Both the position numbers and the translations under genes were made by a program. Shown here piece after piece: positions 1 through 35,958 of a stretch of DNA of 35,958 nucleotides. How positions within the stretch are numbered: position 1 is the stretch's first letter; every line of letters starts with the position of its first letter. The notes beneath the pieces are model-generated. The model had not been told where the DNA came from and searched no databases. It saw only the letters and a program-made list of their open reading frames with translations. This DNA is from an uncultured Bacteroidales bacterium (GTDB lineage: Bacteria; Bacteroidota; Bacteroidia; Bacteroidales; UBA932), in the NCBI GenBank assembly GCA_945487035.1, contig CALYTI010000020.1, positions 1 through 35,958 of the forward strand. Reading direction: 5' to 3'.

Positions 1-2
1 GA

Positions 3-83
3 CCTACAATCCAACTTCTTTCCGAATCATTTGGAAAATCCATAAGAATAGATAGTGAAGAATTTGAAAAAATCAACCGGTAG
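3..83 (+). CDS. C-terminal end of an unrecognised gene (partial)
   Basis: The window opens inside an open frame of 26 codons that ends at a TAG at 81-83. The residues (ending EEFEKINR) are hydrophilic and look like a normal protein C-terminus; the other two plus frames hit stops sooner. Nothing in this short tail identifies a family. It could belong with the DUF3791-like genes downstream, but 590 bp of hairpin-rich intergenic DNA separates them, so an operon is unlikely. The 5' part lies outside the window. Confidence 0.4.
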   Translation, partial: PTIQLLSESFGKSIRIDSEEFEKINR

Positions 84-325
84 GTTAATTCTTTTGGTTT
101 ATTTACACTTCAGAATCAACCCTGTCTCTTTTTTTCAGATTATCGCGTGTCCTCCTTGAAAGATGGTTCTTTCATCAAAATAGGTCTTGTCTAACTGAAA
201 TATTAGTCAACCCATCATCACCAGCAGTCCCAAGTCTGGAGGATGTTTGTCTCCACCCTGAAATCCCTTTACTGATATGGTCAGGTTGTGTTTCATCAAG
301 TGTGTCCAACTGAGCACCGAAATCC

Positions 326-352
326 GTACGGGAATAGGCCCTATTTCCGTAC
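326..352. repeat. REP-like hairpin with GTAC ends
   Basis: This is a 27-nt near-perfect palindrome. GTACGG at 326-331 pairs with CCGTAC at 347-352, and the inner AATAGG pairs with CCTATT around a single central C, with one G-T wobble. It begins exactly 50 bp before the GTAC of the next hairpin, the same period as the hairpins flanking the RAYT gene at 3217. No T-run follows, so it is more likely a REP-type element than an intrinsic terminator. Confidence 0.6.
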
Positions 353-370
353 AGATGAGCCTACAACTTC

Positions 371-408
371 AATCGGTACGGATTCACCCGGGGTTTTCCG
401 TACGGATT
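371..408. repeat. REP-like hairpin, second of a 50-bp-spaced pair
   Basis: The arms are AATCGGTACGGA (371-382) and TCCGTACGGATT (397-408), 12 bp with one mismatched pair. The first GTAC begins at 376, 50 bp after the GTAC at 326. The loop is C/G-rich. The palindrome, GTAC core and spacing place it in the same family as the 326-352 element. Confidence 0.6.
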
Positions 409-428
409 GCCGACAGACTGGGAGCAAT

Positions 429-450
429 CGGCAGATTGTTTGTTCTGCCG
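429..450. repeat. Hairpin CGGCAGA/TCTGCCG
   Basis: A 7-bp perfect stem (429-435 with 444-450) encloses an 8-nt T/G-rich loop. It lies about 53 bp after the preceding hairpin start, so it keeps the approximate period of this cluster but lacks the outer GTAC arms. It may be a degenerate member. A further weak GCCGG/CCGGC pair spans 447-472. Confidence 0.4.
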
Positions 451-472
451 GTGCGGGAGAGAAGAAGCCGGC

Positions 473-530
473 AACTTTTGCCCGGGGCTTTGTAAACCGT
501 GCGCAAAAAGGTAGGTGTTTGCGCACGGAC
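473..530. repeat. REP-like element with GTGCGC hairpin (copy 1)
   Basis: The hairpin has perfect 11-bp arms, CCGTGCGCAAA (497-507) and TTTGCGCACGG (518-528), preceded by a conserved leader ending GGCTTTGTAA. The whole 58-bp element recurs at 1133-1190 without length change: same leader, same stem core and same trailing GGACT. Two copies of one interspersed element in 1.2 kb argues for a dispersed REP-type family rather than a terminator. Confidence 0.65.
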
Positions 531-547
531 TGAACAAAAATTGCATT

Positions 548-578
548 CGGTGCGCAGATAAGGCGTTTTTGCGCACGG
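548..578. repeat. REP-like GTGCGCA hairpin
   Basis: GTGCGCA (550-556) pairs with TGCGCAC (570-576) around a 13-nt loop. The right arm and trailing GGACT match the element at 473-530. The GTGCGCA start at 550 is 51 bp after that of the preceding copy (499), again close to the roughly 50-bp period. Confidence 0.55.
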
Positions 579-636
579 ACTACCGATGGATTTACAAAAG
601 AGAGAATTGGTAAATACTATTTCGCAAGAATTATTG

Positions 637-644
637 TAAATTTG
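637..644 (+). promoter_or_regulatory. Putative -7 promoter element TAAATTTG
   Basis: It matches the Bacteroidota -7 consensus TAnnTTTG and lies 27 bp before the preferred ATG of the first DUF3791-like gene. A TTGG at 607-610 is the only -33-like sequence seen, and its spacing (26 bp) is longer than the usual 19-21. The call therefore rests mainly on the -7 box and its position. Confidence 0.45.
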
Positions 645-671
645 CATCAATCGGACAATTCGATTGAAGGA

Positions 672-911
672 ATGGAAGAGTTGCGTCAATTATCCAAAGA
701 CCAGGTTATTATGGGGTTTGTGGCTTCCTGCATAGAGGATGTCGCCAATCGGCTAGGTGAGGATTATTTCGAAATATACAAGAGAATGAACAAAGTTGGT
801 ATGATTGACCAATACCTCATTCCTTTTTACAACACTCTCCATACTGAAAGCCGCGAAAACTTAACCGACAGCTTAATAGAATCACTCGAAAGATGGGAGG
901 CGCAACGATGA
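672..911 (+). CDS. DUF3791-like small protein
   Basis: The 79-aa soluble protein has no signal peptide or membrane segment. Its middle part (FVASCIEDVANRL, then YKRMNKVG, then LIPFYNTLHTES) resembles DUF3791 proteins, which are short helical proteins of unknown function that often occur in small gene clusters in Bacteroidales. An in-frame TTG at 642 exists, but the ATG at 672 fits family length and lies downstream of the -7 box. The stop overlaps the ATG of the next gene (ATGA at 908-911), indicating translational coupling. The pair sits between REP-like hairpins (473-578 and 1133-1190). A toxin-antitoxin-like role is possible from how this family is often found, but nothing here proves it. 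Confidence 0.7.
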   Translation: MEELRQLSKDQVIMGFVASCIEDVANRLGEDYFEIYKRMNKVGMIDQYLIPFYNTLHTESRENLTDSLIESLERWEAQR

Positions 912-1129
912 CAGAGATTGAGCGAAAAAAGGCCGTGAGGCAAATTCTTCTGTGGCAGCAGATAGGCTGTATTGTTGTGGCTCTATCTGAGATACTGCAA
1001 GTGACACCCAGAAAAGCCCTGGACATCTTTTACGCAAGTGATACTTGCCGAAGGCTCCACGATGAACGCACAGGGCTATATCTTATGAGCGACCGCTATA
1101 TCGCAGACGAGGTTACCCGGGAACAATAG
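908..1129 (+). CDS. Second DUF3791-like small protein
   Basis: The 73-aa protein starts at the ATG at 908, inside the stop of the previous gene. A strong Shine-Dalgarno-like GGGAGG at 894-899 sits 8 nt upstream, which favours this start over the in-frame ATG at 893. The sequence (IVVALSEILQ, ALDIFYASDTCRRLHDERTGLYLMSDRYIADEV) resembles the other common type of DUF3791 protein. It is soluble with no obvious catalytic motif. A hairpin element starts 4 bp after its stop. Coupled expression suggests the two small proteins act together. Function is not established. Confidence 0.7.
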   Translation: MTEIERKKAVRQILLWQQIGCIVVALSEILQVTPRKALDIFYASDTCRRLHDERTGLYLMSDRYIADEVTREQ

Positions 1130-1132
1130 AAT

Positions 1133-1190
1133 AACTTTGGCCCGTGGCTTTGTAATCCGTGCGCAGGAAGGCTGTTGTTTCGCACGGACT
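1133..1190. repeat. REP-like element with GTGCGC hairpin (copy 2)
   Basis: This is the second copy of the 58-bp element at 473-530, offset by 660 bp with no indel. The stem is TCCGTGCG (1157-1164) with CGCACGGA (1181-1188). It begins 4 bp after the stop of the second DUF3791-like gene, the extragenic placement typical of REP elements. It may also act as an mRNA 3'-end stabiliser or weak terminator. Confidence 0.6.
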
Positions 1191-1241
1191 CCTGCCAGAA
1201 GTAAGCATCCGACGAACCATGTGTGAAACCAAATAACAGCG

Positions 1242-1276
1242 AAGTGGCAACAACTATTGCGAAGTTGCTGCCACTT
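1242..1276. repeat. Long interrupted hairpin, intergenic
   Basis: AAGTGGCA (1242-1249) pairs with TGCCACTT (1269-1276), and CAAC (1251-1254) pairs with GTTG (1264-1267), with one mismatch between the stems. It lies between convergent genes (plus-strand gene ending 1129, minus-strand gene ending 1364). A further AAGTGAC/GTCACTT pair spans 1282-1327. No T-run follows. It could be a bidirectional transcription end or a structured RNA. Confidence 0.35.
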
Positions 1277-1363
1277 TCGTCAAGTGACACGTAACTGACA
1301 GTCATTCACCCTTCTTTGCCGTCACTTCGTTGGGTATGTCACACACGCACTTTGTTATTTGCA

Positions 1364-1888
1364 TCATATTGCGAAGCCGAGGTGGAAGCCCAGACAGTGG
1401 GTTCCTAGGCTTGGTCCGATGAAAATCTGGTGGTTGTTGAAGAAGCGGTAGCGGATACCGGGTTCAAGCTTTGCTGTGAAAACTGAAGAAGGGTTTCCAC
1501 TGTTGTCCTTCAGGAAGTCTGCTCCGATGTATCCGTCAATATAAAATGCCCATTTGTCCTTCGCTCCCATATGGAAATAGCGTCTGCCATAAAGACTGGC
1601 ACCGAAACCGGTTCTGTCAAAGCGCTGTTCTGTCGACTCTGTTCCTGCACCGATTCTGTATTTCGGGTCGCTGATGGAAATGCCGGCAGTCCAGTTGTCG
1701 TCAATTCTGTAGCCCAGGGTAATCTCGTGGCCGTTTCTGTCATTGCTGAATGAGTACCTTACCCCTATTTCCTTTCGCGGAAGCCAGTAATCTGCATTTT
1801 CAATCCCGTTTTCCTGAGCCTTAAGCTCAACTGAGCATACCCCCATTGCCACAGCAGCTACGCAAAATGTTTTGATAAACTGTTTCAT
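1364..1888 (-). CDS. Secreted beta-barrel-like outer-membrane protein
   Basis: The 174-aa protein has an N-terminal signal peptide (MKQFIKTFCVAAVAMGVCSVELKAQ). The rest alternates short amphipathic strands rich in Tyr, Gly and Phe (IGVRYSFSND, ITLGYRIDDNWTAGISI, FGASLYGRRYF, FIGPSLG), as in small 8-stranded OmpA/OMP_b-brl-type barrels of Bacteroidota. The frame extends 24 nt upstream to 1912, but the internal ATG at 1888 gives a clean signal peptide. An AT-rich palindrome (AACATTAATGTT, 1908-1919) lies just upstream. No enzymatic motif is visible; a role in the outer membrane is inferred from signal and strand pattern alone. Confidence 0.75.
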   Translation of the reverse strand: MKQFIKTFCVAAVAMGVCSVELKAQENGIENADYWLPRKEIGVRYSFSNDRNGHEITLGYRIDDNWTAGISISDPKYRIGAGTESTEQRFDRTGFGASLYGRRYFHMGAKDKWAFYIDGYIGADFLKDNSGNPSSVFTAKLEPGIRYRFFNNHQIFIGPSLGTHCLGFHLGFAI

Positions 1889-1954
1889 ATTTAGTCTCTC
1901 AGTGATTAACATTAATGTTTAACAGGGTTGTTAATGCAAATTTCCAGCCAATCC

Positions 1955-1986
1955 GTATTGGCAATCGGCAGGAGCTGCCGGTGTAC
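1955..1986. repeat. Degenerate REP-like hairpin after DUF3795 gene
   Basis: CGGCAG (1966-1971) pairs with CTGCCG (1975-1980) around GAG, inside weak outer GTA/TAC arms. The right flank GGTGTACAAACCGG is identical to the right flank of hairpins around the RAYT gene (for example 4153-4165), and the left flank CAATCCGTA matches theirs too. It begins 11 bp beyond the stop of the DUF3795 gene on the minus strand, so it may also serve as its transcript end. Confidence 0.4.
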
Positions 1987-1997
1987 AAACCGGTATT

Positions 1998-2333
1998 CTA
2001 TATTCCGATGTTGGTTTTTGCGACCTCGTTGGTCAGGAATGGGGCAAGTTTCGGGCAATCAGATTTGGCGTCGCAGTAAGCGCAGGTTTCATAGCCTTTG
2101 GCGGAGCAGCATTTGCGCACCTCACAGAGGCAGGAGCAGAAATAGGTTTTCGCTCCTTCTACCCTGCAGCCCAGACAGTTGATGTGTTCCGGCTTGATTT
2201 CGTCAGTGTTGTTCCACTCACACCAAAGCTTCGCAGTCTTTTCGCGAAGGGCGTTATCGTCATTGATAGTGGCGATGCGGGCATCACACTGTTCGCAATC
2301 AAGGCCGCAATAGCCGATAAGGTCTTTTTTCAT
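1998..2333 (-). CDS. DUF3795 family cysteine-rich protein
   Basis: The 111-aa protein has at least 14 cysteines, starting with the DUF3795 signature YCGLDCEQCDARIAT (C9, C13, C16) and continuing with NCLGC, FCSCLCEVRKCC and CAYC pairs. The family is predicted to bind zinc or an Fe-S centre; its function is unknown. No signal peptide is present, so it is cytoplasmic. It lies 12 bp downstream of the HD-domain gene on the same strand, probably as the second gene of a two-gene transcript. Length and start agree with the family. Confidence 0.85.
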   Translation of the reverse strand: MKKDLIGYCGLDCEQCDARIATINDDNALREKTAKLWCEWNNTDEIKPEHINCLGCRVEGAKTYFCSCLCEVRKCCSAKGYETCAYCDAKSDCPKLAPFLTNEVAKTNIGI

Positions 2334-2345
2334 AATTCAAAAATA

Positions 2346-2966
2346 TTAGTCAATAAGCAGTTGCGGATACAATTCGTCAAATAGGGCGCGGAGTGACCGT
2401 CGATCTTTGATGAGAGACTGAAGTTGTTTCAGACTGGCAGCGTTGGGTGATTCTGGAATCCACAGGCGGAGGTAGCCTCCTTCTGCATATTTTTCAAGAA
2501 GGTGATTCAGTGTTCTTTGCCATTGCTCTTCACGGTCGAGCTCGGGATAGTGCGAAAGGCCGTACTGGATTGTGCGCCGCATTATGGTCTGCACATCTAT
2601 TTGCCTGTCAGCTTCGGCGACAATCTTGCCGTAGATACTTCGGGGTTCGTGGTCGCTCGAAGCTCTGTGGTCTTCGACGGCCTGCGCCATAACTTCAATC
2701 TGTTCAGGGGTGAACCATCGGCGGAGCATAGAATCCTGACGCACTATACGCCCTGACTCAAGGTGGTGTGTCTTTCTGTCGACCGCCAGACCGGTGTCGT
2801 GGTAAGCCGCAATCGCATAAACCATAGATTCATCCACATCATAGTGTCGTGCAAGTTCCAAACTCGCTGTTATCACATAATTGACGTGGTCGCGACGATG
2901 CGCAGCATCAAACGAGTCGTAACGAGGTATTATGTGCTCTTCAATATAGGTTCTCAAATTTGCCAT
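2346..2966 (-). CDS. HD-domain phosphohydrolase-like protein
   Basis: The protein is 206 aa from the ATG at 2966. Metal-binding residues of the HD superfamily are visible: H27 in AAHRRDH, H56-D57 in AAYHDTG and a later EDHRAS, with a further D in EADRQID. This matches small YedJ/uncharacterised HD proteins that act as phosphatases on nucleotides or similar substrates; the substrate here is not evident. The open frame extends to 2996, but a TAACTTTG promoter box at 2972-2979 lies inside that extension, so translation most likely begins at 2966 or 2969 with almost no leader. It is probably cotranscribed with the DUF3795 gene. Confidence 0.8.
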   Translation of the reverse strand: MANLRTYIEEHIIPRYDSFDAAHRRDHVNYVITASLELARHYDVDESMVYAIAAYHDTGLAVDRKTHHLESGRIVRQDSMLRRWFTPEQIEVMAQAVEDHRASSDHEPRSIYGKIVAEADRQIDVQTIMRRTIQYGLSHYPELDREEQWQRTLNHLLEKYAEGGYLRLWIPESPNAASLKQLQSLIKDRRSLRALFDELYPQLLID

Positions 2967-2971
2967 CATCG

Positions 2972-2979
2972 CAAAGTTA
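2972..2979 (-). promoter_or_regulatory. -7 promoter element TAACTTTG for HD gene
   Basis: Read on the minus strand this matches TAnnTTTG. A TTTC lies 19 bp further upstream at the -33 position. The start codon follows within about 6-10 nt, implying a leaderless or near-leaderless transcript. Confidence 0.5.
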
Positions 2980-3038
2980 GTGTATTTCCGCTTCAATCGA
3001 AACGGAAAGTGTTACGCACCAGAAAAAACCATCAAACC

Positions 3039-3064
3039 GTACAAGAGAATGGCCTGTGGTATAC
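3039..3064. repeat. REP hairpin upstream of RAYT, unit 1
   Basis: This is a 26-nt element beginning GTACA and ending TATAC, with an imperfect inner stem. It is a diverged copy of the GTACA-GG-AGAAG-GG-CTTCT-GG-TGTAC hairpin found downstream of the transposase. It is exactly 50 bp from the next unit at 3089. Confidence 0.6.
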
Positions 3065-3088
3065 AAACACGATGAAAACTGGCAGTTC

Positions 3089-3114
3089 GTACAGGAGAAG
3101 GGCCTCTGATGTAC
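3089..3114. repeat. REP hairpin upstream of RAYT, unit 2
   Basis: GTACAGG at 3089 and ATGTAC at 3109-3114 form the outer arms, and AGAAG/CCTCT the inner, partly mismatched arms. It is preceded by GGCAGTTC, the same flank as the downstream units. It lies about 100 bp before the RAYT start codon. Confidence 0.65.
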
Positions 3115-3143
3115 ATTATATTTGAAATATTCTATTGGTGAGA

Positions 3144-3174
3144 TTGGATGGTAAGGAAAAGTTGGCTACATTTG
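3144..3174 (+). promoter_or_regulatory. Promoter of the RAYT gene
   Basis: TTGG at 3144-3147, a 19-bp spacer and TACATTTG at 3167-3174 match the Bacteroidota -33/-7 promoter closely. The ATG of the transposase follows at 3217, giving a leader of about 35 nt. The promoter lies between the upstream hairpin pair and the gene. Confidence 0.65.
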
Positions 3175-3216
3175 TAGAAATACTATGAAAAGTGAAACCA
3201 TTTATTACTTGTTACT

Positions 3217-4122
3217 ATGAATCCCAAAGAAAAAGAAAGGCAATGCGAGAAGGCGTTTGATAGGGTGCAGCATTATTGGCACGCGTACACCTCCGGAAAA
3301 GAAACTCCCGTTCTATTCGTTAATGATGAGGACTTTGCGTTCGTGATGAATGTTGTTGCTTATGCAGCATATGAGAGACTTAAAAGTGTCAGGATTATTG
3401 CTTTTCAGATTATGGGAAATCACTTTCACTTTATCCTGATGGGGAATCAGGGTGAAGTAGAGGCTTTCTATGCCATCATCAAAAGAAAACTTTCCAGAAC
3501 TTTCCCCGAGATGAAGAATGTAAAACTGTCATTGAAGACTATTTGCGACCTAGCTGCATTGAGAAACAACATTGTCTATGTCAATCGCAACGGATATGTT
3601 GCACATCCTGATTATACTCCGTTCAGTTACCCTTGGGGAACGAGCCAATATTACTTCAACAGGTATCACTTCAATGGAGAGCTAAAGGATTTGTATAGCA
3701 GCACTCTTCGCATAATGTTCAGAGGACGTGACCCGCAATTGCCCGAAGAATGGAAAACTGTAGATAACAAGTACATCATTCCTGCTTCATATTGTGCAAT
3801 CAAATTCGGGATGTCATTGTTTAGAGATGCTCACCATTACTTTTCAATGGTGAGTAAAAATGTTGAAGCTTACAGCGGTGTTGCCACTGATATTGATGAG
3901 GATGATTTCCTTACGGATGGCGAATTGTTTTCAAAAATAATTACAATAATCAAAGAACAGTACAATACCGGAATGTTGAGAGACCTTTCAAAAGCCCAGA
4001 TTCTTGAACTTGCCCGAAAATTGCATTATGATTTCCGCTCATCAAATGCTCAGATACGCCGTTTGCTCAAACTGACTCAATACGAAGTGGATACTCTCTT
4101 CCCATTATCCGTAAAGTATTAG
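3217..4122 (+). CDS. REP-associated tyrosine transposase (RAYT, Y1_Tnp family)
   Basis: The 301-aa single-strand DNA transposase-like protein belongs to the HUH Y1 superfamily. The metal-binding HxH is GNHFHF (H69, H71). The likely catalytic tyrosine is Y121 in the block IVYVNRNGY, followed about 20 residues later by YPWGTSQYY, matching the family pattern (YI..NP..AG ... YPWSS). RAYTs are domesticated, single-copy relatives of IS200/IS605 TnpA and cut or spread REP hairpins. The C-terminal 100 residues (LRDLSKAQILELARKLHYDF...QIRRLLKL) look like a helix-turn-helix. Hairpins with GTACA/TGTAC arms flank the gene at 50-bp spacing, two upstream and seven downstream, which strongly supports a RAYT-REP pairing. 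It is preceded by its own promoter and is not part of an operon. Confidence 0.9.
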   Translation: MNPKEKERQCEKAFDRVQHYWHAYTSGKETPVLFVNDEDFAFVMNVVAYAAYERLKSVRIIAFQIMGNHFHFILMGNQGEVEAFYAIIKRKLSRTFPEMKNVKLSLKTICDLAALRNNIVYVNRNGYVAHPDYTPFSYPWGTSQYYFNRYHFNGELKDLYSSTLRIMFRGRDPQLPEEWKTVDNKYIIPASYCAIKFGMSLFRDAHHYFSMVSKNVEAYSGVATDIDEDDFLTDGELFSKIITIIKEQYNTGMLRDLSKAQILELARKLHYDFRSSNAQIRRLLKLTQYEVDTLFPLSVKY

Positions 4123-4132
4123 CAGTCAGTTC

Positions 4133-4308
4133 GTACAGGAGAAGGGCTTCTGGTGTACAAACCGGGGGAAAATCGGCAGTTCGTACAGGAGAAGGGCTTC
4201 TGGTGTACAAACAAGGAGAAAACCGGCAATCCGTACAGGAGAAGGGCCTCTGGTGTACGAACCGGGGGAAAATCGGCAGTTCGTACAGGAGAAGGCCCTG
4301 TGGTGTAC
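4133..4308. repeat. Array of four 50-bp REP units
   Basis: Hairpins begin at 4133, 4183, 4233 and 4283, exactly 50 bp apart. Each is 26 nt: GTACA, GG, AGAAG, GG, CTTCT (or CCTCT/CTGT variants), GG, TGTAC, followed by a conserved 24-nt spacer (AAACCGGGGGAAAATCGGCA and close variants). The first two hairpins are exact inverted repeats apart from the three GG bulges. The array begins 11 bp after the RAYT stop. Unit 2 onward belongs to the duplicated segment at 4182-4492. Confidence 0.8.
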
Positions 4309-4492
4309 GAACCGGCTGGAGGGAAGGAGAGGGAGGGAGGCAGGATGGCAGGCAGGGAGGCTGGTAGGGAGGGAGGCTGGCAGGCAGGTAGGCTGTACCC
4401 TCCAGGACCCATGGCCGCCCATGGCCATGTGAATGGGTGGCGCGTAGCGCCGGGATGGAGCGAAGCGGAAGGTCTCTGGAGGGCAGCAGCCT
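4182..4492. repeat. 311-bp direct repeat, copy 1
   Basis: The segment contains three REP hairpins (4183, 4233, 4283), a purine-rich tract (about 4317-4393), a CCATGGCC...CCATGGCC palindromic stretch, the small hairpin GGCGCGTAGCGCC at 4439-4451, and an end at GCAGCAGCCT. It recurs at 4505-4815 with a constant offset of 323 bp. By eye I found no difference between the copies, suggesting a recent duplication. Confidence 0.85.
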
Positions 4493-4504
4493 ACCTGCCA
4501 ATTC

Positions 4505-4815
4505 CGTACAGGAGAAGGGCTTCTGGTGTACAAACAAGGAGAAAACCGGCAATCCGTACAGGAGAAGGGCCTCTGGTGTACGAACCGGGGGAAAATCGGC
4601 AGTTCGTACAGGAGAAGGCCCTGTGGTGTACGAACCGGCTGGAGGGAAGGAGAGGGAGGGAGGCAGGATGGCAGGCAGGGAGGCTGGTAGGGAGGGAGGC
4701 TGGCAGGCAGGTAGGCTGTACCCTCCAGGACCCATGGCCGCCCATGGCCATGTGAATGGGTGGCGCGTAGCGCCGGGATGGAGCGAAGCGGAAGGTCTCT
4801 GGAGGGCAGCAGCCT
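4505..4815. repeat. 311-bp direct repeat, copy 2
   Basis: This is the second copy of 4182-4492, separated from it by 12 bp (4493-4504). It carries hairpins at 4506, 4556 and 4606, and its purine-rich tract lies at about 4640-4716. Because it starts inside the second REP unit, the hairpin itself may have been the recombination or cleavage point. Confidence 0.85.
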
Positions 4816-4910
4816 CCCTGCCTGCGGCGGCACACCGGCGGCGGCACACCGGCTGCGACACACCAGCAGCCTGCCTGCGACGGCACACCTGCAGCCTCCC
4901 TGCCCCCCCC
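4816..4910. repeat. Degenerate CGGCACAC short repeats
   Basis: Four imperfect units of about 14-28 bp built on GCGGCACAC / GCGACACAC / GACGGCACAC follow the second 311-bp copy, ending in a C8 run at 4903-4910. The stretch reads as decayed repeat DNA. No gene or regulatory site is recognised. Confidence 0.45.
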
Positions 4911-4917
4911 GCGAAAA

Positions 4918-5736
4918 CTAGATCGTAAACGCGTCGAAGCCGCCGTCGACGACGCAGACGGTGCCGGTGACAGCTTTGGAGGCATCGCTGGCAAGGTAGT
5001 GCAGGGTGCCGAGGATTTCGTCAGGCTCCAGGAAGCGTCCGAAAGGAGTATGCCCGAGAATCGAATGCGACCTGTCTGTAAGCGAACCGTCAGGATTGGT
5101 CAGAAGCGCGCGGTTCTGATTTGTCAGAAGGAAACCCGGAGCAATAGCATTCACCCTGATTCCCTCACCGAACTTCATCGCCATCTCAGCACACAGATAC
5201 TTCGTCCAATTCACCACCGCGGCCTTCGCCACACCATAGCCCGCCACCCTCGTAAGCGGCCTCAGCGCAGACTCCGAAGCAAAATTGATAATCGAACCCT
5301 CTCCCCTCTCGGCCATAGACCTTGCAAAAACCATAGTAGGGATAATAGTTCCGAAAAGATTCAGGTCCGCCACCTTGCGCACAGCATCGATATCCAAATC
5401 GAAAACAGTCTTGTCCGGCGGCACGGTAGCGGCAGGCATATTGCCTCCGGCAGCATTCAGCAGCACATCCACCCGGCCATACAGCCGGATCACCTCCTCG
5501 TAATTCTTCTCCAGCAGAGCCTTATCCATCACATCGGAAAGCAGAAAAACCGCCTCTCTGCCCTGAGCCTTTACCGACTCCACCAAAGCCGCCCCCTTCT
5601 CTGCCGAACTCTGCCTTCCCAGGAGCACCACCTTAGCCCCCTGCTGCGCAAAATACTCAACCGCAGCACTTCCCAGAACGCCGCAGGCACCGGTGATAAC
5701 TATCACCTTATCCTTGATATCAAACAGCTTTGTCAT
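4918..5736 (-). CDS. SDR-family oxidoreductase, probable D-mannonate/fructuronate oxidoreductase
   Basis: The 272-aa cytoplasmic short-chain dehydrogenase has the nucleotide-binding TGACGVLG (15-22), NAAG (94-97), catalytic Ser in NFASES (154/156) and Y167-x3-K171. The C-terminus ([15 protein letters not shown]) is typical of SDRs. SDRs directly downstream of uxuA in Bacteroidota commonly take the place of the classical UxuB and interconvert fructuronate and mannonate with NAD(H). The start lies 17 nt inside the uxuA stop, so the two are coupled. It is the last gene of the long minus-strand operon and abuts the repeat island. Substrate is inferred from context. Confidence 0.8.
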
Positions 5737-6895
5737 ATTCCATAGATTTGATAATCCCTTCCTGCAGTCCGCGGAGCTCCGCCAGACTGCGCATACGCCC
5801 GTAGCAGGAATATCCCGGGTTCGACTTGCGCTTCAGGTCATCGCACATCTGATGCCCGTGGTCCGGACGCACCGGGATGCTCACACCGCGCCTTTGCTCC
5901 ACTTCCAGCAGAGCCTTCATCATAGCATACATATCCACATCACCCTCCAGCAGATTGGCCTCATAGAAGTCCCCTTCCGGGCTGCGCCTGGTGGTGCGAA
6001 GATGCACAAAACCCACCCTGTCGCCGAACTCCCGAAGCATTGCAGGGCAGTCATTGTCCGCCCTCACACCGAAGGAACCCGTACACAGGCAAAGCCCGTT
6101 GGAAGGGTTGGGCACAGCCTCAATCAGGGACCTGAAATCCTCAGCCGTCGAGAGCACGCGCGGAAGACCGAGCAGAGGATAAGGCGGGTCGTCCGGATGT
6201 ATAACCATAACGCTCCCGCACTCGTCCGCAACGGGACATATTTCCCGAAGGAAAAAGATAAGATTGGAGCGGAGCTGCTCAGCGCTCACCCCGCGATAGC
6301 GCTCGAGGGCCTGGCGGAACTGCGAAAGGGTAAAACTCTCCTCGCTGCCCGGAAGGCCCGCAATCATATTCCTTACTATCAAGGCCTTCTCGTCCTCGTC
6401 CATAGCCTCGTAGCGCTGCCGGGCCCTCTCTATCTCCTGCGGAGAATATTCATCGAAAGCCTCGGGCCTTCCGAGTATGAAGAGGTCGAAAGCCATGAAG
6501 GCCGCCTTTTCGAAGCACAGGGCCCTGGAGCCGTCCGGCATAGTGTACTGCAGGTCGGTCCTGGTCCAGTCAATCACCGGCATAAAGTTGTAGGTGATGC
6601 AGTGGATACCGCAGGCAGCAAGGTTGCGTATGGTCTGCTTGTAGTTCTCTATGTAGCGCAGATACTCCCCTTCCGCCGTCTTGATATGCTCGTGCACAGG
6701 CACGCTCTCCACCACCGACCATCGAAGGCCGTGGGCAGCAACCTCCTGCTGCCTCTTCTTTATCTCTTCAACTGGCCATATTTCCCCATTGGGGATATGG
6801 TGCAGCGCGGTGACTATGTCCGTTACGCCCGCCTGCCGGATATAATCCAGGCTCACCGGATCGGAAGGACCGTACCAGCGCCAGCTTTCAGTCAT
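5720..6895 (-). CDS. uxuA: Mannonate dehydratase UxuA
   Basis: The 391-aa enzyme converts D-mannonate to 2-keto-3-deoxygluconate. The N-terminus ([21 protein letters not shown]) and [13 protein letters not shown] are close to the known enzyme, and the C-terminal [10 protein letters not shown] and [19 protein letters not shown] blocks carry metal and substrate residues of the xylose-isomerase-like TIM barrel. An in-frame ATG three codons earlier (6904) is possible; I chose 6895 because family members begin immediately before WRWYG. It lies 16 bp after the preceding oxidoreductase and overlaps the SDR gene. It places uronate catabolism in this operon. Confidence 0.95.
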
Positions 6896-6911
6896 TCTGT
6901 ACATCAGGCGC

Positions 6912-8252
6912 CTACAATTCTATTCCCCAGCCGGGTTCGTATTCCCTGCCCCAGTACTTCATAGCCTCGGCATCGTCGAGAATGCGGCCGCTTACAGGCT
7001 CTATGCGCAGGGACCTTCCCACTGTCTGGGCTATATTGCCGAGCTGCACGAGCTGGGTGCTGATGCAGGCCTCCTGGATGTCAGAATTGAGCTTCTCGCC
7101 CTTGCGTATGGCATCGAACCAGTTCTGGAAATGGAAAGCATCCAGCTGCTCGCTCGGGTTCAGCAGGTTGCCGGTTTCGAACTTCAGTTCGCTCTTGACA
7201 TCCTTCACAACCTTGCCTGAGAGGTCCACAATCTTGTATTCGTTGCCCCCGTTCAGATAGAGGGTGCCGGTCTCGCCATAGAAAGCCACTCCCACGCCGT
7301 TGCCGTCCACAGGGGAATTGTTGCAGCTGCGGCCTTCCCAGGAGCCTGAAGCCTTGTCCCCGAACTGATAGGTAATCAGCTGGGTATCAGGGAACTGCCA
7401 ATCATCCTGATAGCGGTATCTGCCACCGATGGAGCTCACCAGGGTAGGATATTCCACATCCAGTCCCCAACGCAGAAGGTCAACGAAGTGGGTGCCGTTG
7501 TTCAGGGCCTCGCCTGTGCCCCAGTTGCGGAACCAGTGCCAGTTGTAATGCACAATGTTGTCCCTGTACTCTTCCCTCGGTGCAGGACCCTGCCAGAGAT
7601 TCCAGTCCAGATTCTCCGGGACAGGAACCACCTTACCTGTGCCTATGCTAGGCCTGTTGTTGACATACCAGGACTTGCCATACTGCACGCGGCCTATGTT
7701 GCCAGCCTTGATTTCGGCAATGGCAGCCTGGATATTGGGCCAGGAGCGCCTCTGGTTGCCCACCTGCACGACCTTGCCGTATTTGAGCGCAGCTCTTACG
7801 AGAAGCTCGTTCTCTGCCGGGTTGTGGCTGGTAGGTTTTTCCAGATACACGTGCTTTCCAGCCTTCATAGCCATAATGGCAGCCTTGGCGTGCCAATGGT
7901 CCGGCATAGCGATTACCGCAGCATCGAAATCCTTGTGCTCCAGGAGTTTGCGTATATCGGTCTCAGCCTTAGGCCTCTTGCCTGTAATGGCCTTAACCTG
8001 CTCGCAGCACCTCTGAAGCGCATTGCGGTCGCAATCGCACACATACACCACCTCGCAGCCCGGCATCTTGGCGAAGCTCTGGGCAAGGGCGCTGCCGCGG
8101 GAGTTTACTCCTATCACACCCAGACGGATGCGGTCATTGGCTCCCAGTATCGACCCTTTGGAGGAAACGGCAAAACTCGGGATAGCGCCGGCCAGCGACA
8201 AAGAAGCCGTAGCAAAGGCGGCAGTCTTTAGAAATTCTCTTCTGGAACTCAT
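6912..8252 (-). CDS. Tat-exported Gfo/Idh/MocA oxidoreductase
   Basis: The protein is 446 aa from the ATG at 8252, which opens a twin-arginine leader ([22 protein letters not shown]). The Rossmann fold begins [11 protein letters not shown] (43-53), and the family EKP motif is at 138-140 ([10 protein letters not shown]). The C-terminal half includes [27 protein letters not shown]. Such secreted NAD(P)-dependent enzymes oxidise sugars or, in GH109-like cases, cleave glycosides through a redox cycle; the substrate here is unknown. The ATG overlaps the stop of the small membrane-protein gene (ATGA). The open frame extends to 8336, but that extension overlaps the small gene and lacks a signal. Confidence 0.9.
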
Positions 8253-8485
8253 ACTCTTTTTATTATTTTCTTGATTATCAAATACAAAACCCGCAGCACC
8301 AGCAATACAATCCAGATTGCAAGCGCGATTATGCACACATAGCCTATTTGGGTAAAAAGCTCATACCAGGGCTTGGCATAGGCTATTACCGCACCCGCAT
8401 TGACGGCAAAGGAGGTCAGGAAGCAGCCCAGTGCCACCCACAGTTCCCGCCTGATTCGGGAGGCCTTGATTACTATATCTTTCAT
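8249..8485 (-). CDS. Small two-helix membrane protein
   Basis: The 78-aa protein has a basic N-terminus (KASRIRRELW) and two hydrophobic segments (about 17-37 and 47-70), ending in a Lys/Arg-rich tail (IKKIIKRV). It overlaps the next gene by 4 nt (ATGA) and starts 1 nt after the previous gene's stop, so it is embedded in the operon between two Tat-exported oxidoreductases. Similar short proteins occur beside such oxidoreductases in Bacteroidales as far as I recall. No enzymatic motif is present. Possible roles are membrane anchoring, or partnering the oxidoreductases; both are inference. Confidence 0.75.
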   Translation of the reverse strand: MKDIVIKASRIRRELWVALGCFLTSFAVNAGAVIAYAKPWYELFTQIGYVCIIALAIWIVLLVLRVLYLIIKKIIKRV

Positions 8486-8486
8486 C

Positions 8487-9785
8487 TCAGAACTTCATAT
8501 AAGGAATCTTGTAATACTCAGGGAACAGAATCGTTCTCTGTTCCTCCATAGCCTTGTTGCCCAAAAGGCAGAGCACAGTGGCACAATAGGCCTCCTCCAC
8601 CACATTCACGGCCTTTTCGCCCGTGATGCAGGCTGAGCAGAAGGCGGAAAGGATGACATCGGACCCGTCATTGTCCACACCTATCATATTCTGGCCTCCG
8701 TTGACGCTGATTTTCCCTTCGACAATGTTGTGCGGGATATATTGCCCCTTGACCTCGGGCCTCCAGCTCGGACCTGCGAGCGGCACCGAAGTCAGGACCT
8801 TTTCCTTCATACTGTCGATAAGGCATTCTATGCCTGAGCGGGAATTGTCCTCCTCCAGATAATACACGCCCTTGGCCAGTTCCATAGTACCCTTCTTCCC
8901 GAGTATCTGGTCTTCCATACCGTTGAACTTGTTGGAAATCAGGGACTCGTAGTTGATTTTGCGCCCGTCGGCATAACGGTAAATCACATTGACCGAATCA
9001 TAGACCTCGCGTCCGTCCTTCCAATAGACTATGTCTCCCATACCGCTGATGCTCTGCGGGATACGGCCGACAGCGAGGTTGCAGACCTCAATCTGGTGGC
9101 AGGCAAGCTCGGTCATCAGGCCGCCCGAATGCTCTTTGTAGAGCCTCCAGTTGATCTGCCTTTCCAGCTCGGGCGAAGGCACTTCCCTTCTCCAGTCGGC
9201 ATTCCTGAACCAGTGGCAGCGCATCCCGACTATCTCCCCTATAAGGCCATCGTGCAGGAGCTTCATTCCCCGAAGATACTTCTCGTCGAACATCCTCTGC
9301 ATACAGAAATACAGCACCTTGTCGGACTTCCGGTAGGCGTCATATACGGCCTTGCACTCGTCCAGGGTACGGGCCATTGCCTTCTCGCAGAAAACGTGCT
9401 TCCCCGCGCTCAGGGCATCGAGGGTAATGGCGGCGTGGGAGCCGAGGGGTGTGGAGATGATAACTCCGTCTATATCCTTGTCTTCCAGCAGCTTGCGGTA
9501 GTCCCGGTAGAGCTTTGCACCCGGGCACAGCGCGGCCGCTGCCTGGAGGTTTGGTTCGTAGCAGTCGCAAAGGGCAACAATGCGGGCGTGAGGGATGAGC
9601 AGCAGATTATGGATATGATACTGCCCCCTGGAGCCTGTGCCTATAAGGGCAATGCGGGCCTTCTCCCCGCTTATTTCCCTGATTCTTTCCGGAGTGCAGG
9701 AACTCAGCCAGGGTGCGCCTGCAAGCAGCGCCGCCCCGCCGGCTACACAACCCAGCTGCTTCAAAAATTCTCTTCTGTCTTCCAT
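8487..9785 (-). CDS. Tat/lipoprotein Gfo/Idh/MocA oxidoreductase
   Basis: The 432-aa protein has a twin-arginine leader (MEDRREFLKQLG) followed by a lipobox-like LSSC with C30. Export with lipidation is therefore plausible. The Rossmann motif is IALIGTGSRG (45-54). The usual EKP is EKA here (E134-K135-A136), an unusual replacement of the conserved proline. The substrate-domain signature GGLMTELACHQIEVCNLAVG is intact. It directly abuts the ApbE-like gene (no gap) and is followed after 1 nt by the small membrane protein. It probably oxidises or rearranges a sugar outside the cytoplasm; GH109-type glycosidase activity is another possibility. Substrate is not evident. Confidence 0.9.
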   Translation of the reverse strand: MEDRREFLKQLGCVAGGAALLAGAPWLSSCTPERIREISGEKARIALIGTGSRGQYHIHNLLLIPHARIVALCDCYEPNLQAAAALCPGAKLYRDYRKLLEDKDIDGVIISTPLGSHAAITLDALSAGKHVFCEKAMARTLDECKAVYDAYRKSDKVLYFCMQRMFDEKYLRGMKLLHDGLIGEIVGMRCHWFRNADWRREVPSPELERQINWRLYKEHSGGLMTELACHQIEVCNLAVGRIPQSISGMGDIVYWKDGREVYDSVNVIYRYADGRKINYESLISNKFNGMEDQILGKKGTMELAKGVYYLEEDNSRSGIECLIDSMKEKVLTSVPLAGPSWRPEVKGQYIPHNIVEGKISVNGGQNMIGVDNDGSDVILSAFCSACITGEKAVNVVEEAYCATVLCLLGNKAMEEQRTILFPEYYKIPYMKF

Positions 9786-10577
9786 CTATACTTCGTAGCT
9801 TTTTATCACAGTATCATCAATTTCGAGCTTCCCGCCGCAGACCATAGCCGCAGTGCTCAACACCTCCGCATCGAGAGGGTCAGCGCATTGCACGCTGCAA
9901 AGCCTTCTGCTTCTGACGGGCTCCCCGCTTCGTGGATCGACTATGTGAGCACTGTAGGAAGGACTGTTGCCGGATATGGACAAGGCCCCGTCCTGCAGGC
10001 AGAAAACATCGAGCAGAGTCCCGTCATAGGGGGACCGCAACTCCACCTGCCAGGGCGCCCCTGCCGGGTGCTGTCCCATAGCATATATGCTGCTCATACC
10101 GAAATCCAGAAAGGCGCTGACCACGCCTTCCCTCCGGAGCAGTCCGACAATGCGCCCGAGGGTCCAGCCTTTGGCAAATCCGCCGAAATCCAGCTCCGTA
10201 CCCGTATCGCTGCAGCTCAGGCAATGGTCTTCGAGCTTGAGGGCGGAGAAATCCCTTCGGGTGATATCGAAAAGGCCCCCCGTGAGCTCCTTATAGCGCC
10301 CGCTCTGCACGAGAGCCTGCTCCAGTTCTTCGCTCAGGCGCACCGGCGTGCCGGCTTCAAGCGCCTTGTTTACGGCAAATACTTCACTTTCAGGGGAATA
10401 CCTGTCGAAGACAGCCTCGTCCCCACGCACCAAAGCGCAGATTTCATCCCAAATTCGGGAGGATACGCTTTCCGAAAGTCCCCTTACCAGGGCGTCAAAC
10501 TTTGTTCCCATAGCCCGTCCTGTCGAGCCGTGGAAAAAAACCTGTCCCGGGTAATATGTAAACTGTGGGTTCGTCAT
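9786..10577 (-). CDS. ApbE-like FAD:protein FMN transferase
   Basis: The protein is 263 aa from the ATG at 10577. ApbE features are GRAMGTKFDALVRG near the N-terminus, LDFGGFAKGWTLGRI (the DxGGxAKG flavin/metal site) and SYSAHIVDPRSGEPV near the C-terminus. ApbE proteins attach FMN to Ser/Thr of partner proteins or act on FAD. This copy is shorter than the usual 300-350 aa and shows no signal peptide, unlike many periplasmic ApbEs. The start overlaps the stop of the fusion oxidoreductase (ATGA); the upstream open frame to 10751 lies inside that gene. Its presence hints at a flavinylated partner or flavin-dependent step in this operon, but no obvious target protein is nearby. Confidence 0.8.
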   Translation of the reverse strand: MTNPQFTYYPGQVFFHGSTGRAMGTKFDALVRGLSESVSSRIWDEICALVRGDEAVFDRYSPESEVFAVNKALEAGTPVRLSEELEQALVQSGRYKELTGGLFDITRRDFSALKLEDHCLSCSDTGTELDFGGFAKGWTLGRIVGLLRREGVVSAFLDFGMSSIYAMGQHPAGAPWQVELRSPYDGTLLDVFCLQDGALSISGNSPSYSAHIVDPRSGEPVRSRRLCSVQCADPLDAEVLSTAAMVCGGKLEIDDTVIKSYEV

Positions 10578-12808
10578 TGTCCGTTTGCCAGAGTCACTGC
10601 AGAAGTGGTGAGGTAGTATTTGCTCAAAGTATTGACTGCTTCCCAGTCCGGGAATCGGGCGCCCCTGAGGTAGTCGAAAAATTGGCCGGCCACAAGATTG
10701 AAATGGTCCTCGTGGCTTATCCTCAGGCTCTGCGGTATCACAATGTGCCACTCGTCCTTGCCGGATTGCTCCACGCTAAGGCCCTCGTAGGCACTGCAGA
10801 CTGCCTGAAGTGCACAAAGGTCAACATTTCCCCGCAGATAGAGTTCCTTGCGGGAATCGCCAGGATTCTGCCTTACAATCAAATCGCAGCCTGTGCCTTT
10901 GTACAGGGCCTCGAAGGAATCCCCACGGCCCTTCTTGGGCTCCCAGTTCCAGAGCACCTCGATACGGGCTGGGATGCCTGCAAGCGAAAAGTCTATGCTT
11001 CCGTTGGACATCACCTGAAGGTCCCTCCTGTCTATAGGGCAGACACAGGTAGATTCGACATACTGGTCATACGTCACCTTGGTAGGATAATGCTCCGCTG
11101 CCACAAGGGTCACGTCGCTGCAGCCAAGGCTCTTCCCCGGGAAACACTGCCACATCAGCAGGTCCACAAGGTGGGTGGTGACATCGGCAATTCCCTCGCC
11201 CTGCACGGAGGTGTCGTAGTACCAGACAGGGCGGTGAAGAGTCTTGCCGTCAACCTTTTTGAAGAAATGATGCACGCTGCGCATCTTCACCGCAGGGCCG
11301 TCGCTGCTGTCGAACTCTCCGAAAAGAGCCTTGTCGGCAAGTATGTCACGGCTCAGGATGTTGACTATATCGTACCTTTCGGTCATCATATCCATTATCA
11401 CCAGCCCCTTCTGCTGCGCAAGGGCGTAGGCCTTCTCAAGGGTGTGCAGGCCCTCTTCATCTATTGCCATAGGCTTGTCTGAGAGCACATTGTAGCCTTT
11501 CTCGACTGCCGCGAGTATATACTCGGCCTTACGGTTGTTCCTTCCGGACAGAATCACTGCCTCCAGACCCGAAGCCTGGGGCAGGCTGTCCAGATAATCA
11601 CGCGATACTACTTCCTGCAGCTGCCAGCTGCAAGGGTTGTCGGATCTGCCGTTATAGTCGCCAATCGCAATCTTGAAGTCCAACAAGTCAGTGACATCGA
11701 CCGGAGAATAAACCTTCACCACGGGGTCTATGCCCTTCTGCATATTCTTGAAAACCAGGGAGGCGTGGAAATGCCCCGGGTCCACCACGGACAGCTTCAC
11801 GGGGAGATATTCCTTGAGAATCTGCGCCGCATCCTTGCGTCCCAGCTCCATTGCCTCCTCTATGCTGACAGCAGCCCCTCCCCTTTCGAGGCTCATATTG
11901 GATGCTTTCATAAAGGCGAAAATCTCTATGGTTTCCTTCGGGTCTATAGGAGCCTGCCCGGTAAGGAAATAATCCAGTATCTTGTCAAGCAGAACCTTAT
12001 AGCCCATATAGCCGCCTGCCGCAACGGTTCCGGTTTCGGTAATGGCCGTACCTCCGTAGATGTTAGGTCCCTTGCTTACAGCCCTGAAGGTGCCGAGCCT
12101 GCCGTCTTCCCATACGCCGGACACTATGTCTCCATAGTCCGAATGCACCCTGCTTACGCTCTTGCATCCCGGCCCCATAACGGTGTAGAGGGTCTCGACT
12201 CCGTGGATGCCGTAGAAGCCGAAGTCCGGATGGGTAGGCTCCGGGTGGTGGGGTGAATAGCAATCAGCCCCGAGCACCTTGCCGTAAGCGCCTTCGCGAA
12301 GCTTCACATTTTCGGTCGAATAGCGCAGCGCGGAAGATGAGAATATCTGAATGCCGTACTCCTGCGCGAGGCGGTAAAGGGCTATGGTCTCCCCGAGGGT
12401 TGCCCCCGCAGGCTTGTCCACATAGCAGAGCTTGCCCGCCTTGAAGACTTCGACGGCCTGCGCCACGTGAAGCCTTCCGTCATTGGTTTCGAGCAGCACG
12501 CAGTCCACCAGGTCCAGCATCTCGGAAATTGAAGAGCAGATGCGCACTCCGTATTTCTTTACCTCCTCGATATAGGCCGGAATCCTCCTGTAGCTGGATT
12601 CTATGGTCGTGGAGCCGTAAGGATAGGCTGCCACCACCTCGAAGCGCTGCACATAAGGGTCGTCACCCGGGGTATTGAGAAGTTGGGTGAATGCGGTGGA
12701 ATGTGAAGTATCCAATCCTATGATACCCAGCCTGATAACATCTTCCTGAGCATAGGAAGCGAAGGCAGTGCACAAAAGGGCAAACAGTAGTGTCAGTGGT
12801 CTTTTCAT
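10574..12808 (-). CDS. Secreted double Gfo/Idh/MocA fusion oxidoreductase
   Basis: The 744-aa protein has a signal peptide (MKRPLTLLFALLCTAFASYAQ). The first module (about 24-335) begins IRLGIIGLDTSHS and has a DKP motif (YVDKPAGATLGE). A second module (about 338-744) begins LSVVDPGHFHASLVFKNM, has another DKP (LSDKPMAIDEEG), and resembles the 'putative oxidoreductase C-terminal' proteins of Bacteroidales, which are normally separate genes of about 440 aa. It looks like a fusion of two secreted oxidoreductases. Whether both halves bind NAD(P) is unclear: the second lacks a standard GxGxxG. TAATG joins it to nagB (1-nt overlap), and it overlaps apbE by 4 nt. Confidence 0.85.
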   Translation of the reverse strand: MKRPLTLLFALLCTAFASYAQEDVIRLGIIGLDTSHSTAFTQLLNTPGDDPYVQRFEVVAAYPYGSTTIESSYRRIPAYIEEVKKYGVRICSSISEMLDLVDCVLLETNDGRLHVAQAVEVFKAGKLCYVDKPAGATLGETIALYRLAQEYGIQIFSSSALRYSTENVKLREGAYGKVLGADCYSPHHPEPTHPDFGFYGIHGVETLYTVMGPGCKSVSRVHSDYGDIVSGVWEDGRLGTFRAVSKGPNIYGGTAITETGTVAAGGYMGYKVLLDKILDYFLTGQAPIDPKETIEIFAFMKASNMSLERGGAAVSIEEAMELGRKDAAQILKEYLPVKLSVVDPGHFHASLVFKNMQKGIDPVVKVYSPVDVTDLLDFKIAIGDYNGRSDNPCSWQLQEVVSRDYLDSLPQASGLEAVILSGRNNRKAEYILAAVEKGYNVLSDKPMAIDEEGLHTLEKAYALAQQKGLVIMDMMTERYDIVNILSRDILADKALFGEFDSSDGPAVKMRSVHHFFKKVDGKTLHRPVWYYDTSVQGEGIADVTTHLVDLLMWQCFPGKSLGCSDVTLVAAEHYPTKVTYDQYVESTCVCPIDRRDLQVMSNGSIDFSLAGIPARIEVLWNWEPKKGRGDSFEALYKGTGCDLIVRQNPGDSRKELYLRGNVDLCALQAVCSAYEGLSVEQSGKDEWHIVIPQSLRISHEDHFNLVAGQFFDYLRGARFPDWEAVNTLSKYYLTTSAVTLANGQ

Positions 12809-13575
12809 TATGCAATCGTCAATAAAGAAGCGCTATCGTTATTCAAATATAAGCAAGAATTCCGTTTATTGCGCAGAATACTTGCAGGACAAGCTTCACA
12901 AATTTCTTCTTCGAGCATACGGCGCACCGCCTCGGCCTTATTGGTGAAAGGCACAATGCAGAACATCCAGTCGGCTCTGAGCAGGGCCGGAATCGTAAGG
13001 GTAATGGCCTCGCGCGGCACTTCGTCCTGAGTATCGAAGCATTTTTCCCTTACCTGCTGTCCCCTGCATACTGGGTCCAGTTCCACCACCTTGACCAGTT
13101 TCGGGTCGTTGAAATCGGCAAAGGCTGGGTCGTTGAAGGCAATATGGCCGTTCTCCCCCACCCCAAGGCAGACTATGTCCACAGGATGCTCTTCCAGAAG
13201 ACGGGCATACCTGCTGCATTCCTGCTGAACTTCAGGGGCAACTCCGTTGATATAGTTCACGCTCCTGAAAGGCAGCAGCGAGAAAATCGAACGGCTCAGG
13301 AAATTGGCAAAGCTTTGCGGCCTGGAGGCATCCACACCTATGTATTCGTCCATATGGAACACATTGATGCGGGTCCAGTCTATGTCCTTCTTCTCAATGA
13401 GACTTTGAAGAAATGCACTCTGGGAAGGAGCTGCGGCAAAAATCATATTGATTTCTTCCTTTTCCTTCAACAGAAGTTTGATGCGCTCTGCAAGCTCGTC
13501 TGCTGCGCATTGTCCCATTTGAGCGGTGGTGTCTAACACCTTAACTTTCAGAGAATCTTTTTCAAATGTTTTCAT
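12808..13575 (-). CDS. nagB: Glucosamine-6-phosphate deaminase-family protein (NagB-like)
   Basis: The 255-aa cytoplasmic enzyme of the NagB/6-phosphogluconolactonase superfamily converts glucosamine-6-P to fructose-6-P and ammonia. Motifs are VFHMDEYIG (D76) and LGVGENGHIAFNDP (H144), followed by PREAITLTIPALL. In the E. coli enzyme the second motif reads GNDGHIAFNEP; here N142 and D149 replace the catalytic D141 and E148, a variant seen in a NagB subfamily, so substrate preference may differ. The ATG at 13575 follows the nagA stop by 1 nt; the longer frame to 13617 lies inside nagA. It acts directly after NagA. Confidence 0.85.
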   Translation of the reverse strand: MKTFEKDSLKVKVLDTTAQMGQCAADELAERIKLLLKEKEEINMIFAAAPSQSAFLQSLIEKKDIDWTRINVFHMDEYIGVDASRPQSFANFLSRSIFSLLPFRSVNYINGVAPEVQQECSRYARLLEEHPVDIVCLGVGENGHIAFNDPAFADFNDPKLVKVVELDPVCRGQQVREKCFDTQDEVPREAITLTIPALLRADWMFCIVPFTNKAEAVRRMLEEEICEACPASILRNKRNSCLYLNNDSASLLTIA

Positions 13576-13576
13576 T

Positions 13577-14776
13577 TCAGGCTTGTCGGTTAGATTGATA
13601 AATAGTTTTAGCTGCAATTATGGTGTACAATACATTGATATCCTTGTCGAAAATGACCAGATCGGCATTCTTGCCCGCTTCAAGGGAGCCCATCTGCGAG
13701 TCGAGATGCATAATGCGGGCAGGAGTGAGGGTCATCATCTTGACTGCATCCTCAAGCGGAACGCCTGCCATACTGACCATAGTGCGCACAAGCCGGTCTG
13801 CAGTAGCTACGCTGCCCGCAAAGGCGCTGCGGTCCGGGAGTTTGGCAACTCCGTCCTCCACGATTACCATCTGTCCCTTCTCCAGGCTTCCGAGCAGATA
13901 CTGCCCGTCCGGCATTCCGGCCGCCCTCATTGAGTCGGTGCAAAGGGCTATCTTGTCAGGGCCTTTGAATCTATAGACGAATTGGAGCAGCGGAGCCGGG
14001 AGATGCACTCCGTCAGCAATGATTTCCACCGTAGTATCGTCCAGAAGATAGGCTGCCTCCACCGCCCCTGCCCTTCTGAAAGCATTTCTGCGTGTTACAG
14101 AAGACATTGCGCAATACAGATGCGTGAAATGGCTGTAGCCGTGCCGGGAAGCCTCAACGACCTGCTCATAGACGGCATCGGTATGGGCAACGGAAGCGAG
14201 TATCCCCCGCTTTGCGAGTTCGTCCCCGAATTCGAGAGCGCCCTCAAGCTCCGGAGCCACGCTCCAGCGCAATATGTCCTGCGAAGCATCAAGTATGGGA
14301 AGATAGGACTCCGGCGCCGGCTTTTTCAGGTAGGAAGGATCCTGCGCACCGCTCTGGGCAGGCGAAAAATAGGGCCCTTCCAGATGCAGGCCGAGCAGCC
14401 TTGCTCCATCTGCATTATTTGCCTTGGCTTTGCGGAATACTTCGAAGGTACGCAGCAGCTCCTCATCCGTGCAGGTGAGGGTGGTCGGCACCATAGCGGT
14501 AGTGCCGTGGGTGGCGTGTATGCGCGCCGCGCCAAGGAAGGCATCCTGCGTGCCGTCCATAAAGTCGTGTCCGCCGCCTCCGTGCAGATGTATATCTATA
14601 AATCCCGCACTCAGATAGGCTCCTCCCGCATCCAGCACTTCATCGCCTTCCTGAACCTGCGCTACCGGGCAAATTTGCACTATCTTGCCGCTGACTTTGT
14701 CGCATACGAGGTCAAGCCCCTCGCATATTCCCTTTTCGAAGATAAGCTTTGCGCCTTTGATTATCAGTCTGTCCAT
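13577..14776 (-). CDS. nagA: N-acetylglucosamine-6-phosphate deacetylase
   Basis: The 399-aa amidohydrolase removes acetate from N-acetylglucosamine-6-P. Visible site residues are H63-x-H65 (GFIDIHLHG), E133 (LHLEGPYFS), H198 (VAHTDA), H219 (FTHLYCAM), H258 (DGVHLPAPLL) and D281 (LCTDSM). The C-terminus (GSLEAGKNADLVIFDKDINVLYTI) is standard. It starts 2 bp after the MFS transporter and ends 1 bp before nagB. With nagB it shows that N-acetylhexosamine phosphate is an intermediate of this operon. The kinase for N-acetylglucosamine is not in the window. Confidence 0.95.
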   Translation of the reverse strand: MDRLIIKGAKLIFEKGICEGLDLVCDKVSGKIVQICPVAQVQEGDEVLDAGGAYLSAGFIDIHLHGGGGHDFMDGTQDAFLGAARIHATHGTTAMVPTTLTCTDEELLRTFEVFRKAKANNADGARLLGLHLEGPYFSPAQSGAQDPSYLKKPAPESYLPILDASQDILRWSVAPELEGALEFGDELAKRGILASVAHTDAVYEQVVEASRHGYSHFTHLYCAMSSVTRRNAFRRAGAVEAAYLLDDTTVEIIADGVHLPAPLLQFVYRFKGPDKIALCTDSMRAAGMPDGQYLLGSLEKGQMVIVEDGVAKLPDRSAFAGSVATADRLVRTMVSMAGVPLEDAVKMMTLTPARIMHLDSQMGSLEAGKNADLVIFDKDINVLYTIIAAKTIYQSNRQA

Positions 14777-14778
14777 AG

Positions 14779-16083
14779 CTAAGCCTGTTTATGCCAATAA
14801 TTGATTTTGTGTCCTTTCAAAGCAAAGAAGATAAGGTAGAGGAAGCAAGGAATCAGCACCCAATACCCTGCCCTGAGGCTGCAGTTCTGGGCAATGAGTC
14901 CGTAAATTTGAGGCATAATGGCGTTGCCGCACAGTCCCATTATGAGCAGCGAAGAGCCGATTTTGGTGAATTTGCCCAGATTGTGAATTGACAGCGGCCA
15001 GATGGAGGCGTATATGAGTGAGTTCGGGAAGCCGAGTGCGCAGAGGAAAAGCAGCGAGAGGTTGATATGATGGCCCATAAATACCACAGGGCAGTCAACC
15101 AGCACTGCACAAAGTGAGAGCACGAGTCCCAGGAAAGAGCAGATGATGAGCGCCTGCTTCTGGGATATTACCTTTGGAATCAGGAAGATGCCTATGATAT
15201 ATCCTATCATCGTGCAGGCCAGGGTGTAGGACGGGAAGACCTTGGCTTCAAGCATATCCACGCCCATAGATCCGGCATAGTTGATGACAGTATCGATAGC
15301 TACCACCTGACTGCCGACGTGGAAGAAGATGGCAAGAGCTCCGAGCACCAGATAAGGATAGGAGAATACGCTCTTGCGGCTCGCTTCCCCGCTCAGCTCC
15401 TCAGAAGCATTCTCGGATTCGGTATCGATTTCCGGAAGGGAGGATTTCTTTACAATAAGCGAGAAAACCACAAGTGCGGCACCCAGAATGGAATAAGGCA
15501 CGATTACCCTTCTGATAAGGTCGTCGAGAATAAGACTCTTCTCCATATCACCAAGAGTACCGGACTCGATGAGGGCAAAGAGTTCGCTGTCGCCCGGGTC
15601 GAGAATCACTGCGGCAAACACCAGAGGCGAGATGATTCCGGCGATTTTGTTGCATATTCCCATAATGCTCATCCTCCTGGCGGCACTCTCGATAGGGCCG
15701 ATGATGGTGACATAAGGATTGGCTGCAGTCTGGAGTATGGCAAGGCCGGTTCCTATCATAAAGAGGCCGAGAAGAAACAGCCCGAATTCCCTTACAAGTG
15801 CGGCAGGAACGAAGACAAACATACCTGCGGCCATTATCAGGAAGCCTATCATTATGCCGTTCTTGAATCCCGTCTTTTTGAGCAGTATGCTGGACGGTAT
15901 CGCCATCACGAAATACGCAATGTAGAAGGCAAAGGTTACGAAATAGGACTGGAAATGAGTCAATTCGCAGGAGATTCTGAAATACGGAATCAGAATGGAA
16001 TTCACCCAGGACACAAAGCCGAAGATGAAAAACATTATGGCGAGAATAATCATCGCCCCTATATTGGTTTTATTCCTGTTCAT
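14779..16083 (-). CDS. MFS sugar permease (FucP/NagP type)
   Basis: The 434-aa integral membrane protein has about 12 hydrophobic segments. The opening (FFIFGFVSWVNSILIPYFRISCELTHFQSYFVTFAFYIAYFVMAIPSS) is characteristic of the FucP/NagP/GluP sugar:H+ symporters common in Bacteroidota. LAILQTAANPYVTIIGP is the conserved central motif. It sits directly upstream of nagA and probably imports N-acetylhexosamine or a related monosaccharide across the inner membrane. Its start lies inside the end of the 52-aa ORF (14-nt overlap). No outer-membrane SusC/SusD partner is in this operon. Confidence 0.9.
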   Translation of the reverse strand: MNRNKTNIGAMIILAIMFFIFGFVSWVNSILIPYFRISCELTHFQSYFVTFAFYIAYFVMAIPSSILLKKTGFKNGIMIGFLIMAAGMFVFVPAALVREFGLFLLGLFMIGTGLAILQTAANPYVTIIGPIESAARRMSIMGICNKIAGIISPLVFAAVILDPGDSELFALIESGTLGDMEKSLILDDLIRRVIVPYSILGAALVVFSLIVKKSSLPEIDTESENASEELSGEASRKSVFSYPYLVLGALAIFFHVGSQVVAIDTVINYAGSMGVDMLEAKVFPSYTLACTMIGYIIGIFLIPKVISQKQALIICSFLGLVLSLCAVLVDCPVVFMGHHINLSLLFLCALGFPNSLIYASIWPLSIHNLGKFTKIGSSLLIMGLCGNAIMPQIYGLIAQNCSLRAGYWVLIPCFLYLIFFALKGHKINYWHKQA

Positions 16084-16228
16084 CGCGTGTTCTGTAAGGT
16101 CTGCTTGTTACAAAATCGAAAAACTCGTGGTAAAGTGCCCGGTCCTCACGGCTTTCCGGCACGCTGTCGCTGAAGAAATAGTTCGGCTTTAGGCAGGCAA
16201 GCAATATGTTTATTATCTTATTTGTCAT
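16070..16228 (-). CDS. 52-aa small ORF coupled to neighbours
   Basis: This frame runs from an ATG at 16228 that overlaps the stop of the DUF6259 gene (ATGA) to a TAA at 16070, 14 nt inside the MFS gene. The product begins MTNKIINILLACLKPNYF, with a short hydrophobic start, followed by a charged region (SREDRALYHEFFDFVTSRPYR). The tight overlap on both sides fits the packing of the rest of the operon and supports translation. It fills the only apparent gap in this part of the operon. No family recognised; it could also be a remnant of a larger protein. Confidence 0.55.
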   Translation of the reverse strand: MTNKIINILLACLKPNYFFSDSVPESREDRALYHEFFDFVTSRPYRTRDEQE

Positions 16229-18237
16229 TTCGGAAGATTTACTCTCTGTGCAGAATAAGCTTTGACGGTAAGGGTCTGTCCGTCAGGAAGTTCCACAATG
16301 TGGTCCTCGGCGCTCATATTGACCAGCATATAGGCTCTGCGTCCCTTAACGCTCACCCATTCGGCACCCATTACCACATTGGTCTTCTGGTAGTTAGGGA
16401 TGTCAACAACCGGATTGTCCCCTGCCGGAGCGAACTCCCTTATGAACCTGCCGCCAAGCACCAGGTCGTGCTGACCCTTGCGGAACTCGGCGAGGGTTTT
16501 GAGGAACTCCTGCTCCACCCTGTTCTCGTCGCGCATAAGCAGTTCAGGACTGACCCAACCGAGCTGTGAGCCCCAAAGCAGGCTCTTCATCGTTATGTAA
16601 TTGAAGGAGCCGTCATTGAGTTTCCAAGGCACATAGGTAAAGCCGCTGTAGATGCACCTGTCGGAGTAAAGCACAGGGAAGAGAGGCACCATCTTTATGC
16701 CCGGGCTGTGAGGGGAATTGACCACCAGCATCATATCGAAAAGGTCTATGTAGCACTCCACGCACTCCTCGGTTGTCATAATGTGCTTGCTGTCATAGAG
16801 TTCGGTCCTAATCTTGGTGAGCATCTCCCTGTAGGCTTCCGGCCACCAGGAGCCGCCTCCCTTAGGGTGGCTGTGATGCTCCGCGTAGCAAGGTTCGCTG
16901 GCTGCGCAGCCGATTTGGTCAATATAGATACCGTCAGTTCCCAGTTCGGAGAGTATCCTGCGGTTGAGGTCATATTGCACATCCTGCCATATAGGTGAAG
17001 ACGGACAGGTCACGGTATTGATAACCTTGGAGCTGTAAACCTCAGTGTAGAGGCTGCCGTCAGGCTTGCGGCAGGATGCTTCCTTGCCGTTAAGCTCTTC
17101 GTAAGTATGGTTTGCCGGGTCCCAGAGCCTTCCGTTGATATAAGGGGTCACATAGGCTCCCATCTTCTGGGCCTTCTTCACCGCCTCTTCGAAACCTGGT
17201 TTTGCCGGGAGATAGTCCGGATAGTTGGTGTCATAAGGCAGATGCTGCCAGAAATACCAGTGAAGTCCCACACCCTTGCCGTAATAGTCAAGTGCCTTGT
17301 AAAGGGCACCGGTCATCTTTTCGTCCACATCTATAGGCCTGAGCCAGAGGTCGGCATTTTTTACCCAGGAGGCAATCTTCCTGTCCTTCAGAGGGGTGCT
17401 TGCCCACTTGCTCTGCTCAATGAAAGGCCTGTACACCATACGGGCGGTCTCTTCCCAGCACTGGGGCTCGTAGTAGAGCTGAGCCGACCACGGAAGTGAG
17501 AAATGACCTTCATCGCTCCAGGCATAGGAAGTAGTAACAGACTGATAAAATACCACGCTCTGGCCTTCGCCCTTCATTCCGAGGTTTTTGTTGCAGCCGT
17601 TCTTGTCGGTGGTGGTGAGGGCTACAGTCTGTTTGCCGTTGTGCATCATCACAAGCTGGAGCACACCGGTGCAGGAAGGGTAGCGCATCTGCAGCTGACC
17701 TCCCGTCGGCATATTGTACTCAGCACCGTAGCCGAAAGGCAATATGCCCTTGACATCCCCTTCGAGACGCTTTACACTGATGCGTGGATAGTCAGCCTTG
17801 GTGACAACCCAGCCTTCAGGAAGGCTTGCTTCGATATTCCAGTTCGGAGTCTTGTCCTGAGGGCCTAAGCTTACGCTTATGGTAAGAGGCCACTCTCCCG
17901 CTTCGATTACAAGGTTCCAGGTGAATCTGACCGTCTGCACTCCGTCCTTCTCTTCGTACTTTCCTCCCTGATAATAAGTGTATCGGGGCTGGAGAGTAGG
18001 ATTCTCACCGCGGGGTCCGAGCAGGGTGATTTCCCAAGGATGGGTATTGCTCCCGCTGGACGGGAGTATATTGACCCCGTCAAAATAGAAATACCTGAAA
18101 AAGTAATTCTTGTCGGAGCCTCCGAAACGGAGTTCCACCTTGTCGTTCTTAAGTACAAAATCGTCTTCCAGATGCTGCGCAGAGCCCAGGAGCGGACTCA
18201 GCACTGCCAAAGCTATAAGCAATAATCTCTTCTTCAT
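16225..18237 (-). CDS. Secreted DUF6259 putative glycosidase
   Basis: The 670-aa protein has a signal peptide (MKKRLLLIALAVLSPLLGSAQ). A beta-rich N-terminal part (about 30-270) is followed by a TIM-barrel-like region containing GVGLHWYFWQHLPYDTNYPDYLPAKPGF (323-349), YVTPYINGRLWD (362-373), GIYIDQIGC (436-444, D440) and TTEECVE (488-494). These are DUF6259 hallmarks, a family related to glycoside hydrolase barrels; D440 and E490/E491 are plausible catalytic acids by position only. The C-terminal beta domain ends with TLTVKAYSAQRVNLPK. Starts and stops overlap neighbours by 4 nt at both ends. Likely a periplasmic glycosidase; specificity unknown. Confidence 0.85.
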   Translation of the reverse strand: MKKRLLLIALAVLSPLLGSAQHLEDDFVLKNDKVELRFGGSDKNYFFRYFYFDGVNILPSSGSNTHPWEITLLGPRGENPTLQPRYTYYQGGKYEEKDGVQTVRFTWNLVIEAGEWPLTISVSLGPQDKTPNWNIEASLPEGWVVTKADYPRISVKRLEGDVKGILPFGYGAEYNMPTGGQLQMRYPSCTGVLQLVMMHNGKQTVALTTTDKNGCNKNLGMKGEGQSVVFYQSVTTSYAWSDEGHFSLPWSAQLYYEPQCWEETARMVYRPFIEQSKWASTPLKDRKIASWVKNADLWLRPIDVDEKMTGALYKALDYYGKGVGLHWYFWQHLPYDTNYPDYLPAKPGFEEAVKKAQKMGAYVTPYINGRLWDPANHTYEELNGKEASCRKPDGSLYTEVYSSKVINTVTCPSSPIWQDVQYDLNRRILSELGTDGIYIDQIGCAASEPCYAEHHSHPKGGGSWWPEAYREMLTKIRTELYDSKHIMTTEECVECYIDLFDMMLVVNSPHSPGIKMVPLFPVLYSDRCIYSGFTYVPWKLNDGSFNYITMKSLLWGSQLGWVSPELLMRDENRVEQEFLKTLAEFRKGQHDLVLGGRFIREFAPAGDNPVVDIPNYQKTNVVMGAEWVSVKGRRAYMLVNMSAEDHIVELPDGQTLTVKAYSAQRVNLPK

Positions 18238-20297
18238 TGTCTGTTCAGTTTATCGTGTTCCTTAACCGTTTTCCTTGTTATTTTCTTTCCTCCCTTAAGA
18301 GGGTCCCAGGAGATCACATAATTCTTCCCGTCCTTTATGAACGCAAAGGCGCGGTGGGTTCTGTCGCCTTCCGGTGTTATCATTATGCATTCATAGAAGC
18401 GCGGAGTGCCGTCCTTGTCTTTGAGCAGCAGGAATTCCCTGTCCGGGTCCCTGAGAAGGGCTTTCTGCTCTTCGGAGAAAACTTCATTCCTTTTGGCCTC
18501 CTCCCACGCCCTTACCACTGCAAGGTTGTCTTTGCGGAGCGGATGTCTTTTGAGCACCTCCAGATTGCCCATCAGGGAGATTGGCGAATCGTAGGCAAGA
18601 GCCTTGCTGCAGATGTATTCGAGCATATCCGGCTGCATACCTATGGTGGTACTGTCGCTGTCCACATAGTTTACCCAACCGAAATCTATCGAGCTGAAGT
18701 CCTTTGAAATCCTCTCTGCGCAAGGAAGCACATAGCGCTTCATTGCCTTCCTGGTATCCTCAGGCTTGAAGTAGTCGAAGGCGTTGCCTCTGGTGAGTAT
18801 ATGCCAGCCGTAATGCGACTTGAGCGCGCCTTCGGAGTATATGGGTTTTTCAGGCAGAGCCTCATATACCCTCTGTTGGGCGAGCGAGACATTGTACCAA
18901 TAAGGCTCAGGCACATCTTCCGCCCCGTCGAAATACAGGAATTCGAAGCCGGCTTCGCTGTAAATGGCTGCCAGGTTGCGTGCTATTTCATCCTGAATGT
19001 CCGTAGTCTGGTCCAGACGGATAAATCGCGGCCAGGTATCCACGTCCATAAGCCTTACAAGAGCATTGCGGCTGTGGGAGACCGCCTTGGAGCTATGCAG
19101 CCCCCTGCGGCAGCCTTTCAGCACATTGTCTTCCACATAAGCATACTCCACAAGCTCGTCGTCTATTCTCACTATCCTGCGTCCGGCCTCCTGCACGAGC
19201 CTGTGAACCTGTCCCGCTACGGGGATATCCACCTGGTCGGGACCGATTTCCTCAGTCAAAATAAGTTCCAGCACAGTATTGAGCCTGCTGTCGGGCACTC
19301 CGCCGCAGACATAAGGGTCGTCTATGGAAGCCTTTGAATAATGTATGTGGAAGCCGGCCTTCATTCCGGCAGCCCTGATTTTGCCCGTAATGAGCTTAAG
19401 GTCTTCGATTCCGTTCGGGTAGTATCTGTTCCAAAGAAAATGGCCGCAGGTATAGGCGAAATCGGGATAATACACTACCATATTCTTCATCCCTGCCTCC
19501 TTGGCAAAAGCTATGTGCTCGTCAATATTGGCAGGAGTAACATTTCTAAGCTCATAATAGGACCAACTGTAGTCCTCCCTTCTTCGGCTCTGCACTCCAA
19601 GAGGCAGGCCGTAAGCTCTTTCCAGATGGTCAATCTCGTCCAGCAGCTGCTCCTTCTCACCCACCGTCAGAGCAGCACTTACACCCGTCAGCGCAACATT
19701 TTCCTGGGCTCCTGCCCAAAGCACCAGACCGGCGCGGTCCCTGAAGGAATCGATACGGGTACGCGGGTCAAGGCCCATAAGGCATACTCCACCGCGCTCG
19801 TCCCAGCTCACATTGAGCCACTCGCCGAAATTCCCAAGCTCCTTTACCGGCAGCTGCAAAAAGCGCAGCTCGTCGATTTCCGTACGCCTTTTGACTCCCA
19901 TCTTCTCCAGCCTGTAGTCAATCCGTTCAAGGGTAAAGACAATGTTTCTTGGGGAAATATTGCAGTCTAACACGAAGATGTCCGCAGTCCGGTCGAAGGA
20001 CACATAGAGTTTCCCTCCTTCATAAGCAATTCTGTTTGAGGAGAATACTATAGGCTTGGCGGGGTACATCAGGAAATTCTCGTTGTCGTAGGGCCGGTTC
20101 TGGGTAATGGTGCATAGCGGCAAGCTACCCGCCTGCGTATCCAGACACTCCCTTCCCGCGGCCTTGTCATAGAGACTGACGGCATAGCCATCCTCGCTGA
20201 GCACAAGGGTACAGGCTTCGTTTTCCAACACTATCTGTGCGCAGAGACTGCGGCAAACAAACAGAAGGGCGAGTACTATGGAGCTTTTGAACTTCAT
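18234..20297 (-). CDS. Secreted TIM-barrel-like putative glycosidase, unassigned
   Basis: The 687-aa protein has a signal peptide (MKFKSSIVLALLFVCRSLCAQ). The first 240 residues are beta-rich, as in the super-sandwich domain before many glycosidase barrels. A barrel-like region follows: MKNMVVYYPDFAYTCGHF (270-287), GMKAGFHIHYSKASIDDPY (311-329), FEFLYFDGAEDV (451-462, D457) and KPIYSEGA (484-491, E489). D457 and E489 are candidate catalytic residues by position. The C-terminal 60 residues form another beta module. I do not recognise a numbered CAZy family. It overlaps the DUF6259 gene by 4 nt and follows GH20 by 2 bp, so it probably acts on the same glycan. Coding is certain; function is inferred. 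Confidence 0.8.
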   Translation of the reverse strand: MKFKSSIVLALLFVCRSLCAQIVLENEACTLVLSEDGYAVSLYDKAAGRECLDTQAGSLPLCTITQNRPYDNENFLMYPAKPIVFSSNRIAYEGGKLYVSFDRTADIFVLDCNISPRNIVFTLERIDYRLEKMGVKRRTEIDELRFLQLPVKELGNFGEWLNVSWDERGGVCLMGLDPRTRIDSFRDRAGLVLWAGAQENVALTGVSAALTVGEKEQLLDEIDHLERAYGLPLGVQSRRREDYSWSYYELRNVTPANIDEHIAFAKEAGMKNMVVYYPDFAYTCGHFLWNRYYPNGIEDLKLITGKIRAAGMKAGFHIHYSKASIDDPYVCGGVPDSRLNTVLELILTEEIGPDQVDIPVAGQVHRLVQEAGRRIVRIDDELVEYAYVEDNVLKGCRRGLHSSKAVSHSRNALVRLMDVDTWPRFIRLDQTTDIQDEIARNLAAIYSEAGFEFLYFDGAEDVPEPYWYNVSLAQQRVYEALPEKPIYSEGALKSHYGWHILTRGNAFDYFKPEDTRKAMKRYVLPCAERISKDFSSIDFGWVNYVDSDSTTIGMQPDMLEYICSKALAYDSPISLMGNLEVLKRHPLRKDNLAVVRAWEEAKRNEVFSEEQKALLRDPDREFLLLKDKDGTPRFYECIMITPEGDRTHRAFAFIKDGKNYVISWDPLKGGKKITRKTVKEHDKLNRQ

Positions 20298-20299
20298 AC

Positions 20300-21883
20300 T
20301 CAGCGTTTGATTATGACAGGTCCTGCAGGTTCGCTGTGGGCGGAAGGCTCGCGGGCATCGAAATAATATATGCCGAGCTTGTCCATAAGCCCGTAATACG
20401 GATCAAGCCTTCGGGCAAAGCTACCGTAATCTTTGTTTCCGGCTTCGGTCCAGGCTGCCTCCGCGAGGGCAAACAGGCGAGGATAAATCATAAAATACAG
20501 CCTGTCGGTATTGTGCACCAGCTCGGTCCAGAGATTGGACTGTATGCCGAGTACGGTGTCCATATCGTCCTCTTCAAGGCCCCAGCCTTCGTACCAGGCA
20601 TCCGGGAAAGCATAGACATCCTCCAGAGGGCAGAATCCGTCCCAGGTACGCCCGCAGCTGTGCGAAGAGTGCTGTATGAAATCATAATACATAGGCTTTC
20701 TCGGGCAGAGTATGGTCCTGTACTCCTTGTCAAGGCTCTGCACCAGGGTCTGAGGCCTGTCGTGCCTCCACCAGCAGATAACGCTCTGAGCGCGGTCAGG
20801 TTCGAACCCCAGCACATCATCCCAGGCTATCATCTGCTTGCCCATAGTCTTGAGGGTATCGCAGATGCGGTGGATGAAATAGCCTTCTGCGGCCTTGATG
20901 TCAGGGAGTCCTTCCCTGCGCATAAGTGCCTTTACATCAGGGTCTTTCTTCCAGGCTTCGGAGCCATAGAACACCTCATCCCCGCCAATGTGTATGTACT
21001 GTGAAGGGAAAAGGGAGGCCACTTCCTTCAAGATTGTAGTGAGGTAGGCGTATGTTCCTTCCTTGCCCACATTGAAGGTGAAGTCAGGGAACTGTCCGCT
21101 GCCGCCGCCATTGAATTCGGGGTAAGCCCTGTTGGCAGCACTTGCGTGACCCGGCATATCAATTTCAGGGATGACTTCTATATGTCTTGCAGCGGCGTAT
21201 GCCACGATTTCGCGGATTTCGTCCTGAGTGTAGTACTGCGCCTCGGTATAAGGGTCGCTGTGGGTGCCTATGCCTCCTGTAAGGGCAAGCTCAGGATATG
21301 CCTTGATTTCTATTCTCCAGCCCTGGGCGTCGGTCAGATGCCAATGGAACTTGTTGAGCTTGAGATATGCCATCATATCCAGAAGTTTCATCACCTCCTG
21401 CTTTCCGAAGAAATGCCTTGCCTCATCGAGCATAAAGCCGCGCCAGCCGTACCTCGGCCCGTCTTCAATGTCTCCAAGACGGACTTGTCCGCTTGTATAC
21501 ACTTGTTGGAGCAGGGTCTGGCAGCCGTAGAAGACGCCTGGAGCATCACCTCGGATTTCTATGCTGTTCGCTTTGACGAGAAGTTCATAGGACTCCGCAT
21601 CGGACTCCGGGTCATATACAAGTTTCACAGCTTTTCCCCGGCCTTTGCCGAGTTCAAGCTCATAGCCCATACGCGAAAGGCTTTCCTGCAGAAGCTGAGC
21701 TTCGGCCAGCAGCTGCGCATCGGCTACGATTCTGCCGAAGCGGTCAAAACTTACGGAGCCTTCCTTGATCTCGATGCCGTTAGGCTGAGGTATGACACCG
21801 GGAGTCTGAGGAATTTCCGCTGCCTTCGGAGCGCAGCATACGAAGAGCCCGGCAACAAGGGTTATCAATAGTGTTTTTCTCAT
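20300..21883 (-). CDS. GH20 beta-N-acetylhexosaminidase lipoprotein
   Basis: The 527-aa exported enzyme has a signal peptide ending in a lipobox (LFVC, C16). It has the GH20b-like N-terminal domain (about 25-140) and a catalytic barrel with WRGFMLDEARHFFGK (147-161), HWHLTDAQGWRIEI (180-193), VIPEIDMPGHA (237-247) and the catalytic pair HIGGDE (D302-E303). GH20 enzymes release terminal GlcNAc or GalNAc using the substrate acetamido group. Its length is normal for the family. It begins about 20 bp after a strong palindrome and 49 bp after a TATCTTTG box, so it may have its own promoter within the operon. It would supply substrate for NagA/NagB. Confidence 0.95.
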   Translation of the reverse strand: MRKTLLITLVAGLFVCCAPKAAEIPQTPGVIPQPNGIEIKEGSVSFDRFGRIVADAQLLAEAQLLQESLSRMGYELELGKGRGKAVKLVYDPESDAESYELLVKANSIEIRGDAPGVFYGCQTLLQQVYTSGQVRLGDIEDGPRYGWRGFMLDEARHFFGKQEVMKLLDMMAYLKLNKFHWHLTDAQGWRIEIKAYPELALTGGIGTHSDPYTEAQYYTQDEIREIVAYAAARHIEVIPEIDMPGHASAANRAYPEFNGGGSGQFPDFTFNVGKEGTYAYLTTILKEVASLFPSQYIHIGGDEVFYGSEAWKKDPDVKALMRREGLPDIKAAEGYFIHRICDTLKTMGKQMIAWDDVLGFEPDRAQSVICWWRHDRPQTLVQSLDKEYRTILCPRKPMYYDFIQHSSHSCGRTWDGFCPLEDVYAFPDAWYEGWGLEEDDMDTVLGIQSNLWTELVHNTDRLYFMIYPRLFALAEAAWTEAGNKDYGSFARRLDPYYGLMDKLGIYYFDAREPSAHSEPAGPVIIKR

Positions 21884-21903
21884 ATTTGTTCAATTTATGT
21901 GGA

Positions 21904-21931
21904 CCATAAGGGAGTATCACCTCCCTTATGG
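21904..21931. promoter_or_regulatory. 28-bp palindrome at the GH20 promoter (operator or 5' hairpin)
   Basis: CCATAAGGGAG (21904-21914) and CTCCCTTATGG (21921-21931) are perfect 11-bp arms around a 6-nt centre. The site immediately follows the -7 box (21932-21939), so it covers the expected start of transcription of the GH20 gene. No T-run follows on either strand, which argues against a simple terminator. It could be a dimeric operator, for example for a XylR/LacI-type regulator, or a 5'-terminal mRNA hairpin. As a termination site for the truncated regulator it is less likely. Confidence 0.55.
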
Positions 21932-21939
21932 CAAAGATA
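21932..21939 (-). promoter_or_regulatory. -7 promoter element TATCTTTG for GH20 gene
   Basis: It matches TAnnTTTG on the minus strand. No clear TTTG is seen at the -33 position, so an activator may be needed or the box may be a chance match. It lies between the truncated regulator stop and the palindrome. Confidence 0.4.
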
Positions 21940-21943
21940 AGGA

Positions 21944-22546
21944 TTAGAATTTACAGAAAGGAATGTTGTATGCATCCGTTACGATGAGCGCCCTCTCGTC
22001 ATCACAGCAGAACACCGCAGTGCGTGGAGGCAGTGCTTTGAGCCATTCATAGAGGCTCTGCATATCTTTCTTTCCCGACTCTTTGATGTCATAGCGCTGC
22101 AAAGTGCCGCCCAGACGACTGACTTCCCCTCTGAATCCCGAATAGCGTTCATCTGACCAGAGCACACCCGCGATGCCGACAAAGGCAAAAGAGGAGAAAT
22201 GCCGCTCATAAAAATATCTTGCTGCCATCACTCCCGTGCCTATGTAGTCGCCGGTAATGTTGGAGTGGACGGTCGAACGCTTCCTGTAATTGAGCAGTAC
22301 GATGGGGATATGGAGGTCCTCAATGCTTTTGAGGTCTTCGTCCGACCAGCGTCCAATGATAGCATCCGCCTTCCACTCCCTGGCGATTTGGGCAAGTTCC
22401 TTGAGGTTCTCTTCACCGCTGCGGTATTCGCCGGGCAGGCGATAGAAGGACCAGGGGCCGTATTTCTTGGAATACCGCATTATCCCGCGAAGCAGACTTC
22501 TGTCATATTCGCTGGAATAGTCGGTCATCAGGATTACCTTAATCAT
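21944..22546 (-). pseudogene. Truncated XylR/LacI-like sensor (DNA-binding half missing)
   Basis: The 200-aa protein matches the N-terminal periplasmic-binding-like sensor half of XylR-type AraC regulators: IKVILMTDYSSEYDRSLLRGIMRYSKKYGPWSFYR, ADAIIGRWSDEDLKSIEDLHIPIVLLNYR, FAFVGIAGVLWSDERYSGF and PPRTAVFCCDDERA. Full-length members are near 380-400 aa and end in two AraC helix-turn-helices; here the frame stops after NIPFCKF. The rest is not found downstream, since the GH20 promoter region follows within 5 bp. It is therefore a C-terminal truncation, or a sensor-only protein. Its ATG overlaps the stop of the NAGPA gene (ATGA), so it is still placed for translation. Confidence 0.75.
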
Positions 22547-24165
22547 TTCCTGTAGAATCCCAAAGTGGAGAGCACCGCGCGGTTGCCGCCGCTGCTGGTG
22601 TCATTGAGATGCTCTCCCGCAACGACCATTCCGGTTGAACCGCCGCCGTCGAAATTCACCGCTCCCACGCAGCCAAGGCCCTTCATTATCCGGGCCAGTT
22701 CCACGAGGTTAGCTCCCCTGCTCGCCTCGATGCGGCCGTCTATCACGAAGAGAATGATTTTGCCGTCGGCAGTATAGCCAGCCGCAGTGCGGTCCGGGAT
22801 CACATCGGCGCCATATATATCATAAGGCATTATCTCATAGTTGCTTATGAAATAGTCCGCCCCGAGCTCACCGGTTTCGAAATCGAACGGGCACTTGCCG
22901 TCCTTGAGCAGCAGCGGACCTGCGCTTTGGGCGTATCTGAAATTGACTTTCAGGTCTTCGCAAGGATTGATGCTGCTCGGCACGGCATACTTCGCCTCGC
23001 CCTTGACTGAAGGCAGAGGCCTGTCGAAGAAGAGAGGCTCTCCCGATGCGTTGCTGGAAGCCCAGAGGGCACGCGGAGTCCCCTTGTCGTCAACGCCGAA
23101 TATGCCGCGGGTGATATTGTACATCTCGTTGTACTCCGCATCCTCGGTCTTGAGCGAGCCCCTGACTGCGGAAATGGAACCGGACAGAGACGAATTGACA
23201 TAGGCAATGCCGAGATTCCTGCCGTTGTAGAAATAGCCTCCGTTCACCATCACAAGGCAGTCTCCCGCGCTCTTGAACTGGTCGTCTACGGTGGTTGCGG
23301 AGGACGGAACCTTTACTCTGAATTCCACATCCCCTTTGGAAATGTCGGCAATGGCATACCACGCGCGACAGGTCCTGCCGTTCATAGTGCCGTCATAGCT
23401 ATAGACTTCTACGCTGGAAGGGAGGCCGGAATATGAGAGCTTCTTCCAATCGAGCTCAATCGCTTCGATATCATTGCCGAGGGCGCATTCCACAGTTTCG
23501 CTGTAATACACTTTCTTACCCTGGCTTGCGTAAGCCCTGAATTTATATGTCTTTCCGTAATCGAGAAGGGCGTTGGAAACGGTGACGGTGCGTGCAGTCT
23601 TGTCCATATTTGTCAAAGGAGCCGCATCCTGACGGGTATCCTCGATGGTCGGTGTCCCGTCTTCCGACCAGCATACTCCGCAGACTGCGGAAGTGCTTAC
23701 ATTCTCCATTGAGACCCTGGCCCTTACGCAGACATCGTGGGATTCGGCCGCGAGGCTTAGTTTGGGAGCATTCGGATCCTCCCTTTCAGCCATAGTGAAG
23801 AGGACTTTCGTGATGGAGGAGTCATATTTTGAGTCATCCGCTGAGGCCTGCACACCTATATAATATGATTTGGAAGGCTCCAGAGTCCTGTCGGTAAGCT
23901 CATAGGAAGTGCAGTCTGCTTCCACCTTCGCCTTGAGCACAGGATGGTCTATGTCGGAAGGCAGGATGAGATATACTTTGAAGCAGCTTTCGCCTTCACT
24001 GGCATCTGTCCAGTCCAACTTCAGGGTGTAATCACCTACCTGCTCCACTTTCAAATCGCGTGGAGCAGAGAGAGTTTTGTTGGAGTTGTCATTCGCAGGC
24101 TCTTTTTGCGCACAGGCAACAAAAAGGAAGAGAGCCAGCATTGAGATTTTGGAGCAAGTGGTCAT
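22543..24165 (-). CDS. NAGPA-domain phosphodiester glycosidase lipoprotein with Fn3-like repeats
   Basis: The 540-aa exported lipoprotein has a signal peptide with lipobox FVAC (C18). Two beta-sandwich modules resembling fibronectin type III follow: about 33-125 (APRDLKVEQVGDYTLKLDWTDAS) and about 133-230. The C-terminal part (about 255-540) is a NAGPA domain (PF09992 type) with MVNGGYF, SAGPLLLKDG, DRTAAGYTADGKIILFVIDGR and VNFDGGGSTGMVV. The family includes the mammalian uncovering enzyme, which removes GlcNAc from phosphodiesters. It is the first gene of the long operon and has its own promoter. Likely substrate is a phosphodiester-linked or otherwise decorated N-acetylhexosamine glycan outside the cell; this is inference. 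Confidence 0.9.
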   Translation of the reverse strand: MTTCSKISMLALFLFVACAQKEPANDNSNKTLSAPRDLKVEQVGDYTLKLDWTDASEGESCFKVYLILPSDIDHPVLKAKVEADCTSYELTDRTLEPSKSYYIGVQASADDSKYDSSITKVLFTMAEREDPNAPKLSLAAESHDVCVRARVSMENVSTSAVCGVCWSEDGTPTIEDTRQDAAPLTNMDKTARTVTVSNALLDYGKTYKFRAYASQGKKVYYSETVECALGNDIEAIELDWKKLSYSGLPSSVEVYSYDGTMNGRTCRAWYAIADISKGDVEFRVKVPSSATTVDDQFKSAGDCLVMVNGGYFYNGRNLGIAYVNSSLSGSISAVRGSLKTEDAEYNEMYNITRGIFGVDDKGTPRALWASSNASGEPLFFDRPLPSVKGEAKYAVPSSINPCEDLKVNFRYAQSAGPLLLKDGKCPFDFETGELGADYFISNYEIMPYDIYGADVIPDRTAAGYTADGKIILFVIDGRIEASRGANLVELARIMKGLGCVGAVNFDGGGSTGMVVAGEHLNDTSSGGNRAVLSTLGFYRK

Positions 24166-24183
24166 CTGTAGTGATATTTTTCA

Positions 24184-24213
24184 CAAAGATAACCACTTGT
24201 TTGTCAAAGTCAA
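24184..24213 (-). promoter_or_regulatory. Promoter of the long glycan operon
   Basis: On the minus strand TTG (24211-24213), a 19-bp spacer and TATCTTTG (24184-24191) match the Bacteroidota promoter. The first gene starts at 24165, giving a leader of about 15 nt. The -33 element overlaps the stop codon of the GH3-type gene. Confidence 0.55.
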
Positions 24214-25907
24214 TTATCCTGCACTACCAAATCTTTGAATTTGGCGTGGCGTCCTTCGTCGAGCAGCAGGAGGGTGAGCTTGAACTGGCCGTCGCGTGCG
24301 CCCTCGTCTATGCACCTCTGCTTGAAGGTCTCGAAGGAATCCTTGACGAGGCGGTAGGTGGCTGGGTCCTTGATGCGCAGGCTGTCGCGCTTGGCGCCGT
24401 ATTCGCAGTTGATTGTCTTCAGCTTTTCATCCACCTTGCGGGTGAACTCTTCGGCCTGGGCCTGGGTGGTGCTCCTGTCGCTGAATTCCCAATAGAAATC
24501 ATAGGAAGAGCGTTCCTGGTCCGCAAAGCCTACGAAGAAACGGGTCATCATTCCGCTTTCCTGCTCCACCTGATGAACTGCATCGCAGAACTGCTTCTCA
24601 TAGAGTTTCTCTCCTGTCATGGAGACTATTCCCTTGGTTTTCTGGATAAGGTGCACGGTCGGCGAGTTCTTGTACTTCGGGCCGACTTCGAGCAGATCGG
24701 TCATATTGTAGCGGTAGAGACCTGCCCAGGTGGTGATGAACGGGCAGTAGCGCTTGCCTTCCTCGAGCTGTGAGAGCTGCAGGAACTCCGGATTCTCCTT
24801 GTCGAGGTCTTCTTCGCGCACGAATTCGTAATAGTGGAAGTGAGGGAAGAGGACGGTATTGAGTGTGTCGTCCATCACGAGGCCGAAGCGGCATTCGGAG
24901 GCGAAGTAGCCGAACTCCATATGGAGCGTATGCTCCGGCAGGGACCCTTGGAACTTCTCTATATATTTGTCGGTGTTGCCGCATTTCCAGGTATTGAGTA
25001 TCTGGAGGTTTGGCCAATAGTGCTTGGGCAGGACGGTGCCGTAGCGCGCTTTCAGTTCACGAAGTTCCTGAGCCCTCTTGGGATTCGGGTGGACGCAGGC
25101 TTCGAGTTCGGCGCGGATTTCCGGGGCTATGTCGAGCTTTTGGGATATGGTGCCGTTCTCGATGTCGGTGACATATTCGTCAAAATACTCGTTCACATTG
25201 TTCTGGAGCTCGACAATGGTTGAAGGGTTGGCGGTGATGATGATGGTGATGTCCTGCTCTATGCCCATACGCATCAGTACGTAGTACCTTGAGTTGTAGT
25301 CAGTTATGGAATATACGCACTGAGGGTTGCTGTAGAGCACTTTCATGAAGTTCGGGCAATCCCTCTGGGTTACTCCGGATACGGAGCCGTGCACGGTGCC
25401 GTCGGGTGCATAGCCTTCGACTACCTTTCCCACTATGCTGAGAGCTTTGCCGGAATAGACTTTCGGGCGGTTGCGAATGAAGTTGTAGAGCCAGAGGTGG
25501 GTCATTTTGCTGTACACCATCTTCATATATTCCTGAGTCATCGGTATCCATTTCGGCTCTGCGGTGGACCCGGAGGTGGTGGCGTACATTACAGGTTTGC
25601 CCGGGAAGAGTACGTCGGACTCGCCGTTTTTGTGCCTTTCGACATAGGGACGGAGGTCTTCATATTCGTTGACGGGCACATTCTGCTGCCAGCGTCTGTA
25701 GAGTTCTTCGTCGGTCTTGGCTTCAAGGATTTGAGCGAAGTTATGCTCTTTGCCGTATGCGGTATCTTTGGCGTAAGTGATTATGTTTCTGAGTGTTTTG
25801 GCGGCAGCGGCCTGCGGATTGCGGCTTGCCTGATTGAGTTTTGCGAGCTGGATGCTGCCTGCACACGATAGCAGGAAATTGGCTACCAGCATGTTTTTGG
25901 TTCCCAT
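24210..25907 (-). CDS. GH3-family (auxin-responsive-type) acyl-adenylating enzyme
   Basis: The 565-aa cytoplasmic protein of the GH3/acyl-AMP synthetase superfamily carries the ATP-binding motif ATTSGSTAEPKWIPMT (109-124). It also has FLxxG-type context (FPGKPVMY), and conserved LHMEFGYFASECRFG and RYNMTDLLEVGPKYKNSPTVHLIQKTKGIVSMTGEKLYE. Plant members conjugate auxin or jasmonate to amino acids; Bacteroidota homologues are common and their acyl and amino substrates are unknown. Length is typical. It has its own promoter (25952-25983) and stands divergent from the GNAT gene; the long operon begins 45 bp after it. Nothing ties it functionally to the glycan genes. Confidence 0.9.
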   Translation of the reverse strand: MGTKNMLVANFLLSCAGSIQLAKLNQASRNPQAAAAKTLRNIITYAKDTAYGKEHNFAQILEAKTDEELYRRWQQNVPVNEYEDLRPYVERHKNGESDVLFPGKPVMYATTSGSTAEPKWIPMTQEYMKMVYSKMTHLWLYNFIRNRPKVYSGKALSIVGKVVEGYAPDGTVHGSVSGVTQRDCPNFMKVLYSNPQCVYSITDYNSRYYVLMRMGIEQDITIIITANPSTIVELQNNVNEYFDEYVTDIENGTISQKLDIAPEIRAELEACVHPNPKRAQELRELKARYGTVLPKHYWPNLQILNTWKCGNTDKYIEKFQGSLPEHTLHMEFGYFASECRFGLVMDDTLNTVLFPHFHYYEFVREEDLDKENPEFLQLSQLEEGKRYCPFITTWAGLYRYNMTDLLEVGPKYKNSPTVHLIQKTKGIVSMTGEKLYEKQFCDAVHQVEQESGMMTRFFVGFADQERSSYDFYWEFSDRSTTQAQAEEFTRKVDEKLKTINCEYGAKRDSLRIKDPATYRLVKDSFETFKQRCIDEGARDGQFKLTLLLLDEGRHAKFKDLVVQDN

Positions 25908-25951
25908 TGGCTTGTTGGTCTCAGTTTTAAATTACACATTATTTCGGGTTA

Positions 25952-25983
25952 CAAATGTAACACTTTTCTGAATAACTTGCAAA
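25952..25983 (-). promoter_or_regulatory. Promoter of the GH3-type gene
   Basis: On the minus strand TTTG (25980-25983), a 20-bp spacer and TACATTTG (25952-25959) are a full match to the Bacteroidota -33/-7 promoter. The start codon lies 45 bp beyond the -7 box. Confidence 0.7.
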
Positions 25984-25996
25984 ACCGCCCACCCGC

Positions 25997-26016
25997 AAGC
26001 AGGCAGCTGCCTGCTT
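25997..26016. promoter_or_regulatory. Perfect 20-bp palindrome between divergent promoters
   Basis: AAGCAGGCAG is followed immediately by its reverse complement CTGCCTGCTT. The site lies between the -33 of the GH3-type gene (25980-25983) and the -7 of the GNAT gene (26043-26050). That position fits an operator controlling both genes. No regulator gene is adjacent. Confidence 0.45.
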
Positions 26017-26042
26017 TTGCCCGTATATTCGGATAATAGCGA

Positions 26043-26050
26043 TAAATTTG
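26043..26050 (+). promoter_or_regulatory. -7 promoter element TAAATTTG for GNAT gene
   Basis: It matches TAnnTTTG and lies 16 bp before the ATG at 26067. A TTTG at 26016-26019 could be the -33 element, but its spacing is 23 bp, longer than usual. Confidence 0.45.
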
Positions 26051-26066
26051 CGATATTTGTAATAAT

Positions 26067-26669
26067 ATGAGTGAAACAGTCTACGATATTACCATCCGTG
26101 ATGCGCGCGAAGAGGACGCAGAGTTCCTCGGGAAGGTCATTCTCGCCGCCGCGCATCTGACAAATATGTCCATAGACACCCCAGGTACCGGCACCGGCAT
26201 TTCTGATAGGGCTGGCGGGAGCCGCGAGGCGGCCTTGACGGACATATGCCGCCGCAGCGACACCCTCTACTCCTGGCGTAACGCCCGGATTGCCTTCGTG
26301 AACGGCAAAAGGGCAGGAGCGATGGTCAGCTACAGCGGCGAAAGCTACGCGGCAGCCCGAAGCATAACCTTTCCTCTGTTCCCCGGTGTAACCCGGGCCG
26401 AACTTGACGCCACCGACATCGAAACCTTCCCCGGCGAATGGTACCTCGACTCGCTTGCAGTGCTGCCTGAGTTCCGCAAGGGCGGCATAGGCAAGTGTTT
26501 GGTAATGGATGCAATAGAGCGCGGCCGCAAGGCCGGCTACACCCGATTCTCCCTGCTTGCCGAAAAGAGTAGCACCCATCTCGTGCAATACTATACCCGC
26601 CTGGGCTTTGCCGTCGAAAGCAGCAAACTCTACTTCGGAGACGAATACTGGCGTATGGTACGCAATTAG
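26067..26669 (+). CDS. GNAT-family N-acetyltransferase
   Basis: The 200-aa cytoplasmic protein transfers an acyl group from acyl-CoA. The core is visible as EWYLDSLAVLPEFRKGGIGKCLVMDAIERGRKAG (from about residue 125), where RKGGIG is the pyrophosphate-binding loop, followed by FSLLAEKSSTHLVQYYTRLGFAVESS, the final GNAT strand. The N-terminus (ITIRDAREEDAEFLGKVILAAA) is the usual GNAT opening. The acceptor substrate is unknown. It is monocistronic as far as I can see and divergent from the GH3-type gene. A small stem (GCCGAA/TTCGGC, 26701-26716) lies 32 bp after the stop. Confidence 0.9.
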   Translation: MSETVYDITIRDAREEDAEFLGKVILAAAHLTNMSIDTPGTGTGISDRAGGSREAALTDICRRSDTLYSWRNARIAFVNGKRAGAMVSYSGESYAAARSITFPLFPGVTRAELDATDIETFPGEWYLDSLAVLPEFRKGGIGKCLVMDAIERGRKAGYTRFSLLAEKSSTHLVQYYTRLGFAVESSKLYFGDEYWRMVRN

Positions 26670-26783
26670 CAGCAGCTCCCAAAACAAAATCGGAATGTGC
26701 GCCGAAAAATTTCGGCAAAAGCATACGCAGAAAAAGAAATATTCGTACATTTACAAAAGTTTAATTACTAAAACTTCAGTATT

Positions 26784-27110
26784 ATGAACCAGACAAAGAA
26801 AGCAAAAGGCTATGTGGTGGAGGTATTCCACGCACATCAGAACACACTCGACTCCCACGTATATCAAACAGTTGCAGATGCTCTCCAGGTTCTGGGTTCA
26901 GATCCCCAGGCCGGCAAAGTTTACGAAATTCACAGCAAGCACAGCAGTTCGGTTGACGGATATGCAGTGCTTTGGGCAGACGGCAACCTCTCTCCTCTGG
27001 TATATAAGGAGGAAATCGACGCCGACGAAGCCCGCACAGCATACCTCTACGCACATCCGAACCTCAAAGACCCGGGCAAAGTGGTCGCATTGATGGCTGT
27101 TGAATGCTAG
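26784..27110 (+). CDS. 108-aa conserved-looking cytoplasmic protein, unknown
   Basis: The 108-aa protein has no signal or membrane segment. It is moderately acidic and His-rich in its N-terminal half (FHAHQNTLDSHVYQ...EIHSKHSSS), with AYLYAHPNLKDPGKVVALMAVEC at the end. A TACATTTA at 26746-26753, close to TAnnTTTG, may be its promoter. The last 7 nt overlap the start of the symporter gene, so the two are probably cotranscribed and coupled. I do not recognise a family. Confidence 0.75.
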   Translation: MNQTKKAKGYVVEVFHAHQNTLDSHVYQTVADALQVLGSDPQAGKVYEIHSKHSSSVDGYAVLWADGNLSPLVYKEEIDADEARTAYLYAHPNLKDPGKVVALMAVEC

Positions 27111-28507
27111 CGGATATTCTCAATAGGATTAATGATCCTATGGCTACAATACTGGTGGTGCTGCTCAGCATCACCGGTTTGTATTTTACCATAAGGACGA
27201 AGGGTGCCCAATTCACAATGGTGGGCGAAATGTTCCGCCTGCTCGGGAAGCCGAAAACCAGCCGGGAAACCGCAGCCCACAAAAAAGTCTCCAGCCTTCA
27301 GGCCTTCTTCGTCTCGCTCGCCTCGCGAGTGGGCACAGGCAACCTCGCCGGAGTGGCCACCGCAATCGTCATCGGCGGGCCGGGAGCCATATTCTGGATG
27401 TGGGTAATGGCCCTGATAGGCTCCATCAACACCTTCATCGAATGCACCCTCGCCCAGCTCTTCAAAATCAGGGGCAAGGACTCATACATCGGAGGCCCGG
27501 CGTACTATATCACCAAAGGCCTGCACAAACGCTGGTTCGCCGTCATATTCGCGATAGCCATAATCTGCCAGTTCGGCCTCACCAACAATATGGTCCAGGC
27601 CAACACCATCTCCGCAGCCTTCACTGACGCCTTCAGCATACCTCCTATGGCAATGGCGGTAGCCCTGACCGTACTCAGTCTCGTAGTGGTCTTCGGCGGC
27701 ATCACCCGCATCGCCCGCGTATGCTCCGTCATCGTGCCGTTTATGGCCCTGGGCTACCTCGGAATCGCTCTCTACGTGCTTGTTGCCAACATCGGCAGCA
27801 TCCCGGCCGTACTCTCGCTCATTGTCAAAAGCGCCTTCGGCTTCGAGCAGGCAGCGGGCGGAATGGTCGGCACCGCGATACTTATGGGCTTCAAACGCGG
27901 CATATTCTCCAACGAAGCCGGTGAAGGAAGCGCGCCCAACGCAGCCGCCACCGCGGAGGTCAGCCACCCCGTAAAGCAGGGCCTCATCCAGACGCTCGGC
28001 GTATTTACCGACACCCTCGTCGTTTGCACCTGCACTGCCATAATCATCTTGTGCTCAGGCCTTTATGACGGCGGCGCCAACGGCATCGAGCTCACCCAGC
28101 TCGCCCTCTCGCACCACATAGGGCCGGCGGGGCGCAGCATTATTGCGATAGCAATTCTCTTCTTCGCCTTCTCCAGCATCATAGGCAACTACTATTACGG
28201 CGAATGCAACCTCGCCTTCCTGACCCGAGGAGGGCGCTGGACCAAGCCGGTGATGCTCGGCTACAGGCTGGTGCTCGGAGTGCTCATCTTCCTCGGCTCG
28301 CTGATGACCGTTGACCTGGTTTGGGCCCTGGTGGACTTCTTTATGGTAATAATGACCGTCTGCAACCTCATAGCCATACTGCTGCTGGGCAAATGGGCCC
28401 TGCGCCTGCTTGAGGACTACCGCGCTCAGCGCAAGGCTGGGCTGGACCCTGTCTATAAAGCAGCGACCTGCCCGGAGATAGCGGACGAGACAGAGTGCTG
28501 GAAATAG
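27104..28507 (+). CDS. AGCS-family sodium:alanine/glycine symporter
   Basis: The 467-aa integral membrane protein has about 10-11 hydrophobic segments. Family motifs are SLASRVGTGNLAGVATAIVIGGPGAIFWMW (about 70-100), SYIGGPAYYITKGL and FKRGIFSNEAGEGSAPNAAATA. These proteins import alanine or glycine with Na+. Length and motifs are complete. It starts inside the end of the 108-aa gene (ATGCTAGCG, where TAG is the previous stop). The role is amino-acid uptake, separate from the glycan operon. Confidence 0.93.
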   Translation: MLADILNRINDPMATILVVLLSITGLYFTIRTKGAQFTMVGEMFRLLGKPKTSRETAAHKKVSSLQAFFVSLASRVGTGNLAGVATAIVIGGPGAIFWMWVMALIGSINTFIECTLAQLFKIRGKDSYIGGPAYYITKGLHKRWFAVIFAIAIICQFGLTNNMVQANTISAAFTDAFSIPPMAMAVALTVLSLVVVFGGITRIARVCSVIVPFMALGYLGIALYVLVANIGSIPAVLSLIVKSAFGFEQAAGGMVGTAILMGFKRGIFSNEAGEGSAPNAAATAEVSHPVKQGLIQTLGVFTDTLVVCTCTAIIILCSGLYDGGANGIELTQLALSHHIGPAGRSIIAIAILFFAFSSIIGNYYYGECNLAFLTRGGRWTKPVMLGYRLVLGVLIFLGSLMTVDLVWALVDFFMVIMTVCNLIAILLLGKWALRLLEDYRAQRKAGLDPVYKAATCPEIADETECWK

Positions 28508-28528
28508 CAAATAATCAGATATTTTTCC

Positions 28529-28536
28529 TACATTTG
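28529..28536 (+). promoter_or_regulatory. -7 promoter element TACATTTG before alpha/beta hydrolase
   Basis: It matches TAnnTTTG, but the ATG at 28541 begins only 4 bp after it, so a transcript from here would be leaderless. No TTTG is seen at -33. The 33-bp gap to the symporter gene also allows read-through. Confidence 0.4.
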
Positions 28537-28540
28537 GCAA

Positions 28541-29494
28541 ATGAAAACCATCAGACTAACCATCCGCATCGCAGCACTGCTGCTCGCGACGCTTTCGCTA
28601 AACAGCTGTTTTGTCGGCAAATATATGTGCAACTATGCACTCAAACCCGAACCCAAGTCCATCGAGAGGGCAAGGGAACTCAATGCCGAAAGATATCCCG
28701 GCCTCCAGGAGTGGTATGACGAACTGCACGAAGCAGGAGTATTCAAAGACACCAGCTTCGTTTCCAGAGGCAACAAAATGCACGCGGTCTATGCTCCCGC
28801 AGCCGACCCTCAGAACGCCAGGGGCACAGCGATTGTCATCCACGGCTGGACCGACAACCACCTCAGCTTTATGTGTCTTGCGAGGATGTACCGCGACTCG
28901 CTCAACTACAATGTCTTCGTGCCCGACCTCTTCTACCACGGCCTGAGCGAAGGTGACCACACCCAGATGGGATGGTTTGACAGGCTCGATGTGGAAAATA
29001 TGATACCTATGGCGCACGACATCTTCGGAGGCGACTTTATGGTAATTCACGGAGTATCGATGGGTGCGGCCACCACAATGATGGTTTCCGGCGATTCTAC
29101 CCCGGACTATGTCAAGGCATTCGTCGAGGACTGCGGCTACTCATCCGTCTGGAACCAGTTTGCAAACAACCTCAAGACGGACTTCCATCTGCCGACATTC
29201 CCTGTGCTCAACAGCGCCAGCTATGTCTGCGGCAAGAAATACGGCTGGGACTTCAAGCAGGCTTCATCCGTGGATCAGCTCAAGAAGAACACCAAGCCTA
29301 TGCTCTTCATCCACGGCGAGAACGACGACTTCGTGCCTACCGCGCATGTGTATTCCAACTACGAAGCTACCCAGGGCTACAAGGAGCTCTGGATAGCACC
29401 GGGCTCTGCTCACGCCCGTTCATATCTCGACCACCCGGCCGAGTACACCGCCCACGTAAGGGCCTTCCTCAACAAGGTACAAAACCAACAGTAA
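28541..29494 (+). CDS. Alpha/beta-hydrolase lipoprotein
   Basis: The 317-aa exported protein has a lipobox LNSC (C23) after the signal peptide. The hydrolase fold shows the oxyanion region VIHGWTDNH (99-107), the nucleophile elbow HGVSMGAA (S173), the acid in HGENDDFVP (D262/D263) and the catalytic His in GSAHARS (H291). It is a serine esterase/peptidase-like enzyme attached to a membrane; the substrate is unknown. The outer-membrane protein gene follows after 1 bp, so the two are cotranscribed. Confidence 0.9.
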   Translation: MKTIRLTIRIAALLLATLSLNSCFVGKYMCNYALKPEPKSIERARELNAERYPGLQEWYDELHEAGVFKDTSFVSRGNKMHAVYAPAADPQNARGTAIVIHGWTDNHLSFMCLARMYRDSLNYNVFVPDLFYHGLSEGDHTQMGWFDRLDVENMIPMAHDIFGGDFMVIHGVSMGAATTMMVSGDSTPDYVKAFVEDCGYSSVWNQFANNLKTDFHLPTFPVLNSASYVCGKKYGWDFKQASSVDQLKKNTKPMLFIHGENDDFVPTAHVYSNYEATQGYKELWIAPGSAHARSYLDHPAEYTAHVRAFLNKVQNQQ

Positions 29495-29495
29495 T

Positions 29496-30917
29496 ATGAA
29501 AAAACCTATCATTATCGCCGCCCTAGCGGCCCTCTGCTGCGCATTCAATGCCTCCGCAGATGACAACGGACAAATCGTGAAGACCGGCTACAGCTACGGC
29601 CCGCTTCCTGCCATTTCCTTCGATTCCGACAAGGGATTCCAGTACGGAGCCCTCCTGCAGCTGTACAACTATGGTGACGGCAGCTCTTATCCTATGTACA
29701 AATCCAAGTGGTACTTCGAGATTTCAGCCTTCACCAAGGGCTCCCAGATGTACACGATTATGTACGACAAAATCGAGCTCTTCCCGGGAGTGCGTTTCTG
29801 CGCCACGGCCAAGTATATGAAGGATTCGGCCTATGATTTCTACGGCTTCAACGGCTACAACTCAAATGTGGACCGCACGGGGGCGTTCTACTGGCCTACC
29901 GGAGCAATCAGCAATCCTGAAATCCTGGGTATGGGCTTCAGTTCCGAGAACCTTCCGTATTTCTCCCCGTTCTACAAGCTCAAGAGGGATATGTTCTTCA
30001 CCAGAGCCGACTTCATCGGAGAAATCACCCCTCACCTGCATTGGATGGCGGGCTATCACCTGCACTTCTTCAAGCAGGGCACCGTTGATTTCGACAACCT
30101 CAACAAGGGCAAGAAGGATGAGTCCAAGTATTACTACACCAAGACCCTGCTCGACTACTACACCGACTGGGGCATCATTCCGGAAGATGAGAAGAACGGC
30201 GGCGTTTACAGCTGCCTTCGCGCCGGTATAGAGTACGACACCCGCGACAAGGAAGGCGCGCCTACGCGCGGAATATGGGCCGATGCCCACGTCAATATTG
30301 CACCTAAGTGGCTCGGCAGCTCTTCCGACAGCTACCGCTACTCCCTCACCTGGAGGCAGTATTTCCCGCTTATCGGCAATGATGTGCTGACCTTCGCCTA
30401 CCGCCTCAACTGGGAAGGAACCTTCGGAAACCACGTTCCTTACTACATTCTCCCTTACCTTACCGTTGTCGGATGCGACAATGATGTGGACGGAATGGGC
30501 GGCTCCAAGACCTGCCGCGGTATCGTTCGCGGACGCGTGCTCGGACTCGACACCGGACTCTACACCGCCGAGCTGCGCTGGCGCTTCTTCCAGAAGCAGA
30601 TGTTCAACCAGAACATTGCCCTCGGCCTGAACCTCTTCAGCGACGGTGCAATGGCATTCAGGGGCGTGAACACGGCTTATAATCCTGTCAATGCAGAAGG
30701 CATTGCAAGCAAGCCTCTCTACGATAAGCTTGTGCTCAACAAGAAGGACACCCCTCATATCTCAGTGGGTGCAGGTTTCCGCTTCATTATGAACGAGAAC
30801 TTCATCATCGCCCTCGACTACGGTATGCCTGTCAGCAAGTTCTACAAGGAAGGCAACCCTCTCAAGGGTCAGGACGGCGACGGAGGTATGTATATAGGAC
30901 TGGGATATCTCTTCTAG
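29496..30917 (+). CDS. BamA/surface-antigen-like outer-membrane barrel protein
   Basis: The 473-aa protein has a signal peptide (MKKPIIIAALAALCCAFNASA). The remainder consists of amphipathic strands rich in Tyr, Phe and Gly and ends with GGMYIGLGYLF, a typical outer-membrane C-terminal aromatic signal. GVYSCLRAGIEYDTRDKEGAPTRGIWADAHVNIAPKWLG matches the bacterial surface antigen (Omp85 barrel) domain: the YDTRD...PTRG motif is characteristic. No POTRA domains precede it, so it is a barrel-only relative with unknown cargo. It lies between the hydrolase and the GH36 gene, spaced 1 bp from each. Confidence 0.85.
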   Translation: MKKPIIIAALAALCCAFNASADDNGQIVKTGYSYGPLPAISFDSDKGFQYGALLQLYNYGDGSSYPMYKSKWYFEISAFTKGSQMYTIMYDKIELFPGVRFCATAKYMKDSAYDFYGFNGYNSNVDRTGAFYWPTGAISNPEILGMGFSSENLPYFSPFYKLKRDMFFTRADFIGEITPHLHWMAGYHLHFFKQGTVDFDNLNKGKKDESKYYYTKTLLDYYTDWGIIPEDEKNGGVYSCLRAGIEYDTRDKEGAPTRGIWADAHVNIAPKWLGSSSDSYRYSLTWRQYFPLIGNDVLTFAYRLNWEGTFGNHVPYYILPYLTVVGCDNDVDGMGGSKTCRGIVRGRVLGLDTGLYTAELRWRFFQKQMFNQNIALGLNLFSDGAMAFRGVNTAYNPVNAEGIASKPLYDKLVLNKKDTPHISVGAGFRFIMNENFIIALDYGMPVSKFYKEGNPLKGQDGDGGMYIGLGYLF

Positions 30918-30918
30918 T

Positions 30919-33168
30919 ATGACATTAAGTATCAATAAATTACTGACTGCGGTGCTATGTGGCATCGCAGTCTCGCTTTTCGATTGCAGCGCTGCCGGGG
31001 CTTCGTGCAGCGCCGCCGCTCCACAGACCATACGCATAGGCACCAGCTCCACCGAACTGATTCTGTCGGTGGAGGGCGGGCGCCTCTACCAGAACTGGCT
31101 GGGCCCGAAGCTCTGTGATGAGCAGGACCTCCCTTATGTGCAGAGACCCGGCTACCGCTCCCGCAACGGCACCTACCTCAAGCGTTCGCGCGAGGTGGCG
31201 GCCTGCTCCGGAAGCGAGGATTATTTCGAGCCTGCCTGGGGCATAGTGCATCCCGACGGCAACCGTACGACTTATTTTTATTTTCAGAAGATAGAACGCC
31301 GCCCTCTTCTTGATGCGCAGGGACGCCGCTGCGGCGAGCAGGTCGATATTCTGCTGGCAGACAAGGTCTATCCTGTCGAGCTCACCCTGCACTACCAATG
31401 CTGGGAGGAGGAAGATGTGTTCAAGCTATGGTCCGAGCTGCGCAACGGGGCGCAGGAGCCCATAGTGCTGACCGCCTTCAACTCCACTATGCTGTATTTC
31501 GACGCGGCGAAATATTATCTCACCCAGTTCTCAAGCGACTGGGCGGCCGAGGCGAGGATGAGCACTACCGAGCTGAGCTACGGCAAGAAGGTCGTTGACA
31601 CCAAGCTCGGGTCGCGCGCCAACCTCTTCCGCGAGCCGTTCTTCGAAATAGGCTTCGACCGCGAGCCTTGCGAGGATGCAGGCACGGTGCTGCTGGGCGA
31701 AATCAGCTGGCCGGGCAACTGGCGCTATACCCTCGAAGTGGACAACAACAATGTGCTCTGCGTGCTGCCGGGCATCAACCCTGCCGCTTCCGACTATACT
31801 CTTGCGCCGGGGCAGGTCTTTGCAACGCCTGAATTCGTCTTCACCCTTTCCTACGAGGGCGTGGGCGAAGGCTCGCGCAAGCTCCACCGCTGGGCGCGGG
31901 ACTATGAGATAAAGGACGGGCACGGGGCGCGGCTGAGCCTGCTCAACAACTGGGAGAATACCTATTTCAACTTCGACCAGAATAAGCTCGCGCAGTGCAT
32001 GCGTGAAGCCAGGGACCTCGGCGTTGACCTCTTCCTGCTGGACGACGGATGGTTCGGCAACGGCAAGGACGCGCGCAGCTCCGACAAGGCGGGCCTCGGG
32101 GATTGGGAAGTGAACCGCAAGAAGCTCCCGAATGGCATCCCGGGCCTTTGCGCAGAGGCACAGACGGCAGGCGTGAAGTTCGGAATATGGATAGAGCCGG
32201 AGATGGTAAACCCTCAGTCCAAGCTCTTCCGCGAACACCCTGACTGGGTCATAATGCAGCCGGACCGCGAGCCTTACTACTACCGCAACCAGCTGGTTCT
32301 GGACCTTGCGAACCCGCAGGTGCAGGACTATGTCTATGGGGTGGTGAAGGGCATTATGGACGAGAACCCGTCGATAGCCTTCTTCAAATGGGACTGCAAC
32401 TCCCCTATTACCAATATCTATTCCCCATACGAGGGGCCGCTGCAGGGCAATATGTACATAGACCACGCGCGCGGAGTGCTTTCCGTAATGCGGCGTTGCG
32501 CCGAGTCCTGGCCGTCAGTGCCTATGATGCTCTGCTCGGGCGGAGGAGGGCGTTGCGACTACGCTTCGCTCCAATATTTCACCGAGTTCTGGTGCTCGGA
32601 CAATACCGACCCGCTCGAAAGGCTCTACATCCAATGGGGCTTCTCCCAGTTCTTCCCGGCAAAGGCTATGTGCGCGCACGTAACTTCCTGGAACCGCGCC
32701 ACTTCCGTCAAATTCCGCACGGATGTGGCTTCGATGTGCAAGTTGGGCTTCGACATAGGGCTTGCCGACCTGAGCGAGGACGAGCTGCAATATTGCCGCG
32801 AGGCTGTTGCCAACTGGAAAAGGCTTGCTCCGGCCATTCTCGACGGAGACCAATACAGGCTGGTGTCCCCTTATGAGAGCAACCATATGGCGGTGAACTA
32901 TGTCAGTGCCGACGGCGCTTCGGCGGTGCTGTTTGCCTATGACCTGCACCCGCGCTACAGCGAGCCGCTTCTGCGTGTGAAACTGCGCGGCCTCGACCCT
33001 CAGGCGCGTTATCTGGTGAAGGAAATCAATCTGATGCCGGGCAGCCGCTCCGGACTTGCCGAGGACGGCCTGGTGCTTTCGGGGGACTATCTGATGAAAG
33101 TCGGCCTCGGGGCCTTCACCGGTGCGCAGTGCCACTCACGGGTGATTGAACTTGAGTGCGTGAGATGA
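30919..33168 (+). CDS. GH36 alpha-galactosidase
   Basis: The 749-aa enzyme removes alpha-1,6-galactose from oligosaccharides. The N-terminus is hydrophobic (about 8-30) and probably a signal peptide. The N-terminal beta domain is followed by the catalytic barrel: LFLLDDGWFG (371-380), FGIWIEPEMVNP (421-432), FFKWDCN (488-494, nucleophile D492), CSGGGGRCD (539-547) and EFWCSDNTDPLERL (556-569, acid/base region at D561). Length fits GH36 family enzymes of about 730 aa. It starts 1 bp after the outer-membrane gene and overlaps nhaC by 4 nt (ATGA). Confidence 0.95.
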   Translation: MTLSINKLLTAVLCGIAVSLFDCSAAGASCSAAAPQTIRIGTSSTELILSVEGGRLYQNWLGPKLCDEQDLPYVQRPGYRSRNGTYLKRSREVAACSGSEDYFEPAWGIVHPDGNRTTYFYFQKIERRPLLDAQGRRCGEQVDILLADKVYPVELTLHYQCWEEEDVFKLWSELRNGAQEPIVLTAFNSTMLYFDAAKYYLTQFSSDWAAEARMSTTELSYGKKVVDTKLGSRANLFREPFFEIGFDREPCEDAGTVLLGEISWPGNWRYTLEVDNNNVLCVLPGINPAASDYTLAPGQVFATPEFVFTLSYEGVGEGSRKLHRWARDYEIKDGHGARLSLLNNWENTYFNFDQNKLAQCMREARDLGVDLFLLDDGWFGNGKDARSSDKAGLGDWEVNRKKLPNGIPGLCAEAQTAGVKFGIWIEPEMVNPQSKLFREHPDWVIMQPDREPYYYRNQLVLDLANPQVQDYVYGVVKGIMDENPSIAFFKWDCNSPITNIYSPYEGPLQGNMYIDHARGVLSVMRRCAESWPSVPMMLCSGGGGRCDYASLQYFTEFWCSDNTDPLERLYIQWGFSQFFPAKAMCAHVTSWNRATSVKFRTDVASMCKLGFDIGLADLSEDELQYCREAVANWKRLAPAILDGDQYRLVSPYESNHMAVNYVSADGASAVLFAYDLHPRYSEPLLRVKLRGLDPQARYLVKEINLMPGSRSGLAEDGLVLSGDYLMKVGLGAFTGAQCHSRVIELECVR

Positions 33169-34610
33169 AACAGCCTTCCGTTTGGGCCTCGCTGGCTCCG
33201 ATAGTATTCCTGATTGTGGAACTGTTCTTCGTGGTGCGCTTCTTCGGCGCTGACGCGATGGACGGAGCCAGCCAGCTTGCGCTTATTCTTGCCGCAGGGC
33301 TGGGCATTGCGGTGTCTATGCTCGTATGCAAAAACTCCTGGCACAATCTTGAAACGGCCATACTTGACAACATCCGTTCCATAGGAAGCGCGGTGCTGAT
33401 TCTCCTGCTGATTGGAATGATTTCGGGAAGCTGGATGATCAGCGGGATAGTGCCGATGATGATTAGCGGCGGACTCAAGGTGTTGACTCCCAAGCTGTTC
33501 CTTCTTGCAGTATGCGTTATCTGCGCACTCGTTTCAGTGATGACAGGAAGCAGCTGGACCACCATTGCAACCATAGGAGTCGCCTTTGTGGGAATCGGAA
33601 TGGCGCTCGGCTATTCGCCCGGATGGACCGCAGGAGCCATTATCTCCGGGGCATATTTCGGAGACAAGGTCTCCCCGCTCTCGGACACCACGGTGCTCGC
33701 TTCTTCGACCGCCGGGGCATCGCTGTTCAGCCACATACGCTATATGCTGATTACCACAGTTCCTTCCTTCGTGGTAGCCTGCATCATATTCACGATAGTT
33801 AGCCTGCTGCATACAGACACGGGAGTGGCTGAGTCCCAGCACATTTTGGATGCGCTTCACAATACTTTCAATTTCAGCCCCTGGCTTGTGCTGGTCCCGG
33901 TCCTTACCGTTGTGATGATACTCCTGCGCCTGCCTGCCATCATCACCCTGCTCTGCTCCGCCCTGCTTGCAGGCATTGCTGCGCTGATTTTCCAGCCGGA
34001 GCTTGTAGCCGGGATGTCGGGATTGTCAGGTTTTTCTTTCAAGAGCGGGTTTATGGGCCTGGCGCGATGCTACTACGACGGGACCGCCATCACCACAGGG
34101 CTGCCTGAACTGGATGCCTTGCTGGAAACGGGAGGAATGAACGGGATGGTGTCCACCATAATCCTGGTGTTCGCAGCTGCCAGCTTCGGCGGGGTGATGG
34201 CAGGAAGCGGAATGATACGCACTCTGACAGAAGTACTTATACGCAGGGTAAAGACCCGTTTCGGAAGTGTGGCAGCCACTGTGGTCAGCGGCATTTTCTG
34301 CAATATGATGACCGGAGACCAATATCTCTCCATCATCCTGACCGGGAGTCTCTACAAAGACCTTTACCGCAAAAACGGACTGGAGCCCCGGCTGCTTAGC
34401 CGAAGTACTGAGGACTCCGCCACGGTCACATCGGTTCTTATCCCTTGGAATTCCTGCGGTATGACCCAGTCCACAGTGCTGAAAATCCCTACCATAGACT
34501 ACCTCCCGTACTGCTTTTTCAATCTGATTTCACCGCTGATGTCAATCATCATCGCACTCATAGGTTTCAAAATACCACAAGCAAAAAAATCACCTGCAGA
34601 TGGAGAATAA
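33165..34610 (+). CDS. nhaC: NhaC-type sodium:proton antiporter
   Basis: The 481-aa integral membrane protein has about 11-12 hydrophobic segments. NhaC features are VSVMTGSSWTTIATIGVAFVGIGMALG, ISGAYFGDKVSPLSDTTVLASSTAG and MTGDQYLSIILTGSLY. It exchanges Na+ for H+ across the inner membrane. I chose the ATG at 33165 because it overlaps the GH36 stop (ATGA); a GTG at 33156 lies inside GH36. It overlaps the Abi gene by 11 nt. In its position after GH36 it may relate to sodium-coupled uptake, but this is inference. Confidence 0.92.
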   Translation: MKQPSVWASLAPIVFLIVELFFVVRFFGADAMDGASQLALILAAGLGIAVSMLVCKNSWHNLETAILDNIRSIGSAVLILLLIGMISGSWMISGIVPMMISGGLKVLTPKLFLLAVCVICALVSVMTGSSWTTIATIGVAFVGIGMALGYSPGWTAGAIISGAYFGDKVSPLSDTTVLASSTAGASLFSHIRYMLITTVPSFVVACIIFTIVSLLHTDTGVAESQHILDALHNTFNFSPWLVLVPVLTVVMILLRLPAIITLLCSALLAGIAALIFQPELVAGMSGLSGFSFKSGFMGLARCYYDGTAITTGLPELDALLETGGMNGMVSTIILVFAAASFGGVMAGSGMIRTLTEVLIRRVKTRFGSVAATVVSGIFCNMMTGDQYLSIILTGSLYKDLYRKNGLEPRLLSRSTEDSATVTSVLIPWNSCGMTQSTVLKIPTIDYLPYCFFNLISPLMSIIIALIGFKIPQAKKSPADGE

Positions 34611-35520
34611 ACCGGAGTTTCAAGGAAGGGCTCTTGATTTTGAGGAGCAGATTGCCCTGCTGCGGAGCCAGGGGCTGATTATTGAAGATGAGAAGAAGGC
34701 GCTGCACATACTCAACAATGTCAGCTATTCCCGTCTGAAGACCTACCTCGTTCCTCTGATGGAGGACCGCAAGGCGCACCGTTTCCGTGAGGGGGCCAGT
34801 TTCGAGGACGCTTATGCCCTGTACGGCTTTGACCGCCGACTTCGCGAGCTGGTTTTCCACGAGATGGAGAAGGTGGAAATCAGTGTGCGTACCAGAATCG
34901 CCTATGCTTCATCGGGGTCCGAGAACGGATACTGGTTTTTGAACCCGGACTGGTTCCGGGACCCGAGGGAGCACAGGGACATCATCCGCCGTCTTGAAAG
35001 TGAGGTGGAGCGCGCTGACAACGATGCCATCAAGCGTTTCCGCCTGAAGTACTCCAATCCCCTGCCGCCTTGCTGGCTCACTCTGGAGGCTTCCTCGATG
35101 GGAACCCTTTCGACTATTTACAATGAGATGCGCTACAGTCCGCTGAAAAAGCGCATTGCCGACTACTACGGCCTCAGTGTCGAGGATTTCAGTTCCTGGC
35201 TTGAGCATCTGGTTTATGTGCGCAACCGCTGCGCCCATCACAACAGATTGTGGAACAAGACCTTGACCACAGAGGCATCAGTGCCGTACCGTCCTGCTTT
35301 CCGTTTCCCTGCTCAGACCGAGTTCTCGAAAAGTCACGTCTATATGACACTTTGTGTGCTGAAGTATCTGCAGAACACCGTCAAACCGGAAAATACCTTC
35401 GCCGAGCGCCTGCGCACCCTCATCGACAACTACCCTATTGTAGATATCTCGCTTATGGGTTTCCCTCCCGACTGGAAAGACGACCCGTTCTGGGGTGTGC
35501 CTGCGACCGTCGCTGAGTGA
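34600..35520 (+). CDS. Abi_2 (AbiD/AbiF-like) HEPN-domain protein
   Basis: The 306-aa cytoplasmic protein resembles Abi_2 phage-abortive-infection proteins. It begins with a helical segment (LDFEEQIALLRSQGLII..EKKALHILNNVSYSRLKTYL), and ELVFHEMEKVEISVRTRIAY is the conserved Abi_2 block. The HEPN ribonuclease motif RX4H is present as R208-NRCA-H213. Proteins of this type are often RNases that halt translation during phage infection. It overlaps nhaC by 11 nt, so it is expressed with a metabolic operon rather than in a defence island. A 20-bp tandem array begins about 60 bp beyond the stop. No antitoxin gene is visible in the window. Confidence 0.85.
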   Translation: MENKPEFQGRALDFEEQIALLRSQGLIIEDEKKALHILNNVSYSRLKTYLVPLMEDRKAHRFREGASFEDAYALYGFDRRLRELVFHEMEKVEISVRTRIAYASSGSENGYWFLNPDWFRDPREHRDIIRRLESEVERADNDAIKRFRLKYSNPLPPCWLTLEASSMGTLSTIYNEMRYSPLKKRIADYYGLSVEDFSSWLEHLVYVRNRCAHHNRLWNKTLTTEASVPYRPAFRFPAQTEFSKSHVYMTLCVLKYLQNTVKPENTFAERLRTLIDNYPIVDISLMGFPPDWKDDPFWGVPATVAE

Positions 35521-35580
35521 CCGTGGGTGCGACCCGGGTATGTGGCCTGGTTTGCCCTGGTTTGCTATGTGGTTTCCCGA
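35521..35580. repeat. Degenerate leading units of the 20-bp array
   Basis: Position 35541-35560 matches the array unit at about 14 of 20 bases, and 35561-35580 ends in CCCGA like array units. Decay at the edge is usual for minisatellite-type arrays. Confidence 0.45.
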
Positions 35581-35958
35581 TGTACCTTGGTGAGCCACAG
35601 TGTACCTTGGTGAGCCACAGTGTACCATGGTATGCCCCGGTGTATCTTGGTGAGCCACAGTGTACCATGGTATGCCCCGATGTACCTTGGTGAGCCATAG
35701 TGTACCTTGGTGAGCCACAGTGTACCTTGGTGAGCCCCGATGTACCTTGGTGAGCCACAGTGTCCTTGGTAAGCCCCGGTGTACCTTGTGGCGCCATGTG
35801 TACCTTGGTAAGCCCCGGTGTACCTTGGTGAGCCCCGATGTACCTTGGTGAGCCTCAGTGTACCTTGGTGAGCCACAGTGTACCATGGTATGCCCCGGTG
35901 TATCTTGGTGAGCCCCGATGTACCTTGGTGAGCCTCAGTGTACCTTGGTGAGCCACAG
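35581..35958. repeat. 20-bp tandem repeat array (at least 19 units, runs off window)
   Basis: The unit TGTACCTTGGTGAGCCACAG and close variants repeat end to end: 9 units of 20 bp (35581-35760), two of 19 bp (35761-35798) and 8 of 20 bp (35799-35958). The head TGTACC is constant except for rare T or deletion changes. The centre is TTGGTGAG or, in a few units, ATGGTATG, which creates a perfect TACCATGGTA palindrome. The tail varies among CACAG, CCCGG, CCCGA, CTCAG and CATAG. An 80-bp higher-order period is visible near the end (35819-35878 against 35899-35958). The minus strand has no stops in any frame, giving false open frames. Confidence 0.9.

Follow-up and report, generated by a model that had tools for sequence, protein, structure and literature searches.

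Direct hairpin arrays of fixed 50–52-nt pitch beside a group of long RAYT genes in Bacteroidales

REP-associated tyrosine transposases (RAYTs), the REPs themselves, Bacteroidetes RAYTs with atypical hairpins and REPs with a double foot are all already known from the accessible parts of earlier reports (PMC6006769, PMC3733652, PMC8266576). In Escherichia coli, BIMEs pair inverted REPs through variable linkers, and REPs and BIMEs elsewhere have been assigned roles in genome structure and gene expression, as given in the available text of PMC8266576. REPINs, too, are inverted doublets in 93% of 430 cases, and according to the accessible part of PMC3116915 their usual spacings are 71 and 110 bp. 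The closest described proteins from Bacteroidetes are the TnpA_REP enzymes of subclass 2.6, for which the accessible part of PMC6006769 gives a median length of 179 aa and NH[LIV]H, WQ and YIH[QN]NP motifs; that part makes no mention of a fixed pitch for the subclass. How REPs multiply, and the nature of the moving unit, remain open for RAYT systems.

Here we describe a RAYT–REP variant in which hairpins repeat head to tail at a fixed pitch, a feature that bears on both questions. The fixed direct pitch is what is new in this variant, its hairpin and RAYT parts being known already; a fixed REP pitch of 50–52 nt was not found in the mostly open-access titles and abstracts that we searched.

A RAYT gene between GTAC hairpin arrays

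The window, by which we mean the whole 35,958-nt stretch of an uncultured Bacteroidales genome analysed here, carries at 3217..4122 on the forward strand a gene for a RAYT-like transposase of 301 aa, recognised from invariant residues, an AF2 model and a fold match. Its H69 and H71 (HUH) and Y121, for which a catalytic role is predicted, show no variation across all 46 sequences aligned; the AF2 model has a pLDDT of 91.7, and its best fold match in the PDB is 4er8, the E. coli RAYT–REP complex. These residues, this predicted fold and the dispersal of the hairpins through the genome bear out the RAYT identity proposed in a preliminary description of the locus: as judged from sequence and model, the gene encodes a RAYT, and a divergent one. 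The NCBIfam model REP_Tyr_transpos scored 19.9 bits on the window protein, below its cut-off of 80, and a Pfam search of the protein gave no match; across the group, at E ≤0.01, Pfam Y1_Tnp matched 10 of 44 proteins and REP_Tyr_transpos 14 of 44. Pfam found nothing convincing in the C-terminal part, which the VIA-align fold list barely covers.

The window RAYT resembles E. coli TnpA_REP (4er8) in its HUH–Tyr fold and in the dispersed palindromes that flank its gene, and single-strand hairpin recognition would be expected here by analogy. It differs from that enzyme in its length (301 aa, the C-terminal part being longer) and in its motifs. The W[QE] motif between HUH and Tyr is absent, there being no tryptophan in residues 72–121, and the NP that follows the Tyr motif (Y..NP) in the motif table of PMC6006769, in its accessible part, is absent too, YVNRNG standing in its place. 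Because the tryptophan and NP motifs of known RAYTs are absent, recognition must differ. Nor does the hairpin offer the GTAG guide of the E. coli system or, more broadly, a GT[AG]G guide, the foot being GTAC in the window and other sequences at other loci. Finally, the hairpins of the window group stand at direct 50–52-nt steps, unlike those of the E. coli REPs and BIMEs.

Comparison with the subclasses in the accessible part of PMC6006769 gives a similarly mixed picture. Like subclass 2.6, the system has a Bacteroidetes host and atypical, non-GT[AG]G hairpins found beside the gene and again elsewhere in the genome; the window RAYT nevertheless falls outside that subclass, with 301 aa, NHFH, no WQ and YVNRNG, and its HUH–Tyr distance is the shorter of the two. 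As in the double-foot REPs of subclass 2.4, a foot at one stem end is answered by its reverse complement at the other, although there the foot and its counterpart are GT[AG]G and C[TC]AC, whereas here the feet are of several sequences and the unit recurs with constant pitch. With IS200/IS605 elements such as IS608 the system shares hairpin ends and, by analogy, an expected single-strand Y1 chemistry; unlike them it has no tnpA–tnpB element between defined ends, it has one hairpin per unit, and its protein is longer and diverged.

All nine hairpin starts listed in the preliminary description are present, and the step inside each group is exactly 50 bp, as it had stated. On the forward strand, two copies precede the gene (3039..3064 and, 50 bp further on, 3089..3114) and four follow it: the core form at 4133..4158, identified by pattern match and fold, then, by pattern match, 4183..4208, 4233..4258 and 4283..4308, the last with a variant loop. 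The remaining three, at 4506..4531, 4556..4581 and 4606..4631, duplicate the copies at 4183, 4233 and 4283, respectively. They lie in an exact 300-bp duplication (4182..4481 identical to 4505..4804, offset 323) that takes in three hairpins and most of a separate palindromic repeat, element B, so the three groups cannot be treated as independent and there are two independent arrays only, one per gene side: two copies, one of them decayed, on the 5′ side and four on the 3′ side. Eight of the nine hairpins fit GTACANNAGAAGNNCTTCTNNTGTAC with at most three mismatches, as against none in 100 shuffles of the window; the copy at 3039, with four mismatches to the core pattern and a predicted energy of 0 kcal/mol, forms no predicted hairpin and is decayed.

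Other details of the earlier account needed revision. The core form had been drawn with three GG bulges; the predicted fold has instead paired stretches of 5 bp and then 4 bp, separated by a GG/GG internal loop, with a GGGC tetraloop at the tip. Comparison with shuffles, made for the core form and three other copies, gave the core form −3.2 kcal/mol (z −2.1, with 7 of 200 shuffles equally good), and 65, 80 and 37 of 200 shuffles folded as well as the copies at 3089, 4233 and 4283, respectively. The 24-nt spacer said to be constant is so in length, not in sequence. The suggestion that GTAC at both stem ends is an unusual recognition geometry did not hold up: double-foot REPs are published and GTAC is its own reverse complement, so GTAC at the start of a stem necessarily means GTAC at its end.

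Pitch across the long RAYT group and its tree

We measured the pitch beside 108 genes for RAYTs of about 300 residues, some of whose loci are near copies of each other. A first set of 46 came from genomes of the family (34 nearer and 12 distant, among more than 150 matches) and a second set of 62 from named Bacteroidales metagenome contigs, 18 of 80 loci having been dropped because their contigs had the lengths of contigs already included. With one hairpin per gene chosen automatically, a few of which straddle the spacer, the foot of the flanking hairpin recurred at 50–52 nt in 86 of the 108 genes; the other 22 fail this hairpin-anchored test. The recurrence fell at lag 51 in 71 genes, at 52 in 17 and at 50 in 12, counts in which one gene may appear twice, while each other lag between 39 and 65 scored 0–5 and other lag triples 2–10. 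Control flanks from genomes without a RAYT showed recurrence at 50–52 in 8 of 216 pairs. The hairpins themselves are diverse: the 88 catalogued fall into 60 sequence clusters at 75% identity, their feet vary among loci (GTAC, GTGC, GTCC, GTGA and others), and the arrays inspected show differing hairpins on an exact lattice.

Counts of repeated words, which like all our lag tests are designed to pick up direct repeats alone, gave comparable results. Near-exact 14-mers recurred in the flanks of the 46 genes at lag 51 in 16 cases, at 50 in three, at 52 in two and at 53 in one, whereas 400 random pairings of flanks gave a single case at lag 51; the frames taken as the genes themselves gave one at 51 and two at 52. 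Exact 8-mers recurred at lags 50–53 in 29 of these 46 genes (about 1.4 expected per 46) and, in the second set, at lags 49–53 in 52 of 62. For 7-mers at lag 51, 25 were observed against 3.4 per 46 in the control, which reflects a weak codon rhythm for short words. Elsewhere in RAYT-bearing genomes, 386 kb held five repeats at lag 50–51, at least four of them hairpin-like by eye. The control here was 400 kb from two genomes of the same genus without a RAYT match (G072 and G107), where we found one weak lag-50 repeat with no good hairpin, and some hairpin-like repeats at lags of 32, 66, 76 and 83. The 50–52-nt pitch is an unusual feature, a property of the RAYT group rather than of the GTAC sequence; and since hairpins of such varied sequence keep one pitch, it is likely the enzyme that determines the spacing as it moves or multiplies them.

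The exact value of the pitch tracks the RAYT tree, a clustering that near copies favour. Our tree holds 106 RAYTs, two fragments having been left out, and 40 of its rows were labelled with a clear pitch, defined by a score of at least 12 and one lag of 50–52 plainly best in the author's judgement; rows dropped from the labels include L063 (52 at 14, 51 at 13), L032 (a tie of 51 and 53) and rows in which some other lag came first. These labels need three changes on the tree, compared with a mean of 7.6 for shuffled labels, and none of 200 shuffles was as low. The six rows labelled 50, the window RAYT among them, make up one side of a branch with a support of 96. Inside this clade L158 has a lag of 51 with a weak score, and three further RAYTs of pitch 50 (L036, L057 and L058) sit in a separate clade.

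Outside the family, its profile matched in 40 genomes among 198 of the order, and the out-of-family matches listed all lie within the first 186 of the 308 profile positions. Shorter RAYTs of other Bacteroidales families showed a lag of 50–52 in 2 of 28 loci, which is background, and on this count we rejected a lattice general to Bacteroidales RAYTs. These shorter RAYTs (L237–L264) are often flanked by hairpins, for example ACCTCATAGG...CCTGTGAGGT at L254, without the fixed 50–52 pitch.

Hairpin families, doublets and signs of movement in one genome

The genome from which the window comes is represented by an assembly of 1.94 Mb, 90% complete and in 60 contigs. The GTAC pattern occurs at 27 sites on 13 of these contigs, the reversed-pattern control giving 0. 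The comparison with relatives called for at the outset gave, as far as it could be taken, the outcome expected of a RAYT with its own hairpin: each of the 148 other genomes of the family has at most one match (four have one each, and the reversed control gives 1 or 2 in several of the 149 genomes), so that a GTAC sequence common to relatives was rejected and the GTAC hairpin is private to this genome.

Three more intact RAYT genes are present, 54, 38 and 29% identical to the window RAYT, and no GTAC site with three or fewer mismatches lies near any of them. The 54% copy, on contig C6, has GTGCGC hairpins at 50-bp steps, and its hairpin folds well (−7.7, z −3.2); the 38% copy has hairpins of GCAAAA type, also at 50-bp steps. 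Another pitch is seen at the most distant copy (L037, 4132-4258), where 57-nt hairpins, CGTTTTGGGATT...AATCCCAAAACG, stand 70 bp apart. A broken RAYT relative with two stops lies on contig C18 (G000:C18:19610-20251). The GTGCGC family occupies 34 distinct sites in the genome, six of its 40 matches being one site matched on both strands, and is represented in the window by a doublet with hairpins at 499-526 and 550-576 (499..576), 51 bp apart with the start at 499 counted by hand, and by a single hairpin at 1159..1185, found by pattern match.

Neighbouring hairpins in this genome keep the pitch closely. GTAC neighbours are 50 bp apart in 12 of 13 pairs and 51 in the other, always in the same orientation (13 of 13), and GTGCGC neighbours are 50 apart in 18 of 21 pairs, 49 in two and 48 in one; the latter share an orientation in 15 of 21 pairs and oppose each other in six, the GTGCGC hairpin being nearly symmetric. 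Mean spacer identity is 70% for GTAC and 61% for GTGCGC. Hairpin repeats with 24-nt spacers have a CRISPR-like look, though GTAC spacers are 70% alike on average when repeats and spacers alone are compared. The arrays resemble REPINs as these appear in the accessible part of PMC3116915, in that the doublet resembles a moving unit, is linked to a RAYT and has a spacer less conserved than its hairpins; unlike REPINs, the GTAC neighbours are direct without exception, which places them outside the inverted doublets, and one pitch of 50–52 nt extends over unrelated hairpins. Of the 108 genes, 54 have an element common to both flanks in direct orientation and 13 in inverted orientation, one is tied, and in 40 no such element was found; the test gave one false positive in its reversed control. 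Clearly inverted flank arrays, unlike those at most loci, are found at L036 (in this same genome), L190, L194, L195 and L232.

Some doublets may have moved. One GTGCGC doublet stands at two sites on contig C2 with an identical spacer and with flanks that agree at 8 and 10 of 25 places; in two further pairs the spacers are 87% alike and the flanks agree at 5–10 of 25. The same spacer between different flanks fits moving doublets, with the RAYT as their putative mover. The remaining look-alike doublets have one or both flanks in common and may be parts of larger repeats. At L127, L132, L133, L138, L143 and L148, GTGCGC doublets sit inside a larger repeat that also has its flanks in common, on one side or on both, and may be a composite mobile unit.

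The edges of arrays and of dispersed copies were less informative. Half-hairpins downstream of the gene comprise the 5′ arm only in 59 genes and the 3′ arm only in 32, and upstream the 3′ arm only in 51 and the 5′ arm only in 39; with arm counts so mixed, we dropped the attempt to read a cutting site from array ends. Around dispersed GTAC copies the conserved flanking positions are −5 to −1 and roughly +1 to +13, and around GTGCGC copies, whose rows were taken on both strands, they are −5 to −1 and +1 to +5; no common unit boundary was obtained from the two.

Origins of the pitch and neighbouring repeats

Any account of this locus has to accommodate a gene with HUH and Tyr residues and a modelled RAYT fold, the arrays beside it, dispersed hairpins private to the genome, one pitch over about 60 hairpin clusters and a pitch that tracks the RAYT tree. 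On balance we favour a predicted RAYT–REP system with flanking head-to-tail arrays of fixed pitch, in which the RAYT, by binding hairpins in single-stranded form and cutting a set distance away, probably determines that pitch. A single hairpin would then be left end and right end at once for a unit that contains it alone, much as a pair of hairpins bounds a whole IS200/IS605 element; cuts at adjacent hairpins would release units one pitch long, and a unit joined beside another hairpin would make the array longer by exactly one step. From the arrangement of the sequences, the enzyme is likely to be a ruler on single-stranded, mostly direct hairpin doublets. Against this reading, the constant pitch inside any one array could have been inherited through ordinary duplication; the 22 genes that fail the hairpin-anchored test, the inverted and opposed hairpins, the tree rows that depart from their clade and the window hairpins that fold no better than shuffles count against it as well. 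A bolder form, which we offer tentatively and as a possibility short of a probability, makes the whole clade of long RAYTs a molecular ruler that would turn single-stranded DNA into one-hairpin units of 50–52 nt with identical feet and build arrays unit by unit from any hairpin of its own. For such a mechanism IS608 provides a lead: its two end hairpins have the same orientation, and its right-end distance is about 9–10 nt. At its left end, the distance from the cut to the 3′ hairpin foot is 41 nt, taken from positions +42 to +44 in the accessible part of PMC5934647. That the two sum to about 50–51 nt is a coincidence with the pitch, of use by analogy as a lead only.

The pitch might also be selected for and not made. 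If the RAYT bound pairs of hairpins and moved nothing, slippage and unequal recombination could resize arrays whose spacing selection had fixed. The exact 300-bp duplication with its three hairpins resembles just such an ordinary tandem duplication, and the pitch is kept while the spacers diverge; the dispersal of 27 GTAC and 34 GTGCGC copies in one genome and the identical-spacer doublet at two differently flanked sites are nevertheless left unexplained, and we regard this account as unlikely, if worth serious attention. We give little credence to ordinary REP-like elements with the RAYT as a mere neighbour, in which the pitch would reflect helix phasing for a host protein or the hairpins would act in RNA at transcript ends. 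A step of 51 bp is close to five helical turns, which speaks for phasing, and the published roles of REPs and BIMEs in genome structure and gene expression (PMC8266576, in its accessible part) speak for elements of this sort; against them, RAYT genes have their own hairpin types, the pitch varies between 50, 51 and 52 along the RAYT tree, and the pitch is lacking beside shorter RAYTs from other families of the order. That a plain tandem repeat or an artefact of assembly merely happens to adjoin a transposase, and means nothing more, seems to us scarcely credible: the window is one of 60 contigs in a 90% complete assembly and some array sites lie near contig ends (C29, C41, C44 and C51), but about 60 hairpin clusters, drawn from many genomes that were assembled independently, have this same pitch.

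The reading in which the RAYT itself sets the pitch lends itself to a direct test, since about 60 hairpin clusters share one spacing beside one protein group whose sub-clades lie one base apart (50 against 51). If the enzyme does act as a ruler, a domesticated transposase family would measure the length of DNA as well as its shape, and a one-hairpin unit of 50–52 nt, if real, would be the smallest IS200/IS605-like mobile unit.

The window also holds other repeats. A separate palindromic element of about 120 bp, found by repeat search and called element B, adjoins the GTAC hairpins at 4380..4505 and has a second copy at 4703..4822. Its ends are like GGTAGGCTGTGCCCTCC...GGAGGGCACAGCCTACC; it has 16 matches in the genome, of at least two sequence types, and copies also lie at L075, L076, L079, L081 and L083, several of them directly adjoining GTAC hairpins. 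Near the contig end, 35567-35918 is a tandem repeat of about 20 bp, of TGTACCTTGGTGAGCCACAG type.
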